64,000 bases of DNA. Source: Colwellia sp. 39_35_sub15_T18. GTDB lineage: Bacteria; Pseudomonadota; Gammaproteobacteria; Enterobacterales; Alteromonadaceae. The first letter of the stretch is position 1; the number at the start of each line of letters is the position of its first letter. The stretch lies in the NCBI GenBank assembly GCA_002162675.1, contig MAAE01000007.1, forward strand, positions 248,001-312,000, in the 5' to 3' direction. Of this stretch, positions 1-64,000 are shown in pieces. A program made the translations under genes and the position numbers. The notes beneath the pieces are model-generated. The model saw nothing but the letters and a program-made list of their open reading frames with translations. It ran no database searches and was not told where the DNA came from.

Positions 1-48
1 ATAGCGTGCAGTAAAAAATGTATTGGTGATATTCTGTGTTTTAAACAT
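1..48 (-). CDS. Start of an unidentified gene, cut by window edge
   Basis: An ATG at 46-48 on the minus strand opens a frame that stays open to the window edge and encodes MFKTQNITNTFFTARY. The upstream AAAGGTAAACAAT is almost identical to the ribosome site of the EthD-like gene before it. The gap to that gene's stop is only 42 bases, so this is probably the next gene of the tatABC-receptor-EthD transcription unit. Sixteen residues are too few to name a family. Confidence 0.5.
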   Translation of the reverse strand, partial: MFKTQNITNTFFTARY

Positions 49-90
49 ATTGTTTACCTTTCATAACATTAATATAACTTTGGTTAATCT

Positions 91-402
91 CTAAAGCTTG
101 ATTTCACTAATTTGAATTTGTGGCTGAGTATTTGTGTAATTAGGAATATCTGCCATTATTTTTTCTGCATGAGCACCAAAGGCATCCTGAAAACTATTCA
201 CTGAATCGAATATCAAATGCCCCATTGCTATAAAAGATGCCATTTCGTCAGGAGTTCCTCCAGCTAAACCAATATCAACATTACTGCCTTTAACCGCGCC
301 ACAAAGAAGTTCCGCAACCATTGGCATATGAATATTGCAATAATATTCAATATCAAAACTTGCATCTGACGAGTTTGGGTACATTACACTTACTTTAATC
401 AT
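91..402 (-). CDS. EthD-family small protein
   Basis: A 103-residue protein beginning MIKVSVMYPN, with the EthD/dimeric alpha-beta barrel pattern: a YPN start strand, then a YYCNIHMPM segment like the conserved Y-x-x-x-H-x-P of EthD proteins, and a later F-x-x-A-F-G-A-H-A-E-K-I helix. EthD proteins are about 100 residues, so it is full length. The family takes part in varied oxidative catabolism and its biochemical role is usually unknown. The start at 402 is chosen because AAAGGT lies just upstream; a start at 456 would add 18 residues with no ribosome site. It lies 37 bases after the chemoreceptor gene on the same strand and is probably co-transcribed with it. Confidence 0.75.
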   Translation of the reverse strand: MIKVSVMYPNSSDASFDIEYYCNIHMPMVAELLCGAVKGSNVDIGLAGGTPDEMASFIAMGHLIFDSVNSFQDAFGAHAEKIMADIPNYTNTQPQIQISEIKL

Positions 403-439
403 TGTTTTTACCTTTAAGTTGAAATTATATAAATATATT

Positions 440-2023
440 TTAAGCTTTAAAACCAATTCTAAAACTACCCCAATGTTTACCTAGAATAAAAATTGGTGCT
501 GAAATATCGTGCATTATTTCGCCGGTATCACGTTTGTAGGTTTGTAATAAAAACTTGTTTGTATGCTGGGCACAACGAATACCAGTGGTATCATTAAACA
601 TGCGTTTAGTACGGTTATTCACTACATCCAAGGTAGGATTACCCGTTAGAGGTTTAGAATAACACTTATTATGCGTGGGGAAATACCCATTAATATCAAC
701 AGCACCAGCATAGATCATTTGGTTGAATTCTTGTAATAAGGGCTCTTGAATTTTTGGTAAACATCTATCAGTAAAAGAGTCAAAACTAGTTGAAAATTTT
801 GCTGGTACTGTATTACCTATTGGTTGATAATTAAAGTCAAATAGCTGCTGCATTGTGATGGTTTTATCAGTAATACTTTGTTCAAATAATTTACCTACTT
901 TATCAGCGGCAAGTTGTGCTTGGTTACACATTGATGCTATTAAGGTTTTACTGTCAAACACGGATAGTTGTAAAAATATTGATTCGGTACTGCTTGATAA
1001 ATTTGAAGCTTGAATTGATACTTGCTGTGTTTCTTTGCTTTTGTCTATCAAAAAGTCATGCAAGTTGACTACCGAAATTGATATTTCAGCAGCGGCTAGA
1101 TCTTGCTCCTGCAACGCATGACTTATTTGATCGCTGGCGCCTGATGAGTCTGACATCAGTTGGTCTATTTGTTCAAATGACTGTGACAAGTCTGTCATTG
1201 AGGTGACAACACTGCTCGTTTGCTTGACAATTTCTGACATAACAGCTGTGGTTTCACTGGTTTCATCGCCAATTTGTTTTAACATGTCGCCAATTTGACT
1301 GGTAGCATTTGCCGTTTTTGCTGCTAATGTTCTTACTTCATCAGCAACAACAGCAAATCCTCGTCCTTGCTCTCCAGCACGGGCAGCTTCAATGGCAGCA
1401 TTGAGTGCCAGCAAATTTGTTTGTGAAGAAATAGCATCAATAACATCAGTAATACTCTGAATTTTTAGTGCTTTTTGTTCAAGAGATTGAATTTTATCTG
1501 AGGCATTATTTACTGCAAGATTTAGTTGATTAACTATTTCAATATTAGTCGTTAATTGCTTAGAGCTTGATGAACTGGCAAGCATCGCTTGGCTTGATTG
1601 CTCAGAAGCGATAGCTGCATTGTCATTAATTTGTTTGCTATTGACAGACATTTGCTCTGCAGACGTAGCAAGTCGATCGACATCTTGGCTGGATTTTTCA
1701 ATAGCGCTGCTGAGTTGCTCTAAAAAATAGCTAACTTCAGCGGAGTTAATAGCAAGTTCACTGACTTTGCTGCTTATTCTCTCACCAATATTTGCAACGT
1801 TGCAATGTTTTTCGTAGGTATCTTTATGGTAGAGGTTAAGTAAAGTTGTTGAAGTGACCAGTTTATTAGTAATAAAAGCCACACTTATAAAAACACCGGC
1901 ACCAGAGGCGGCAGTGGCAATTATCATAGAATTGAATATTTGGAAGCTAATAAAGCTTATTAGTGAAATTATACTGACTATAATTGAGGCAATCGAGATA
2001 CATTTTATTAATTTGTTATTCAT
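440..2023 (-). CDS. Methyl-accepting chemotaxis protein with C-terminal sensor-like domain
   Basis: A 527-residue chemoreceptor. Residues about 5-52 form two adjacent hydrophobic helices with almost no periplasmic loop and no clear HAMP domain. The signalling coiled coil follows, with the conserved hairpin tip [20 protein letters not shown] near residues 201-240. Unusually, about 150 residues follow the signalling domain and contain [26 protein letters not shown] and HWGSFRIGF. These resemble the extra domain found C-terminal to the signalling module in some Proteobacterial receptors. The sensing part would then be cytoplasmic. The gene starts 10 bases after tatC ends, so it is very likely in the tat operon. 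Its ligand is not known. Confidence 0.9.
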
Positions 2024-2033
2024 TTTTTATTTC

Positions 2034-2774
2034 CTAGGATTGTCCATCATCACTTTCTTTATAATAAATTGAGGAAATAAAAACTCCAACCTCAAACAAC
2101 AAGAACATAGGTATCGCTAACAAGGTTTGAGAAATGATATCGGGTGGTGTTAATAACATTCCAATAACAAAGGAGCCAACAACAACATAAGGTCTTTTTT
2201 CTCGTAAGCTATTCGGAGTCGTAAAACCTGTCCAACACAATAAGATAATCACAATCGGGATTTCAAACACGATGCCAAAGGCAAAAAATAGTTTTAAAAC
2301 AAAATCAAGGTAACTACTAATATCAGTAGCAATATTTACCCCTTTAGGTGCAGCAGAAGTAAAAAATGCAAAAATAATCGGAAAGACCACATAATACGCA
2401 AAAGAAATACCACCATAAAAAAGAATACTACTCCCAAGCATTATGGGTCTCATTAATCTTTTTTCACTGCGATATAAGCCTGGAGCGATAAACGACCATA
2501 TTTGAAATAAGATGTACGGCATACTGATGAATATAGCTAATACTATCGTCAATTTAAAAGGAGTGAAAAATGATGAAGCTACGTCTGTTGCTATCATTTG
2601 TCCGCCCTCAGGCATAGTGGCCAATAAAGGCTGAGAAACATACTCATATATGTCATTAGTAAAATAGAACATCGAACAAAAAACCACTAAAACAGATACC
2701 ACAGCTTTCAATAATCGATATCTGAGTTCTAATAAATGGTCGAACAATGTGTATTGTTTAGTTGATGAACTCAT
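2034..2774 (-). CDS. tatC: Sec-independent protein translocase TatC
   Basis: The polytopic receptor of the twin-arginine translocase, which binds Tat signal peptides with TatB and recruits TatA to export folded proteins. It has 246 residues, close to the usual 250-260. The conserved N-terminal HLLELRYRLLKA motif is at about residues 13-24, six hydrophobic segments follow, and the family motifs SFIAPGLYRSEK and LTPPD are present. Start and stop overlap by one base with tatB (TAATG), so translation is coupled. The window contains a likely client, the Tat-signal dehydrogenase subunit at 14057-14587. Confidence 0.97.
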   Translation of the reverse strand: MSSSTKQYTLFDHLLELRYRLLKAVVSVLVVFCSMFYFTNDIYEYVSQPLLATMPEGGQMIATDVASSFFTPFKLTIVLAIFISMPYILFQIWSFIAPGLYRSEKRLMRPIMLGSSILFYGGISFAYYVVFPIIFAFFTSAAPKGVNIATDISSYLDFVLKLFFAFGIVFEIPIVIILLCWTGFTTPNSLREKRPYVVVGSFVIGMLLTPPDIISQTLLAIPMFLLFEVGVFISSIYYKESDDGQS

Positions 2775-3082
2775 TAACTATCAGCTTCTTTATTACTAGG
2801 ACGATAAGCCGATTCAGCCGCATCTCGCAAGCTTTGAATCGAATCAGTAATTTCAGGAGAAAAATTTTGTAAGTTCAATTTTTCAGATGTTTTTAAATCA
2901 GCCCCAAGCTCTTGAATATTTAATTCCTCAGTTAATTCTGTTTTGATGCTATTACTAAAGCGCTTAATTCCGCTAAGCCAATCGCTAATAGTACGTATTG
3001 CCACGGGTAGGCGATCAGGTCCTAACACAACCAAACCAATGATTGAAATTAACAACAGCTCAAAAAAGCCTATATCAAACAT
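2774..3082 (-). CDS. tatB: Sec-independent protein translocase TatB
   Basis: A 102-residue single-span protein starting MFDIGFFELLLISIIGLVVL, with the typical GPDRLPVAIRT hinge after the membrane helix and an amphipathic, charged C-terminal part. TatB forms the signal-peptide-binding complex with TatC. The MFDIGFxELLLI start separates it from TatA. It is shorter than E. coli TatB (171 residues) but within the range of marine gammaproteobacteria. It lies between tatA (3-base gap) and tatC (1-base overlap). Confidence 0.95.
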   Translation of the reverse strand: MFDIGFFELLLISIIGLVVLGPDRLPVAIRTISDWLSGIKRFSNSIKTELTEELNIQELGADLKTSEKLNLQNFSPEITDSIQSLRDAAESAYRPSNKEADS

Positions 3083-3085
3083 CAG

Positions 3086-3325
3086 TTATACGTTAACTTT
3101 TTCTTTTACATCAACTTCAACACTTGCTTCAATGTTTGGCTTATCTGCTAACATCTCACTTTTTGATTCGGTTCTATCTTCGTTATCAACATCGGTTATT
3201 GCTTTTTTAAAGCCTTTAATCGATGAACCTAAGTCAGAACCTAAATTCCGTAATTTTTTTGTGCCAAATAATAAAACTACAATCACCGCTATTATCACTA
3301 ATTGCCAAATACTTATACCACCCAT
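3086..3325 (-). CDS. tatA: Sec-independent protein translocase TatA
   Basis: A 79-residue protein with the TatA pattern: [20 protein letters not shown] membrane helix, the [14 protein letters not shown] hinge, the GFKKAI amphipathic helix and an acidic tail. TatA oligomers form the transport path of the Tat system. The ATG at 3325 is preceded by GAGGATTTTTT, a good ribosome site. It is the first gene of tatABC. In many gammaproteobacteria tatA directly follows ubiB; here ubiB is about 42 kb away. Confidence 0.95.
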
Positions 3326-4169
3326 AAAAAATCCTCTAATCCAAATGAATCCACCCTATGATTAAAGCAAGAAATGAACCATTTACTTAAAATCCATCTC
3401 AAAAAAAACATCCTTAAATAAATGTACTTTAAAATCAACTGGTTATTTTAGTTACCGTTCTTAATTCTAACTATATTAATGACGTTTATGTTCAATCTAA
3501 CTCGCTCCAGATAAATAAACAGCGTTCAAAAATTGAAAATAACTCATTAAGCTTCTTTGACTAGTTTCTATGTAGAGGAATATACATTAATAAATACAAC
3601 AGCTTAATGGTTTTTTACTCGCGATTTAGTACATTTATTGTTATAGGGGTATACGATAAACGTTCAAAGAATTTATCTATTAGAGTAGTACGTTGAGACA
3701 TGTGTATCAGTATCATTAAGGTCTGCACGTAGTTGAAGTATTTGCGGTATTTAATACGATATTAATTCTTGTGCAATATCTAGGAGTGTTTCTGCCTAAT
3801 GGTATGGTTAATTGTTTTTTATTAGAAAGAGGGATATCACATTATTCTCTTATTCTTTAGCTAAGCAGTTCAGTACCGAAAATAGAGCATATCGTTGATT
3901 ACGGCAGGTTGAGGTCTTGGTCAGAAGAATATTGGCTGGCAATAACTTGAATGCTTGATAGCTATAAATAATTAAAGTAAGCCTGATATAAAAGTTCAAA
4001 CTTTAGCCCTCTAAATACATCACATTGATAAAATTACACAATCATATATCAACTACTGGTTTTCACTTGGATCCAGGTGTATCACTCTTTTGTGATTAAT
4101 GCTTAGTTAAAACATAAACCCATTAAAAATAGAGGCTTTATTTATTTTTATTTTGACAAATGAACGCAA
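3326..4169. other. Intergenic region between divergent tatA and porin genes
   Basis: About 840 AT-rich bases upstream of both tatA (minus) and the porin (plus) before the porin's control sites begin. No frame in it looks like a real gene. It must carry the tat promoter; one weak sigma-54-like match is listed separately. The rest shows no convincing repeat or RNA. Confidence 0.6.
3366..3382 (-). promoter_or_regulatory. Weak sigma-54-like promoter match upstream of tatA
   Basis: Read on the minus strand, TGGTTCATTTCTTGCTT has GG and GC separated by exactly ten bases and a good TTGC element, but the -24 box is poor (TGGTTC rather than TGGCAC). It would start transcription about 30 bases before tatA. 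No copy of the 16-bp activator site found at the other three promoters was seen upstream, so the call is tentative. Confidence 0.3.
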
Positions 4170-4185
4170 TGTGACAGATGTAACA
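4170..4185. promoter_or_regulatory. Putative activator site (UAS) upstream of the porin
   Basis: The sequence TGTGACAGATGTAACA is a partial palindrome. Its centre is about 97 bases upstream of the transcription start predicted from the sigma-54 promoter at 4249-4264. Related sites at 14711-14726 and 17211-17226 have nearly the same position relative to their own sigma-54 promoters. Binding by the activator encoded at 6569-8545 is inferred. Confidence 0.6.
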
Positions 4186-4248
4186 ACTTGAAATATATAT
4201 AAATTATATTTTTTTTTGTTATTTCTTTATTTTTGGTTTTATTTGAAT

Positions 4249-4264
4249 TGGCACGAAATACGCT
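4249..4264 (+). promoter_or_regulatory. Sigma-54 (-24/-12) promoter of the porin gene
   Basis: TGGCACGAAATACGCT matches the -24 box TGGCACG exactly. GG and GC are separated by ten bases, as RpoN requires; the -12 box is ACGC instead of TTGC. The predicted start is near 4274, about 55 bases before the porin ATG. The upstream activator-type site supports it. Confidence 0.65.
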
Positions 4265-4328
4265 ATACCCCAGATGACGCAATAAAAAATATAATGCGTT
4301 TATAACAATTAACTAACTAGGGGTCTCT

Positions 4329-5525
4329 ATGAATAATAAATTACTCAACGTCACAAAATACTCTGCTTTGACTATAGCTATGTTATCAAGTACTACACAA
4401 GCGATTAGCTTTAGCGAAGGTGGTTGGACTATGGATATCAATGGCATCGTCGGAGGGTTTTACACACAAACTGATTGTACAGTTGGAGACAATGCAGCCC
4501 AATGGAGCTCATTTTCGGCATGTGAATATGCAGTAGACAATCAAGACACCGCATCGGTACAAAATGGTTATTTACCCGGTTGGATTAACTTCATTGGAAC
4601 ACACACCACAGAAACGGGGCTCGATCTTAAGACGCATTTTGGAATAGCACCAGGGACATCTAATCCTTCTGAATTCGGAGGACGTATTGCTGGTGCAACA
4701 AGTGTTGGTGATGTGCGAAATCTTTATTTGAGCATAACAGGAACAATGGGTACATTATTGGTAGGGCGTAATGACGCATTATTTCAATTAGATGCCACCT
4801 ATTCAGATATAACTGTTCCAGGTGTTGGCACTCATGCAGATGCCGCAGGCTTGCTAAATACGACATTTGGCGCTGTAGCTACAGGTTACACTTTTATGGC
4901 TTATCAACCTCAAATTACTTATTCAACCCCTGTTGTCCAAGGGTTTCAAGTGAATGTAGGGCTATTTCAACCTGTTGATATACAGCCAGATCCTATTTCA
5001 ATTGGTGGTCCAATCTATAACGTACATGACACTCCCATGATACAAGGCTCAGTAACTTACGATATAGAAGGTGGTAGTAAGCTTTGGGCTTCATTTGTAA
5101 CCCAAAAAGCAGAATTGTCGGGTGGCAGTGGACAAGAGCTGACGGCAAAAGGCTATGAGTTAGGCGGAAGGTTAGTTTTAGGAGGTTTTACAGCAAACTT
5201 GTCAGGATTTAAAGGCGATGCGCTAGGAGATGGAGTTCTGTTTCTTGGGGCAACAGATGCTCAAGGTAATGCTGTTGAAACTGAGGGGTATTTAGCAAAT
5301 ATCGGATACAAATTTGGTGTAAATAAATTGTCTGCACAATATGGCATAACTAGAAATAAAGATATTGATGGAGCAGAGAATGAGTCCTACTCGGTAGTTT
5401 ACGTTCGTGATATATCAAAAGGTTTGAGTTTCACATTGGAATACACCGCTCATACTACATCTCAAACTGGTTACACTGATTCAGAGGCTAATACTGTTAG
5501 TTCAGGTGTGATTTTATTCTTTTAA
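4329..5525 (+). CDS. Outer-membrane porin
   Basis: A 398-residue beta-barrel porin. Residues 1 to about 25 form a signal peptide ending in TTQA. The mature part starts with a strand like those of Gram-negative general porins (WTMDINGIVGGFYTQ), continues with alternating amphipathic strands rich in Gly and aromatic residues, includes the LLVGRNDALF motif of the porin family, and ends in Phe (GVILFF), as outer-membrane barrels do. Two cysteines in an early loop (DCTVGD, ACEYA) may form a disulfide. AGGGGT precedes the ATG. A sigma-54 promoter and activator site upstream suggest it is induced with the dehydrogenase operon, so it may bring that pathway's substrate across the outer membrane; this is inference. 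Confidence 0.85.
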   Translation: MNNKLLNVTKYSALTIAMLSSTTQAISFSEGGWTMDINGIVGGFYTQTDCTVGDNAAQWSSFSACEYAVDNQDTASVQNGYLPGWINFIGTHTTETGLDLKTHFGIAPGTSNPSEFGGRIAGATSVGDVRNLYLSITGTMGTLLVGRNDALFQLDATYSDITVPGVGTHADAAGLLNTTFGAVATGYTFMAYQPQITYSTPVVQGFQVNVGLFQPVDIQPDPISIGGPIYNVHDTPMIQGSVTYDIEGGSKLWASFVTQKAELSGGSGQELTAKGYELGGRLVLGGFTANLSGFKGDALGDGVLFLGATDAQGNAVETEGYLANIGYKFGVNKLSAQYGITRNKDIDGAENESYSVVYVRDISKGLSFTLEYTAHTTSQTGYTDSEANTVSSGVILFF

Positions 5526-5848
5526 TAGACTCGTTAATCTGAGTTCCAGTTACAAAATAATTAGTAATAATTTTGGGGTCATGTTTCTTGATCGTATCGA
5601 CAGATTCACATGAAGTTGACACGATCGTAACTAAAAAGCAAAACAACATGTAATAAACTAATACTACTTGATTAATTAAGTGTTCTAAATTTGATGAGAA
5701 TATATTTTTAAGTTGAAGGCGCGTTAGAGACTAATACCTAGTTATTAGAATTGAACATAACGCATCAATTAAAGGTTTAAATCATTTGAAAAAAGAAGCA
5801 CCTACTTAGATCATTGGTATTATGAAAAATCAATTTAGGAGAATATAA
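5526..5848. other. Intergenic region, no feature recognised
   Basis: About 320 AT-rich bases between the porin and the NTF2-like gene. No convincing terminator, sigma-54 promoter or open frame was found. The last bases carry the ribosome site TTTAGGAGAA of the next gene. Confidence 0.6.
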
Positions 5849-6244
5849 ATGAATAATTATAATGATGAACAAAAAGCACTAATTGAAGCAGATAAAAAGT
5901 GGTTTTCAATGTCAAAAAGTGCCGAAGATTTTTTGGCTTACACTGATCCAGAGTTTAAGTTTTTCCCGCCTAATGCACCGTTTATGGCGAAAAAAGAAAC
6001 CGCTCAAGAATTTTGGAGAAGCATTGTAGAGACCCCAGGTCTAACATTGACCTGGTCGCCTGAAGGAGCTGAAGCTTCCTCTACAGGTGACCTTGGTTTT
6101 ACTTACGGATTCTATTTGTTAAAGGCTTTAGATGACGCCGGTAATGAGACTATAGATAAAGGAAAATATGTCACAGTTATGCGTAAACAAAAGTGTGGGG
6201 AGTGGAGGCCTCTTAACGATATCTTTAACAGTGACGGGGAATAG
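5849..6244 (+). CDS. DUF4440/SnoaL-like (NTF2-fold) protein
   Basis: A 131-residue cytoplasmic protein with the small NTF2-like fold pattern of DUF4440/SnoaL-like proteins: an N-terminal helix (EADKKWFSMSKSAEDFLAY), a strand with DPEFKFFPPNAPF, a helix (AQEFWRSIV), a sheet containing GFTYGFYLL and KGKYVTVMRKQ, and a final WRPLNDIFNSD strand. The length fits a single domain. These proteins are often small isomerases, cyclases or binding proteins, and the substrate cannot be told. TTTAGGAG precedes the ATG. It lies between the porin and the sigma-54 activator gene, so it may belong to the same catabolic system. Confidence 0.7.
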   Translation: MNNYNDEQKALIEADKKWFSMSKSAEDFLAYTDPEFKFFPPNAPFMAKKETAQEFWRSIVETPGLTLTWSPEGAEASSTGDLGFTYGFYLLKALDDAGNETIDKGKYVTVMRKQKCGEWRPLNDIFNSDGE

Positions 6245-6280
6245 AGCCTGTAACAGCCTAATTTAAATAAAGTCTTTTAT

Positions 6281-6322
6281 ACGGCCTTAGAATTCAATCA
6301 TTAATTGATTCAAGGCCGTTTT
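6281..6322 (+). terminator. Rho-independent terminator after the NTF2-like gene
   Basis: ACGGCCTT at 6281-6288 pairs perfectly with AAGGCCGT at 6312-6319. The space between them can pair further (CAATCA with TTGATT, or similar), and TTTT follows. It sits 37 bases after the stop at 6244. Confidence 0.75.
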
Positions 6323-6568
6323 CCAATTTCTATTGGCATAGTCCATTTTTTGGATGCTGCTGCCATCTCATCAGTTGTATGTAATCGCATCGGTTGTAAG
6401 TACTAAAACAAGTTCAACTTGAGGGGTTACGGTATGAATGGGTTAAGGTGTAGTCGTTTTGACTATTGTTAGTGTTGTATTCCTCATGAAGTACTGCACC
6501 AAGCTTCAGACTAATTAGTTTGCGCTAGTTAGGAAAAGCGGTAAAGCGCTGTTAAAAAGTAATGTGCT

Positions 6569-8545
6569 CTAGACTGCAGTATCTGAACTACCGATATCTA
6601 AATTATTGGGAGAAACAATTCTGTACTTTTTCATTTTTCGATAAAGTGTTGCTCTACCAATCTCTAGCTGTTTCGCCGTTTCAGTTGCATTCCAATTATT
6701 ATGTCTAAGGGTGTCTAATATCTTTTGCCCTTGCTCAGGTAAAATTTCGGCATGTTGTATGTGAGTGCCCTCGTTTTCGTTGAAAATAAATGGGGGGCAG
6801 TCAAATACATATTCAGGTAAATGTTCAGGTGTGATGGTATTATCATCGCACAGAGTACTGGCGTAACTGATGACATTTTTTAATTCACGGATATTACCTG
6901 GCCAAGAATATTCAGCGAGTATTTGCATTGCCTCTTTCGATAAACCAATTTTCGACTCATTACCAACAAGAGATGATACTAAATAGTGCAGATCTTGACG
7001 ATCTCGTAATGCTGGTAAATTAATTGTAGCACCATTTAGACGATGATATAAATCGGCTCTGAAGATAGACTGTTCCGAACCAATTTGTGGTGATATATCT
7101 TGATGAGTAGCGCTAATAAGACGAAAGTCTACTACAATTGCCTGATCAGAACCTACGGGAGTCACTACTTTTTCTGCCAATACTCTTAATAACCGAGTTT
7201 GCAGGGTAGCGGGCATATCTCCGATTTCGTCTAAGAATAACGTTCCTTTATCTGCGGCGAGGATTAGTCCCGTTTTACCTTTACTGCTAGCGCCAGTAAA
7301 ACTTCCCGCTTTATAACCAAACAACTCACTTTCGATCAAAGAATCAGGCAGAGCCGCACAATTAACGGCTATAAACGGTCCTTTACGACGATTGCTACAT
7401 AGGTGAATAGCATTGGCCAAGACTTCTTTGCCAGTCCCAGTTTCACCTTGGATCAATATATTGATATCAGTTGGAGAGAATTTATTTAGCAGTAGCTTTA
7501 CTTTATGCATCATTGGGTCGGATCCCGCAATTTTGTCAATTTCTGCGGCAATCGGCTTAGTGATGTCTTGCTTAGTTGAGCTAGGTTGGTTTAACACCGT
7601 ATTTCTGATTTTAGTGCGTGGTGGTTGGAAATAACAAAAAAATGAAATACCCGTGTTTTTAGATTTGATAATAAACTGTGCAGAAGAGTTATTAAGACCT
7701 GCTCCTAATTGAAATAACGAGGTGATATCAAATCCAGTGAGTAACTGTGATCTGATGTCATTAATTCCAAGTTCTCTAGCAATAATTTTTCGAGCATTTT
7801 GATTTGCCCCAATCACAACATTGTTACTATCCAATGCAATTAAATTTGGACAATAAGTATTCAGTGAACTAATGTTTATATCGAATTTTAAAATTGTTGA
7901 ATTGTTATAATAATTTAAAAAATTAGCGGCTTCAATAAGCCCAGCATGCATCTGTACCAATTTAAGCAACAAGTGTTGACTAGCTTTTTCTTTTGGTGAA
8001 CACAGCGCTGAGACATCAAGTACAGCCAATAGCTGACCATTATGATCTAAAATAGGCGACGCAGAGCAAGTTAACGTTGTATTTACTATGTCAAAATGAT
8101 CTTGTTGGTGAATTGTTAGAGGAACAAGTTCGTTGATAATTGTACCGACTGCGCAGGTTCCTGCATGGCGTTCATTCCAGTCAGCACCCAAATATAACCC
8201 TGCGTTTCTTAATTCTTTGGTTAAACGATTATTGCCAATAAAATCAACCGTAACCGCATTTTTATCACAAAGTAAAACAACATAGTCTAACGCTTCTACT
8301 TGTGAGTATAAATTTTCCATCCCTTCTCTTGCCGTAATGATAAATTCTTCCATAGGGGAGGTGTGATTTTGTAATTCAGATTGGGTAAGAACGCGAGAAC
8401 CATATCGCCCCAAAGGGTCAAGCTTAAAGGTTTGAATACAGCGTTTCCATGAACTAGTTACCAAGTTTTTTTCTGAATCTAGCTCATTACTCTCAATTGA
8501 TCTATAAACATTAGATAAATGCTCATCGACGATGGAAGTTCTCAT
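6569..8545 (-). CDS. Sigma-54-dependent transcriptional activator, AcoR family
   Basis: A 658-residue enhancer-binding protein. The N-terminal half carries a GAF-type sensor region (around GLYLGADWNERHAGTCAVGT) and a possible PAS-like segment (LIALDSNNVVIGANQNARKI), as in AcoR/DhaR-type regulators. The AAA+ domain follows with Walker A GETGTGKE near residue 370, the sigma-54 contact loop as GSFTGA rather than the usual GAFTGA near 415, and Walker B GTLFLDEIGD. A Fis-type helix-turn-helix (NWNATETAKQLEIGRATLYRKMKK) is at about 605-630. It lies 85 bases after the dehydrogenase operon on the same strand. Three sigma-54 promoters with shared upstream sites lie nearby and are its likely targets. 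The effector is unknown. Confidence 0.92.
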   Translation of the reverse strand: MRTSIVDEHLSNVYRSIESNELDSEKNLVTSSWKRCIQTFKLDPLGRYGSRVLTQSELQNHTSPMEEFIITAREGMENLYSQVEALDYVVLLCDKNAVTVDFIGNNRLTKELRNAGLYLGADWNERHAGTCAVGTIINELVPLTIHQQDHFDIVNTTLTCSASPILDHNGQLLAVLDVSALCSPKEKASQHLLLKLVQMHAGLIEAANFLNYYNNSTILKFDINISSLNTYCPNLIALDSNNVVIGANQNARKIIARELGINDIRSQLLTGFDITSLFQLGAGLNNSSAQFIIKSKNTGISFFCYFQPPRTKIRNTVLNQPSSTKQDITKPIAAEIDKIAGSDPMMHKVKLLLNKFSPTDINILIQGETGTGKEVLANAIHLCSNRRKGPFIAVNCAALPDSLIESELFGYKAGSFTGASSKGKTGLILAADKGTLFLDEIGDMPATLQTRLLRVLAEKVVTPVGSDQAIVVDFRLISATHQDISPQIGSEQSIFRADLYHRLNGATINLPALRDRQDLHYLVSSLVGNESKIGLSKEAMQILAEYSWPGNIRELKNVISYASTLCDDNTITPEHLPEYVFDCPPFIFNENEGTHIQHAEILPEQGQKILDTLRHNNWNATETAKQLEIGRATLYRKMKKYRIVSPNNLDIGSSDTAV

Positions 8546-8630
8546 TATTTTTTCCTTAACTTAATATATAAAGCATCCTTGTCTTTTTACTTAACATATC
8601 CTTACTATATACTTTTTTAACCTTATTGGC

Positions 8631-9356
8631 TCATTTTACAGCCAAGTGTTTATCAATTACAGATTGTGCAGACTGATAAAGGTCGTTAGCCAGTTTATTA
8701 TGATTTACGTTAATGTCACTGTCGTACTCTGTTAGTGATGTCATTGCATCTAGACTAAAAACCTCAGAATGGCCAGATTGCAGGTAACATTGATTTACTG
8801 CATCGACTAAGTTGGTAAGGTTGGGGTTGATTAGAATAAATGCATGGGCTAAGACAGCAACTTTTCTATTGCTGCCAACAACACTCGTTTGGCAAATTCT
8901 CTGCGCCGTACCAATAAATTTTTTATTATTTATAGATAAATTATAAGCACCATTGCAATAAGCACCTTTGACCTCTCCTATTTCTGCACTGACTCCATAA
9001 TTTGATAACCACAGTTTCAAAATAGCTATCAATAATTGATAGCTTTTCGAGGTTGAAAGTTCTAATGCACTAGGCCATGGATAGACCATGCTCAGATTAA
9101 GTACACCTGGCGCTTGAGGTACTGGAGAACCACCTGTTTTTCGTTGTTCTATTTGCCAACCAAATTCTGCCATATGATTAGTTAAGTCCGACGTAGCTTT
9201 CCACTTACTAGAGGCTGGGAGTACCACTACGTTTTCTAATGGCTCCCAAATGAGAAAACGAGGCGTTTGATCGATAAGCACTTCACGTAAAGCCTGTTTT
9301 TCCCACTCTAACGCTTGAGTTGCAGACATCGACATTAACGCCAGCGAATTAGTCAA
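8631..9356 (-). CDS. Lipoate-protein ligase-like protein (BPL/LplA/LipB fold)
   Basis: A 241-residue protein resembling the LplA catalytic domain. It has a Q-R-K-T-G-G-S-P segment at about 71-78, matching the RR-x-GGG lipoate-binding loop, and NKKFIGTAQRI, matching the K-x-x-G-x-A-Q motif with the catalytic lysine. It lacks the accessory C-terminal domain of E. coli LplA. It probably attaches lipoate, or transfers a lipoyl group, to the small lipoyl protein encoded two genes upstream. The start is a TTG with GAGGAG seven bases upstream, overlapping the E2 catalytic gene by 8 bases, which implies coupled translation. Octanoyl transfer is an alternative activity. Confidence 0.8.
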   Translation of the reverse strand: MTNSLALMSMSATQALEWEKQALREVLIDQTPRFLIWEPLENVVVLPASSKWKATSDLTNHMAEFGWQIEQRKTGGSPVPQAPGVLNLSMVYPWPSALELSTSKSYQLLIAILKLWLSNYGVSAEIGEVKGAYCNGAYNLSINNKKFIGTAQRICQTSVVGSNRKVAVLAHAFILINPNLTNLVDAVNQCYLQSGHSEVFSLDAMTSLTEYDSDINVNHNKLANDLYQSAQSVIDKHLAVK

Positions 9357-10044
9357 GGATAATCTCCTCTATATGGGTACATATATCTGATAAAAAATTA
9401 GCTGCCGGAGAGCCATCTATTGCACGATGATCTATAGTTAAAGACAGCCCCATCATTTTAACTGCTTCAAATTCACCTTTCGCGTTAGGTTTAACACATT
9501 CACTCGTCGCACCTAATCCTAAAATAGCGATTTGAGGGGCGTTTAAAATGGGCGTAAAATGTTTAACTCTGGTTAATCCTAAATTCGTGAGAGTAATCGT
9601 TCCCCCCATATAATCATTAGGTTTAAGTTCATTGTTTTTGGCTTTTTTAGTGGCAGTTTGTCGAGCTTGTTGTAATTCATTCGCGGTTAAATTTTGGGCT
9701 GAAAAAATAGTTGGCGTCACCAATATGTTATCATCCAAACTTACCGCAAAAGACAAATTTATATCTCGATAATAGACGATATTTTTATCTTCAACTTTAG
9801 CGTTCAGATCCATATGTTTTTTAAGTGTAGTAATCACGACATAATGCAACAAATCTTGTATTGATACATTATTTCCCTGTTCCGTTAATTGTCGTTTTAA
9901 ATGGAGCAAAGGCGAAATATTAGCTTCTGCATGCAAAGTAAGCTGTGCGCTCGTCTGCAAGCTTTCCTGCATTTTTTTTGCTATTGCTCCCCGAACACCG
10001 CGCAATGGCACAGTGTAGGTTGGGTCGTTGATAGATTGTTCCAT
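9349..10044 (-). CDS. 2-oxoacid dehydrogenase E2 catalytic domain, free-standing
   Basis: A 231-residue protein made only of the acyltransferase domain of dihydrolipoamide acyltransferases. It starts near the VPLRGVRGAIAKKMQES helix, passes through FAVSLDDNILVTP and GGTITLTNLG, and carries the active-site motif DHRAIDG near residues 205-211 (His and Asp of the HxxxDG signature). A normal E2 also carries N-terminal lipoyl and E1/E3-binding domains in one chain of 400 or more residues. Here the lipoyl domain is the preceding separate gene and no peripheral-subunit-binding domain is seen. It transfers the acyl group from lipoyl to CoA. TAA of the lipoyl gene directly abuts this ATG. Confidence 0.9.
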   Translation of the reverse strand: MEQSINDPTYTVPLRGVRGAIAKKMQESLQTSAQLTLHAEANISPLLHLKRQLTEQGNNVSIQDLLHYVVITTLKKHMDLNAKVEDKNIVYYRDINLSFAVSLDDNILVTPTIFSAQNLTANELQQARQTATKKAKNNELKPNDYMGGTITLTNLGLTRVKHFTPILNAPQIAILGLGATSECVKPNAKGEFEAVKMMGLSLTIDHRAIDGSPAANFLSDICTHIEEIILD

Positions 10045-10278
10045 TTAAGATACCTCTGCAATTACGCTTCCTTTATTTACGACATCATCTTCTTCACTGA
10101 TAAGGGTTATTGTACCGTCACAACTTGAATTGATTTCGTACGAAATTTTTTCAACCATCACTTCAGCCACTAGTTGACCTATTGACACTTTACTGTCGTT
10201 ATCTACGAGCCAAGAAGTAAGCACTGCTTCTTCATCTTCTTCCCATAAATCCATAGGTACTATTATCGATTTAGTCAT
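10045..10278 (-). CDS. Stand-alone lipoyl carrier protein
   Basis: A 77-residue biotinyl/lipoyl domain and nothing more. The strand-turn-strand pattern SWLVDNDSKVSIGQLVAEVM leads to the EKIS turn, where Lys44 is the expected lipoylation site (the usual motif is DKA or EKA), followed by the mirrored half CDGTITLISEEDDVVNKGSVIAEV. It most likely works as the swinging arm for the E1 encoded upstream and the free-standing E2 catalytic protein encoded next. Such an arm is normally fused to E2. The dedicated ligase-like gene two positions downstream fits this role. A biotin carrier is less likely, because the usual M-K-M motif is absent and the E1/E2 genes surround it. Confidence 0.88.
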   Translation of the reverse strand: MTKSIIVPMDLWEEDEEAVLTSWLVDNDSKVSIGQLVAEVMVEKISYEINSSCDGTITLISEEDDVVNKGSVIAEVS

Positions 10279-11295
10279 TTATTTATTCTCCATCATGGTT
10301 ACACATACATTAATTATTTTTTCGGTGGACGGTAGAGCCCATTGTTCCATTGGTCTAGTAAACGGGATCGGAATGTCTGGGAAAGTGATCCGACATGGTG
10401 GTGTTTTAAGAATCTTATGGTCATGTTCGGTCACTGATGCAATAATTTCTCCACTAACACCAAAACTATGATAATCCTCATCAACGACCAAGAGTCGTCC
10501 AGTTTTTTTAACTGAAGCGATAATGTGTTCACGGTCTAGCGGAACCAATGAACGGAGATCGATAACTTCAACACTGATGTTTTTTTTCTCTAGTTCTAGT
10601 GCTGCTTTTAACGCATGGTGAACACCGATGCCAATACTAATAATACTGATATCTGCACCTTCAACTGCCGTTTTTGCTTTACCAATTTCTAGAACATAAT
10701 TCTCTTCAGGAACCTGATTAATAGCAGCTGGTTCGTTTCCAAGCCAACCCATGCCTTGTAATCCTTTGTGAAACAAATAGATCACTGGACTATTATCACG
10801 AATAGCAGCAGTCATTAAGCCTTTTGCATCATATGCATTACTTGGTGCAACAACCTTCATACCAGGTAAATGAGCAAAAGTACCATAAAGACACTGAGAG
10901 TGTTGCCCACCATCACTATATCCAGCACCAGTTGAAGCCATTATCACCATTGGGACGTGTGAATTCCCGCCTGAGAAGTAGATGTTCTTTGCCATCATGT
11001 TGTATATGGCATCAAAGCAAACACCAAAAAAATCTACGAACATTAATTCAACTACTGGGCGCATGCCGTCCATTGCAGCTCCTACTCCAGCACCGATAAA
11101 AGCGGTTTCTGAAATCGGTGTATCACGAACTCTCTCCCCTCCAAATTCATCGAATAAACCGCGGGTATTTCCAAATACTCCACCAAGTTGCGCAATATCT
11201 TCGCCCATGACAAAGACCTTGGGATCTGCGCGCATTTCTTGAGCTAATGATTCAGCCATCGCACGCGCAATAGTTAGTTTTTTAGTTGCAGACAT
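10279..11295 (-). CDS. 2-oxoacid (acetoin-type) dehydrogenase E1 beta subunit
   Basis: A 338-residue transketolase-like beta subunit of a thiamine-diphosphate E1. It has MGEDIAQLGGVFGNTRGL, ETAFIGAGVGAAMDG, MVIMASTGAG, the PSNAYDAKGLM segment and the C-terminal VVDEDYHSFGVSGEI motif typical of AcoB/PdhB/BkdB proteins. With the alpha subunit it decarboxylates a 2-oxo acid or cleaves acetoin and passes the acyl group to a lipoyl arm. AcoB-like is suggested by the AcoR-type regulator, but the substrate is not proven. It ends immediately before the lipoyl gene and starts 27 bases after E1 alpha. Confidence 0.92.
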   Translation of the reverse strand: MSATKKLTIARAMAESLAQEMRADPKVFVMGEDIAQLGGVFGNTRGLFDEFGGERVRDTPISETAFIGAGVGAAMDGMRPVVELMFVDFFGVCFDAIYNMMAKNIYFSGGNSHVPMVIMASTGAGYSDGGQHSQCLYGTFAHLPGMKVVAPSNAYDAKGLMTAAIRDNSPVIYLFHKGLQGMGWLGNEPAAINQVPEENYVLEIGKAKTAVEGADISIISIGIGVHHALKAALELEKKNISVEVIDLRSLVPLDREHIIASVKKTGRLLVVDEDYHSFGVSGEIIASVTEHDHKILKTPPCRITFPDIPIPFTRPMEQWALPSTEKIINVCVTMMENK

Positions 11296-11322
11296 TATTA
11301 TGTCTCCTGTAGGTAATTATTA

Positions 11323-12309
11323 TTAAGCGAACACATGCAGCATGGCTTCTTCTGGTTTTGCATATTCACTTTCTCGGGCGAAAGTAATAGCTTGCTCGAC
11401 CAATTTCTGAGTTTCTTCAACTAGTGCCGAGTCATTATCAATCGTGATAATGTTTGCATCGATTAATTTTTGACGATAAATAGGAAGAGGATCTTCTTTT
11501 ATTAGCTGTTCTTTTTCGCCTTTAGGACGGTACCCTTCGGCATCTCCCATGAAGTGTCCAGCCAAACGGGAAGTTTTTATTTCAATCAAACTTGGTCCCC
11601 CACCATTTCGTGCGCGCTCAATCGCTTTTTTAGTTTCACTAAATATTACATCGGGACAATTATCTTCAATATGAATACCTGGCATATTATAAGATGCGGC
11701 ACGAACGCTATTTTTAGCTACTGCCGTAGAAGCAGATTTAGAAACTGATATGCCCCAGTTATTGTCTTCAATAACAAAAATAACGGGTAAATTCCATACA
11801 GAAGCTAAATTTAGTGTTTCATGAAAAGCGCCTTGATTAGCCGCCCCTTCACCAATATAAGCGACTGCAACGCCTGATTTATTCTGCAATTTTCGAGATA
11901 AGGCTGCGCCAACTGCTGGCCCCATACCTTGAGCGATAATGCCTGAACAAGCGAAATTAACAGTGCTATCAAACAAATGCATATGACCGCCACGGCCACC
12001 ACTTAGCCCTGTTTTTTTGCCAAATATCTCAGCCATCATTTTCTTAAGGTTAACGCCTTTGGCGACAGCAATATGGTGAGGACGATGTGTTGCGGTAACG
12101 ATATCTTCAGCCTCTAAATGAGCGCATACGCCAACGGCACATGGTTCTTGACCATTAGAAAGATGCATCTCTCCTGGGATAGGACCATTAGCCATATTAA
12201 AAACAGGCTTTTTTCCTTCCATATAAATAGTTTCAATCCGCTCTTCCATATAACGGCTAATTAACATATTTCGATACATCCAAATACGCTGTGATTCAGT
12301 GGGTAACAT
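11323..12309 (-). CDS. 2-oxoacid (acetoin-type) dehydrogenase E1 alpha subunit
   Basis: A 328-residue thiamine-diphosphate-binding E1 alpha subunit. Visible family marks are RYMEERIETIYMEGK, HRPHHIAVAKGV, the GGRGGHMHLFD segment and the ThDP motif starting GEGAANQGAFHE and ending near VIEDNNWGIS (the GDG...NN pattern with Glu in place of Asp). The length fits AcoA/PdhA-type subunits. It sits downstream of the GMC dehydrogenase gene in the same orientation, so it probably handles a keto product of that dehydrogenase. No dihydrolipoamide dehydrogenase (E3) gene is present, so E3 must be shared with other complexes. Confidence 0.92.
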   Translation of the reverse strand: MLPTESQRIWMYRNMLISRYMEERIETIYMEGKKPVFNMANGPIPGEMHLSNGQEPCAVGVCAHLEAEDIVTATHRPHHIAVAKGVNLKKMMAEIFGKKTGLSGGRGGHMHLFDSTVNFACSGIIAQGMGPAVGAALSRKLQNKSGVAVAYIGEGAANQGAFHETLNLASVWNLPVIFVIEDNNWGISVSKSASTAVAKNSVRAASYNMPGIHIEDNCPDVIFSETKKAIERARNGGGPSLIEIKTSRLAGHFMGDAEGYRPKGEKEQLIKEDPLPIYRQKLIDANIITIDNDSALVEETQKLVEQAITFARESEYAKPEEAMLHVFA

Positions 12310-12331
12310 ATTTTTCTCCTAAAATAAAAAT

Positions 12332-12399
12332 GTGGTGTTCTTGTCTTTTAAACCTAAATGTACGGGAACAATGAATTAAGTAAGACTCAAAAACACCAC
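12332..12399. repeat. Inverted repeat between the GMC and E1-alpha genes
   Basis: GTGGTGTT at 12332-12339 pairs with AACACCAC at 12392-12399, and an inner GTCTT can pair with AAGAC. There is no T-run for a simple terminator. It may be an intercistronic RNA structure that sets the relative level of the dehydrogenase and E1 genes. Confidence 0.35.
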
Positions 12400-12412
12400 G
12401 AAACTTTTTTAA

Positions 12413-13999
12413 CTACAGAACATTCGTTTTGACTAATTTTGCTATATGCTCAGCCTGTCTAATTGCCAATGCAACAATGGTAAGCGTAGGGTTAACCGCA
12501 GCACTAGTTACAAATTGGCTACCATCTGAAATAAATAAATTGGGTACATCATGTGACTGACCCCACTTATTTACTACGCCGTCACTAGCTTTTTCACTCA
12601 TACGGTTTGTACCCATATTGTGACTGCTTGGATAAGCGGGCAGGTTATGTAATTTAGTTGCACCAACAGATTTATAAAGCTTAGCCATTTGGGCGTATGC
12701 GTGATTACGCATAATCAAATCATTGTTATGGTCAGTTTTTGTTACAACGGGTACAGGGAGTCCATGTTGATCTTTTTCAGTTGGGTGTAAAGTTATACGA
12801 TTGGACTCTACAGGGAGATCTTCACCACAAATCCAAACACCTGCCATATTTTTGTAATTCTCTAAGGCTTCAGATATTTCTCTACCCCAGCCACTGGTAC
12901 CTGGTTTTAAAAATGCTGATAAAAATCCTAAGCCTAGAGATAACACTTCTAATGAATAGCCAGCGACAAAACCACGATCAGGGTCATTACGTTGTTCACT
13001 CGTGATTAAACTGGGTACAGCCGTACCGCGATGCATGTTGACTGGTTTTGGAAATACGCCATAAACTCCGCCAGTTACGTGTCCCATATAATTACGACCA
13101 ACCTGTCCTGACGAATTTGCTAAGCCATCTGGGAATTTTTTAGAGGCTGAATTGAGTAGAAGACGAGGTGATTCTATTGAATTCCCAGCAACACAAACAA
13201 TCCGTGCTTTTTGGAGTTTTTTATTGCCATTTTCATCGACATAATGCACGCCACTTGCTCGACCATCTGCATCATGCTCTATTTTTAGTACCATTGAATT
13301 GGGTCTAATTTCACATAAGCCAGTCGCTTCAGCCTTTGGGATCTCGGTATACATGGTTGACCATTTAGCACCAATTCGACACCCTTGCATACAAAAACCA
13401 ATCTGTTGGCAGGCTGGACGACCGTCTCGTGCGACAGAGTTTATCGCCATAGGGGCATTGATAAACGTCATTCCCGTGCGTTCTGCTGCTATTCGGTGTA
13501 ATTTTGTATGACTGTTTTCCGGCAAGTCTGGTGTACCAGTCGCTTTAGTGCCGGTAACCCCCATTTTATCTTCGGCTTTTTCATAATAGGGTGCAATATC
13601 ATCATATGAAATTGGCCAGTCAGCAACGTTAGCTCCCGGTATTACGCCATTGGTAGACTTCATTTTAAATTCATGGGGCTTGAAACGCAGCGATACGCCA
13701 GCCCAATGAATTGATGAGCCACCAACACCTTTCACAATCCAAGCGGGTAAGCCAGAGTGGTTTTTAGCATGGTGCCAACCACCAGCTGAAATCCTCTTGT
13801 CTAACCACGACAGCTTCATGAACATTTCCCATTCGCTGTTTTTAAAGTCTTCAAGTGTAAACCGCTTTCCCGCTTCTAATACTACTGATTTAACACCTTT
13901 TTGCGCGAGCTCATTGGCGACAGTTCCACCACCAGCGCCTGAACCAATAATAACGACTACATCATTATCATCTAGATCGAATTTTGCTACATTTGTCAT
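12413..13999 (-). CDS. GMC-family FAD-dependent dehydrogenase, large subunit
   Basis: A 528-residue flavoprotein of the glucose-methanol-choline family. The N-terminal FAD-binding GSGAGGGTVANELAQKG motif is at about residues 16-32, the GGSSIHWAGVSLRF segment near 95, and the C-terminal NPTLTIVALAIRQAEHIAK stretch carries the usual end of the FAD domain. Such subunits pair with a gluconate-dehydrogenase subunit 3 protein to oxidise alcohols, sugars or sugar acids in the periplasm. This subunit has no signal peptide, so it probably crosses by Tat, carried by the partner encoded just upstream. The ATG at 13999 is preferred because GGGGAAAG lies right before it; an upstream in-frame ATG at 14014 overlaps that ribosome site. 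Confidence 0.92.
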   Translation of the reverse strand: MTNVAKFDLDDNDVVVIIGSGAGGGTVANELAQKGVKSVVLEAGKRFTLEDFKNSEWEMFMKLSWLDKRISAGGWHHAKNHSGLPAWIVKGVGGSSIHWAGVSLRFKPHEFKMKSTNGVIPGANVADWPISYDDIAPYYEKAEDKMGVTGTKATGTPDLPENSHTKLHRIAAERTGMTFINAPMAINSVARDGRPACQQIGFCMQGCRIGAKWSTMYTEIPKAEATGLCEIRPNSMVLKIEHDADGRASGVHYVDENGNKKLQKARIVCVAGNSIESPRLLLNSASKKFPDGLANSSGQVGRNYMGHVTGGVYGVFPKPVNMHRGTAVPSLITSEQRNDPDRGFVAGYSLEVLSLGLGFLSAFLKPGTSGWGREISEALENYKNMAGVWICGEDLPVESNRITLHPTEKDQHGLPVPVVTKTDHNNDLIMRNHAYAQMAKLYKSVGATKLHNLPAYPSSHNMGTNRMSEKASDGVVNKWGQSHDVPNLFISDGSQFVTSAAVNPTLTIVALAIRQAEHIAKLVKTNVL

Positions 14000-14056
14000 A
14001 ATTTCTTTCCCCAAATTTATTTGATACCATTTTTAATAATGGTTAAGTTCATCAGA

Positions 14057-14587
14057 TTAATCGTTAAGCCAATCAAGTTCGTTTAAGCCTCGGTCAATGT
14101 AACCGCCTTTTTCCCATGACGATCCTTGATAGCCAAATAGATGAAAAAGGTCTTTATTGTCATAAATGCCAAACATCAACGCACCTCGGACTTTTCCAAA
14201 GAATGGACCGTCTTCAATAGAACGTAAAATTCTGATTCGGTCTGGTTCATAACCAACTTTTACAAAAGGTTGTCCGAGTTTTTCAACGCTTAATTGATCA
14301 AGCATTGCAATGCCTTCACCGATCAAAGTTTTTTCTTGATTAGCCAAATCATCTACAATCTTTTGATAGTATTTATTTTCAAGCATTTCGTGTGGGTAGA
14401 TGTCTTTAGCCATGACTAACAACGTTTGGCTGATATGACCTGATTCGGGCATGCTGATTACGCTGGTTTTATCTTCTGAAGCTGTTGCACATCCAATCAT
14501 AGTCGTTGCTACGACGGTTCCTGCGACACCGCAGCCGACGCTGCCTAAAAATTTACGACGTGAGATAGAGCTGTTCTTATTGTTCAT
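14057..14587 (-). CDS. Gluconate 2-dehydrogenase subunit 3-like protein with Tat signal
   Basis: A 176-residue small subunit of a periplasmic GMC dehydrogenase. The N-terminus is a clear Tat signal: SRRKFLG with the twin arginines at residues 10-11, then a hydrophobic stretch ending MIGC. The Cys at 33 could make it a Tat-exported lipoprotein. The mature part shows the subunit-3 pattern, with a PHEMLENKYYQKIVDDLA helix and a C-terminal LMFGIYDNKDLFHLFGYQGSSW segment like the FGYxG ending of this family. It is the first gene of the operon, 57 bases before the GMC gene, and a sigma-54 promoter lies just upstream. It is a likely client of the tatABC genes at 2-3.3 kb. Confidence 0.9.
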   Translation of the reverse strand: MNNKNSSISRRKFLGSVGCGVAGTVVATTMIGCATASEDKTSVISMPESGHISQTLLVMAKDIYPHEMLENKYYQKIVDDLANQEKTLIGEGIAMLDQLSVEKLGQPFVKVGYEPDRIRILRSIEDGPFFGKVRGALMFGIYDNKDLFHLFGYQGSSWEKGGYIDRGLNELDWLND

Positions 14588-14621
14588 AGTTGCACCCTCT
14601 GTTTAAAGATACGAGAACATT

Positions 14622-14638
14622 TGCAACTGGTATGCCAA
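14622..14638 (-). promoter_or_regulatory. Sigma-54 promoter of the dehydrogenase operon
   Basis: On the minus strand, TTGGCATACCAGTTGCA fits the RpoN consensus well. TGGCAT and TTGCA are correctly placed, with ten bases between GG and GC. The predicted start near 14611 gives a 24-base leader to the Tat-signal subunit gene. Confidence 0.85.
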
Positions 14639-14710
14639 CCAATAAAAAAGCTTTATTTACAGTGTGTTAGGCTGTATTGTTGAGTCGTTTTGCTAGTTGG
14701 GTTTTAGGAT

Positions 14711-14726
14711 TGAGACGGGTGTCTCA
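14711..14726. promoter_or_regulatory. Putative activator site (UAS) of the dehydrogenase operon
   Basis: TGAGACGGGTGTCTCA is a perfect 6+6 palindrome (TGAGAC/GTCTCA) centred about 107 bases upstream of the predicted sigma-54 start. It shares TG..AC.G.TGT..CA with the sites at 4170 and 17211. Confidence 0.65.
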
Positions 14727-14990
14727 GCCTATTAAATACATGTAAAAAATATCTGAAAGGCCTAACTATAAATAGTGCAGAGAAAGAATTGTAAGGAGAA
14801 AAAACTGTAAAGAGTAAAAATAATTATCAATAACACAGTGCCATATGAGTTCAGACTTTTTTACCCTGACTTAATCTTATGTGTAAGTAAAATCATCCGC
14901 GGAGTATTTGAGACAAAATGCTTTTATGGCGAAGTTATACAGATCTAATTTGTTCATTAAACTGTTAGGTTTAGTTTGAGTGTTCACTGT

Positions 14991-15025
14991 AGAGGTAGTC
15001 GCCATATGTATTGACGACTACCTCT
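14991..15025 (-). terminator. Hairpin downstream of the HupE-like gene
   Basis: AGAGGTAGTCG (14991-15001) pairs perfectly with CGACTACCTCT (15015-15025) around a 13-base loop, about 100 bases after the HupE stop. There is no T-run, so it could be a processing site or stabilising end instead of an intrinsic terminator. Confidence 0.4.
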
Positions 15026-15124
15026 CAGTAATTTCTACTTTCGTTTTGAAGCAGGGCATGAGATGGAATGATCATTAATTCAAATAAATGTATGTTGAAT
15101 AGCACTCGTTACGTTGCCAATAAG

Positions 15125-16348
15125 TCAGGTTGAGATGTAGTCAATTAAGGGAATTGAACGCGTAGCGACCCAGTAAGCTGATATTACAAGTGCGCATACG
15201 GAGACATAGTAAGGTAATTTTTTGACGAGCATAGTCTGTTTTTTAATAAGTATTGTCATAGCAAGAGCCAGCGCATAGATAAATATCTGCCCTGTTTCAA
15301 TGCCAACAGTGAAAGAGAGTAAGCTACTTATGCTTGTTTTCGCTCCTTCCTTTTCAAGTTCTGTGAATACAAATGAAAAACCAAAACCATGAATAACACC
15401 AATGATTAAAAGGGGAGTCGTTCCTAGATGCTGTGCTTTTTTCAATAATATTGCTATTGCTGTTAAGGTGATAGTGAGTGCAATCAATAGTTCTACACTA
15501 GGTATGAATATTGGCGATGATATGACAATATTGTCACCAAGGAAAAGGCTGAATGAATGACCAACAGTAAAGGCAGTTGCAAGTGATAAAAGTTTTAAAA
15601 AACTAGTAGCGCTGTAAAAAAGAAGTAGCATAAATAGAACGTGATCTAACCCGATTAAAATATGTTTAAACCCATCGATAAAACCGCTAAATAATTGTTG
15701 TGTTAGGCTAGGTAGATGAGTTGATGAATAATCAAGAATACCTAAGGTTGTCGTTATAGACTCATTAGCGTTGCTTCTATGGAGGTTGATAATGTTTGCT
15801 AGCTTGTTAATTGCATTAAACTTATCGCCTAGTGTACTGTAAATGGATATATCGTCGTTTACTACGGAAGTATTTGTTATTCGAAATTTAATATCAATAC
15901 CCGCATCGAATAGTTTTGTTGCACTGGGTCTGATTGTTATACCACCGTTAAAATTTTGTTCAGCGGTTTTTAAACTGCTAAATGGTTTACGGTCATCACT
16001 ATTAAATATGTTGATTGACTCAATTAGGTAGTTTTGTAATTCACCATTTTTTTTTATTTCGTAACCCTGTATGATCTGTTTTTTAAATTCATCCAGACTC
16101 TCTGTGATCTCATCTTGATCAATCAAATAATCTGAGGTGTTAGTTTTATTTGTATAGGGGATGCTTTGTTTGCTATCAATTCCTTGCCAACTTTCATTTA
16201 AAAGAATAAGTGGCAGTGGCATTCTCATTAGAATGATGGTGTCTTGGTTATCTTGGTATAAATGTATAATCCTTGGCTCAAAGTGTGAGAAATGAGAAAA
16301 GACAGAAGAACTATAGATTATTAGTATGAAAGCAAGTATTTTTTTCAC
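15125..16348 (-). CDS. HupE/UreJ-family membrane protein
   Basis: A 407-residue protein with a signal peptide (residues 1 to about 18, ending SVFS), an extracytoplasmic N-terminal domain of about 190 residues, and a C-terminal membrane domain of about six helices. The membrane part carries the HupE/UreJ motif GFKHILIGLDHVLFML and the later TVGHSFSLF and IGVIHGFGFSFVF, with membrane histidines and Asp typical of the family. Related proteins are linked to metal (nickel or cobalt) uptake, but this long two-domain form is mostly uncharacterised. It follows the periplasmic VOC gene on the same strand, and the pair shares a sigma-54 promoter. A metal supply role for a periplasmic metalloenzyme is possible but is inference. 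Confidence 0.8.
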   Translation of the reverse strand: MKKILAFILIIYSSSVFSHFSHFEPRIIHLYQDNQDTIILMRMPLPLILLNESWQGIDSKQSIPYTNKTNTSDYLIDQDEITESLDEFKKQIIQGYEIKKNGELQNYLIESINIFNSDDRKPFSSLKTAEQNFNGGITIRPSATKLFDAGIDIKFRITNTSVVNDDISIYSTLGDKFNAINKLANIINLHRSNANESITTTLGILDYSSTHLPSLTQQLFSGFIDGFKHILIGLDHVLFMLLLFYSATSFLKLLSLATAFTVGHSFSLFLGDNIVISSPIFIPSVELLIALTITLTAIAILLKKAQHLGTTPLLIIGVIHGFGFSFVFTELEKEGAKTSISSLLSFTVGIETGQIFIYALALAMTILIKKQTMLVKKLPYYVSVCALVISAYWVATRSIPLIDYIST

Positions 16349-16416
16349 AGGTTTTATCTCTTTTAATTAATAGCATCACCTAGTCTGCGGTAGTACCATG
16401 TTTATCGTTTTGGATT

Positions 16417-16448
16417 ATTAGCACTACCGAAAAAGCGGTAGTGCTAAT
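16417..16448 (-). terminator. Perfect hairpin between the VOC and HupE genes
   Basis: ATTAGCACTACCG (16417-16429) and CGGTAGTGCTAAT (16436-16448) form a perfect 13-bp stem with a 6-base loop, 24 bases after the VOC stop. There is no T-run on the minus strand. It may partly terminate transcription or protect the 3' end of the VOC message, giving more VOC protein than HupE. Confidence 0.5.
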
Positions 16449-16472
16449 ACTCTTACTCTTACTATACTTCGC

Positions 16473-17060
16473 TTAGTAGCGAGGATCCCACATTCTGCTT
16501 CCCATTTCTTTCTCATATCCCTGTCCTAATGGATAGCTAACAATTTCTAGCTGCATGCCCCAGGGAGCCATGAAATAAACCCATGTTAAACCAGCCATAC
16601 CCGTATCAGTAAATGTATGAGGCTTTCCTAAAACTTTAATACCCTTAGCTTCAAGGAATTTTACAGCTGCGGTCATATCATCAACATAAAAAGCAAGATG
16701 GTGGCCACCAATGTCACTGTTACGAGGCAGTTGTTTTCTTTGATCTGGTGAAGTGTATTCAAAAATCTCTAACGCTGGTCCATTTCCACAACGCATTAGA
16801 TGAGCGGTTTTAATAACTGCTTTTTTGTTTACGTTCAAGTTGTCAGTCATCCAGTTATTGTCGAATGGTCCAAAAGGGCCTATCGAATAAAAAAATTCAC
16901 AGCCTATGATGTCTGCAAAGAAAGCAGTTGCTTCTTTAACATTTGGCACAGTCAGACCTAAATGCTGTGTTCCACGCATGCCTGGCATGCTATTGCCAGC
17001 TTGAGCTAGTTGAAATGTAAAGGTTAATATTAGCGCGAGTAGAATTTTTGTTTTATTCAT
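16473..17060 (-). CDS. Periplasmic VOC-family (glyoxalase/dioxygenase fold) protein
   Basis: A 195-residue vicinal-oxygen-chelate protein carrying a signal peptide (MNKTKILLALILTFTFQLAQA), unusual because most VOC enzymes are cytoplasmic. Two beta-alpha-beta-beta-beta modules are visible. The first starts TQHLGLTVPNVKEATAFFAD and ends ALEIFEYTS; the second starts GGHHLAFYVDDMTAAVKFLE and ends MQLEIVSYP. Candidate metal ligands are the His in QHLGL, Glu in LEIFEY, His in HHLAF and Glu in QLEIV. The activity could be isomerase, lyase or dioxygenase. The ATG at 17060 is chosen because GGAG lies nine bases before it; an in-frame ATG at 17075 contains that ribosome site. A sigma-54 promoter precedes it. 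Confidence 0.82.
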   Translation of the reverse strand: MNKTKILLALILTFTFQLAQAGNSMPGMRGTQHLGLTVPNVKEATAFFADIIGCEFFYSIGPFGPFDNNWMTDNLNVNKKAVIKTAHLMRCGNGPALEIFEYTSPDQRKQLPRNSDIGGHHLAFYVDDMTAAVKFLEAKGIKVLGKPHTFTDTGMAGLTWVYFMAPWGMQLEIVSYPLGQGYEKEMGSRMWDPRY

Positions 17061-17130
17061 TATTATGTTCTCCATTGGATTAGAAATGTACTTTTAAAGC
17101 ACTTAAAATTTTTAAGCACGTATGGAGAAT

Positions 17131-17147
17131 TGCATGTTCTATGCCAG
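17131..17147 (-). promoter_or_regulatory. Sigma-54 promoter of the VOC-HupE unit
   Basis: On the minus strand, CTGGCATAGAACATGCA has TGGCAT and TGCA boxes with GG and GC separated by exactly ten bases. The predicted start is near 17121, about 60 bases before the VOC ATG. Confidence 0.75.
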
Positions 17148-17210
17148 CCTAAGTCTCATATGGGCTCGCTCATTAAACCTATCTATTTGATAGGGTACTC
17201 TTGTCGAATG

Positions 17211-17226
17211 TGTTACAGGTGTCTCA
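17211..17226. promoter_or_regulatory. Putative activator site (UAS) of the VOC-HupE unit
   Basis: TGTTACAGGTGTCTCA is centred about 97 bases upstream of the predicted sigma-54 start. It matches 13 of 16 positions of the dehydrogenase-operon site and shares the same conserved bases as the porin site. Confidence 0.6.
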
Positions 17227-17560
17227 CAATGAATATAACTACTGTACTTTCGCTATGACTTTATTCATCTATTTATTTTTGTCTCATAACACCTAAACCG
17301 TCTGCTGCAATTGATATGTCTAAAGGAAGCAACAGAGTCATTCGCTAAGATTACAATAGGTAAGTTTATAATTCTTAAGGAGGTGGGTATATTTTGATAG
17401 GTAATACAAACATCACTTAACTTCGTTGGATTATTTATTTAGTTTAGCTGGATATTACTATTAATATGAGTTGTTTCTTTAATCAAATTAAGTGGCGTAA
17501 AAAATGCTTGCAAGATAGTTATAGGAATTCACTTGTACAGATTATAACAAGGTGATGGTT
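17227..17560. other. Gene-free region upstream of a small membrane ORF
   Basis: AT-rich sequence with no recognised gene, repeat or RNA. The last bases carry AAGGTGATGG before the small frame that begins at 17561. Confidence 0.5.
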
Positions 17561-17773
17561 ATGAAAAAGCGTCTTTATTTATTGAATGGTAACAGGGTGG
17601 TAATTTATGTGCTGAGTTTACTCGGTGTTTTTTATGAGGTTAATATTGCTTATATTATGGCGTTGACGCTTTGGTTATGGCTGCCGCAATGTTTGCAACT
17701 CGAGTTGCTGCTGTTAAAAGTGATAAAGCGTAAATTGAATGGAACAACATCAATCACTAATTCAGCGCACTGA
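17561..17773 (+). CDS. Possible small membrane protein, unknown
   Basis: A 70-residue frame starting MKKRLYLLNGNRVVIYVL, with basic residues before one or two hydrophobic segments (VVIYVLSLLGVFYEV and IAYIMALTLWLWLPQCL) and a basic tail. The ATG has AAGGTG about five bases upstream; a GTG at 17552 would add three residues. I recognise no family. Its isolated position and low complexity leave real doubt that it is expressed. Confidence 0.35.
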   Translation: MKKRLYLLNGNRVVIYVLSLLGVFYEVNIAYIMALTLWLWLPQCLQLELLLLKVIKRKLNGTTSITNSAH

Positions 17774-18643
17774 AGATAAATAAAATAAACCTCTCTGGCG
17801 GTGTCCTTAAACGTATATAAACATCAAAATTAAGACGCTATTTAGTAGTTAAGTTGATTTGACCAACTAATTAGAGTCGTTTTGGCTGAAATCTATAAAA
17901 TGGTCAAGATGATATATCCATATTTATTAAAGAAAATGCTTACACTTACTTTCTATTGCTTCTTTGTGTTGTTTTTCTTTTCTAACTCGTTCTGGGGGCG
18001 TTTGCGCCTTAGACTTAATACTCTATATTGATTCAAAACTTAAATAATTCCAATGTCTGCTTTGGGGATTTGAGATCTAACGCCATGCAAAAGTTTTAGT
18101 CATAATTTTAGTTGTGAATGGATGTGAGTTTTTATATAGAAACGACAACTTTAGAATCCCTGATCTGCCGTTAGTAACTCAAAAGCTAAGGTCAGCTTAT
18201 GGCTATAAGTGACCATTCAGTACCTAGCTTAGGAGGTTTTTAAATTTTCTTATTTTTTGTGACGTTTTTTATCGTTTTCTCGCGACTTTTGACGTAAATT
18301 TTTCAATCGATTTAACTAAATCTAGCTACAGCTAAGAAAATCCTGAACGAGAATTCTCATTATTCATGAAGATCCACACTTATGTATAGAACGCCATAAA
18401 AAATGGGAAAACGTCGGGTGTGATAAAATTTAATCTGTTATTCATCACTGTAATTGTATGAGTCACTCATAGTCTAAGCACTTACCTGTTGCTTTATCTA
18501 ATGCTAAAAGCGTAAAGCTTGTTTTATTATCTTTGCTCATCTTTAAAACCGATAGAATCATTCTCAGTATAAGTAAAAGAAATATACCCAAAATTTAAAA
18601 CGTTATATCATGAGAAATTAACACGTATTTTAGGAAATATGCC
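17774..18643. other. 870-base region without a supported gene
   Basis: AT-rich sequence between the small membrane ORF and the Cache chemoreceptor. A 25-codon frame on the minus strand (18463-18540) is too short to support. No tRNA, clear repeat or promoter consensus was recognised, although the chemoreceptor promoter must lie here. Confidence 0.5.
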
Positions 18644-20944
18644 GTGCATTTAAAGAAAAAGTTGTTATTGAGTATCTCTTCAATCGCGATATTAACAACG
18701 ATTACTACGATAATAGCGATATCTTACTTATCCTTAACAGAGATGAAAAAGGATGCACTAAAAAAGGCAAAGGCCGACTTAACGTCTAAAAGAGTTTTGG
18801 TCACAGCAGAATTATATAATTATATCGATAATATTCAGAAGCAAGCGGTGGTGATGGCAAATGATATATCCATTAAAGAGGCGACGACTGAATTTGAAGA
18901 GGCATTTTCAAGCTATGTTGGAACAACCGAGAACAAAAGCAGCCTAGTACATTATTACAATTCAGAATTTAAACCCACTTATGATGGCCAAAATACAAAA
19001 ACCGTTTCTGTTCAAAAACTTTATGATTCTTTATCACCAACGACGGTGGCTTTACAATCAAAATTTATATCGTTGAACCCTTACCCGTTGGGGGAGAAAG
19101 ATAAACTTCTATCTATTGAAGATGGGAGTGATTATGACTCGGTACATCAAAGATATCATTCAACATTTAGGAAGTTTTTACAAGAATTTGGTTACTATGA
19201 TGTATTCATTGTAGATCCTGAAAATGGACATATTGTTTATAGTGTCTTCAAAGAGCTTGACTATGCCACCAGTTTAAAAAGTGGCCCATACCGTAATTCT
19301 GGTATCGCAGAAGCATTTAATAAAGCATTAACGCTTCCTGAAGGTAAAACTTACCTAACAGATTTCTCAGCCTATTTACCGTCCTATCACAATGCAGCTA
19401 GTTTTGTTTCTACCCCTATTTATCAAGAAGGTAAATTGATAGGTGTTTTAATTTTCCAAATGCCCATCGATAGACTGAACGCATTAATGACACAAAAAGG
19501 TAACTGGCTTGAATCCGGCTTTGGTGACAGTGGTGAAACTTATCTCGTGGGGCAAGATAAAACGTTAAGAAGTGAAAGCCGCTTTTATGTTGAAGATAAA
19601 AGTAGCTACTTGGAACTAATAAATAAAATAGGCATGCAGGAGGCACCTCTTATAGACAGTAAAAATACGACTATTTCAATTCAACCGGTTCAAACGATTG
19701 GAGTCAATCAAGCGCTCGCTGGTAAGTCAGGTTTTAAAATATTTAATGATTACCGAAATGTACCGGTATTAAGTTCGTATGCCCCGATTGAAATTGGTGA
19801 ACAACGATGGGCGATATTATCAGAAATTGATGAACAAGAGGCTTTTCAAGCCATTAATGACCTAACCAACTATATTTGGGGTATTGCCGTAACTATTATA
19901 ATAGTGACGGCTTTATTAACCTTTTTAGCGGCATTAAAACTGTCTAACTCACTCACTAAACCATTGAATATGCTTACCCGTCGTTTTTCAGAGTTGTCAC
20001 GAGGTGAAGCCGACTTAACGGTTAGGTTAATGCCAACAAGCACACCAGAAATAAATAAAATTGTGGCAGAGTTTAATATATTTATGGAAGAAATAAGTAA
20101 CGTATTTAGTAGCGTTAAAGACTCCGTATCCAGAATAGCATCTAGTGGTACAGAATTAAGTGTTACTGCAGAGCAAACAAACATAACGTTAAAAGATCAG
20201 CAAGATTCAATTTCTCAAGTTCATGATTCAATCGGACAGTTTAATGAGTCTGTTATCGAGATTACCCAGCAAACTGAATCTGCCTTTTCCGAAGCTAATG
20301 ACGCTAAAGGGAAGGCTGAAGAAAATGCAGAAAGAGCAACGCTCGCAACAGGTAACATTAAAAAATTGGTTGAAGAAGTGAATAAGTCTTCACAAACTAT
20401 CAAACAACTTCAAGGCAGCGTTCAAAGTATAGGTGAGGTTTTAGGCGTTATAAATGCGATTGCTGAGCAAACCAATTTGTTAGCGCTAAATGCCGCAATT
20501 GAAGCTGCAAGAGCTGGGGATCAAGGCAGAGGATTTGCAGTAGTAGCTGATGAAGTTAGGAATTTAGCTTCGAGAACACAAGAGAGTACAGTGACCATTC
20601 AAAACCAAATTAATCACCTTACCGAAGCAGCCGAAATGTCATTTGAATCAATGGAACGTGCCAGTATTTCGGCGGAAGATGGAATAAATTTGGTCAAAGG
20701 TGTTAACGAATCACTACATGATCTTAAAGAAACAATACTCAACCTAAGTAATATGAATTCAGAAATATCAACAGCAACAAAAATGCAAGGGCATACCATC
20801 GGCTTTATTACAGAAAATATTACCTTGCTAAATCAACGCGCATTCGAGATAACCGACTCTTCAACTAATATCGCAGGTGTCGCTAATGATTTATCTTCCG
20901 TTGCTGAGCATCTAAAAAGTGAAACCAATCGATATCAGGTTTGA
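18644..20944 (+). CDS. Methyl-accepting chemotaxis protein, dCache sensor
   Basis: A 766-residue receptor of classic layout: a first membrane helix (about 8-30), a large periplasmic double-Cache domain (about 40-395, with [26 protein letters not shown] strands and the [12 protein letters not shown] segment), a second helix (about 408-430), a HAMP domain ([20 protein letters not shown] region), and a cytoplasmic coiled coil with the tip [20 protein letters not shown] near residue 605. The start is a GTG, with AGGAA seven bases upstream. The ligand is unknown; dCache domains often bind amino acids or organic acids. It lies next to the sigma-54 catabolic region but has no visible sigma-54 promoter of its own. 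Confidence 0.95.
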
Positions 20945-20958
20945 TTGGATTTTAAGCT

Positions 20959-20994
20959 GATAATACTATGCCCATCTGAAGGCATAGTATTATC
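20959..20994 (+). terminator. Long hairpin after the Cache chemoreceptor
   Basis: A perfect 14-bp stem, GATAATACTATGCC (20959-20972) with GGCATAGTATTATC (20981-20994), around an 8-base loop and only 15 bases after the stop. There is no strong T-run, but position and stem suggest the transcript end. Confidence 0.65.
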
Positions 20995-21112
20995 AAATTA
21001 CATTACCTTGGAACACGGCAGGTATAGCTTGAAAATAAGCCTAAAGTTCTAGCTACAGCTTAAATAACAAGCCAACGACACCTGAGCAAATCAAACAATA
21101 TATTTTTCTACG

Positions 21113-21202
21113 TTACACTGAGATTGAGCGAACTTGATTTCGTCCATCTCTTTTGGCTTGATATAAAGCTTCATCAGCCAACCTAGTAAGCCTGAGTAGA
21201 CG
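21113..21202 (-). pseudogene. Remnant of a GGDEF diguanylate cyclase (C-terminal end)
   Basis: On the minus strand the stop-terminated frame at 21113 encodes RLTRLADEALYQAKRDGRNQ followed by VRSISV. This is the unmistakable last helix of GGDEF domains (ADxALYxAKxxGRNxV). Upstream the frame meets a stop at 21215-21217, which is also the stop of the neighbouring membrane-protein gene. Only about 30 residues remain of a domain of about 160, so this is a dead fragment left by a deletion. Confidence 0.85.
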
Positions 21203-21214
21203 TATTTCCTTTGG

Positions 21215-21901
21215 CTAAATGGCGTTCGTTACTACCTCGTTGCCTGAGCTATTTGTTAACTTTAAGGGCTCCTGTAACATGAGTAATCCTAGCCATGAAA
21301 ACCACACTATCTGACTTAAACCAAAAATTTCGGTCAGTATATCAGCAGGGTAAACCGTGAGAATCCCAGCAAGACCAACGAACAAACCTAGATAATTAAG
21401 TTTCTTAGAAAGATTGTTACCTGTTAGAGCGGCGATACTTAACAGCAGAACCCATAGGCCTCCAACAATTTCGTTTCCACCACCTAGCCCCTCAACTATT
21501 GAGGCTATTGCCAGCCAGACTGACCAGGCTTGCTCAGGCTCAGTTGCTGACAGCACAACAACCGTCTCAATTCCTATATTCGCAATCATGCCACTCATAA
21601 TGACTAAGCCCACCCAGATAACTCCAAATATTACCGCCATTTTTGAAAAAATATCAGCATTGCTTCGTAAACGTTCATGAAGCGCAAGTACCAACACGGC
21701 CAAAACGATGCCAAAGCCTACATACATAATAAAATTTACGATAGTGAATATCACTTGGTTTTCCTTCATAAAAACTAGTTTCTGTTCGATACCCGCACCC
21801 GAAGGAAAATCCCAAAAGGCACCAAAAAACACAAAAGCCGATACATAAATGATGGCTTCTAAAAGTGCTGCAACACCACCAATTTTTTGTAGATTATTCA
21901 T
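21215..21901 (-). CDS. DUF4386-like integral membrane protein
   Basis: A 228-residue protein with six or seven predicted membrane helices, starting MNNLQKIGGVAALLEAIIYV and including GGGNEIVGGLWVLLLSIAAL, like the DUF4386 family of unknown function. There is no signal peptide apart from the first helix. It is divergent from a membrane-anchored AraC regulator 260 bases away, which is its likely regulator. Its stop codon sits at the edge of the GGDEF remnant, so the gene may have lost or changed its tail by the same deletion. Confidence 0.7.
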   Translation of the reverse strand: MNNLQKIGGVAALLEAIIYVSAFVFFGAFWDFPSGAGIEQKLVFMKENQVIFTIVNFIMYVGFGIVLAVLVLALHERLRSNADIFSKMAVIFGVIWVGLVIMSGMIANIGIETVVVLSATEPEQAWSVWLAIASIVEGLGGGNEIVGGLWVLLLSIAALTGNNLSKKLNYLGLFVGLAGILTVYPADILTEIFGLSQIVWFSWLGLLMLQEPLKLTNSSGNEVVTNAI

Positions 21902-22164
21902 TATAATTTTTCCTTATAGAGTAAAGATTTTTTATGCTTGCACAGTTCATTTTAAATCAGTCATCTGTGCGATTCAGTCACCATCAAAATTTTTCCCTGC
22001 CGATACCACTATCAACGGGGTTATATCAGATATTCGCTGTTATGGTTGTCTAAGTCGTCCTAGACTATAAGGGCGGACACTTTTTGGTGTTTTAATCGTA
22101 ATAGAGGCCGTACAATTATGTAGCTTTACCGTACCAACTCAAAAATCAATGAAAGGAAGTTATA

Positions 22165-23376
22165 TTGGAAGATCTTGTCGTGTTTGCGATTACAATGATA
22201 ACACTTGGGCAAATCGGCTTTTGTCTGCCGCAACTTTTTGCACGTGCTCTTCTCATACAAACATACTTTCCTCTGCTGATTTTCTTTATTGCTAATGCTG
22301 TGATTGCTTTAGGCCCCACAGTATTTTTACTATTTCCAGCATGGAATACGGTTTACATCGCGGCAATATTTCCAGCATGGCTTCTTCTTGGCCCCGCTCT
22401 CTGGTTATATGTAGAAGGGCTGACATCAGACTCACCTTGGCGTATCCAATCAAAACACATTATCCAGATAATTCCTTTTGCTTTGGGTTTAATCACCTCA
22501 GGATTAATCATTAGTTTACCGCTAGAGCTGCGTCAGCTTATCTTTAGTGAAGGGGCAAACATTGATAGTGGATTTCCGCTGGTGGTGATAGTGAGCATGT
22601 TTCTGGCAATGTTACTTTGGGCTTTGCAATCGGGATACTATGTAATCCGTATATTTATTCGCCTATCTAAATATAGGCAACAGTTGAAGGATTTGTTTGC
22701 AAGCAATGAACAACGTGAACTAGGTTGGTTGAGCTGGGTATTGATCATTACCATAAGCTCTTGGGGTTTTTCTTTTGTAAACTTAATGTCCACGTTACTT
22801 CAAGACAACGCATTATTTGGCTATAGATTTGGTTCGACGCTATTACTGATATTGGTGTGGACTTTGGCTTATTGGGGACTCCGACAAAAACCGGGTTTCG
22901 AAGGACGATATAAAGATGATGAGTCTGATATATTAGCACCTGAAAGCACGGATTCAGAAAGAAGTAAAAAATACGAGCGCTCCGCTCTTAGTAAAGATCA
23001 GTCGCAGCGTATCGCAGACAAAATTAACGCAGCGATGGCTCAACAAAATCTACACTTAGATCCAAGCTTATCATTACATAAGCTTGCCCGGTATGTTGCC
23101 ATTTCCCCTAATTATATTTCTCAAACATTAAACGAAACAATGGACACAAACTTTTTCGACTTTGTAAATAAATGGAGAGTGGAAACCGCCAAACCCAAAA
23201 TCATAGCCAATGAAGATACTGTACTGAATATCGCGCTGGACGTTGGTTTTAATGCCCGTTCATCTTTTTACAAAGTGTTTAAAAAAGAAACAGGTAAAAC
23301 GCCCACTGAGTTTCGCCTGTTGCACAAACAAGTCAGTGATAAACCTGACTTTTTACCTAAAGAGAGAAATAGGTAG
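22165..23376 (+). CDS. Membrane-anchored AraC-family regulator
   Basis: A 403-residue regulator with about seven N-terminal membrane helices (residues 1 to about 245; e.g. FPLLIFFIANAVIALGPTVF) and a C-terminal AraC-type double helix-turn-helix (about 285-390) with LHKLARYVAISPNYISQTLN and the signature NIALDVGFNARSSFYKVFKK. Such proteins probably sense a membrane or extracellular signal directly. The start is a TTG preceded by AAAGGAAGT. It diverges from the DUF4386-like gene. Its last 24 bases overlap the end of the convergent AraC gene that follows. Confidence 0.88.
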   Translation: MEDLVVFAITMITLGQIGFCLPQLFARALLIQTYFPLLIFFIANAVIALGPTVFLLFPAWNTVYIAAIFPAWLLLGPALWLYVEGLTSDSPWRIQSKHIIQIIPFALGLITSGLIISLPLELRQLIFSEGANIDSGFPLVVIVSMFLAMLLWALQSGYYVIRIFIRLSKYRQQLKDLFASNEQRELGWLSWVLIITISSWGFSFVNLMSTLLQDNALFGYRFGSTLLLILVWTLAYWGLRQKPGFEGRYKDDESDILAPESTDSERSKKYERSALSKDQSQRIADKINAAMAQQNLHLDPSLSLHKLARYVAISPNYISQTLNETMDTNFFDFVNKWRVETAKPKIIANEDTVLNIALDVGFNARSSFYKVFKKETGKTPTEFRLLHKQVSDKPDFLPKERNR

Positions 23377-24228
23377 GCAAAAATCTAATTCAAATTGCTC
23401 ATTTTCCGCTAGAAATTGATTTTGCCGATAATGAACATAAGCTGGTGTCGATAACATTTTATAGCCTGAAGTGGGTAACCAATGCTCCAAAATATTACTC
23501 AATTGCGGTAATAACTCTCCGTATTTTCCCTGTAATTTGAATACCGCATGCAAGCCCGCTGGAATCGTCATGCTGTTGACCACGCCACGACGAAGAATAG
23601 GAGAGTCAATAGCTAGGCAAGCCACATAACGGCACTTTTCAAGTTCTACCCATGCCGGATTTGAATGGTGCAAACCAAATTGTTGTGAAAAGTCACGCCC
23701 TTCTAAATTGGCCCATGCTTTTAATACCTGCCACGCATTAGCTATAGAGCGGTCATAGCCCTGATGCCTGACATAAGCGACGTGTTGTTTCGGCCGCTCT
23801 ACTAATACACATTTAGGGATAATCATTTTATCAAGGCGTTGATAACATTCCGCAATTTCTTTATCCGCTAAAAAAGGTTTGTCTTGATGCTGACGTTCAC
23901 TACTGCGCCACTCCCCCGGTGACACCTTAAAAATTGCTTTAAAGGCACGACTAAATGACGACACCGATGCAAATCCTGATTTGGCGGCGACGTCTAATAC
24001 CGACGATTTTACATCGAACATTAACTGATTGGCGGCAAATTCCATACGTGTGCGACGAATATAGTGATGCACAGGTTCACCGACAACAGCTTTAAAAAGG
24101 CGATGGAAATGTTGTTCTGAGTAGGCGGCAATGCTGGCGAGATCTTTCGCTAACAGCTCATTACTAATATCTTGATGGATAAAATAGAGCACGTCGTTAA
24201 TACGCGATATTTGTTGGCTAGTTGGCAT
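23353..24228 (-). CDS. AraC-family regulator with GyrI-like domain
   Basis: A 291-residue protein. The AraC DNA-binding domain is at the N-terminus (about 8-108; signature LDVAAKSGFASVSSFSRAFKAIFKVSPGEW). A GyrI/Rob-like ligand-binding domain follows (about 125-290; PKQHVAYVRHQGYDRSI and AGLHAVFKLQGKYGELLPQL). Members of this group often bind drugs or small cationic compounds and switch on exporters or detoxifying enzymes. It diverges from the aminotransferase gene at 24351, a candidate target, and overlaps by 24 bases tail-to-tail with the neighbouring AraC gene. Confidence 0.88.
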   Translation of the reverse strand: MPTSQQISRINDVLYFIHQDISNELLAKDLASIAAYSEQHFHRLFKAVVGEPVHHYIRRTRMEFAANQLMFDVKSSVLDVAAKSGFASVSSFSRAFKAIFKVSPGEWRSSERQHQDKPFLADKEIAECYQRLDKMIIPKCVLVERPKQHVAYVRHQGYDRSIANAWQVLKAWANLEGRDFSQQFGLHHSNPAWVELEKCRYVACLAIDSPILRRGVVNSMTIPAGLHAVFKLQGKYGELLPQLSNILEHWLPTSGYKMLSTPAYVHYRQNQFLAENEQFELDFCLPISLFR

Positions 24229-24350
24229 TATTTTTCAAACGAATAGCATAAATGGACATATATCAAAGCATAAACGGACAAGTAAAATAGTGCAAGCTAT
24301 CGTACTCTTTATAAAGTCTTAGATTCCAAGAGTAAAAGAGCAAACTTATC

Positions 24351-25502
24351 ATGAAATTAGCTAAATCATTACAAGAGATCCAGCCATCTTATATTCGTGA
24401 AATATTAAGTGCTGCCAGCGCGCCAGGTGTTATATCTCTAGCCGGTGGATTACCCGATGAAGCGACATTTCCGTTAGCATTAATGGCGAAGTCGTTAACC
24501 GACTTACCTAACCAAACGCAGTTATTTCAATATGGTAACACCGCAGGTTATGCGCCGCTTCTCGCACATTTTAGAGAATGTTATCAATTACCGCCATCGC
24601 ACGACGGTATTGTGTGCACTGGCTCACAACAAGGGTTAGATCTCATTGCTCGAGCATTTGTTAACCCCGGCGATAGTATTGTAATGGAAGCACCCAGTTA
24701 TTTAGGCGCAATTCAAGTCTTTGCTCTTGCTCAAGCGACAATAGAAAGTGTTTCGCAACGAGCAGATGGTCCTGATTTAGAGGAATTAGCAGCCTGTTTC
24801 GCCGCTAAAGATATCACCCTTTTTTATGCAGTACCTGATTTTCATAACCCAACAGGCGTATGCTGGTCTTTAAAAGTACGTAAAAAAGTTGCCGAGTTAT
24901 GTAAGCAATATAATGTCGCCTTTATTGAAGATGTTCCTTATCGAGAGCTTAGATTTAAAGGTGATTATTTACCGCTAGTATCAAGTTTTTGCCCTGATAA
25001 TTCCATGGTATTGCGCTCATATTCAAAAATAGCAACTCCTGGCATTCGGCTTGGTCTGGTAACGGGTAGAAAAGATTGGATAACGCCACTTAACAAAGTA
25101 AAACAAGCCGCAGATTTGCATTCAAGCATCCCCATGCAAGCGGTATTGTTAGATTTATTACAACACCATGAGTTTGAGCAACACCTAGCGGGATTACGGC
25201 GTCTATACAAGGCAAGATATCAAGCACTCATCAAACAAATTGCCCTGAAACTACCTTCGTATTGCCATTCAAATACTGTCGAGGGCGGAATGTTTATCTG
25301 GTTATCATTACCCGAATGTGATGTAGATGCTTTAGCAAAATCGGCACTAGAGCATGGTGTTGCGGTAGTACCAAGCTCAGTTTTTTATCAAGATAGCAGC
25401 AATATTACACCAGCTTTGCGTTTAAATTTTACCAATGCCAATATAGCAAAACTCGGTGATGCTATTGAGCGTTTAGCCAAGGTGATAAAGCTATATTGCT
25501 AA
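24351..25502 (+). CDS. PLP-dependent aminotransferase, class I/II
   Basis: A 383-residue fold-type-I aminotransferase like the 2-aminoadipate/MocR-type enzymes. Marks are the ISLAGGLPDEATFP start segment, YGNTAGYAPLLAHFRE, GSQQGLDLIARAF, PDFHNPTGVCWS with the cofactor-contacting Asn, and SYSKIATPGIRLGLV carrying the PLP lysine and the phosphate-binding Arg. It has no helix-turn-helix domain, so it is an enzyme, not a MocR regulator. The amino donor cannot be told. It is divergent from the AraC-GyrI regulator. Confidence 0.88.
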   Translation: MKLAKSLQEIQPSYIREILSAASAPGVISLAGGLPDEATFPLALMAKSLTDLPNQTQLFQYGNTAGYAPLLAHFRECYQLPPSHDGIVCTGSQQGLDLIARAFVNPGDSIVMEAPSYLGAIQVFALAQATIESVSQRADGPDLEELAACFAAKDITLFYAVPDFHNPTGVCWSLKVRKKVAELCKQYNVAFIEDVPYRELRFKGDYLPLVSSFCPDNSMVLRSYSKIATPGIRLGLVTGRKDWITPLNKVKQAADLHSSIPMQAVLLDLLQHHEFEQHLAGLRRLYKARYQALIKQIALKLPSYCHSNTVEGGMFIWLSLPECDVDALAKSALEHGVAVVPSSVFYQDSSNITPALRLNFTNANIAKLGDAIERLAKVIKLYC

Positions 25503-25557
25503 ACCTAGGGAGTTACCAGTACTGTAGAGACGCGGTTATCGAGAAGCTCTTTTCACC

Positions 25558-26142
25558 TTAAATGTTTTTTAATAGTGTAAACATTTGCTCGATCATCGGC
25601 TCTGCTAACTGATCAGCTTCTGGACGGTTAAAGTAACAACGTAAACCCGTTAACTGCACTTGAAAGAAACGAGCATATTCAATGGCTGGACGCTTGTTAA
25701 TTAACTCATCATTTTTAATGGCTTGGTTAAATAAAACACATAAGTATTGTTCGAACTTATCGGTTTGCTTAAAGCTGAGTTCACGCAGGTTAGCATCTTT
25801 TTCAGTAAATTCGCTGTTCGCTTTTACTAGCATACAAATAGCACTAGGAAAGCATTGACGATTGCCAATGATACTTTCAACAAGCGTACGTAAACCACCT
25901 AGAATAGAATCAGCACCATTTAAAAAACCGTCGATTTGGCTCTGCATTTGCACGGTATATTCTTTTAACGATTCACTATAAAGCCCTTCTTTAGAGCCAA
26001 AAGCGGCATAAATACTGCCTGGACGCATGTTTACAGCATCTTGTAAGTCACGGATCGACGTGGCATGAAAGCCTTTTTGCCAAAACAATTGGCTTGCGAC
26101 GTGAATAACATGCTCGCGCTCAAATTTAACCTTATTAACCAT
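25558..26142 (-). CDS. TetR-family transcriptional repressor
   Basis: A 194-residue regulator with the TetR helix-turn-helix at about 8-55 (VASQLFWQKGFHATSIRDLQ, then GSIYAAFGSKEGLYSESL) and a helical C-terminal ligand domain. It resembles the AcrR/YxaF-type group with a C-terminal TetR_C domain. It faces the carboxymuconolactone-decarboxylase-like gene. Two near-identical operator-like repeats between the two genes suggest it represses both itself and that gene. Confidence 0.9.
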   Translation of the reverse strand: MVNKVKFEREHVIHVASQLFWQKGFHATSIRDLQDAVNMRPGSIYAAFGSKEGLYSESLKEYTVQMQSQIDGFLNGADSILGGLRTLVESIIGNRQCFPSAICMLVKANSEFTEKDANLRELSFKQTDKFEQYLCVLFNQAIKNDELINKRPAIEYARFFQVQLTGLRCYFNRPEADQLAEPMIEQMFTLLKNI

Positions 26143-26158
26143 TTCATTCTTTATTAAC

Positions 26159-26174
26159 TTGAACAGTTGCTCAA
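26159..26174. promoter_or_regulatory. TetR operator, copy 1
   Basis: TTGAACAGTTGCTCAA is an inverted repeat (TTGAAC/GCTCAA, one mismatch) 17 bases from the tetR start codon. It matches copy 2 at all but three internal positions. Confidence 0.65.
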
Positions 26175-26181
26175 TTATAAC

Positions 26182-26197
26182 TTGAACGATTGCTCAA
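26182..26197. promoter_or_regulatory. TetR operator, copy 2
   Basis: TTGAACGATTGCTCAA lies 23 bases (about two helix turns) from copy 1, so two repressor dimers could bind the same face of the divergent promoter region. Confidence 0.65.
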
Positions 26198-26253
26198 AAT
26201 CAAATACCATGAATTTAGACATTACTTAAACTTATTTTTAATTGGAGCTAAAC

Positions 26254-26796
26254 ATGACAGAATTTACTTTACACACAGCAGACAATGCACCAGCAGCGGC
26301 AAAACCTTTACTGGCTAATTCAATAGCGACATTTGGCATGGTACCAAACCTACACGCAGTAATGGCTGAAGCACCTATATTGCTTGAAGGTTACCAAGTA
26401 TTACATGAGTTGTTTCAAAAAACCTCATTTAACGCCGAGGAAACAACCGTTGTATGGCAAGCAATTAACGTTGAACATAACTGTCATTACTGTGTACCTG
26501 CACACAGCGGTATTGCCGCGGCAATGAAAATTGACCAAGACATTGTAGATGCACTTGTTAACAGAACACCCCTTGCAAACCCCAAACTTGAAGCACTTCG
26601 CGAAACAACGCTGGCAATGACACGTGAACGCGGTGTGATCAGCGATGAGCAAATCGAGAAATTTTTTGCTGCAGGCTATGGCAGACAACAATTACTAGAA
26701 ATTATTGTTGGTTTATCTCAAAAAGTAATGAGCAACTACACTAATCATTTAGCCAATACTCCAGTGGATGAAGCTTTTAAAAAGTTCGCAAAATAA
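26254..26796 (+). CDS. Carboxymuconolactone decarboxylase / AhpD-like protein
   Basis: A 180-residue alpha-helical protein of the CMD family. The redox-type motif EHNCHYCVPAHS contains Cys77, Cys80 and His84, which in AhpD-like members act as a peroxidase or disulfide centre. The remaining segments (TFGMVPNLHAVMAEAP, and the helix AGYGRQQLLEIIVGLSQKV) match the family. The ATG at 26254 has GGAG six bases upstream; an in-frame TTG at 26242 is less likely. It is probably controlled by the divergent TetR repressor and may protect against peroxide or electrophile stress. Confidence 0.85.
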   Translation: MTEFTLHTADNAPAAAKPLLANSIATFGMVPNLHAVMAEAPILLEGYQVLHELFQKTSFNAEETTVVWQAINVEHNCHYCVPAHSGIAAAMKIDQDIVDALVNRTPLANPKLEALRETTLAMTRERGVISDEQIEKFFAAGYGRQQLLEIIVGLSQKVMSNYTNHLANTPVDEAFKKFAK

Positions 26797-26859
26797 ATCA
26801 CTAGGGTCATCACCTTCTGTATTTTTTTATTGGAGTAGACTTGCAAAACTATGGATAAA

Positions 26860-26900
26860 ACACCAATTAATTCATTAGAATAGCAGATATTAATTGGTGT
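26860..26900 (+). terminator. Hairpin after the CMD-family gene
   Basis: ACACCAATTAAT (26860-26871) and ATTAATTGGTGT (26889-26900) form a perfect 12-bp stem with a 17-base loop, 64 bases after the CMD stop. It lies between convergent genes, so it may serve both. Confidence 0.5.
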
Positions 26901-26987
26901 TAATTTCGTGTCCCGCTTGAAAGTTAATAGCCGCTTTTTATTTAACCCTTTAATCACTATAACTATAACTAACGAGTGTCATTAGTA

Positions 26988-27908
26988 TTAACTGGGCTTT
27001 ATAAAGCTATCAATGGCAATTTTTGCATTGTCTTGAAAGCTCTCATTACTTAAATCGGCAAACAACTTACTCTGCTCACCAATAGAACCCGTAAGGCCTT
27101 TTTGGCTGGCATAAAAAACACCACTTTGATAGGACTCATTGGTTAGGCCATCAACAAAGCGCTGAGCGCCTACCTCTAACTTATGTACTTTGCCTAACAT
27201 TAACATCATTTTCATCATGCCTTTCATCACAAACCGTTTAAGGGGAGAAAGTGTATTAAACCCTTCGGTTCCTGTCGTAGCACCCGGGCTCATGGTTACA
27301 AAACGAATGCCAGAATATTCACGAGCGATAGACGACATCCATAACGCCGCCATATATTTAATTGGTCCATAAGGTACCGTGGCATCTTTAGTGTTACCAA
27401 AAAATACCCCATCGCATATTGAGGCAAACTCAGCTACTGAAGATGTTTTAAGTGCTGGGCGTTTCATGCCCATTTCCTTCACGCCTCGTGCCGCTTCAGA
27501 GCCTGCGTATAAAGCCACTTTGGTCAGTTTTTTCGCTTTCAATAATTCATTAGTAAGTGCTACGTGGCCTAGTAGGTTTACCGCAAATATTTGCGTAACA
27601 CCGTCTTTGGTTTTTTCAGAGAAATGTTTACCGCCAGTGCCGCCGGCATTCATGACTAGTCCTTCTACAGGCTCTTTTAGTGATTTAACTGCCGCTCGTA
27701 CTGATGCTAAATCAGAAACATCGATAGTTATTATTTCAAAAATAGCTTTACCTGTCGCTTGCTCTAACTCTTGTTTGGCAGCTTTAGCTTTTTCTTTATT
27801 TCGACAGCCTAGATATATTTTCTCGACACCCGATTGTAATGCCATCTGCCTAGCACATTCTTTACCTAATCCGGCATTGGCGCCGGTAATTAAAATACTT
27901 TTTAACAT
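26988..27908 (-). CDS. Short-chain dehydrogenase/reductase
   Basis: A 306-residue SDR. The NAD(P)-binding motif is TGANAGLG at residues 8-15, NAGG follows in the middle, and the catalytic Ser (LYAGSEAARG) and YGPIK (YxxxK) are present. The CRNKEK sequence after the second strand suggests NADP preference. It resembles the retinol-dehydrogenase/protochlorophyllide-reductase-like group that acts on varied carbonyls. It is divergent from a small block of DUF4345, DUF1330 and AraC genes. Confidence 0.88.
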   Translation of the reverse strand: MLKSILITGANAGLGKECARQMALQSGVEKIYLGCRNKEKAKAAKQELEQATGKAIFEIITIDVSDLASVRAAVKSLKEPVEGLVMNAGGTGGKHFSEKTKDGVTQIFAVNLLGHVALTNELLKAKKLTKVALYAGSEAARGVKEMGMKRPALKTSSVAEFASICDGVFFGNTKDATVPYGPIKYMAALWMSSIAREYSGIRFVTMSPGATTGTEGFNTLSPLKRFVMKGMMKMMLMLGKVHKLEVGAQRFVDGLTNESYQSGVFYASQKGLTGSIGEQSKLFADLSNESFQDNAKIAIDSFIKPS

Positions 27909-28145
27909 GATTTCACCTTGCTTATCTTTATTAACTTACTTAAAGCAACTGGTCGTTAGCTGCCTCACTCATTCTTGATGATGCAACTTTAGCGATTAGT
28001 GAAAACACTTTTTTGATATTTCTTGCTATTTTACTTTGCCCTGTTTTCCCCTTTCGACAAAACCGCAAGAAATATCAAAAACGACACGCAAGTCATTGGT
28101 AACATTTATCGCGTTAATCCATCACTCGTTAAGAAGAGAACAACC

Positions 28146-28577
28146 ATGACTCAAGTTAATAATGTAGAAAGAAAGATATTCCAATTTTTAACCCTAATAT
28201 TAGCCATTATTTGTTTTGTGCCAGGAGGGGCAAGCACCTTTGGCGGCATGAATGGCAGCGCCGCACTCAGTGGTGGTGAGATGATATTCAATGCCGATAG
28301 TATACTTCGAGGTTTTGCCGACAACCAATATCGATTTGGTTTTGGCGTATTTCTCACCCAAGGAATCGCCTTATTGTTTTTCTTACGCAATATTGAGCAG
28401 AATGGTACTGTTTTTCGCTTTGTTATATTAGCTCTCTTTATTGGTGGCCTAGGTAGACTGTCAAACATTATCGAATTTGGCTTAATTGACAGCCGAGTCG
28501 TAGCTCCAACGATTATAGAACTCATCATAGTGCCACTATTAGCCCTTTGGCATGGCCGTATTATTAACAACAAATAA
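28146..28577 (+). CDS. DUF4345-family membrane protein
   Basis: A 143-residue protein with four predicted membrane helices. It has FLTLILAIICFVPGGASTFGG at the first helix and GFGVFLTQGIALLFFLRNIE and GGLGRLSNIIEFGLID later, the pattern of the DUF4345 family of unknown function. The start at 28146 places the first helix at the normal position; an earlier in-frame start at 28023 would add 41 residues that look non-coding. It is followed by a DUF1330 gene and an AraC gene on the same strand. Confidence 0.75.
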   Translation: MTQVNNVERKIFQFLTLILAIICFVPGGASTFGGMNGSAALSGGEMIFNADSILRGFADNQYRFGFGVFLTQGIALLFFLRNIEQNGTVFRFVILALFIGGLGRLSNIIEFGLIDSRVVAPTIIELIIVPLLALWHGRIINNK

Positions 28578-28635
28578 TTTGTTGGTCATTGTTAAAAAAC
28601 ACATTTAAATTTTTAATCACTACTTTGGAGAAATC

Positions 28636-28941
28636 ATGACTTTGCCGGTATTTTTACATATTGAAGCTACGCCAAACCCCAAGGAAATGGAGGCATTGCA
28701 AAACTACTTAAGCAGTGTGCCGCCTATACTCCATAAACATGGTGGCGTTACTATCGCCACTTATGATGTTGAACGCTCACTTGATGGTGCTGATAGCCCT
28801 GCGGTATTTATAGTGATATCGTTTCCGAGCAGGACTGCTATTGATAATTTTTTTGCCGACCATGACTATCAAAACATAGTGCCGTCGCGTGATTTAGGCT
28901 TTAGCCATTTAAGGTTTTATGTGACCAGTGAACGCATTTAA
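28636..28941 (+). CDS. DUF1330 domain protein
   Basis: A 101-residue dimeric alpha-beta-barrel protein. It starts with a strand (VFLHIEATPNPKEMEALQNY), has HGGVTIATYDVERSLDG in the middle and VFIVISFPSRTAIDNFFAD later, close to the DUF1330 pattern. The family has no settled function. TTTGGAGAAATC precedes the ATG. It is likely co-transcribed with the DUF4345 gene before it and perhaps the AraC gene after it. Confidence 0.75.
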   Translation: MTLPVFLHIEATPNPKEMEALQNYLSSVPPILHKHGGVTIATYDVERSLDGADSPAVFIVISFPSRTAIDNFFADHDYQNIVPSRDLGFSHLRFYVTSERI

Positions 28942-29021
28942 CCAGTATTATTAAGCAGCCAGAAGTAAACAGCAGCGCTATACTTCAGTCGGCATGATCA
29001 GAAGAATTAGAGAGGATCCCT

Positions 29022-29873
29022 ATGCAACGATTTTTCAAAAGCATTGATTTTATTGAACAACATTTATATGACAAAATTTCAGTGCATGAAGTGGCGGCCG
29101 CATCATATTATTCAACTTACCATTTTAGTCGTATTTTTAAGGCCTTAGTCGGTGACACACCCAAAGAATATTTACGTAAACGCCGATTAACGGTGGCCGC
29201 CAAACGATTACTCAGCGAAGATATCGGTATATTAGCACTGGCGCTAGACTGTCAATTTGACTCACAAGAAGCCTTTACTCGGGCGTTTAAAGACTTGTTT
29301 AATATTACGCCTGCGCAATACCGAAAACAAAATGATCCCTTTAGGTTGTTGTACAAAGATCAATTTAGTCCGAATATGTTGCACTTTTTACAAAATGAAT
29401 TATCTATGGAGCCACAAATAATTACCCGTCCCGCCATTAAGCTTGTTGGTATAGCTACACAATATAATGATGCAGATCTTAGTTTACCTCGTCTGTGGTC
29501 GGCTTTTAAACCCTATAAAAATAGCATTAAAAATCGTACTAACGATAATTCATTTGGTATTTATGAGTCATACATAGAACAGGGTGATGAAGTTAGTTTT
29601 AGTTATGTTTGTTGCGCGGCAGTTGAAAATTTTGACTCTATTCCCGACGGTATGACCACCAGAGAATTACCTGAACAACTTTACGCTAAATTCATTCATA
29701 AAGGCGCTATTAGCAACCTTGATAAAACCCTTAAATATATTTGGGGCAGCTGGCTACCTAAATCTAACTTTGACTATGTAGAAAAGCCTGACTTCGAACT
29801 TTATCCGCCCAATTACAATATTATGGACCCGAACAGTGAAATGGCGTTGCATATACCCATCAGGCCGAAATAA
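29022..29873 (+). CDS. AraC-family regulator with GyrI-like domain (second copy type)
   Basis: A 283-residue regulator with the AraC domain first (about 5-105; ISVHEVAAASYYSTYHFSRI and LALDCQFDSQEAFTRAFKDL) and a GyrI-like ligand domain after it (about 120-283). It has the same architecture as the protein at 23353-24228, but the sequences differ clearly, so this is not a recent duplication. AGAGAGGATCCCT precedes the ATG. It probably controls the adjacent DUF1330/DUF4345 genes or the SDR. Confidence 0.88.
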   Translation: MQRFFKSIDFIEQHLYDKISVHEVAAASYYSTYHFSRIFKALVGDTPKEYLRKRRLTVAAKRLLSEDIGILALALDCQFDSQEAFTRAFKDLFNITPAQYRKQNDPFRLLYKDQFSPNMLHFLQNELSMEPQIITRPAIKLVGIATQYNDADLSLPRLWSAFKPYKNSIKNRTNDNSFGIYESYIEQGDEVSFSYVCCAAVENFDSIPDGMTTRELPEQLYAKFIHKGAISNLDKTLKYIWGSWLPKSNFDYVEKPDFELYPPNYNIMDPNSEMALHIPIRPK

Positions 29874-30006
29874 ATAACGGCGAGCTCCAGCAATAAACAC
29901 GACGCTAATTTGAACAAAAATATACCTAAGTCGAGCTTTCAACTATGACATTTTTGTGAAGAATGTCTACTCACTATTGTCACACTCATTCAGCCCGCCT
30001 AAACTC

Positions 30007-30018
30007 TGGTCTAGACCA
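30007..30018. promoter_or_regulatory. Putative PhnR operator upstream of phnW
   Basis: TGGTCTAGACCA is a perfect 12-bp palindrome 25 bases before the phnW ATG. The same palindrome, extended to 14 bp, precedes the TonB receptor operon at 39128-39141. Confidence 0.75.
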
Positions 30019-30042
30019 AAAAAAACTTTAAAGGTAGATTCC

Positions 30043-31137
30043 ATGGATCATTATAAACTGCTTACCCCAGGCCCCCTAACAACATCGGCAACGGTTAAAC
30101 AAGCCATGATGGCTGACTGGTGCACTTGGGATGATGACTATAATATTGATATTGTACAAAAAATTCGTTTTCAACTGATTGAATTAGCCACAACTAAAAA
30201 GGGCTACTCAAGTGTACTTATGCAAGGTAGCGGTACCGCTTCTGTTGAATCAGTACTCGGTAGTGCAATCGCAAACAATGAAAAAGTATTGGTCATTGAT
30301 AATGGCGCTTACGGCAAAAGGATGGCACAAATTTGCCAAGTACTTAAAGTTAATCATCAGGTTATTCACTATACCGAGACCACACAACCCAGTATTAATG
30401 AAATAAGCGAGGCGTTGGCACAAGACAAAACGATCACCCATCTCGCTATGGTGCACTGTGAAACAACAACGGGTATGTTGAATCCTGTTGAAGAAGTAGC
30501 AGCCATTTGTCGACAAGCTAATATCGTTTTTATTCTTGATGCTATGTCTAGTTTTGGCGGTATAGAATTCGATATAGGCAACTTAGATATCGGTTTTATG
30601 ATCAGCTCTGCTAATAAATGTATCCAAGGCGTGCCGGGCTTTGGTTTTATCATTGCCAAGCACTCATTACTTGAGCAATGTAAAGGTCAGGCTAAGTCAT
30701 TGAGTTTAGACCTTTATGACCAATGGCAAACCATGGAAAACTCGCAGGGTAAATGGCGCTTCACTTCACCTACGCATGTTGTTCGTGCTTTTGCGCAAGC
30801 GTTAAAAGAGCTTGCCGGTGAGCAGGGAATTTCGGCACGATCGAAACGCTATGCCAAAAATCAGTCGTTACTTGTGCACGGTATGCGTGAACTGGGCTTT
30901 GAGCCTCTTTTACCTACACAATTACAATCGCCCATTATCACTTCATTTTTATCACCGCAAGAAAGCCAGTATGATTTTAAGCGTTTTTATTTGGCATTAA
31001 AATCTCAGGGTTTTGTCATATACCCAGGTAAAGTATCCAATGCCGATTGTTTTCGCATTGGTAACATTGGTGAAATTTTCCCTGAAGATATAGAAAAATT
31101 ACTCAGTGCCATCGCTAAAAGTCGTTACTGGCTGTAA
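30043..31137 (+). CDS. phnW: 2-aminoethylphosphonate-pyruvate transaminase
   Basis: A 364-residue PLP enzyme that moves the amino group of 2-aminoethylphosphonate to pyruvate, giving phosphonoacetaldehyde and alanine. Visible marks are the [19 protein letters not shown] start, [24 protein letters not shown] and the PLP lysine in [12 protein letters not shown] (Lys192). The length is typical. The ATG at 30043, with AAAGGT upstream, is chosen; an earlier in-frame start would run through the operator and add non-homologous residues. It faces the phnR end of the phosphonate operon, and the pair PhnW-PhnX completes conversion to acetaldehyde and phosphate. Confidence 0.95.
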
Positions 31138-31156
31138 TCATTGCTCTAAAAAACAA

Positions 31157-31203
31157 AATACCAATGTAATACAAAGCCGCATGACTTGTATTTCATTGGT
31201 ATT
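31157..31203. terminator. Bidirectional hairpin between phnW and phnR
   Basis: AATACCAATG-T-AATACAA (31157-31174) pairs with TTGTATT-T-CATTGGTATT (31186-31203), 17 base pairs with one mismatch and an 11-base loop. It lies between two convergent genes. Confidence 0.65.
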
Positions 31204-31258
31204 ATAGTGGCTTAGCCTTGCTGTAACCGACAATAACAATAATCTGCTAAGTAACTAT

Positions 31259-31951
31259 TTAGTGACTTTTAACCTCGATTTCTATCGCTCCATGTACCCA
31301 ATACTCAATATTGTAATCTATCAGTTTATTCTGCTGACAAAAACGCTGCCTAATAATTTTTAAACAGGGAGCGCCCGCGTTCAAACTAAGCAATTCAGCT
31401 TTATCATCAGGTAATGCGGTAACCGTGATACTGCTTTGCTCGGAGGAAATAGTAATGTTATATTCTTGAGAAAACAGCGCAGTGATAGAACCTTCAAGTG
31501 CTTTTTGGTACAAGTTAGGAAATGCTTGTTTTTGGCAAAAGATTTCTTCTAACATAACGGGTCTGCCATCTAACGAACGCACGCGAAAAACTTCCCAACA
31601 TACGTCGGTTGCATCTTGCTCGAAGGCGCGACAAACCACTTTAGGCGCAACTGTATCTTGAATATGTAACAAACGTGTCTGAGGGATAAAACCTTGCTCT
31701 TCGGCCAGTTGATAATAGTTCGCTTTTTTTATTGGATTCCAACGTAATCGCGCTGGGCTCACAAACCAACCTTTACGATTTTGACGATAGATCAACCCTT
31801 CAGTTTCTAGACGGAATAAAGCTTCTCTGACGGTAATACGGCTCGAATGAAATTTTTCCAATAACTGCCGCTCTGAGGGCAATTTTACATCACGTTCTTT
31901 ATTACCAATAAGCGCCGTAATGTATTGTTTTATTTGTTGGTATAAAAGCAT
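31259..31951 (-). CDS. phnR: GntR/HutC-family phosphonate regulator PhnR
   Basis: A 230-residue regulator with an N-terminal GntR winged helix (about 1-65; LPSERQLLEKFHSSRITVREALFRLE) and a UTRA ligand domain ending DYNIEYWVHGAIEIEV, similar to PhnR of aminoethylphosphonate clusters. The UTRA domain probably binds the phosphonate or its aldehyde. It is the last gene of the operon, 27 bases after the HD gene. The palindrome TGGTCTAGACCA at both phosphonate promoters is its likely operator, though that link is inferred. Confidence 0.88.
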   Translation of the reverse strand: MLLYQQIKQYITALIGNKERDVKLPSERQLLEKFHSSRITVREALFRLETEGLIYRQNRKGWFVSPARLRWNPIKKANYYQLAEEQGFIPQTRLLHIQDTVAPKVVCRAFEQDATDVCWEVFRVRSLDGRPVMLEEIFCQKQAFPNLYQKALEGSITALFSQEYNITISSEQSSITVTALPDDKAELLSLNAGAPCLKIIRQRFCQQNKLIDYNIEYWVHGAIEIEVKSH

Positions 31952-31978
31952 ATATGCCTATTCCTCACTGCACTGTAA

Positions 31979-32533
31979 TCAAACCGCTTTACGGGTTAAC
32001 AAGTAAAAATTTTCAATACGTCTAAACCAATAATCCAAGTTCACTGTTGCCATCGAGTTAGGTTTACCTAAATTATCATAGTTTCTTAAACGTAAGGCAT
32101 CAGCAAAATAAGGTGTCTGCGCAAATAACTCTGCTTCATGGTCATTCATTGTCCCCCCTTGCTGCGCCAATGTAATAGTGCTTGCTTGCGACAATGTTTG
32201 CTGCTTTCTTTGTAAATAACGCTTCGCACAAACATGATACTTGATAGGCTGAATAACGCTATCGGGAAAACCTTTTTTTTGCAACCAGTGTGCTGCTATA
32301 TCACTATGGTTTGGGTGACCAAAATCAGTCAAACCCGCCATGTCGTCACTATCAGCCAATAAATGACCTATATCATGTAAAAATGCGGCAATCACTAGAT
32401 ACTCTTTAGCGCCGTCACGTATCGCATGTTCAGCACTGCTTATGGCATGAGTAAGCTGACAGCAATCTTCTCCATAAGATTTCATACCAAAACGTTGAAA
32501 TAACAAATCAATTTCATCAATACACTTGTGCAT
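31979..32533 (-). CDS. PhnZ-like HD-domain oxygenase of phosphonate operons
   Basis: A 184-residue HD protein of the phosphonate-operon group. Likely iron ligands are His29 (QLTHA), His53-Asp54 (FLHDIGHL), His76 or His73 (GHPNHSD) and His100 (KYHVCAKRYL), with Asp153 as a further candidate; the HVxAKRYL motif is typical. PhnZ itself is a mixed-valence di-iron oxygenase that splits 2-amino-1-hydroxyethylphosphonate into glycine and phosphate. Its usual partner, the PhnY hydroxylase, is not in this window. This protein may use hydroxylated aminoethylphosphonate taken up from outside. Its start overlaps the FAD gene's stop by one base. Confidence 0.85.
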   Translation of the reverse strand: MHKCIDEIDLLFQRFGMKSYGEDCCQLTHAISSAEHAIRDGAKEYLVIAAFLHDIGHLLADSDDMAGLTDFGHPNHSDIAAHWLQKKGFPDSVIQPIKYHVCAKRYLQRKQQTLSQASTITLAQQGGTMNDHEAELFAQTPYFADALRLRNYDNLGKPNSMATVNLDYWFRRIENFYLLTRKAV

Positions 32534-33927
32534 TATTTATCTGCCTTACCCGCTGCAGAAGCCAACTTAGCTAACTGGGTATCCAGCCAATAAGCCTGCT
32601 GCTCATTATCTTCCATTGATTCTTTTCTTAGCACACTATTACGGACAATTTGGGCGCCCAAGGTTCTAAATGGTTCGATAGGAAAATGACCTCGACAGCC
32701 CTGCGACATGCCTGATCGAGTCCATTCATTGTCTTTATCTAAGACCAAAGAGGATAAGATATCTCCACCTAAATAGCTTTGCACCACGCCATTACCTGAA
32801 TAACCTAAACCATAGAAAACATTGCTCTGCCCCTCGAAGCGGCCAAAAAATGGCACCCCCGTCACAGAACGATCAGATGCACCCGTCCAGCTACGTTCAA
32901 AATGGTGTGGAAGCGAAGGAAAAAAGCGCTGAAAAGAGTTTTGTAGCATTTTTTGATAGGCACTGGGTTGATCAAACGCCGCTAGCATTTTATTACCATA
33001 AGAAAATAAATTGCCTCCCTTACCCAACATCAAGCGTCCATCTGGCGTACTACGATAATAATGCACAAAAATACGTGAATCTGCGACCACCATACCATGA
33101 TTAAAATTCATCGCGGCTAGTTCATCTGGCATAGGTTTAGTAATGAGCATATCAGAGGAAACCAGCACAATACTACGCCGAAAAGTTTTAAAAGTTTGCG
33201 CCATCCAAGCATTCATGGCTAACACAAGTCGCGGCGTTTTAATTTCGCCTTTTGCAGTAGTCACTTTAACTATTTTTCCATAGTCGATAGTAGTCATTGG
33301 CGTATTTTCAAAAATGCGTACCCCTAGCTGGCGAGCAACACGAGCTAAGCCTCTGACCAATTTCCCCGGCTGCAACGAACCCGCCGCGGCACTAAAGATA
33401 CCTTGTTGATTAAATGTTGAGCCTGAATACTGCTGGACAAAATCATCACCTTTTGACTGCCATTGGTTAATGCCAGCAAGCTTTAACGATGCTAACGGTT
33501 TGTGTAAATTGGCTTTTTGTATCGAGTTAGTGGCGGTATATAAAGCGCCATCTAACCTAATTTCAGCATCAATGTTATGCTTAAGACAAAAATCAGCAAT
33601 ATCATAAACCGCCTGATCAGACGCTTTGACTAAGCGTATTGCCTCCTTTTGACCAAATAAACGCGCTAAAGTGGCATACTTAGTTGATAACGTTAGCATA
33701 CAACCACCATTTCGCCCTGATGCACCTTGACCGCATAAGCCTTTGTCAATAACGACCACATCTTTTTCAGGTGCCTGTTGTTTAAGCTTTATTGCCGTCC
33801 ATAGTCCCGTATAGCCCCCACCTATAATGCAAACATCGGCGTTTGTTTTGCCTTGTAGTACATTAGGCGGCTGGGGCGGCTCTTGTGCTAAAGCTTGTTC
33901 AAACCAAAAAGGCTGCTCAGCACTCAA
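32533..33927 (-). CDS. FAD-dependent (DadA/GlpD-type) oxidoreductase of phosphonate locus
   Basis: A 464-residue flavoprotein. The FAD motif DVCIIGGGYTGLWTAIKL is at residues 31-48, ASGRNGGCML follows, and the C-terminal half carries GVPFFGRFEGQSNVFYGLGYSGNGVV, typical of amino-acid/sarcosine-oxidase-like enzymes. FAD oxidases recur in phosphonate clusters and some have been reported to act on N-methyl-aminoethylphosphonate, so it probably oxidises an N-substituted or free aminoethylphosphonate to phosphonoacetaldehyde. It overlaps phnX by 4 bases and the HD gene by 1 base, so the three are translationally coupled. The exact substrate cannot be read from the sequence. Confidence 0.85.
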   Translation of the reverse strand: MSAEQPFWFEQALAQEPPQPPNVLQGKTNADVCIIGGGYTGLWTAIKLKQQAPEKDVVVIDKGLCGQGASGRNGGCMLTLSTKYATLARLFGQKEAIRLVKASDQAVYDIADFCLKHNIDAEIRLDGALYTATNSIQKANLHKPLASLKLAGINQWQSKGDDFVQQYSGSTFNQQGIFSAAAGSLQPGKLVRGLARVARQLGVRIFENTPMTTIDYGKIVKVTTAKGEIKTPRLVLAMNAWMAQTFKTFRRSIVLVSSDMLITKPMPDELAAMNFNHGMVVADSRIFVHYYRSTPDGRLMLGKGGNLFSYGNKMLAAFDQPSAYQKMLQNSFQRFFPSLPHHFERSWTGASDRSVTGVPFFGRFEGQSNVFYGLGYSGNGVVQSYLGGDILSSLVLDKDNEWTRSGMSQGCRGHFPIEPFRTLGAQIVRNSVLRKESMEDNEQQAYWLDTQLAKLASAAGKADK

Positions 33928-34733
33928 GGACGCTCACCTCGAGCGATTCGAGCCATAATGTCTTGAACTACGGGTATCGCATCAGCCAAAGAGTCAACAA
34001 CATAATGAGCACCGTTTGAAGACAGTTCATAATAAGCTGTTGTTGATAGTTGCGCTTGCTCTGTTTCAGTTAGGGCAAGCCATTCGCTTTCTGTTAGACC
34101 AACGGCATTACCCGTTAAAGCAAGACCTACTGTCCACATTCCCGCAGTTAACCCTTCTGTAATACCGGGCGCTGAATCATCAAATTTGATGCAATGAGCA
34201 ACATTACTAATGCCCATTTCGATGACATTTTGTAAAGCCATCCATGGACCAGGCCGAGAGCCGGCATTAAGATCATCACTGGCCACATAGCAATCAGGTT
34301 GATAACCCAATTTTGCCGCCGCAGGCACCAAAACTTCCATCACTTCCCGTGGGTATCCTGAACAGGAACCTATTTTTATCTCTTGTTTTTTCAGCCAATC
34401 GATTACTGGCAATACATCGGTAATAGGTTGAGCAAACTGAGCTACTTTGGCTTTTTGTAACGGCATAAAGGTGCGATAAATTTCATCAACAATCTCATCG
34501 GTCATCGGCTGGCCAAACTGAGTAGTCCAACGCTGATTAACCTCGGGGAGCTGTCCAAGTGTTTTTATATGATCCCATTTCCCCATACCCATGGGTATAC
34601 GCACTTCAGCTAAGCTGACATCAAAATCATAGGCCTGCTTAAAAGCTTCGACAAAAATACGTGTTGGCGCTACCGAGCCAAAATCAACCACGGTGCCAGC
34701 CCAATCAAAAATCACGGCTTCAAGTTTATTCAT
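33924..34733 (-). CDS. phnX: Phosphonoacetaldehyde hydrolase
   Basis: A 269-residue HAD-family enzyme that breaks the carbon-phosphorus bond of phosphonoacetaldehyde, giving acetaldehyde and phosphate. The nucleophile motif FDWAGT has Asp10 and Ala12, and the Schiff-base lysine is Lys52 in MGMGKWDHI, the residue that sets phosphonatases apart from other HAD enzymes. Later motifs are SCSGYPREVM and KFDDSAPGITEG (metal-binding Asp pair). The length matches known PhnX. The operon order is transporter, phnX, FAD oxidase, HD protein, phnR. Confidence 0.96.
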   Translation of the reverse strand: MNKLEAVIFDWAGTVVDFGSVAPTRIFVEAFKQAYDFDVSLAEVRIPMGMGKWDHIKTLGQLPEVNQRWTTQFGQPMTDEIVDEIYRTFMPLQKAKVAQFAQPITDVLPVIDWLKKQEIKIGSCSGYPREVMEVLVPAAAKLGYQPDCYVASDDLNAGSRPGPWMALQNVIEMGISNVAHCIKFDDSAPGITEGLTAGMWTVGLALTGNAVGLTESEWLALTETEQAQLSTTAYYELSSNGAHYVVDSLADAIPVVQDIMARIARGERP

Positions 34734-34820
34734 AATATTTTCCTAATTCATTAATAATTTTATTAAAAGTTAAATAAGCACTAAAACGACAACCACTTAT
34801 TCAGATGCTTTACCAAAAGC

Positions 34821-36167
34821 TTAAACGGCTTTTACTGCCCCCTCTTCTTGTGGCTTGCTATCTAGCTTTATTATTTTCTTACTATATTGATGCTTTTTAT
34901 AAAGAAGACGACTAAAGTAGCCCATGGAACAAGCGACTAAACAAGCACTAGCAGCTGAAACGAAGTAGCAAAGATTAATGAAGAACTCGAGCCAACTTTG
35001 CTCTGTTGAAGAAAAGCTGCGATACAGTAAAATGCTGACACTGCCTAAATAACCTGCCGAGTCAGCGAGATAAATTAAAAAGCCAGCATTCGCAGTTACA
35101 CCTACTGCAGAAATCATTCGATCAAACAAAAAACAGTTATACGGTATATAAGCCGTGTATAATCCCGCACCTAACAATACCATCCAAGTTTTCCCATCAA
35201 GTATATGCGCTTGAAAAGCGAGTGTAGAACCACCAAGCAGTCCGCAACCTAGCAAAATAAAAACATGGTTGATTAAAAATGCACGAACATTATTTTTAAT
35301 AATAACCATGGCGCCAAGGGCCAATAACACAATTAAGGCAATTCGAATACCTGCGTAGGCAAAAATACTGGGCTCATTGCCATAGCCTAGTTCTGTCCAA
35401 ATTTCCGCAGAAAAATTATCTCTAAAATCTCTCAGACCAGTGATCAATAAGAAGCTTAAGATCAGCAAGATTAAACCGGGCGCATAAGCGAAAAAGAAGC
35501 TTTTTCGCTGTCTAGCATTCATTGGTTTTCGTGCTTGTCGTTCGGTAATATCTTGCTGATTGGGTTTAGGCAATTGCATCAATAAATACACTGATATAAA
35601 TAATGGAATAGTAAACAAAGCACCCGTTGCTGCTGGCATCCATATATCGACAATATTCATTTCGTTAATTAGCCATTTACCTACAGATCGCACCAAGCCA
35701 GAAGCAACAATAAAAGTAATGCTTAACATAGCGCCTAATATTTCAGTGGTTCTTCGTCCTTCTAAAAAACTAAACACCAATCCCCATATCATGCCCAGTG
35801 GCACGCCGTTTAAAAACATAAAAACTAACTTGTAGTCCGTTGGTGCTAGGGCAAAACCAATCAAAGCTAGTTCACTCGACATAACCAAAACTAAAATCGT
35901 GATGGCTCTTTTACTGGCGGGCATTTCAGAGATAACTTTAATGCCAATAAATTTAGATAGCAGATACCCCAATACCTGAGCGAGCACCAAGGCAATTTTA
36001 AAATCAATAGCACCCGAGAATATTTCTATGTTGTCGTAACTGGCAGCAACAAAAGGTTTACGAAAAGCATACATACAGAAATAAGTCATAAATGCAGCAC
36101 TGGCGGCATATATAACAAATATTGGCGTGGAGCTTCGTTGTAATAAAGTTTTAAGGGAAAACACCAT
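34821..36167 (-). CDS. MFS-like transporter (DUF5690 type), likely phosphonate uptake
   Basis: A 448-residue integral membrane protein with about twelve helices. It starts after a short basic tail with FVIYAASAAFMTYFCMYAFRKPF, and contains LNGVPLGMIWGLVFSFLEGR between two half-domains. It resembles DUF5690 members, distant relatives of the glycerol-phosphate transporter group. Its place between the TonB receptor and phnX, in a PhnR-type operon, suggests it carries aminoethylphosphonate across the inner membrane, replacing the usual ABC system. The gaps of 88 bases before and 87 after may hold weak internal control. Confidence 0.8.
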   Translation of the reverse strand: MVFSLKTLLQRSSTPIFVIYAASAAFMTYFCMYAFRKPFVAASYDNIEIFSGAIDFKIALVLAQVLGYLLSKFIGIKVISEMPASKRAITILVLVMSSELALIGFALAPTDYKLVFMFLNGVPLGMIWGLVFSFLEGRRTTEILGAMLSITFIVASGLVRSVGKWLINEMNIVDIWMPAATGALFTIPLFISVYLLMQLPKPNQQDITERQARKPMNARQRKSFFFAYAPGLILLILSFLLITGLRDFRDNFSAEIWTELGYGNEPSIFAYAGIRIALIVLLALGAMVIIKNNVRAFLINHVFILLGCGLLGGSTLAFQAHILDGKTWMVLLGAGLYTAYIPYNCFLFDRMISAVGVTANAGFLIYLADSAGYLGSVSILLYRSFSSTEQSWLEFFINLCYFVSAASACLVACSMGYFSRLLYKKHQYSKKIIKLDSKPQEEGAVKAV

Positions 36168-36255
36168 AATTTACCTAATCAACTTGAATCAAACGTTAAG
36201 GAATTATGCCGTGATACTGCAAGTACAGCACCACGGCAGCAAGTATCAATTCAAC

Positions 36256-39093
36256 TTAGAAGAAGTCGTATTTAAAGCCTACTTGCCCACGAATACCATA
36301 GTATTCAATTTGGTTAGGGCGCTGCTCTGAACCGGTATAATACTGTAATGGTTCATCTGTTAAGTTATTCAGCTCAATGTAAATCATCGCTTGATCGGTA
36401 ATGTTGTATGACGCTGACACATCTACACTGGTGTAGTCGCCATAATAGGTATCTAAGTCACTATTACTGCCATGATCTTCGATGTAGCTACCTTTATGAT
36501 TAACCGCAATACGGGCGGCAAAATCATAGCCTTCATAATAAACTGAGGTATTAAATAGCATGTCAGCTTGGCGAGGTATGCCAACTTTATCGTCTCTATC
36601 TGGAATAGACATTTCTGAGTCCATCCAAGTTAAGTTAGCGTTAAAGCCAAAGTTAGCTAATGATTCTGACACAAATGCAAAACTAGCATTGGTGGCAAAT
36701 TCTATGCCATGCAACCAAGCATCATCACCATTTAATGGGCTTTTAACCGTAACTGATTCACCACGATAATCGGCTTGATAGCTTTGAGAAAATACAGGGT
36801 CAGTTATTTGCTTATAGAAATAACCAACAGAGATGACCCCAGCGCTGTCAAAATATCTTTCGTACATTAAATCAAAATTGCTTGAATAAGTTGGCTTTAA
36901 CTCTGGATTACCCGATTTGAGTGTATTCTCCAGCTCTGAATAAGTGGCTCCAGGTGATAACTGACCAAAATCTGGTCTGGCAAAGGTACGAGTTAAGGCT
37001 AATCGCACATTACTTAAGTCATCAGGTTTATAGGTTAGGTGCATTGAAGGTAAAATAGACCAATAATCATTGCTACTTGAAGTGGGTTCAACTGTCGTAC
37101 CCTCTCCGTTTTCAACCGCAATATAACCATCAACATCCGTTTGAGTTTTCGTCGCTCTAACTCCCGTTAATATTGACCACTGCTCAGAAAATTTATACGT
37201 TGCCATGCCGTATAGAGAAGTATGTGTCTCGTATAAGTCAAAATTACGACTTAAACCGCCACCGTTTTCCAACACCTCGGAATCACCCGGTAAAAAAGAG
37301 AGCTTATGATTATTGTCATCCCACCACCTTTTTAAATCGTTTACGGGGATCACTTGAGAAAAGTGCTGTTGATAATCTATAGCAAAGTTATCGAGGTAAT
37401 CACTTCGGCCTGGTTGGTCAGTTAAGTCGACACCTAAATCAGCAGCAACCTGTGCTAAGGTCGGTGTTGGACCATATTCAGCTTCATTCCAACCATAAAA
37501 CTTGTCATAGAAGCTGGCTTTGCGCTCTTTATCTCGGTATTTAACACCCGCTTTTAATTCTAACGCATCGCTATAAGAATGAGTGATGTCGAACTGAGCG
37601 ACTATTTTGTCTTTTTCATTAATATCAATACCGTATAGTTCAACATCAGCCAGCACAGCTTGGCTTGGATCCATGACCCAATCACTGGGTAAGTGCATTC
37701 CTATTTCACGAGCAGGATCAGTGCCACCATCAACGGTATTGTAAATTAAGCCACTACCAACATTTTCACCATTACGCACACCCACATCATCATCAAACTC
37801 TACACTTTGTTTAAATTTAACCACGTAATAGGCATTATCTTCGCTATTGGGAATATCACCATATTTAAATTGATTTTCATAGTTACTTAATTTCCAATCC
37901 AAACGAGTACTAACATTAATATCGTATTCGCCACCTAGTTGAAAGCCGTGCATTTCGGTGATCAATTCATCATAGATATGCTGTAATTCAACGCGGTTTT
38001 TATTGTAACGCACCCTATGTTTGTAATGAGTTTCTTCATCTTTTAACGTGCCATAGGTTGCTTTGGCATAAACCAGTCCCTTATCAAATAAATATTCGCC
38101 CGCAGCGTTCAAACCGTAAGTTGTTCTTGTACCCGTATAATCACGCAATTCTAAGCGATGAATACCCGCAATGCCGTCATCATCAATGGCACGTCGTGGT
38201 TCATAATTATCGGTAGCCCAATCACGCTCTAACGCAGTAGCATTGATTAAAAAGCCAAGTTTGCCGTCATCAGACCGATCGCCATATAAAACATTAAATG
38301 ACTGACTACCACCTTCTGCTTTTTCCGAACCGCCAACTGCTAAATTGACTGAAAGGGTTCTTTCATCTGGTGCTCTGCGGGTAATAAAGTTCACATTACC
38401 ACCGATAGCATCACCTTCCATATCGGGCGTTATCGCCTTTGATACTTCAACCAATTCAATGATATCTGTTGGAAAAAAATCAAAAGCTACCGCACGACTG
38501 GTGGTTTCTTCTTCGGCGGTAGGTAATCTGTCACCGTTCATGCTAGTTGAGCTCCACTGCGAGGGTAATCCTCTAATCGCTACGAAGCGACCTTCGCCTT
38601 GATCTCGTTCAATTGATACGCCAGGAATACGCTGTACGGCCTCAGCAGCATTTCTGTCTGGCAACTTACCAATGCCATCAGAAGAGAGGAAGTTCTTAAT
38701 ACTATTGGCTTCTTTTTGCATGTTAGTTGCTAAAATGGCGCCTCGGCGCATATACCCTACAGAAACAATTTCTTCCAGGGTGCCATCAACTACATTTAAG
38801 GTGAATGAACCCAGCTTGTTAATTTGATTATCGAGTACATTGATAGCAAAAGTTTTTGATTGATAGCCAAGGTAATCGACTTTAAGAATATTTTTACCTG
38901 CGGCTAAATGACTTAATTCAAATTTACCTTGGTAATTTGTTGCAGCATTTATTTCTGTGCCTACAACGGTAACTTTAGCTCCCGATAAAACGCCTGCGGC
39001 ATCATTAATGAACCCCATAACTGAGGCATCGGCCAGTGTTTGATAGCTTGATAGTGCCATAAATGCAGCTGCGATCGGTGTTAACTTTGACAT
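36256..39093 (-). CDS. TonB-dependent receptor of the phosphonate operon
   Basis: A 945-residue outer-membrane receptor. A signal peptide (MSKLTPIAAAFMALSSYQTLA) is followed by a carboxypeptidase-regulatory-like domain (about 25-105; GVLSGAKVTVVGTEINAATN), a plug (SDGIGKLPDRNAAEAVQRIP to about 260) and a 22-strand barrel ending VGFKYDFF. It belongs to the large TonB group common in marine bacteria that import organic nutrients. The ATG at 39093 has AAGGA upstream; an in-frame TTG at 39123 is less likely. It is first in the operon and preceded by the 14-bp palindrome, so it probably takes up aminoethylphosphonate or a phosphonate-bearing molecule. Confidence 0.9.
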   Translation of the reverse strand: MSKLTPIAAAFMALSSYQTLADASVMGFINDAAGVLSGAKVTVVGTEINAATNYQGKFELSHLAAGKNILKVDYLGYQSKTFAINVLDNQINKLGSFTLNVVDGTLEEIVSVGYMRRGAILATNMQKEANSIKNFLSSDGIGKLPDRNAAEAVQRIPGVSIERDQGEGRFVAIRGLPSQWSSTSMNGDRLPTAEEETTSRAVAFDFFPTDIIELVEVSKAITPDMEGDAIGGNVNFITRRAPDERTLSVNLAVGGSEKAEGGSQSFNVLYGDRSDDGKLGFLINATALERDWATDNYEPRRAIDDDGIAGIHRLELRDYTGTRTTYGLNAAGEYLFDKGLVYAKATYGTLKDEETHYKHRVRYNKNRVELQHIYDELITEMHGFQLGGEYDINVSTRLDWKLSNYENQFKYGDIPNSEDNAYYVVKFKQSVEFDDDVGVRNGENVGSGLIYNTVDGGTDPAREIGMHLPSDWVMDPSQAVLADVELYGIDINEKDKIVAQFDITHSYSDALELKAGVKYRDKERKASFYDKFYGWNEAEYGPTPTLAQVAADLGVDLTDQPGRSDYLDNFAIDYQQHFSQVIPVNDLKRWWDDNNHKLSFLPGDSEVLENGGGLSRNFDLYETHTSLYGMATYKFSEQWSILTGVRATKTQTDVDGYIAVENGEGTTVEPTSSSNDYWSILPSMHLTYKPDDLSNVRLALTRTFARPDFGQLSPGATYSELENTLKSGNPELKPTYSSNFDLMYERYFDSAGVISVGYFYKQITDPVFSQSYQADYRGESVTVKSPLNGDDAWLHGIEFATNASFAFVSESLANFGFNANLTWMDSEMSIPDRDDKVGIPRQADMLFNTSVYYEGYDFAARIAVNHKGSYIEDHGSNSDLDTYYGDYTSVDVSASYNITDQAMIYIELNNLTDEPLQYYTGSEQRPNQIEYYGIRGQVGFKYDFF

Positions 39094-39127
39094 GATTTTC
39101 CTTAACGATATGTATAGTGACAACCAA

Positions 39128-39141
39128 CTGGTCTAGACCAG
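39128..39141. promoter_or_regulatory. Putative PhnR operator upstream of the TonB receptor
   Basis: CTGGTCTAGACCAG is a perfect 14-bp palindrome 34 bases before the receptor's start. It contains the same 12-bp core as the phnW operator. Confidence 0.75.
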
Positions 39142-39408
39142 AACTTACAACTATCATAAAGACTATTTATGACAAAATTATTTCATTTTTTTTAAACAAT
39201 TAAATAAATGAAAATTTTTTTTGTTTAATTTTCTTGGAAAGAACACGGGTAAATCTAGGTAAAACGATATAAAAAATAGGGACTTGGCAATGTCACCGAC
39301 AAAAGAAATGTTAGCGATAAAAAATGATGGTATTGCTGACAAAGAAAGCTCATCGGCATAGTAGTCGGAAGGGGATAATAATTTATTATTTTTAAGCTGG
39401 AGTTACTT
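39142..39408. other. Region between the phosphonate operon and dsbA-like gene
   Basis: AT-rich, no open frame of note. It must hold the promoter of the phosphonate operon, but no clear -35/-10 pair was singled out. Confidence 0.4.
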
Positions 39409-40020
39409 TTATAGCTTAGCCAAAATTACATCATAGCTAGTACGCCAATTTTTATAATCTAATGGGATAGGAAAAAACTCGCCGTTAACCGCCAATACTA
39501 AAGAGGGGAAGCCTTGAATAGGCATTTGTCTTGCCATTATTATTTCTTCGGCTAATTGTTGCTTTAATTCCTCACTATTGATTTGTTGCGCAAACAAGTC
39601 AGCATTAAGACCAATAGAGATTGCAATTTCAGTTAACGTACTAATCTCAGAAGGGTTCTTTGCCTGTAAATAATAAGCTTCTTGTATAGCCAAGCACATT
39701 ACTTGCTCTTTTTGATATTTCCTGGCGAAAATAACCGCGCGACATGATGGATAGGTGGAGCGTTTTGGCTGGCACTGCGACCAAAAGTCAAAATTAAATT
39801 TTGCCCCTAGTTCTGATGATATTTTATGCCAGGTTTGCTGCAAAAATGTTTGCATTGCTGCTGGCATCGGTAAATCAGAGTCTTCCGCTAAGCCGCCCAC
39901 CATGGTGCTAATTGGCAATACAGGGGCAAGGTTTTCTTGCAAAAGCTGCCAAGTTCGTCGATAGCCCCAACACCAACTGCACATGGGATCATAAACATAA
40001 AACAAGCTTGGTTTTGACAT
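39409..40020 (-). CDS. DsbA-family thioredoxin-like protein, cytoplasmic
   Basis: A 203-residue protein with the active-site motif DPMCSWCWGY (Cys14, Cys17) and the cis-proline loop IQGFPSLVL, matching the DsbA/FrnE-like group with CxWC centres. It has no signal peptide, so it is cytoplasmic and more likely a reductase, isomerase or glutathione-linked enzyme than a periplasmic oxidase. It is not in an operon with its neighbours. Confidence 0.85.
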   Translation of the reverse strand: MSKPSLFYVYDPMCSWCWGYRRTWQLLQENLAPVLPISTMVGGLAEDSDLPMPAAMQTFLQQTWHKISSELGAKFNFDFWSQCQPKRSTYPSCRAVIFARKYQKEQVMCLAIQEAYYLQAKNPSEISTLTEIAISIGLNADLFAQQINSEELKQQLAEEIIMARQMPIQGFPSLVLAVNGEFFPIPLDYKNWRTSYDVILAKL

Positions 40021-40194
40021 GTTGTTAACTCACTTAATTTAGTCAGCTAGATTAAAGTAGCGTTGTGATTAATTAGAAATTACACTGTTCAATAATTTTT
40101 CCCCTTTTGACATTCAAAAATCAAATTTTTCCGAGGCGATTAAACTAATAATGTTATTTATCTTGCTCCTCAAACACCCGCCATTGCTCACCTA

Positions 40195-41103
40195 ATGGCT
40201 TATTTACTGTTAACACTAACGGCGTTATTTTGGGCTGGGAACTTTGTTCTGGGTCGTTCCATGCATTCAGTGGTATCACCCATAGTCATGGCTGAATTAC
40301 GATGGTTATTAGCTTTGCTGCTAATTTCACCTTTTTTACTACCAAAACTCAACAAAAATAAAAAGCTCATTATGCAACACTGGCCGTTGCTTATACTATT
40401 ATCCATACTAAGTGTTGCCTGCTTCAATACTTTTATTTACCTAGGGCTAACTATTACCACAGCAACCAATGCTACCATTTTACAGTCTATAATCCCTATT
40501 ATCATGCTAATTTTATCGGCTTGCTGGCTTAAAGAACCGGTATCCAAACAACAATGGTTAGGGGTCAGTATTTCACTTAGTGGCGTCTTAATATTAGTCA
40601 CTAAAGGTGAACTATTAAACTTACTTAATTACCCGATAAGTCAGGGCGACATTTATGTATTGATTGCGGTAATTTTATGGGCAACTTACTCAATATTATT
40701 ACGTTACCGGCCAACCGAACTCGATGGCTTTACCTTCTTTGGCCTCACTGTTTTAGTAGGTTCAATCGCGCTGCTCCCCTTCGCTATCATTGAACATTAC
40801 TATTATTCATCGCCGATTATTTGGCAAAATGACGCTATATTAACCATCATTTATATGGCTATTTTCCCATCAATTCTCGCTTATATTTTTTGGAATAAAG
40901 GGGTGAGTGAATTAGGTGCCGCCAAAGCAGGCTTGTTTATTCATTTAATGCCTTGCTTTGGACTTATACTTTCTTCAGTTTTTCTTAATGAAGAGATATT
41001 TCCTTTCCACCTTGGTGGTATGCTGTTCATTTTTTGTGGTATCTATCTAGCGGTTTTCAGCAAAGCTATTTTTCTCAAATCTACAAAAAGCAAAACGACT
41101 TAA
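40195..41103 (+). CDS. EamA/DMT-family transporter
   Basis: A 302-residue protein with about ten membrane helices arranged as two EamA repeats. The first starts LLLTLTALFWAGNFVLGRSM and the second follows SQGDIYVLIAVILWATYSIL. The motifs LGLTITTATNATILQSIIPI and GVSELGAAKAGLFIHLMP are typical of RhaT/EamA-type exporters of metabolites. The substrate cannot be told. It is convergent with the NIT-domain chemoreceptor, with 21 bases between stops. Confidence 0.88.
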   Translation: MAYLLLTLTALFWAGNFVLGRSMHSVVSPIVMAELRWLLALLLISPFLLPKLNKNKKLIMQHWPLLILLSILSVACFNTFIYLGLTITTATNATILQSIIPIIMLILSACWLKEPVSKQQWLGVSISLSGVLILVTKGELLNLLNYPISQGDIYVLIAVILWATYSILLRYRPTELDGFTFFGLTVLVGSIALLPFAIIEHYYYSSPIIWQNDAILTIIYMAIFPSILAYIFWNKGVSELGAAKAGLFIHLMPCFGLILSSVFLNEEIFPFHLGGMLFIFCGIYLAVFSKAIFLKSTKSKTT

Positions 41104-41124
41104 AGCAAAGCAATGCATTGTCGA

Positions 41125-43104
41125 TTAAACCTTAAAGGTATTGGCAATATCTTGTAATGATGTCGCTAATTTTGCTTGCTTTTTGGCTGTTTCAGCAATT
41201 TGATTGGCGCCTGTTGTGGTTTCCACTGATTTTTGTTCAACAGCAATCACGTTGTGCACTACATCTTGAGCCACAACGGCTTGCTCTTCTACCGCTGTCG
41301 CTATTTGGTCAGTCATCGCAAAGATGGTGCTAACCGAGGTGGTAATTTCTTCTAACGCTAACTCAACATTTTTTGAACTTTCGACCGCTGCTGCTGCTTT
41401 TTTCTGGCTGGTTTCAATAACGTTAAAAGCGGCAGTAGCATCGGCTTGTAATGCTAAAATAAAACTTTCAATTTCTGCTGTAGATTCTTGAGTACGCTGA
41501 GCAAGCGTTCTGACCTCATCGGCAACAACAGCGAAACCTCGACCTTGCTCACCGGCTCTAGCGGCTTCAATAGCAGCATTTAATGCCAGTAAATTTGTTT
41601 GCTCCGCAACCGATTTAATCACATCGACCACGCTGGTTATTTTAGTACTACTTTCATGCAAATTGTTGATTTGATTTGCCAAACCATCTATTTCAACCGC
41701 TAATACTTCTATTGAATGATAAGATTTCTGTACCGTTTTTAAGCCCTCATTGGCTTTTTCATCAGCCTCTTTTGCTGACATTACAGTACTTTGAGTATTC
41801 TCCGAGACTTCTTTTACTGTCGCTGACAACTGTTCAATAGCGCTGGCAATTAAACCAATGCCATTTTGCTGCTCAAAAAGTGATTGCGAGTTGTATTCAC
41901 ACGTTTGCGCAGTTTCTGCTGCTGCAGACGTTAAAGATATACTCGAAGAGGATATATCTTTAATAACACGAGAAAACTGCGTGAGTGTTTTATTCAATGA
42001 TACCGATATTTGCCCTAACTCACTGTCGTCTTCAAAAGCGCTAGCCACAGTTAAGTCATTTTTATGCCTCACTTGTGACATTACTGAGGTCAAGTTTTTA
42101 ACACGCCCTGTCAAATCTTTAAGAATGTAAATGCTAATAGCAACAGCCAATACAATCAACACAGCACTACTTAATACATTGATAATAAATTGGTTTATAG
42201 CACTTGCCTGCTTTTTGTCCACCAACGCTAAAATATTACTATCTAATTCATTTTCTACTTTCTTCAATTGCCCTATTCGTGCCGTTGCCTGAGCAAACCA
42301 GTATTCAGGTTTAATATTAAAATCAGCTGCTTTACTTTCGGCAAGCAGTCTCAATCGCTGCACCTCGTTTACCGACTCATGAGCGAGCTGTTGAAGAAAA
42401 TACTGTTGATTATCTTTATTCGCAAAACGATTGAAGTTAGTAAAGTAGGTGTCTTGCTCACTTATTAAGGTGATAAATTTAATGAACATTCCCTCAGAAA
42501 AGGTATCTTTGGCAAAGGTATTGCTCAACACTGCCCTTTCGATACCCGCACGCTCTTTACCTTGTAAAAAGTTATAATAGGCAACCGTTTCTTTGGTAAT
42601 TAAGGCATCGGTACTTAAATTGGCATTGATCACAGCCACACTCAGTAATTGTCCATTTAGCTGCGTATAATATGTTAATGCCTCCGCTATCGGGATGCTT
42701 TGAGCGTTTACTCGTTGGCGAATATTCACTAATTGAACAAAGGCTTGCTCAATTGAGGCATGTAACTTATTAATCTCGGCAAGTTGAAAGTCATTCTCTT
42801 GCCAAAACTGCACTTGTTGTTGACGTTTATCATCGGTATGTTGACGCTGGTTTTGCAATTTATTAGTAAACTTAGCACCGTTGGAGCCAATATAACCGGC
42901 GGTAAGACCCCGTTCTTTTTGCAGTTCATGCACTAGCTCACTATAAATCACAGATAATTGAGTTAACGAGGAAATCGTCGACATTTCATTTTTTGTATTA
43001 ATACTGTGCAAAATGGCGGTAATACTCAGCCACAAAAACCCCAACATAGGTAACACGAGTAAAATTAGGATTTTTTTTCGAAATGAAAGATTAGTAAAGA
43101 TCAT
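41125..43104 (-). CDS. Methyl-accepting chemotaxis protein with NIT sensor
   Basis: A 659-residue receptor. A first membrane helix (about 10-30) leads to a helical periplasmic NIT domain (about 50-290) that begins with [20 protein letters not shown], the family's typical start. A second helix is at about 305-325, then a HAMP domain, then a signalling coiled coil with [20 protein letters not shown] near 498-535. NIT domains sense nitrate or nitrite in some proteins, so that is a possible signal, but the domain is also found with unknown ligands. Confidence 0.93.
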
Positions 43105-43254
43105 ACGTCGCCCTGATGCTTATGAATAATTATGCAATAGAATGTAATTATTATACCAATATATAATTAAACCAAACACCTAAACTTTAGTCTATGTAGC
43201 TATAAGCAAGTAAACATTAGTAATAAAAACATAATCTTTGGTCAAATTTCAGGC

Positions 43255-43345
43255 AAAAAAAACGGTAGCAAGGCTACCGATGGTTTAGCTATGAGGAAAG
43301 CTAGAATATTCAATTATTACAACAGGTGCCCTGTCTAAGGGAACG
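43255..43345 (-). ncRNA. Candidate small RNA, about 90 nt
   Basis: On the minus strand a near-consensus promoter is followed about 7 bases later by a gene-free stretch ending in an intrinsic terminator: CGGTAGC/GCTACCG (43263-43279), a 7-bp stem with 3-base loop, then eight T. The 5' part can fold CCCT-TAGAC-AGGG. Between the hairpins lies an unpaired AU-rich stretch, as in Hfq-type regulatory RNAs. There is no sensible open frame. I do not recognise the family. It lies between convergent-free space upstream of ubiE and is transcribed away from it. Confidence 0.6.
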
Positions 43346-43351
43346 AAAACA

Positions 43352-43380
43352 ATTATAGAGTACATGCTCTAGTTACACAA
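43352..43380 (-). promoter_or_regulatory. Sigma-70 promoter of the candidate small RNA
   Basis: On the minus strand, TTGTGT (43375-43380) and TATAAT (43352-43357) are separated by exactly 17 bases. The -10 box is perfect and the -35 box matches 4 of 6. No protein gene follows on this strand for over 200 bases, only the candidate RNA. Confidence 0.65.
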
Positions 43381-43583
43381 GCTTTTTATGTAATTAAATT
43401 ACAGTTTTGTTCTTTAGTTTCTATTATTACTATGCAGGGTATTTATTAGGCGACAATAGCGCGTGATTTTTCAACTTAATCGCCTTTAAAGCCAACAAAA
43501 AAACCAGCGGGTGTTTGTTGATTTCCCGCACATACAGTAAACTAACCACAACTTTTCCATTATTTACCATTAGCGAATAAAAG

Positions 43584-44375
43584 ATGTCAGCAACAGATAA
43601 AAATCAACTCCCAGACACAGCACATACTTCAGCAGACAGCACCACTCACTTTGGTTACCAAACCATTGATAAAGAAGATAAAGTGTCTATGGTTGCCGGC
43701 GTTTTTCATTCTGTTGCTAAACAATATGACATAATGAATGACTTAATGTCGTTTGGTATCCACCGCTTATGGAAACGCTTTACCATTGACGCTAGTGGCG
43801 TTCGTCCCGGTAATAATGTCCTTGATTTAGCCGGTGGTACCGGTGACTTAACCGCTAAGTTTTCACAACTGGTCGGTAAGCAAGGCAAAGTCGTGTTAGC
43901 AGACATTAATAGCTCTATGCTTAATGTTGGTCGCGACAAACTACGCGATAAAGGCTTAGTGCAAAATATTGATTATGTACAAGCTAACGCGCAATATTTA
44001 CCCTTTGAAGACAATAGCTTTGATATTGTCACCATCGCCTTTGGTTTACGTAATGTTACCGACAAAGACATGGCTTTGCGCTCTATCTATCGGGTATTAA
44101 AACCGGGCGGACGTTTACTGGTATTAGAGTTTTCAAAGCCTGAGCATGAACTCATTAATAAAGCTTATGATTTTTATTCTTTTAACATTTTACCGAAAAT
44201 TGGTGAGTTAGTGGCTAAAGATGGCGATAGTTATCAATACCTTGCTGAATCTATTCGCATGCACCCAGATCAAGAAACCTTAAAAACCATGCTAGATAAT
44301 GCCGGATTTGAGCAAACTAGTTTCAAAAACCTCACGGGTGGTGTAGTCGCTTTACATAAAGGCTATAAGTTTTAA
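43584..44375 (+). CDS. ubiE: Ubiquinone/menaquinone C-methyltransferase
   Basis: A 263-residue SAM-dependent methyltransferase of quinone synthesis. It has the SAM-binding [12 protein letters not shown] and the UbiE signatures [19 protein letters not shown] and [19 protein letters not shown]. The N-terminal 25 residues are variable as usual. It is followed after 5 bases by ubiJ and then ubiB, the conserved ubiE-ubiJ-ubiB order of gammaproteobacteria. Confidence 0.97.
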
Positions 44376-44380
44376 TCATT

Positions 44381-45040
44381 ATGACTGCACCCTTTGCCAA
44401 CATAAGCAAACAACTGATGTTTCCTCAAACTTTAGCAGCAAGCTTAGAGAGCATTATCAATCAAGTGTTGTCTTTAGGCTCAGCCAATAGCTCATTGGAA
44501 AAGTTAGGGCAAAAAACCTTAACACTCACCTTAGCCGAACTGGGCTTTCCTTTAAGCTTTACCGTTACTTCAGATATTGGCGTTAACAACAAAGCACTAT
44601 TAGTTAGTTCATTAACTGAGCGCGCTGACTGCACTATCAATACCAGCCTAACAACCTTGCGCGAGTTACAAGCCAAACAACAGCTCACTGAACTCATTAA
44701 ACAAGACAAACTTGATGTCACTGGTGACATAAAAGTGGCACAAAAATTTGCTAATATGGCTCAGAACCTTGATATAGATTGGCAAAGCGAATTGGCTAAT
44801 CACATTGGTGATGTTGCCACTCATAAGCTGATGCAACTAGGTAAAACAATCGCTGCAAAATTTAACTTTGCCGCCACACAAATTCAGGCGGATGCCAGTG
44901 AATATGTAGTGCATGAACAACGTTTAGTGATCACTAAAAACCAAATTGAGCACTTCAACCAAGCGGTTAACGACGTTAGCAAAGACGTTATGGCATTAGA
45001 AGCACGCATTGCTCGCTTAAACAAATCATCAAATAATTAA
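44381..45040 (+). CDS. ubiJ: Ubiquinone synthesis accessory factor UbiJ (SCP2 domain)
   Basis: A 219-residue protein with an N-terminal SCP2-type lipid-binding domain (about 15-115; LTLTLAELGFPLSFTV, and DKLDVTGDIKVAQKFANMAQ) and a C-terminal helical part (WQSELANHIGDVATHKLMQL and a final coiled coil). UbiJ works with UbiK to support the Ubi enzyme complex for late coenzyme Q steps. Its length and place between ubiE and ubiB fit the family. Confidence 0.93.
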   Translation: MTAPFANISKQLMFPQTLAASLESIINQVLSLGSANSSLEKLGQKTLTLTLAELGFPLSFTVTSDIGVNNKALLVSSLTERADCTINTSLTTLRELQAKQQLTELIKQDKLDVTGDIKVAQKFANMAQNLDIDWQSELANHIGDVATHKLMQLGKTIAAKFNFAATQIQADASEYVVHEQRLVITKNQIEHFNQAVNDVSKDVMALEARIARLNKSSNN

Positions 45041-45075
45041 TTTATTTATTAAAGAGTTAAAGGATTTACAAAAAC

Positions 45076-46653
45076 GTGAGCAGCATTCGTTTATACCGCA
45101 TTATTAAAACATTTTTACACTATGGCCTAGATGACATGGTGCCCCCTGAAATGTTGCCTTGGTATGCCAAATTAGGGCGAGGGTCATTATTTTGGTTACG
45201 AAACAAGCATAAAGACAAAGCGGTTGCACTCCGTTTTCGCTTAGCCATTGAATCGCTTGGGCCAGTATTTATCAAATTTGGCCAAATGCTCTCTACCCGC
45301 CGTGATTTATTACCGCCCGACTTTGCTGATGAACTGGCATTACTGCAAGACCAAGTAAGCCCTTTTGAGGGCGAGTTAGCTAAACAGTTAATTGTTGATG
45401 CCATGGGTATTGAAATCTTCGAACAACATTTCAGTGATTTTGATTTAATACCACTTGCCAGTGCTTCAATCGCGCAAGTGCACACGGCAACCTTAATTAC
45501 CGATGACAATAATCACAAAAATATCGTCATTAAAGTTTTACGTCCTCATATAGGCAAAACTATTTTAGCCGATGTTAAGGTTATGTCTCGGCTTGCTAGT
45601 ATTGCCGCCCGCTGGTTTCCTAACGGCAAGCGTTTAAGACCTAAAGAAGTGGTAGCAGAATACAAAAAAACTATTTTAGATGAGTTAGATCTTAATCGCG
45701 AAGCCGCCAACGCTATTCAGCTCAAGCGTAACTTTGAGCAAGGCAGTGAATACGACAAAGTACTTTACGTACCTGAAATTTATAGTGAATACAGTTATAA
45801 AAATATACTCGTTATGGAACGCATATACGGCATAGGTGTGGCAGAAATAGACACCTTAAATCAACTAGGTGTTGATATGAAACTGCTGGCTGAGCGCGGC
45901 GTAGAAGTATTTTTCACGCAAGTATTTCGTGACAGCTTTTTTCATGCCGACATGCATCCGGGTAATGTATTTGTTGATGCCACCAACCCTGCAGATCCAA
46001 CATGGATTGCTATAGATTGCGGCATTGTTGGTACCCTAAATAGGGAAGATAAACGCTATTTAGCCGAGAATTTTGTCGCCTTTTTTAACCGTGACTACCG
46101 TAAAGTAGCACAACTGCATGTTGATTCAGGTTGGGTGCCCGCAAGCACTAGCGTTGATGAATTTGAATTTTCTATTCGCACTGTCTGTGAGCCAATTTTC
46201 AACAAACCACTGGCTGAAATATCATTTGGCCAAGTATTAGTCAATTTATTCAACACCGCCCGTCGCTTTAATATGGAAGTTCAGCCACAGCTCGTACTCT
46301 TACAAAAAACCTTACTTTACATTGAAGGCTTAGGCCGTCAGCTTTACCCTCAACTCGATTTATGGCAAACCGCAAAACCCTTTTTAGAGAATTGGGTAAA
46401 AGAACAAATGGGCGTTAAAGCAGTATTTACCAAAATTAAAGAGAACCTACCTTTTTGGAATGAAAAATTACCTGAAATTCCCGACTTGGTGTACGACTAT
46501 TTAAAAACGGGTAAAGAAAGCCAACAACACCAAGCCTTTTTAATGCAAAAAATACTGGAGCAACAAGCTAAACAAAGCAAAAACATTGTTTACAGTATTT
46601 TAACCGTAGGTATAGCGATAGTGTTGACGTTATTTTTTAGCCTTTATTTTTAG
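45076..46653 (+). CDS. ubiB: Ubiquinone synthesis ATPase/kinase-like UbiB
   Basis: A 525-residue ABC1/ADCK-family protein with the KxGQ motif in [16 protein letters not shown], the Ala-rich loop [25 protein letters not shown], the catalytic region DMHPGNVFV and the metal-binding IDCGIVG. Two hydrophobic helices at the C-terminus (ending [10 protein letters not shown]) anchor it to the membrane. The start is a GTG with AAAGGA upstream. Its last 17 bases overlap the end of the convergent rep gene. tatABC, which often follows ubiB, is missing here. Confidence 0.96.
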
Positions 46654-48658
46654 CCAGTTGCGCCCGCAAACTTGCCATGCCCTGTTTATTCGACTGCTCT
46701 TTATGGGCTTCAGTTTTTTTCACTTGCCCTAGCTCCCAATTTAAATCGTCTTGGGGCAGTTCATGCAAAAAGCGACTGGCTTCGGTGCGCGATACTTCAC
46801 CAAATTGGCGGCGCTCTCTGGCGTAAGTGAATATTAACTCACGCTGGGCACGGGTTATGCCCACATAAGCTAAACGACGCTCTTCTTCAACACTGCCTTC
46901 ATCAATACTGGTTTGGTGAGGCAACAAACCTTCTTCCATACCGATTAAAAACACATAAGGGAATTCTAGCCCTTTTGAGGCGTGCAAGGTCATCAGCTGC
47001 ACTTGGTCGCTATTATCCTCGTCCTCATTACGCTCCATCATGTCACGTAAGGTTAAGCGAGTAACAATTTGCGGTAAAGTCATTGGCTCTTCATCATCAG
47101 AGCCTTCAAGCATTTGTGTCACCCAACTAAAAAGTTCGGTAACGTTTTTCATGCGCATTTCTGCCGCTTTGGCGCTAGGCGAGGTATCGTAGAGAAAATC
47201 TTCGTAATTGATTTCACGGATCATCGAGCGCAGTACTGCCGCCGTATCGCCACGCTCGGCTTGATCGCCCACATTAACTAACCATTGGGTAAAAGCCTGC
47301 ATTTTCATTAACGCACGCCCCGTCAACGTTTGCTCTAACCCTAATTCAAAACTGGCGGCAAACATACTTATTTGTCGCATATTGGCATAGTTACCCAATT
47401 TTTCTAATGTTGCTGGCCCCAGCTCGCGCTTAGGTACATTCACAATACGTAAAAAAGCATTATCATCGTCTGGGTTAACCAGTACCCGTAAATAAGCCAT
47501 CACATCTTTGATTTCAGCGCGGGAGAAAAACGAAGTGCCACCACTGATCTTGTAGGGAATACGGTTAGTCATCAGGGCTTTTTCAAGCAAGCGCGATTGA
47601 TGATTACCACGGTATAAAATTGCATAATCTTTATAACGACTGCGGTTCATAAAACGATGACCGATAAGCTCACCAATAATGCGCGACACTTCATCTTCTT
47701 CATTTTTAGTTTGCACTACCCTAAGCTCAACGCCATACGCTAATTCACTAAAAAGCGCTTTATCATAAATATGCGGATTATTAGCAATTAAAATATTAGC
47801 GCATTTTAATATCCGGCCACTTGAGCGGTAATTTTGCTCTAATTTAATCAACTTTAGCTGTGGAAAATCCTTACCTAGCAACACCAAGTTTTCGGGTTTT
47901 GCACCACGCCACGAATAAATGGATTGATCATCGTCACCCACCACGGTTAAGCGGCCGCGATCACCCGCTATCTGCTTAACTAATTCATACTGACTAGCAT
48001 TGGTATCTTGATATTCATCCACCAATAAATAGCGAATTTTATTACGCCAACGTTCACGCACTTCCGGATAGTTTTTCAACAACAGCGTTGGGATAAGAAT
48101 TAAATCATCAAAATCTAAGGCATTATATGCTGTCATGTGTTGATGATAACGTTGATAAAATTCAGCATACTCCGCGCTATCGGCATCTAAAGCCATTTTA
48201 ACGACAGCATCAGGCAGCAATAAATCATTTTTCCAATTGGAAATCATGCTCTGTAATTTGCTGAGCAAATCCTTGTCGCCATCAAGCTCATCAAGGGTTA
48301 ATTCTTTTAATAGTGACAGGCTGTCTTGATCATCAAACAGGGTAAAACCCGGCTTATAACCCAAGGTTTTAATTTCTCGACGCACGATGTCTAAACCAAG
48401 AGAGTGAAAAGTTGACACAGTTAAACCACGGGTTAAGTCTTTACCGAGCATTTTGATAATACGCTCTTTCATTTCCCGTGCGGCTTTATTAGTAAAAGTT
48501 ACCGCGGCAATATTACGGGCTTTGTAATCACATTTTTGGATCAAATAGGCTATTTTCTGACAAATAACCCCTGTTTTACCTGAGCCAGCGCCAGCCAAAA
48601 CCAGACAAGGGCCATTAACATATTTTACCGCCTCATTCTGTCCTGGATTAAGTTTCAT
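46637..48658 (-). CDS. rep: ATP-dependent DNA helicase Rep
   Basis: A 673-residue superfamily-1 helicase that moves 3'-to-5' and clears protein blocks ahead of replication forks. Walker A AGAGSGKT is at residues 22-29. Further motifs are [16 protein letters not shown] (Ia), VDEYQDTN (II), [13 protein letters not shown] (III), QNYRSS (IV), [20 protein letters not shown] (V) and [12 protein letters not shown] (VI). The length and [11 protein letters not shown] start are typical of Rep, not UvrD. It converges with ubiB, overlapping by 17 bases. Confidence 0.95.
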
Positions 48659-48875
48659 GGTAACTACTCATCTTATTGCTATTTGCCCCAATTTCGTTGT
48701 CGAAAGTACTCATTTATACTTATAAATTCCGTGCTTTCTTCTAGAACTTGAACCCAATAGCTTCAAGCTTCATAGTTACAGGAATAATAATTTTTTAAAG
48801 GTCGCTGATTTTACCTGTTTTTACTCATCAGCAAAACAGTTACAATGTTATCAAATGAAATTTGAGGAAAATAAC

Positions 48876-49127
48876 ATGCTCAATGCCAAGAAGATTGAAG
48901 AAATTGCCAAGCAAGTAACCGATGCTATTCCGCCAAGTTTAAAAAATATGGCTAACGACATTGAAGATAAAACCAAAACAATATTACAACGTAAATTATC
49001 ACAATTAGATGTAGTTACTCGTGAAGAATTTGATGTGCAAACGCAAGTATTACTGAAAACACGTGCTAAGTTGGCTGAATTAGAAGAGCGCTTAACCCAA
49101 TTAGAACAAGATGCAGTTGCTAAGTAA
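48876..49127 (+). CDS. ubiK: Ubiquinone synthesis accessory factor UbiK (YqiC/BMFP)
   Basis: An 83-residue protein with an N-terminal amphipathic part (MLNAKKIEEIAKQVTDAIPP) and a C-terminal coiled coil (LLKTRAKLAELEERLTQLEQ), the pattern of UbiK/BMFP proteins. It partners UbiJ in the Ubi metabolon. The ATG at 48876 with GAGGAAAATAAC directly before it is preferred over an in-frame ATG at 48855. It overlaps the following lipase-like gene by 17 bases in another frame. Confidence 0.9.
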   Translation: MLNAKKIEEIAKQVTDAIPPSLKNMANDIEDKTKTILQRKLSQLDVVTREEFDVQTQVLLKTRAKLAELEERLTQLEQDAVAK

Positions 49128-50190
49128 GTTAATACTCACCATTACCCTGACTTTAGTAGGCTTTATGACTATAGCGAATGACAACTTTACCTCTGAAGAG
49201 CAACTTACCACTCGTCTAAACGGAGAAATCAGCGATTTTTGGCAGCAAGGCAACTTTGCGCATTTTGCTGGTGTTAATGAAACTCGTATCAATTATGCTA
49301 CCTTCACTCATCATGACGTGGAGCTAAAGACAGAAAGTAAATGCCTGGTTATTTCATCGGGGCGCGGTGAAAGTTATTTAAAATATAAAGAACTAAGTTT
49401 TGACTTATTCAAGCTTGGATTTAGTGTTTTTCTCATTGATCACCGTGGGCAAGGGTTGTCTGAACGAACACTGCCAAACCCTCACAAAGGCTATGTTGAA
49501 GACTTTCAGTATTATGTCGATGACTTTGCTTACTTTATCGACAATATAGTTAACCAACATTGTCAAAATAAGCCCTATTTACTTGCTCACTCTATGGGTA
49601 GCGCTATTGCCGCCAGATATTTACAAGATTTTCCTGACCGCATTCAAGCGGCGGCGTTATCTTCACCTATGCTAGGCTTTAATAGTGGTGGCATTCCAGA
49701 GTTTATCTCTGAGTCGATAATAAAAACCACTGCACAAGTTAATCAATGGTTTGGTGAGTCACCTTGGTATTTTCTCGGCCATAAAGATTTTGCTCAAAAA
49801 GACTTTGCTAATAACCTGTTGATGCATTCAACATTACGTTATCAAATATACACACAGCTATATAAAAACACGCCAGAAATTCAATTAGGCGGCATAACAA
49901 CTCAGTGGCTAACGGAATCGTTAGCCGTATTGGAAAAGCTTTTTGCCAATATTGATAACATCATCACACCCACCTTAGTACTACAAGCGGGCGCTGATAA
50001 AATTGTTAATAATCAAGCGCAAGATGATTTTTGCCAACAGTTACACGTACTACATCCGCAATCATGCCCCGATGGCAAACCACTCGTTATTGCTGATGCT
50101 TATCATGAATTGTTTTTTGAAAGTGATATTTACCGTAACCAAGCGTTAACGGCCGCGATCAATTGGTTTGAGCAACATCCTTTACCTTAA
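49111..50190 (+). CDS. Exported alpha/beta hydrolase, lysophospholipase-like
   Basis: A 359-residue serine hydrolase with an N-terminal signal peptide or anchor (ILTITLTLVGFMTIA). The nucleophile elbow AHSMGS places the catalytic Ser at 161. Other parts are FLIDHRGQGLSER near the oxyanion loop, a late Asp in LQAGADKIVNN and a His in DAYHELFFE, completing the triad. It resembles PldB-type lysophospholipases and monoacylglycerol lipases. It overlaps ubiK by 17 bases, so the two are coupled. Confidence 0.88.
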   Translation: MQLLSKLILTITLTLVGFMTIANDNFTSEEQLTTRLNGEISDFWQQGNFAHFAGVNETRINYATFTHHDVELKTESKCLVISSGRGESYLKYKELSFDLFKLGFSVFLIDHRGQGLSERTLPNPHKGYVEDFQYYVDDFAYFIDNIVNQHCQNKPYLLAHSMGSAIAARYLQDFPDRIQAAALSSPMLGFNSGGIPEFISESIIKTTAQVNQWFGESPWYFLGHKDFAQKDFANNLLMHSTLRYQIYTQLYKNTPEIQLGGITTQWLTESLAVLEKLFANIDNIITPTLVLQAGADKIVNNQAQDDFCQQLHVLHPQSCPDGKPLVIADAYHELFFESDIYRNQALTAAINWFEQHPLP

Positions 50191-50236
50191 CCTCTAAATG
50201 CTAAAAAGTATAAGTTAAGGCCGCGGTGGCCAAGTA

Positions 50237-51166
50237 TTAAGGCTTTTGCTTGGCTAACTCGCTCTGCACTACCGAGCTTGGATCATGATGGATAAAAACT
50301 TCACAAGGCGCTAACGCTTGGCAAATTTTAACTTCAATTTCATCACCAATACTGTGCGCCTCCAATAAAGACAGGCTATCATCAAGTTCAAGGTGAAATT
50401 GAATAAAGCGCTGGGCGCCTGATTGACGAGTACGTAACTCATGCAAGCCCAAGGCGTGCTGGTGAGACAAAACAATGTTTTTAATTTGCGCCCGTTCGTT
50501 ATCACTGATTTCATGATCCATCAATTGATAGACACTTTGGTAAATAATTTTACCGGCGCCAATCAACAAATACAGCGCAACAGCAACGGTAAAGACACCA
50601 TCCGCTTGCAACCAAATACCTTGGCTCAGCACGATAGCAAGCAAAACACCAAAGTTCATCAACAAATCCGATTGATAATGCAGAGCATCGGCACTGATCA
50701 CCACAGAATTGGTGCGCTTAATGACAAAGCGTTGAAAAAACACCAAAGCAAGCGTCAATGCAATAGCGATCATAGTGACCCAAATAGCCACGTTACTGTG
50801 CACAATAACTCTCGGGTTAAGAGTACGCTCAACACCATTGAAAATTAACAAGGTAGCAGAGCCCAAAACAAACGCGGCTTGCACCAACCCCGCTAAACTT
50901 TCTGCTTTACCATGACCAAATTTATGCTCTTTATCTGCTGGCGCTAAAGCAAAGCGCAAAATAATAATATTCATCACCGAGGCAAATAAATCTAAAATGG
51001 AGTCAGTGGTAGACGCCAACATGGCGCTAGAGTCACTCACTAACCAAGCATAAAACTTGATCACTATCAGTAACAAGGCCACAGAAGAAGAGCTAATGGC
51101 CGCTAATCGCACCCAATAAGCGTAATCATCGCTGCTGTAATTTGTTGACGTTGTTTTTTCTGACAT
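50237..51166 (-). CDS. fieF: Cation-efflux pump FieF (CDF family)
   Basis: A 309-residue cation diffusion facilitator with six membrane helices and a cytoplasmic metal-binding domain. Metal-site residues are in helix 2 ([12 protein letters not shown], Asp pair) and helix 5 ([11 protein letters not shown], His and Asp), as in E. coli FieF, and [12 protein letters not shown] is the usual loop. It exports zinc or iron(II) in exchange for protons. The ATG at 51166 is preferred over an in-frame TTG at 51181. It is divergent from trmL. Confidence 0.92.
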
Positions 51167-51254
51167 GGAAAGTGTTTCCAAAAGTGAAGCGTATCGTTGT
51201 AGTGACTGTTATAATAGCAAAAAATCTTATACTCAAACTAGCGTTGTTATCATT

Positions 51255-51719
51255 ATGTTAGATGTTGTCCTTTTTCAACCACAAATTCCGCCAAACACTG
51301 GCAATATTATCCGCTTATGCGCTAACTCTGGCTTTCGCCTGCATTTAATTGAACCACTTGGTTTTGATTTAGAGGATAAAAAACTACGCCGTGCCGGGCT
51401 TGATTATCATGAGTTCGCGGCGATTAAGCGCCATAAAAACTTCGATGCCTTTGTTGAACAAGAACAGCCAAAGCGCATATTAGCCATCACCACTAAAACA
51501 GATAATTTCTATGGTGATATCACCTTTACTGCTGGAGATTATTTACTGTTTGGCTCAGAAACGGCAGGATTACCCGAAGAAGTACGCGTGCAAATACCCG
51601 ATGAAGATAAAATTCGCATTCCAATGCTCAAAGAAAGCCGCAGTATGAATTTATCGAACGCCGCTGCAGTGATTGTTTACGATGCTTGGCGACAATTAGG
51701 GTTTGTGAATGCGGTTTAA
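51255..51719 (+). CDS. trmL: tRNA (cytidine/uridine-2'-O-)-methyltransferase TrmL
   Basis: A 154-residue SPOUT-class enzyme that 2'-O-methylates the wobble base of leucine tRNAs. It has the start [20 protein letters not shown], then GSETAGLP and the knot region [18 protein letters not shown]. The length is typical, so the ATG at 51255 is preferred to an earlier in-frame start. Two partial copies of its 3' end are found downstream at 54761-54801 and 57009-57056, marking junctions of an inserted island. Confidence 0.94.
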
Positions 51720-51925
51720 AGCAATGTCAGTGACGAATGAATAGTAACGAATTAATGATGACGAAAATAGTGACGAGTCTCGAAGATAACGACGGCGTGC
51801 TGTTCGAGATTCGCTATTCGTAGTTCGTTACTTTAGCTGTTTATTCTTGCTTGTTATCTATTGATAAAGCACTTGGTATACTTGCTCAACAATAGGTATT
51901 TCACCCTCCATTCGTTGAGCTAAAA
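51679..51925. repeat. trmL-gpsA junction repeat, copy 1
   Basis: Starts inside trmL, crosses a conserved spacer with GTGACGAG..CGAAGATAACGA and continues into a gpsA tail remnant. Copies 2 (54761-55237) and 3 (57009-57561) are in the same order and direction. Similarity stops at 51925, where LysR cargo sequence begins. Confidence 0.85.
51841..51925 (-). pseudogene. gpsA 3'-end remnant, copy A
   Basis: On the minus strand it encodes [21 protein letters not shown], against [21 protein letters not shown] in the intact GpsA. The last residues ([17 protein letters not shown]) are lost by a deletion of about 45 bases. Only about 20 residues remain of 334. Confidence 0.9.
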
Positions 51926-52809
51926 CCTTCAAATCGCTCACTGAGAAAGTCCAAAAACAAACGGTTTTTACGCGGCATAAAACGTTGCCTTGGATATAAG
52001 GCATAAATGCCGAAGTCTTCCATTTCGTAGTCGGGAAGCAGTTGCACCAACTGTTTATTTTTCAGCTCCTTTTTTACAGCAAACATCGATAACATAGCAA
52101 CGCCCTGCCCAGCCAAAACAAAAGCCTTGACCCCAACGGCGGAGTTGGCAGTAGCACTGGTATTCAGTTTTGGCGTATATGATATATCATCCTTTTTTAT
52201 TTTCCAGTTCATCAGTGCCGGTACACGGGAAAAATTAATACCATTACAGCTTTCAAGCTCGGCAATATTAGTAGGAGTAGACCCGTGGCGGTTTAAATAG
52301 GCGGGTGAAGCCGCTAAACACATACATGATGAATATAATTTTCTGCCAATTAAGTCCGAGTCTTTTAACCAACCGGCGCGTATTGATATATCAACGCCTT
52401 CGGTAAGGGGGTTATTAATATTATCATCCATAATAAAATCAATATTGATCTTGGGGTATAACAACATAAACTCGGCAGCAAGAGGAATGAGATCATCCGC
52501 ACCCAATAGGTTGGGGCAGGCTATACGCAATGTGCCTGTGGGGGTCTCCTGATGCTCTTTGAGTTCTTCAAAGGTATCCTTTGCTTCTTCTAAAATACTA
52601 ACACTGCGATGATAAAACCGATGACCTGCTTCGGTAAGACTGAGTTGCCGGGTCGAACGATGCAATAACTTAATACCAATTTCGTCCTCCAGCGAAGAAA
52701 GATGCTTACTAATAACCGATTTACTTTTGCCAAGCTTAATGCCAGCCTTTGAAAAACTCCCACACTGCACAACTTCAGTAAAATATTCCATGCGCTTTAA
52801 GTAATCCAT
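51901..52809 (-). CDS. LysR-family transcriptional regulator
   Basis: A 302-residue regulator. The winged helix at residues 1-65 (MEYFTEVVQCGSFSKAGIKL and GKSKSVISKHLSSLEDEIG) is followed by a substrate-binding domain (about 90-300; TLRIACPNLLGADDLIPLAA). It is most like the CrgA/AaeR-type group. It is divergent from the beta-propeller gene at 52952, its likely target. The last residues (FSSTNGG) and the stop codon lie inside the gpsA remnant in another frame, so the natural tail was cut when the cargo joined the junction. Confidence 0.9.
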   Translation of the reverse strand: MDYLKRMEYFTEVVQCGSFSKAGIKLGKSKSVISKHLSSLEDEIGIKLLHRSTRQLSLTEAGHRFYHRSVSILEEAKDTFEELKEHQETPTGTLRIACPNLLGADDLIPLAAEFMLLYPKINIDFIMDDNINNPLTEGVDISIRAGWLKDSDLIGRKLYSSCMCLAASPAYLNRHGSTPTNIAELESCNGINFSRVPALMNWKIKKDDISYTPKLNTSATANSAVGVKAFVLAGQGVAMLSMFAVKKELKNKQLVQLLPDYEMEDFGIYALYPRQRFMPRKNRLFLDFLSERFEGFSSTNGG

Positions 52810-52951
52810 AATTCAACCTTGGTATCAATGGTAATAACAGTAGACTTTACTGTTGCAAAAAACTCAACAGTGAGTGACCAGTGAATGGCATTGTTTGTTT
52901 TTATGATTAAATTATACTTTATCTCGTCTTAAATTTGAACGAGAGAAGATA

Positions 52952-53932
52952 ATGAAACATAAAATCGGATTAGCATTTAGCGGGTTTGTAATGAGCATTG
53001 GTCTGCTTTGTAGCCCCTCGCACGCGGCGAGTAATGACTTAAGTATTGATGAGCAATGGCAGTTGGATGGTGAATTCATCCCCGAAGGTCTGGCCTATGA
53101 TGACATCAGTCAGAGTTATTTTTTAGGATCACTAACCGAACCAGCAATATACCGAATTAATGCCCATAAACAAATAAAACGCTTTGCCTACGATAAGGAG
53201 ATTGTCTCTTCTGCTGGTGTTCATGTTGATACGCAACGTCGTCGTTTGTTGGTTACTAGTCTTGATCTGGGCACCAGTGAGGCATCCAATGTTAATAAAA
53301 AAGGTGCTAAAGCAGGTCTGGCGATTTACTCTCTGGAAACCGCAGAAAAAATTGCCTTTATAGATTTAGCCAAGGGCCTTACCGGTGGACATTTGTCTAA
53401 CGACATAACCTTTGATACCGACGGTAATATCTATATTACCGATTCATTTTCACCAATTATTTATAAAGTAGACGCAAGCTATAAAGCCAGTGTTTTGCTA
53501 CAAGACCCAGCTTTTGCAGGAAAGGGCTTCAATCTAAATGGTATCGTTTTTCATCCAAACGGATATTTAATTGTATCGAAGTACAATTCAAACAGCCTAT
53601 ATAAAATACCGCTTAAAAACCCTAAAAATTGGTCTCAAATTGAATTGGCCACAACAGTGTCGGGTCCTGATGGCTTGGTATTATTAAGTAACAATAAATT
53701 AGCCGTCATAGAAAATAAAACGCGTGGCAATATCAGTATTTTACAATCCAAGGATAACTGGAAAAGTGCCCAATTAAACAGCGCCTTGCTGCTTGATTCT
53801 GCTTTTCCAACAACGGCTACCTTAGCCAATGGTAAGTTGGTGGTACTTGATGGGCAGATTAACAAGTTATTTGCCGGTAAAAAAGGTGAGGTGAAAAACT
53901 TTTCACTATATCAAATTAACACATCTCAATAA
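52952..53932 (+). CDS. Exported SMP-30/gluconolactonase-like beta-propeller protein
   Basis: A 326-residue protein with a signal peptide (cleavage after SPSHA near residue 25). It has repeated four-stranded blade motifs such as IPEGLAYDDISQSYFLGSL, SNDITFDTDGNIYITDSFSP, LNGIVFHPNGYLIVSKYNS and VSGPDGLVLLSNNKLAVIEN. The pattern fits SMP-30/LRE or NHL-type six-bladed propellers, some of which are lactonases. The substrate is unknown and metal ligands are not certain. It is divergent from LysR and belongs to cargo 1 of the island. Confidence 0.8.
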   Translation: MKHKIGLAFSGFVMSIGLLCSPSHAASNDLSIDEQWQLDGEFIPEGLAYDDISQSYFLGSLTEPAIYRINAHKQIKRFAYDKEIVSSAGVHVDTQRRRLLVTSLDLGTSEASNVNKKGAKAGLAIYSLETAEKIAFIDLAKGLTGGHLSNDITFDTDGNIYITDSFSPIIYKVDASYKASVLLQDPAFAGKGFNLNGIVFHPNGYLIVSKYNSNSLYKIPLKNPKNWSQIELATTVSGPDGLVLLSNNKLAVIENKTRGNISILQSKDNWKSAQLNSALLLDSAFPTTATLANGKLVVLDGQINKLFAGKKGEVKNFSLYQINTSQ

Positions 53933-54041
53933 TTATTTAGAAGCGCTTGTGTATCAGCACCATGCAGATCAAATCTATATGGTGCTTTTTATTGGCTATA
54001 ATTGCTTGTTCGACGCATTATCTAAGCTAATAAAATGCTAT

Positions 54042-54557
54042 TTAATCTAAATTCCAACCTATAATTGTTCCCGCAGGGTTTCCTGCCACAGGCTCAGGAT
54101 AGTATGAAAACCTATCTGTAGTGGCGTTAACCCATACTTCTCCGTGATGATTATAGAAAAAGCACTCATTAACGCCAAAGGCTGTTAAATATAACGCAGA
54201 CCAATCTGAAATAGCGAGTGTTTGGCTAAATGTCTCTATATTGGGAGGCGATTCTAAGACTGTATTCCATAAAACCATACAGCCATCGGCATCATCCGTC
54301 GGTTTTTCTGCCCAACCTTCACTGGTAAAATTGAATAAAGTACCATTGATGGTAAGCGATGACGGTTGTCCATTGGTCTGCCACTTTAAACGTAGCATTT
54401 GAACACCAGCCCTAAATGCCCCCATGGTTGCTCTAGTCACTTCATTATGGGCATCATCTTGAATATCTACAAATTTTGGCAATGCAGTGACAGCAAGCAC
54501 CCCTAAAAGCACAATCACTAACACCAGCTCAATTAATGTAAATCCTGACTTTTTCAA
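54042..54557 (-). CDS. Type IV pilin-like (MSHA-type) prepilin
   Basis: A 171-residue prepilin with the class III signal MKKSGFTLIELVLVIVLLGV, cut after Gly5 to leave N-methylated Phe6, with Glu at mature position 5. A variable C-terminal globular part contains a Cys pair (DGCMVLW, NECFFYNHHG) that can form the usual disulfide loop. It looks like MSHA minor/major pilin types. No assembly genes are nearby, so it would rely on pilus machinery encoded elsewhere. Part of a second, related pilin lies upstream on the same strand. Confidence 0.85.
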   Translation of the reverse strand: MKKSGFTLIELVLVIVLLGVLAVTALPKFVDIQDDAHNEVTRATMGAFRAGVQMLRLKWQTNGQPSSLTINGTLFNFTSEGWAEKPTDDADGCMVLWNTVLESPPNIETFSQTLAISDWSALYLTAFGVNECFFYNHHGEVWVNATTDRFSYYPEPVAGNPAGTIIGWNLD

Positions 54558-54596
54558 AATTAATTACTTCTTTTAAAGACTACAACAAGTATAACA

Positions 54597-54755
54597 CTAT
54601 TCCATATTGAACTTTAAAAAGCCGCCAGCTGCAACGCTACCGTCACCATTACCTATGGGGTAATACTGAAAATATGGTGTAGATGCAACATCATATTGAC
54701 TGCCGTTGTGGTTATGATAAAAACAAACTGTCCATAGATAGCGAGCAGACCAGTC
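54597..54755 (-). pseudogene. 3' remnant of a second pilin gene
   Basis: A minus-strand frame ending at 54597 encodes DWSARYLWTVCFYHNHNG, then a segment ending FQYYPIGNGDGS and FLKFNME. The intact pilin next door has DWSALYLTAFGVNECFFYNH at the same place. The N-terminal half, including the prepilin signal, is gone; the break point coincides with the start of the trmL remnant at 54761, so it was cut at the junction. Confidence 0.85.
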
Positions 54756-54760
54756 AAATC

Positions 54761-54801
54761 ACGATGATTGGTGGTAATTAGGGTTTGTGAATACGGTGTA
54801 A
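54761..54801 (+). pseudogene. trmL 3'-end remnant, copy 1
   Basis: ACGATGATTGG followed by AATTAGGGTTTGTGAA and a TAA at 54799-54801 matches the last 41 bases of trmL (51679-51719) with about seven differences. Confidence 0.88.
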
Positions 54802-54922
54802 AGCAATCTCAATGACGAATTAATAGTAACGAATTAATGATGACGAAAATAGTGACGAGTCTCGAAGATAACGACGGCGTGCTATTCGTAACTCGCTATT
54901 CCTAGTTCGTCACTGTAACGGC

Positions 54923-55237
54923 TTATTCTTGTTTTTGATCACGAGATAACAGATCAGCCGCCGCTAATTGAGCGGCTTTATTTTGATAAAGTACTTGATA
55001 CACTTGCTCAACAATAGGCATTTCAACCTGCATTCGCACAGCTAACATATACACCTCTTTAGTGTTTCTGTAGCCTTCAACCACTTGCCCGATATCAGCC
55101 ATTGCTTGCTCGACATCAACCCCCTGCCCTCCTGCTAAACCAAAGCGACGGTTGCGTAACTGGTTTAACGTTATTGGTTATTGGTTATTGGTACAAGTTA
55201 ACACTAAATCGCCTAAACCAGCCATACCAACACCAAT
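54923..55237 (-). pseudogene. gpsA 3'-end remnant, copy B
   Basis: On the minus strand it encodes a near-complete GpsA tail ending [17 protein letters not shown], as in the intact gene, preceded by a [20 protein letters not shown] segment. It differs by a TTATTGG expansion and by a deletion between two CAGCCAT repeats, corresponding to about 115 bases of gpsA. It stops at 55237, where hipBA cargo begins. Confidence 0.9.
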
Positions 55238-55290
55238 TTACCTGCATGTTTTGCAGGCTCAGTATAAGCGTATAACTAACCTTTCGTTGG

Positions 55291-55333
55291 ACTATATACC
55301 GACCAAAAACAATAGAAATGGTAAGTATATAGT
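55291..55333. promoter_or_regulatory. HipB operator-like inverted repeat, distal
   Basis: ACTATATACCGACC (55291-55304) faces GGTAAGTATATAGT (55320-55333), matching at 12 of 14 positions. Its half-sites resemble those of the promoter-proximal repeat. Confidence 0.6.
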
Positions 55334-55351
55334 TCATTTATAACTGAAACA

Positions 55352-55410
55352 TTGATAAAATAATATTGACCACTATACTTACCAATACAGAGAAAAAAGG
55401 TAAGTATAGT
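55352..55410 (+). promoter_or_regulatory. hipBA promoter and proximal operator
   Basis: TTGATA (55352-55357) and TATACT (55374-55379) form a -35/-10 pair with a 16-base spacer. A perfect 12-bp inverted repeat, ACTATACTTACC (55372-55383) and GGTAAGTATAGT (55399-55410), covers the -10 box and the ribosome site and ends right at the hipB ATG. Binding by HipB would block both, as expected for autoregulation. Confidence 0.7.
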
Positions 55411-55737
55411 ATGCAAAGTAAAGTTATCAATAAAAGAAGTGCGGTGATATTTCCAAAACATAAAAAAATATTATTAGCACTTGGTGAGAATATAAAGTTA
55501 GCCCGAAAAAGAAGAAAGTTAACTCAACTACTTATTTCTGAGCGAACGGGACTATCTCGTCTTACCGTGAGAAATATTGAGAAGGGTGATTCTGGTGTTT
55601 CTATCGGGCACTACTTAGTGGTGCTCAGTGTCTTGGGGCTGGGAGATGACTTACGGCACGTAGCAAAAGATGATGAGTTAGGTAGAAAGTTACAAGATAT
55701 AAGCTTACTAACGAGCAAGGAGAGTAATAGCAGATGA
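55411..55737 (+). CDS. hipB: HipB-type antitoxin, XRE-family repressor
   Basis: A 108-residue antitoxin with a Cro/C1-type helix-turn-helix at about 25-80 (GENIKLARKRRKLTQLLISE and RTGLSRLTVRNIEKGDSGVS). It binds DNA and neutralises the HipA kinase. The ATG at 55411 follows the operator arm that contains AAGGTAAG; an in-frame ATG at 55366 lies inside the promoter and is rejected. The stop overlaps the hipA start by four bases (ATGA). It belongs to cargo 2 of the trmL-gpsA island. Confidence 0.92.
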   Translation: MQSKVINKRSAVIFPKHKKILLALGENIKLARKRRKLTQLLISERTGLSRLTVRNIEKGDSGVSIGHYLVVLSVLGLGDDLRHVAKDDELGRKLQDISLLTSKESNSR

Positions 55738-56975
55738 ACACTCAAGTTTTAGTGTTTGCTGATTGGGAGGCGCTTGCAGGGGCAACTCGTTTAGGTACTT
55801 TAAGGGCCTCAATCATTCGAAATAGAGAAAGTTTTAGTTTTTCCTATGAAGATGATTGGCTGAGTTCTGGTGCGGCGCAGCAAGTTGACCCTGAATTACA
55901 GTTATACGCGGGTGAACAATACGCAGGCAGTGATAGCAACTTCCGTGTTTTCCTCGACTCTTGTCCTGATCGTTGGGGGCGCGTATTAATGCAGCGCCGC
56001 GAAGCCGTTTTAGCGAGAGACGAAAAAAGAAAGCCTAGACCCTTGCGTGAGGTAGATTATCTGCTCGGTGTTCATGATATGTATCGCATGGGTGCACTAC
56101 GTTTCAAAAAAAATGTTGATGGTGATTTTTTAGATAACAACAAAGAGTTGCCGGCTCCACCTATTGCTTCACTCAAAGAGTTAGAATATGCCGCACAGCA
56201 AGTTGAGAACAACCTAGATTTAGACAATCCTGAATATCGTAAATGGTTAAATATACTTATGTCGCCAGGTTCTTCTTTAGGCGGCGCTCGTCCCAAATCA
56301 TGTGTTGTAGATAAAAATAATGAGTTGTGGTTGGCAAAATTTCCTAGTAGACAGGATGACCATGATATTGGTGCTTGGGAGTATGTCACTCATTGTTTGG
56401 CCTTAGATGCCGGTATCACTATGGCTCCATGCCAAATACATCAATTCAATAGTGATCATCACACCTTTTTAACTAAGCGCTTCGATCGTACTCCCACTGG
56501 TCGTTTACACTTTACTTCTGCGATGACACAGCTTGAATATTTTGATGGTGAAGATGGCGTCAGTTACATTGAGTTGGCAGGATTTCTCACCGAGAAAGGC
56601 TCAAATACGCAAGAAGATTTAGCACAATTGTGGCGGCGTATAGTTTTTAATATTGCGGTCTCTAACTGTGATGATCACTTAAGAAATCATGGCTTTATTT
56701 ATCAAGATCAAGGCTGGGTACTTTCTCCTGCATACGATATTAATCCTGTGAATTCAGCCACGGGATTGCACCTCAACATCTCCGAATATGATAATAGTTT
56801 GGATTTTGACCTCGCAATGGAAGTCATCGACTACTTTCAATTAGCTGAAGATAAGGCCATAAAAATAAAAGGCGAAGTTCTTGATAGTGTAAAAAACTGG
56901 GAAAAAGTAGCAAGTTCAATTGGTATCTCTCAACAAGAACAGCAATTGATGGCACCAGCATTCAATGTTTCATAG
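55734..56975 (+). CDS. hipA: HipA-type serine/threonine kinase toxin
   Basis: A 413-residue kinase toxin. Marks are the Gly-rich loop PGSSLGGARPK near residue 178-188 (with the autophosphorylatable Ser region), the ATP-binding lysine in LWLAKFPS near 200, the catalytic SNCDDHLRNHG near 311 and the metal-binding SPAYDINP near 334. HipA-type toxins phosphorylate aminoacyl-tRNA synthetases or similar targets and cause dormancy. The N-terminal domain (VFADWEALAGATRLGTLRAS) is complete. It is translationally coupled to hipB. There are no truncations, so it is probably active. Confidence 0.94.
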   Translation: MNTQVLVFADWEALAGATRLGTLRASIIRNRESFSFSYEDDWLSSGAAQQVDPELQLYAGEQYAGSDSNFRVFLDSCPDRWGRVLMQRREAVLARDEKRKPRPLREVDYLLGVHDMYRMGALRFKKNVDGDFLDNNKELPAPPIASLKELEYAAQQVENNLDLDNPEYRKWLNILMSPGSSLGGARPKSCVVDKNNELWLAKFPSRQDDHDIGAWEYVTHCLALDAGITMAPCQIHQFNSDHHTFLTKRFDRTPTGRLHFTSAMTQLEYFDGEDGVSYIELAGFLTEKGSNTQEDLAQLWRRIVFNIAVSNCDDHLRNHGFIYQDQGWVLSPAYDINPVNSATGLHLNISEYDNSLDFDLAMEVIDYFQLAEDKAIKIKGEVLDSVKNWEKVASSIGISQQEQQLMAPAFNVS

Positions 56976-57008
56976 CTTAACAGTCATAGGGGAAATTTCT
57001 ACAGAACG

Positions 57009-57056
57009 ATTCCAAATGAAGATGAAATTTGTATTCCGATGCTAAAAGAAGGCTAG
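57009..57056 (+). pseudogene. trmL remnant, copy 2
   Basis: The frame encodes RTIPNEDEICIPMLKEG followed by a stop, against [17 protein letters not shown] in TrmL. The knot region after this point is missing and the spacer follows directly. Confidence 0.8.
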
Positions 57057-57561
57057 AGTGTCAGTGACGAATTGATAGTAACGAGTATCGAAGATAACGA
57101 TAGCGTGCTGTTCGCAACTCACTATTCCTAGTTCGTCACTTTAACGGCTTATTCTTGTTTTTGATCTCTTGATAACAGATCAGCCGCCGCTAATTGAGCG
57201 GCTTTACCTTGATAAAGCACTTGATACACTTGCTCAACAATAGGCATTTCAACCCCCATGCGCTGAGCTAAAATATACACTTCTTTGGTATTTCTGTAGC
57301 CTTCAACCACTTGCCCGATATCAGCCATGGCTTGCTCTACCTCTATACCCTGCCCTAACGCTAAACCAAAACGACGATTGCGTGATTGGTTGTCGGTACA
57401 AGTTAACACTAAATCGCCTAAACCAGCCATGCCCATAAAAGTAGCAGGATCAGCTTTTAATGCTATGCCTAAACGCGTCATTTCTGCTAAACCGCGGGTA
57501 ATTAATGCCGTACGTGCATTAGCACCAAAGCCAATACCATCAGCCATACCAGCACCAATAG
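57009..57561. repeat. trmL-gpsA junction repeat, copy 3
   Basis: TrmL remnant, a shortened spacer (GTCAGTGACGAATTGATAGT) and the 3' end of the intact gpsA gene. With copies 1 and 2 it brackets the two cargoes in direct orientation. Confidence 0.85.
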
Positions 57562-58153
57562 CGATTACATTTTTAACGGCACCACCTAATTGCACGCCAA
57601 TAAAATCTTTATTGGGATAAACGCGGAAGCATTTTTCACAATGCAGCAAGTCAGACAACTCGTCAGCAAAGTTTTCATCGGTCGCAGATAGAGAAATAGC
57701 CGTAGGTAAACCTGCGGCCATTTCTTTAGCAAAAGTAGGTCCTGAAAGTACCGCTAAGGCAATATCATCACCTAAAATATCGCGCGCGACATTTTGTAAT
57801 AAATCACCTGACTGGGGATCTAACCCCTTAGTCGCCCAAGCAATTTTAGTGTCCGCGCTTAGTAGCGGTTTAATTTGCTTAAGTATGTCGCCAAAAACAT
57901 GGCTAGGCACAACCACTAAAATATTATCGCTTGCCTGAACCGCAGCAACTAAATCACTGGTCGGCGTTAAGCTTTTAGGAAAAGGGCAAGCCGCTAAATA
58001 CTTAGTATTTTCGCGCACACTAGCCATATCTTCAACTTGGCGCGCATCACGACCCCAAAGCAGTGTTTCATGACCGTTTCGAGCCAAACAAATAGCGAGT
58101 GCAGTGCCATAAGAACCCGCACCTAATACTGTAATTTTGGCAGAAACTGTCAT
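57149..58153 (-). CDS. gpsA: NAD(P)-dependent glycerol-3-phosphate dehydrogenase
   Basis: A 334-residue enzyme that reduces dihydroxyacetone phosphate to sn-glycerol 3-phosphate for phospholipid synthesis. The Rossmann motif [10 protein letters not shown] is at residues 11-20, then [17 protein letters not shown], the catalytic-lysine segment [17 protein letters not shown] and the substrate-binding [14 protein letters not shown]. The length is typical. It follows secB in the conserved rhodanese-grxC-secB-gpsA order. Copies of its 3' end lie at 51841 and 54923. Confidence 0.96.
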
Positions 58154-58333
58154 AGTTTTTCCACTATTCTAGGGTTATTTAACCAGCCTAAGCAAGTTGT
58201 GCGCAACAAGGCATCGAGTAAGAAAAGTTGCGCGTTGCAAAGTACTCACTGTCAGCCATTTTTCTTCGTCTCTCGTCATTCGAGACTAATACTCGCCACG
58301 CATAACTAGAGACTAAGAACTCGAGACTAATAA
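58154..58333. other. Spacer between gpsA and secB
   Basis: About 180 bases with no gene. It contains short palindrome-like elements (TCGTCATTCGAGACTA, ACTCGAGACTAATAATT) similar in style to those in the trmL-gpsA spacer, possibly a dispersed repeat of this genome. Confidence 0.4.
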
Positions 58334-58837
58334 TTAATGCGTTTCTGTGCTTTCAGGTGCGTTCACTTTTGCTTCAGCAGCGCGTTGTTGTACGTAAGAA
58401 GCAAATAATGCTTCGAAGTTAACTGGCGACAAGTTAAATTGTGGAAATGAACCACGGTTAACTAAGCTAGCAACAGTTTCGCGTGCGTACGGGAATAACG
58501 TTGTTGGACAAAAAGCGCCAATAGTATGAGCCAATTGTGCTTCAGGCAAATTACCAATAGTGAAAATACCGGCTTGTTGCACTTCAGCTAAAAAGGCAGT
58601 TTGACCTTCAACCGTTGCCGTTACTGTAACCGCTAAAACAACTTCATAAGTATCATCGGCTAATTTATTAGAGCGAGTATCTAAGTCTAGTTTGATCTCC
58701 GGCTTCCAATCTTTTTGAAAGATAGCTGGCGAGTTAGGGGTTTCGAATGAAACATCTTTAGTGTAAACACGTTGAATAGCAAATTGCGGTTCAGTTTTTG
58801 CTGCTGCATTTAATTCGTTTTTGTTTTCGTCGCTCAT
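58334..58837 (-). CDS. secB: Protein-export chaperone SecB
   Basis: A 167-residue tetrameric chaperone that keeps preproteins unfolded and delivers them to SecA. The family patterns [19 protein letters not shown], the central sheet [35 protein letters not shown], and [20 protein letters not shown] are all present. The length is normal for marine gammaproteobacteria. It lies 46 bases after grxC in the conserved grxC-secB-gpsA block. Confidence 0.97.
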
Positions 58838-58883
58838 GAGAGTTCCTATATTATCTTTTCTATAAATTGAATTTATGCTCTGT

Positions 58884-59159
58884 TTAAGCTTTTGCTAACA
58901 AAGCATTTAAGTTGTTTTGCATGTCAAGTGTGACCAATTCATCACAGCCCCCAATATGCACATCATCAATAAAAATTTGCGGTACGGTATAACTGCCATT
59001 ACTACGCGTTATCATCGCTTCACGCAAAGCCATATCACCATCAATTTTTATCTCTTGTACTATCAGTCCAGCAAAATCAGCTGATTTTTCTGCTAACAAA
59101 GCTTGTGCTCGCACACAATACGGACAATATGCCTTGGTATATATTTCTACTGTTGCCAT
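58884..59159 (-). CDS. grxC: Glutaredoxin 3
   Basis: A 91-residue glutaredoxin with the active-site motif AYCPYC (Cys12, Cys15), the cis-Pro loop TVPQIFID and the GGCDEL glutathione-binding motif. It reduces disulfides and glutathionylated proteins with glutathione. It sits between the rhodanese gene and secB as in E. coli yibN-grxC-secB. Confidence 0.96.
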
Positions 59160-59222
59160 AGTTTTCTAATTCCCTAATCAGTTACGGGTATAAAAGTATC
59201 AAATTACGAAAACACTCGAAAC

Positions 59223-59651
59223 TTACTTTTTAGTGACTGGCAAACCAGCGCCAGTCCAGGCATTCATACCGCCTTTTAAAACACTAACGCGGGCAAAACC
59301 TTTTTTATGTAAATCATTAGCTATTTTAACAGCACTAAGGCCAGCACTACATACCACTATGATGGGATTTTCTTTATGTTTTTCAAGGCTAGTAAAGCCA
59401 TTTTTATTGATTTTTTCGTTCGATAAACTCAACGCATCCAAAATATGATTGCTGTTAAAGTCTTTTTCGCTACGAATATCAAGTGCAACACCTTGCTCTC
59501 TGTTCATTAAAAAAGTCAGGTCTTGCGGGCTAATTTGCTTAACTGGTGACATGCTAATTTTGATCGTTGTCACGATAATCATCACGACAAGGGCAACCCA
59601 AACCGCACTTAACATGCCATTGTTGCTAGCAAAAGTAATAAATTGTTCCAT
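59223..59651 (-). CDS. Membrane-anchored rhodanese-like protein (YibN type)
   Basis: A 142-residue protein with one N-terminal membrane helix (about 14-32; LSAVWVALVVMIIVTTIKI) and a rhodanese domain (about 42-140). The active-site loop VCSAGLSAVK carries the catalytic Cys, and GGMNAWTGAGLPV is the usual domain end. It is similar to E. coli YibN. Its sulfur transfer partner is unknown. It is first in the yibN-grxC-secB-gpsA block and divergent from gpmI. Confidence 0.92.
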   Translation of the reverse strand: MEQFITFASNNGMLSAVWVALVVMIIVTTIKISMSPVKQISPQDLTFLMNREQGVALDIRSEKDFNSNHILDALSLSNEKINKNGFTSLEKHKENPIIVVCSAGLSAVKIANDLHKKGFARVSVLKGGMNAWTGAGLPVTKK

Positions 59652-59833
59652 AAATGGTGACCCTTTTGGTACCTAGTAAGGTGAATAATAAAAACCGTGA
59701 CAGTATACAGATTATTAGTTTTTTTGCTATGAAGATTTGGTAACCATGATTGAATCATTTCTTGCTTAAAAAAACGACCGCTTATGTGTACAATAGCGGT
59801 AATTCTCTCAGATAGACTAAAGGTAGCGTAGTA

Positions 59834-61390
59834 ATGGCACAGGCAAATAAAAAATCGACAGTTTTAATTATCTTAGATGGTTGGGGCTATCGCGAACAAA
59901 GTGACTCGAATGCCATACAAGCCGCTAACACGCCAGTGCTAGACAAATTAAAAACCGACTACCCTAATATGCTTATTCAAACCTCGGGCATGGCGGTTGG
60001 TTTGCCCGACGGACAAATGGGTAATTCCGAAGTAGGCCATGTTAATTTAGGTGCAGGTCGCGTGGTTTATCAAGATTTCACCCGTATTACCAAGGCAATT
60101 GCAGATGATCAATTCAACCAAAACCCAGCACTGTGCCAAGCCGTTGATAAAGCGGTAGCACAAGATAAAGCGGTGCATATTTTTGGTTTACTGTCACTGG
60201 GTGGCGTTCATAGTCATGAAGACCATATTTTCTCTATGATTGAGCTTGCTCAAAAGCGCGGTGCCAATAAAGTTTATTTGCATGCCTTTTTAGACGGTAG
60301 AGACACGCCACCACGTAGTGCCAAAAATTCTTTAGTTAAAGCCCAAGAAAAATTTAGTCAGTTATTCCCTGACGGCACTTCTCAAGTGGCTTCAGTTATT
60401 GGTCGTTATTATGCCATGGACAGAGATCAACGCTGGGATCGTGTTGAGGCGGCTTATAATTTAATGGTGTCGGGTGAAAGCCAGTATCAATACCACGACG
60501 CGGTTAGCGCACTTGATGCTGCCTACGCGCGCGATGAGAACGACGAATTTGTCAGCGCAAGTGCCATCCTCAATAATGATGGTGCCGCCATTGAAATAAA
60601 CGACGGTGATGCTTTAATTTTTATGAATTTCAGAGCCGATCGTGCTCGCCAGTTTAGTCGCTGTTTCACCGAAAAAGATTTCGCTGGTTTTAGTCGTAAA
60701 AAAACGCCTGCTATTAGTGATTTTGTGATGTTGACGCAATATGCTGCAAGCATTGAGGCAAATTGTGCTTATGCTCCACAAGCATTAACTAATGTGATGG
60801 GCGAATGGTTAGCGAAACATAACAAAACTCAACTACGCATTTCAGAAACAGAAAAATATGCCCACGTCACTTTTTTCTTTAGTGGCGGCCAAGAAGACAC
60901 CTTTGACGGTGAACAACGTATTTTAGTGCCCTCACCCGATGTCGCGACTTATGATTTACAACCTGAAATGAATTCAGCCATATTAACCGACAAGCTGGTT
61001 GCAGCCATTGAAAGTGGCGAACATGACTTTATTGTTTGTAACTACCCTAACGGTGACATGGTTGGTCACACGGGTGATTTTAATGCCGCGATAAAAGCCT
61101 GTGAAGCCGTTGATGCTTGTATGGGACGTGTAGTGACCGCATTACAAAAAACAGGTGGTGAATGTTTAATTACCGCTGATCATGGTAATGCAGAGCAAAT
61201 GCTTGATGAAAATTCAGGCCAAGCGCATACCGCGCATACCTGTGAACCTGTACCTCTTATTTATGTGGGTAGAAATGCCACAGCGGCAAGTACGGGGACC
61301 TTAAGCGATATTTCACCCACCTTGTTGCACCTAATGGCTATGGAACAACCTGAAGAAATGACCGGTTCAGTATTGATGCAATTGGATTAA
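59834..61390 (+). CDS. gpmI: 2,3-bisphosphoglycerate-independent phosphoglycerate mutase
   Basis: A 518-residue manganese-dependent enzyme that interconverts 3- and 2-phosphoglycerate in glycolysis. It is a member of the alkaline phosphatase superfamily: the catalytic Ser is Ser65 in GNSEVGH, metal ligands are in ILDGWGYRE (Asp) and ADHGNAEQM (Asp, His), and FLDGRDTPP and NFRADRARQ bind substrate. The length is typical (about 510). It begins the conserved gpmI-envC-yibQ unit and is divergent from the rhodanese gene. Confidence 0.97.
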
Positions 61391-61439
61391 TACGGCAAAC
61401 TGAAGGTGATTGATTCAAATAAAGAATAATAAATTACCG

Positions 61440-62609
61440 ATGCCCTGTCAGTTTCACGTATTTATCAAAAAAATAAGCAGCTTAATTTTACTAAGCTGCT
61501 TATTTGTGTCTATTGCGAGTCAAGCCAATAATAACAACGAAAAAACCAAAGCACAAAACAATGCCAAACTCACTGATGTGCAGCAAGCCATTGCTAAACA
61601 AGAATCTAATATCTTTGATACCAATCAAGCTCGCTCGACATTAGAGTTGCAGCTAAAACGAGATGATTTGGCTATCGCTAAAGCAGCGAAAGCAATCAAT
61701 GACACTGAGCAAAACCTGAAAGCCACACATAAAAAAATAGCTAAGCTTGGTAAAGAAAAACAACAATTAAGCCAACAAAAAAGAGCACAAGAGCAATTAC
61801 TTGCCAAGCAACTTCGCTCTGCTTACACCACGGGGCAGCATGACTATTTAAAACTGCTATTAAACCAAGACCAAAGTGAAAAAATTCAGCGCACCATCAG
61901 TTATTACCAGTATTTAAACAAAGCTCGCATTAAAGAAATAGACAATTTTCAAGTAACAATAGCCGCCTTATTACAAGTAACCACTGAACATCAAGAGCAG
62001 CTATCGCAATTAAAAGCCTTAAAAAAATCACAACAACAGCAAAAACTTGCGCTGAGTAACAACAAATCTAAACGCACAAAAACCATCGGTGCCTTAAACA
62101 AGCAACTGTTAACGAACAAACAACAATTAGTTAATTTGAAGACTGAAGAAGCTAATTTAACCGCCGCGTTACAAAAACTAGAAGCCTTGATACGTGCAGA
62201 AATAGATTTAATAGGCTTAAGTAAGCTGAAGAAAAAACTTTCTTGGCCCGTTAAAGGCCGACTTTTACGCAGTTTTGGCAGTAGAAAACAAGGTTATTTA
62301 AAATGGAAAGGGGTTTTACTGGGGGCTCCGCTTGGTAGGCAAGTTCGTACTATTCACAATGGTACTATTTTATTTTCAGACTGGCTGAAGGGCTATGGTT
62401 TATTAACCGTTATCGACCATGGTAGCGGCTACATGAGTTTATATGCTCACAATCAAACTTTGTTAAAATCGGTTGGCGACAGAGTAGAAACTGGCGAGCC
62501 TATTGCCTTAGTCGGACAAAGTGGCGGGCAAGATCAGCCTAGCTTATATTTTGAGATCCGACATCAAGGTAAGGCAGTAAACCCCAAGCTTTGGTGCAAT
62601 AACAAGTAA
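61440..62609 (+). CDS. envC: Murein hydrolase activator EnvC (M23 family)
   Basis: A 389-residue exported protein: signal peptide (about residues 10-30, SLILLSCLFVSIASQA), two long coiled-coil stretches (about 40-245), and a C-terminal LytM/M23 domain starting LSWPVKGRLLRSFGSRKQGY and ending PSLYFEIRHQGKAVNPKLW. As in E. coli EnvC, the LytM site appears degenerate (the usual metal-binding first His is not evident), so it activates amidases and does not cut peptidoglycan itself. An in-frame TTG at 61410 would add 10 residues; the ATG at 61440 gives a better signal peptide. It follows gpmI by about 50 bases. Confidence 0.9.
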   Translation: MPCQFHVFIKKISSLILLSCLFVSIASQANNNNEKTKAQNNAKLTDVQQAIAKQESNIFDTNQARSTLELQLKRDDLAIAKAAKAINDTEQNLKATHKKIAKLGKEKQQLSQQKRAQEQLLAKQLRSAYTTGQHDYLKLLLNQDQSEKIQRTISYYQYLNKARIKEIDNFQVTIAALLQVTTEHQEQLSQLKALKKSQQQQKLALSNNKSKRTKTIGALNKQLLTNKQQLVNLKTEEANLTAALQKLEALIRAEIDLIGLSKLKKKLSWPVKGRLLRSFGSRKQGYLKWKGVLLGAPLGRQVRTIHNGTILFSDWLKGYGLLTVIDHGSGYMSLYAHNQTLLKSVGDRVETGEPIALVGQSGGQDQPSLYFEIRHQGKAVNPKLWCNNK

Positions 62610-62691
62610 AGTAATACCCATAACATCTACAAAATAGCGGCTCTTAATGCTATGCTTTTGTTATTCCCCCACTGATAACCACCATAATTAA

Positions 62692-63468
62692 ATGCTTTCA
62701 GCCGTGTCGAAATTTTTTACTGTTACCGTGTTTTTATCTTCTACTATTTTCTATTTAGCACCACTCAAAGCCGCACCTTCTCGGGTAGCCATTGTTATTG
62801 ATGATATTGGTTACCGCTATACAGACAAACAGGCATTGTCTTTACCCGGCGCTATCACTTATTCTATTTTGCCTCATACACCTTACGGTAAAGAACTTGC
62901 CTTACAAGCTAATGCGCAGCAAAAAGATGTGTTATTGCATATTCCGATGGAAGCAGAAAATGGTAAAAAATTAGGTCCTGGGGCATTAACTAGTGCCATG
63001 AATGAGGCGCAAATAGTGGCTAGTTTAAATGCCTCATTAGCTGAAATTCCTTTTGCTATTGGCATTAACAATCACATGGGTAGCCGCTTAACTCAACTCG
63101 ATAATTCTATGACATGGACCATGGGCTTTTTGAAACGACATGACTTATTATTTTTAGATAGTAAAACCAGCCCTTATTCAAAAGCTAGCGATATAGCCAA
63201 AAATATTGGTGTGCCTGTAAATCGCCGCCATATCTTTTTAGACAACCAGTTAACGCAAAGCTACATCAACCAGCAATTTCAATTACTGGTTCAGCATGCT
63301 AAAAACAAAAGTTTTGCTATTGCCATCGCCCACCCTCACCCAGAAACCATATTGGCTTTACAACAGTTAATCCCGACCTTAGAACAAAATGGCATACAGT
63401 TAGTTTCTCTCTCAAGCTTATATGCTCCACAACTAACTAATGACGCTTTAGTGGCGGTTAGCGAATAA
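62692..63468 (+). CDS. Divergent polysaccharide deacetylase family protein (YibQ-like)
   Basis: A 258-residue exported protein with a signal peptide (about 1-28, ending LKAAPS). The NodB-like fold is of the divergent type: VAIVIDDIGYRYTDKQALSL, ITYSILPHTPYGKELALQA, LLHIPMEAENG, NNHMGSRLTQ and AIAIAHPHPETILAL. It lies after envC as in the gpmI-envC-yibQ arrangement and may act on cell-wall sugars. Function in this family is not settled. Confidence 0.88.
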   Translation: MLSAVSKFFTVTVFLSSTIFYLAPLKAAPSRVAIVIDDIGYRYTDKQALSLPGAITYSILPHTPYGKELALQANAQQKDVLLHIPMEAENGKKLGPGALTSAMNEAQIVASLNASLAEIPFAIGINNHMGSRLTQLDNSMTWTMGFLKRHDLLFLDSKTSPYSKASDIAKNIGVPVNRRHIFLDNQLTQSYINQQFQLLVQHAKNKSFAIAIAHPHPETILALQQLIPTLEQNGIQLVSLSSLYAPQLTNDALVAVSE

Positions 63469-63510
63469 TATTGACGCAAAAAAACGTTATTAATGCCAGC
63501 GGGAATAAGT

Positions 63511-64000
63511 CTAAAATTTAATATTATTTTCTTTAAGAATTTGATGTAAATACTTCACCGGTATTGCGTAAGTAATACCGCTGGGTTTACTGATCACCGC
63601 TTCTTTGGTCGCTTGCACAAAGACTTTATTAATAATACCAACAACTTTTCCTGTTTTCATATCATACATGGCACTACCGCTATTACCCGGATAGGCTGTA
63701 GCATCGAGCTGATAAACCAAATAAGGATTACGCATCCTTTTTAACATTTTCAAGGTCATTTGCCCTGCCGATTGCACAGGAATAACCGTTGGTGTAGTAC
63801 TGGCAATCATGCCGCGATGCGTCACGGGGTACAAGCCCAATACCGTACCGATAGGAAACCCCGTAAAAGCTATATAACTACCATCGGGTTTAAAAGTACT
63901 ATCGGCTAAAGTCATTGCCGGCAAAGGTGAACCTGATATTTTCAAAATAGCTAAATCATACAAACTCGACGTAGCAACAATTTCGGCTTGCCTGACCTTA
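63511..64000 (-). CDS. Trypsin-like serine protease, 5' part outside window
   Basis: A protease domain cut by the window edge; the frame stays open to base 64000, so the true start lies beyond it. The visible 163 residues include the catalytic Asp in LYDLAILKI and the catalytic Ser in AYPGNSGSAMYD with the oxyanion GNSGS, plus KVVGIINKVF after it. It is like DegP/HtrA-type trypsin-like peptidases without a visible PDZ domain, as the chain ends at YLHQILKENNIKF. The catalytic His lies outside the window. Confidence 0.85.
   Translation of the reverse strand, partial: KVRQAEIVATSSLYDLAILKISGSPLPAMTLADSTFKPDGSYIAFTGFPIGTVLGLYPVTHRGMIASTTPTVIPVQSAGQMTLKMLKRMRNPYLVYQLDATAYPGNSGSAMYDMKTGKVVGIINKVFVQATKEAVISKPSGITYAIPVKYLHQILKENNIKF

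Follow-up and report, generated by a model that had tools for sequence, protein, structure and literature searches.

The window analysed here is a 64,000-nucleotide stretch from a marine Colwellia-type bacterium, in which the convergent housekeeping genes trmL (51255-51719) and gpsA (57149-58153) are set apart by three direct copies of their own junction (J1, J2 and J3), recognised by self-comparison, with two cargoes in between. The order is trmL-J1-cargo 1-J2-cargo 2-J3-gpsA, all junction copies run in the same direction, and the individual features are the following:

51255-51719, plus strand: trmL (tRNA 2'-O-methyltransferase), intact, the left anchor; the ORF is listed from 51165; TIGR00185 above cut-off
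51720-51840, no strand: J1 spacer, a long quasi-palindromic hairpin; sequence, self-comparison, folding z -2.76
51841-51926, minus strand: dead gpsA tail of J1 with an internal deletion of about 40 bp, which gives lysR its end and stop; sequence comparison
51901-52809, minus strand: lysR of cargo 1, fused at its 3' end to the gpsA remnant; Pfam, C-terminus GFSSTNGG
52952-53932, plus strand: SMP-30-like beta-propeller protein of cargo 1, signal-like start (by eye); source names of some homologues
54042-54557, minus strand: prepilin-type protein of cargo 1; PF07963, TIGR02532
54580-54760, minus strand: second pilin gene of cargo 1, 3' part only, cut by the trmL remnant; sequence, resembles the C-terminal part of P0126 (by eye)
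54761-54801, plus strand: dead trmL tail of J2, 41 bp, with an in-frame stop (by eye); self-comparison
54802-54922, no strand: J2 spacer, 121 bp, hairpin mostly gone; self-comparison, folding z -0.84
54923-55245, minus strand: dead gpsA tail of J2, about 320 bp, with indels and stops; sequence comparison with relatives
55279-56975, plus strand: cargo 2, with two hip-like operator repeats, hipB (55411-55737) and hipA (55734-56975); HipA_C, and couple_hipB below the curated cut-off
56998-57054, plus strand: dead trmL fragment of J3; self-comparison (57012-57053 tested, left edge by eye)
57055-57148, no strand: J3 spacer, shortened, hairpin kept; self-comparison, folding z -3.16
57149-58153, minus strand: gpsA, intact, the right anchor; family profile matches

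The order, the direct orientation and the three junction copies had been proposed in a sequence-only reading of this DNA and are borne out by self-comparison; so is its claim that both flanking genes are intact, which holds for trmL (at J1) and for gpsA (at J3). The trmL protein shares 84-95% amino acid identity with those of 38 genus relatives, one of these partial. According to the same reading each junction comprises a trmL tail, a spacer and a gpsA tail; all three copies are there, but in J3 the trmL tail is a detached fragment, with the final part of trmL and some of the spacer absent. J1 is made up of intact trmL, the 121-bp spacer and a dead gpsA tail, and J2 is dead on the trmL side as well as on the gpsA side. 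In agreement with the earlier reading, neither the ORF list nor family profiles revealed a recombinase or integrase gene among the island's main ORFs, and the main cargo ORFs include no replication or mobility gene (ORF list and Pfam). The cargoes do not stand out in G+C content (0.398 and 0.400 versus 0.391 for the window).

Self-comparison in direct orientation gives 84% identity over 390 bp for J2-J3, 88% over 180 bp for J1-J2, and 82% over 111 bp plus 89% over 65 bp for J1-J3, while J3 matches trmL at 84% over 38 bp (E 1e-5); the common stretches of the copies are thus 82-89% identical, i.e. 11-18% different. The edges of gpsA' and trmL' are not the same from copy to copy, the breakpoints being non-recurrent, and the inner tails contain stops and deletions as well as changes at first and second codon positions. 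Misassembly can occur with near-identical repeats, but the copies here are diverged and decaying, and the three-junction structure is genuine. An assembly error is very unlikely given the 11-18% divergence, the pseudogene-like decay and a LysR end common to another public protein (P0241, see below).

The J2 gpsA tail differs from intact gpsA at 27 positions over 237 bp. When these were assigned against 13 relatives by a fixed majority rule, 8 fell to the intact gene (codon positions 1/0/7), 12 to J2 (3/4/5) and 7 were ambiguous. The further differences, assigned by eye from per-site counts, were 8 in J1 gpsA' (43 relatives), and 8 in J3 trmL' and 6 in J2 trmL' (42 relatives). Taken over all tails, the 49 differences divide into 11 in the intact gene (1/0/10) and 23 in the dead copy (10/6/7), with 15 ambiguous ones left out (Fisher p = 0.0024): changes in the dead copies lie at all codon positions, and those in the intact genes nearly all at the third. 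The dead tails thus escaped selection over much of the period after their split from the host genes. Because of this same pattern, which a long-selected donor species would not yield, the junction copies probably derive from the host lineage or from a close unsampled sister. A foreign, lately functional gpsA tail in J2 was rejected by the codon-position assignment. The dead-copy rates (4/66, 12/237, 4/41 and 3/42) are homogeneous, with p = 0.68 at low power, and the earlier suggestion that the diverged junctions differ in age or source thus finds no support; their origin looks host-lineage.

The longest tail, J2 gpsA', is clearly closest to the host's own gene. The J1 gpsA' piece matches the host gene at 58/66 positions versus 57/66 for relatives, and the J3 trmL' piece at 34/42 versus 35/42 for the best relatives; in a tree of gpsA tails the host's own, J1 and J2 sequences group together, with weak support (59 and 60). 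Differences between the J1 and J2 spacers, counted by eye, are uneven, with 3/83 in the left half and 11/58 in the right (p = 0.004).

On folding, the spacers of the two outer copies form hairpins, and that of J2 folds no better than shuffles (z values above). The hairpin is kept beside the functional genes and lost in the middle copy, as would be expected of a bidirectional terminator, the role we presume for it. The right arm of the J1 hairpin pairs with the left arm better than in the other copies, and hairpin-templated correction could account both for this pairing and for the uneven J1/J2 spacer differences. Searched against the genome at E up to 10, the spacer gave three well-scoring copies only (next best E 0.08), and the idea that it is an abundant genomic repeat was rejected on these grounds. 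No second gpsA tail or spacer lies outside the island in this genome. In the loci of 29 named relatives, L057 has a related spacer in the same place and L064 has one in a different place. A single sub-threshold match to a known RNA was taken as chance.

Cargo 1 ends in genes, or at gene edges, on both sides. At its left end the gpsA remnant of J1 encodes the final codons and stop of lysR. A public LysR protein (P0241; source JGI), known from the protein alone, is 95% identical over its full length and has the same gpsA-derived GFSSTNGG tail, which makes it very probable that another strain also carries the lysR-gpsA' fusion; P0242, 84% identical to lysR, ends in SERFENF, its length differing only at the extreme end. 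No lysR match at 1e-60 was found in 38 other genus genomes. The propeller gene is divergent from lysR (propeller on the plus strand, lysR on the minus strand), and some homologues of its product are named SMP-30, gluconolactonase or LRE by their sources; the protein itself has no Pfam match. The distribution of this gene is patchy: no match in 60 relatives (E 0.001), a 39% relative in 2 of 393 other genomes of the order (1e-30), and homologues at 72-77% from JGI, ENA, NCBI and other sources. The host genome holds a 41% paralogue of the propeller, and no close source of either cargo elsewhere. The 'pilins' reported earlier in this cargo comprise one whole pilin gene and a second without its 5' part (by eye).

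In cargo 2, HipA has the HipA_C kinase domain with motifs that we take to be catalytic, at positions read in this sequence, and an HTH protein (HipB) adjoins it, which identifies the pair as a HipBA toxin-antitoxin unit. HipA gave weak sequence matches to solved HipA_C/HipT chains. A defence-system label for hipBA was rejected, the PADLOC matches being weak. A close relative (G022) carries hipBA at a different locus, 88% identical at the nucleotide level over 1689 bp, next to fad-like and other HTH/toxin-antitoxin-like genes (labels read from ORFs). The stretch common to both starts just 5' of the operators (55279) and stops at 56965, 10 bases short of the end of hipA. The differences in hipA from G022 by codon position are 23/11/99, and since they concentrate at the third position, hipA is under purifying selection. 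Imperfect direct repeats of 31 bp, with 27 matches, lie on either side of the unit in G022; their score of 44 was unreached in 2877 random pairs, although the flanks were picked after the repeat was seen and the best random pair scored a close 40.

When both flanking proteins were searched in 38 other genus genomes, trmL and gpsA proved adjacent in 37, with 23-372 bp between the matches (distances from listed coordinates), and in the remaining one (G006) they lie at contig ends, so that the site is split. Cargo was present at trmL-gpsA in none of the 37 assessable relatives; the comparison suggested earlier, of different cargoes between the same tails, thus turned up no second case there, and a genus-wide insertion hotspot was rejected. 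In the named Colwellia-type loci L053-L081, which partly come from the same genomes, 27 of 29 are adjacent (23-394 bp) and 2 undecided. In most of the enterics seen outside the genus the interval is longer, about 0.9-1.2 kb, and presumably houses cysE. A literature search found no relevant account of an island at gpsA/trmL/yibK in Colwellia and, as judged by title and abstract start, nothing apt on the copying of convergent junctions.

We also scanned 424 kb of the contig, in three separate pieces including the window, for direct repeats of at least 50 bp with a spacing of 150 bp to 20 kb. Cargo enclosed by a duplicated gene tail turned up at one other place; the duplicated stretch consists of a terminator and the groEL end (about 94 bp), and by eye the cargo contains Fic, lysR-type, catalase and ankyrin genes. 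Two other repeat sets are dispersed intergenic repeats, and three further close pairs lie 163-351 bp apart. The downstream side of groEL is variable in 29 relatives' loci (of 36 relatives with a match), and within these flanks of 1.5 kb or less ankyrin or catalase follows groEL only in this genome. The groEL duplication looks like an ordinary 3'-end integration site, unlike the trmL-gpsA structure, which looks like an old, unusual insertion scar.

How did the scar arise? Tentatively, and with somewhat less than even confidence, we prefer the view that illegitimate repair or template switching inserted the cargoes duplicatively at the hairpin, whether in a single compound event or in two. The acceptor would be the long hairpin between convergent trmL and gpsA. 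A fork or repair end may stall there, exit anywhere within gpsA, incorporate incoming DNA by copying or joining it, and then re-enter upstream in trmL, so that each event would copy the host's own junction as a long target duplication. Two such rounds, or two within one compound event, would give trmL-J-cargo 1-J-cargo 2-J-gpsA, with the outermost gene copies whole and the inner tails left to decay; we infer the stalling, the template switches and the number of events. The junction ends at unrelated points in both genes, and this fits the absence of a defined att site. Cargo 1 ending in or at the edge of genes, the hairpins of the outer copies, the codon-position pattern and the homogeneous decay rates all speak for duplicative insertion. 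Against it, that a single 0.3-0.7 kb site took two insertions independently would be coincidental if the site is not a fragile one, and yet all 37 assessable relatives are unoccupied; the failure of the middle copy to fold better than shuffles counts against a hairpin acceptor. The host genome has no close cargo source, which obliges us to suppose that the DNA came in from outside or that a source was later lost, and the uneven J1/J2 spacer halves are not predicted by simple same-age copying, so that hairpin-templated correction or conversion is needed.

Geometry by itself cannot separate duplicative insertion from Campbell-type additive integration, the explanation offered earlier, in which non-replicating circles carrying the host junction plus cargo recombined twice into the junction. 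Its geometry does fit, since two single crossovers give exactly this map, flank each insert with direct repeats of the homologous region and leave both flanking genes whole, and homology targeting accounts for two insertions at one site; the fit is not specific, as the same arrangement would come from a long target duplication or from template switching. Plasmids do carry more distant HipA relatives: a search at E 1e-30 gave 202 records, 75 predicted conjugative, with identities of up to about 61% in the best listed rows. The propeller has plasmid matches in 22 records at up to about 36% identity in the best listed rows. On the other side, the J2 stretch gave three short plasmid matches only, the whole island had no cargo-sized match in phages, with trmL/gpsA-like matches at about 70% and short ones, some of the former possibly bacterial DNA records, and the hipA, propeller and pilin proteins had no relative in viral contigs. 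The host genome holds no other spacer or gpsA copy, so a junction-carrying donor was seen neither there nor among plasmids (J2 stretch) or phages, absence from collections being weak evidence. Moreover, the main cargo ORFs lack replication and mobility genes, and both circles would need to have gained the same host-lineage junction, while all 37 assessable genus sites are empty. We accordingly hold Campbell-type integration to be unlikely, though a serious contender.

A doubtful alternative is that two strains, each with one cargo and a duplicated junction, were joined by homologous recombination within the junction. Such stacking of alleles would leave the middle copy with two dead sides, trmL' from one allele and gpsA' from the other, as observed, and the gpsA-derived lysR end in P0241 agrees with it; a mechanism for each first insertion is still required, and the searched sets hold no single-cargo strain. 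It is very unlikely that a site-specific island of integrase or integron type has lost its recombinase, even though the hipBA limits are nearly the same in G022, where they lie between the imperfect repeats, and the groEL duplication looks to be of such a kind: the junction copies extend far into both genes with differing ends and no short common core, no integrase is among the main ORFs, and no attC was seen (core motifs, by eye). Least plausible of all is that trmL-gpsA was simply duplicated in tandem and the copies later received unrelated insertions. The direct repeats that this demands are present, but each cargo sits at a novel gpsA'/trmL' joint that random insertions would rarely hit twice, and the genome has no full second trmL or gpsA.

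If duplicative insertion is the true explanation, islands can form and stack without an integrase, leaving the neighbours unharmed and copying the junction of convergent genes with each insert. A cargo bordered on both edges by dead, directly oriented gene tails would then be a signature to search for genome-wide, and toxin-antitoxin units moving without a recombinase would have a possible explanation. On a broader and decidedly speculative reading, convergent-gene hairpin terminators might serve as acceptor sites at which host replication or repair installs non-mobile DNA, among it operon-bounded toxin-antitoxin units, and duplicates the entire junction in the process; islands would then grow by stacking without a recombinase of their own.

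Campbell-type integration of a plasmid or circle leaves the homologous segment repeated in direct orientation on both sides of the insert. The inserts of the island are likewise so flanked, but here no vector, replicon or donor circle is seen and the two cargoes differ. REP sequences are palindromic. Microhomology was present at all 40 sequenced E. coli amplification junctions; REP sequences housed 16 of these, and complex events were read as repeated template switching (PMC3161906). The island resembles these template-switching (MMBIR-type) events in its repeated local duplication with inserted sequence, and there too many breakpoints are at REP sequences; it differs in that the DNA there was lac-region or chromosomal DNA of the same cell, whereas the inserts here have no close genomic copy (PMC3161906).

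Small variable segments of bacterial genomes are also short, non-mobile and attributed to illegitimate recombination, with direct repeats in about 10%, and small illegitimate insertions are described as common; the available part of that account reports no repeated copying of one convergent junction (PMC2884548). Transformation-induced merodiploidy likewise couples tandem duplication with DNA uptake, including one 3.3-kb case without flanking repeats, but the duplications in the accessible part of that work are mostly about 100-900 kb and repeat-driven, with no cargo between sub-kilobase copies (PMC3784515). Finally, the homology-facilitated illegitimate recombination and immunity-gene arrays of Vibrio cholerae share with the island a sequential gain that leaves strings of old gene remnants; in the sections of that paper available to us those genes are argued to come from different strains, whereas in the island the longest tail most resembles the host gene, and both neighbours are kept (PMC5361080).

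On the same contig of the host genome, G000:C1, the terminator and 3' end of groEL are duplicated in direct orientation (about 94 bp; G000:C1:121332-126914, copies at 1332-1425 and 6822-6914 of the groEL region L180). The two copies enclose what look like Fic-domain, lysR-type, catalase and ankyrin genes; pieces of a second groEL tail also occur in another locus, L206, and the downstream side of groEL is variable among relatives. The contig additionally carries dispersed intergenic repeats of the form CACCGAG..CTCGGTG, about 120-140 bp long, in three copies some 5 kb apart (225578, 230848 and 235773), and a further repeat pair of 237 bp at 374404 and 388814.

Closer to the trmL-gpsA interval, positions 58240-58330 of the window, between gpsA and the next gene, resemble the trmL-gpsA spacer by eye (cgagac and gtcattcg runs), and the two possibly belong to one family of intergenic palindromes. 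In another Colwellia contig (L073:11093-11996), units of about 217 bp stand in tandem soon after gpsA and reach near the contig end.

As to the cargoes, hipBA of the close relative G022 lies within a toxin-antitoxin-like cluster and has an imperfect direct repeat of 31 bp, with 27 matches between the copies, on either side (L165:3390-5150); next to it is a fragment that, judged by eye, looks like the tail of an amidohydrolase. The public protein P0125 (source ENA), in which a GrpB-family start is joined to the 3' part of the cargo-1 pilin family, is perhaps another illegitimate joint within that family.
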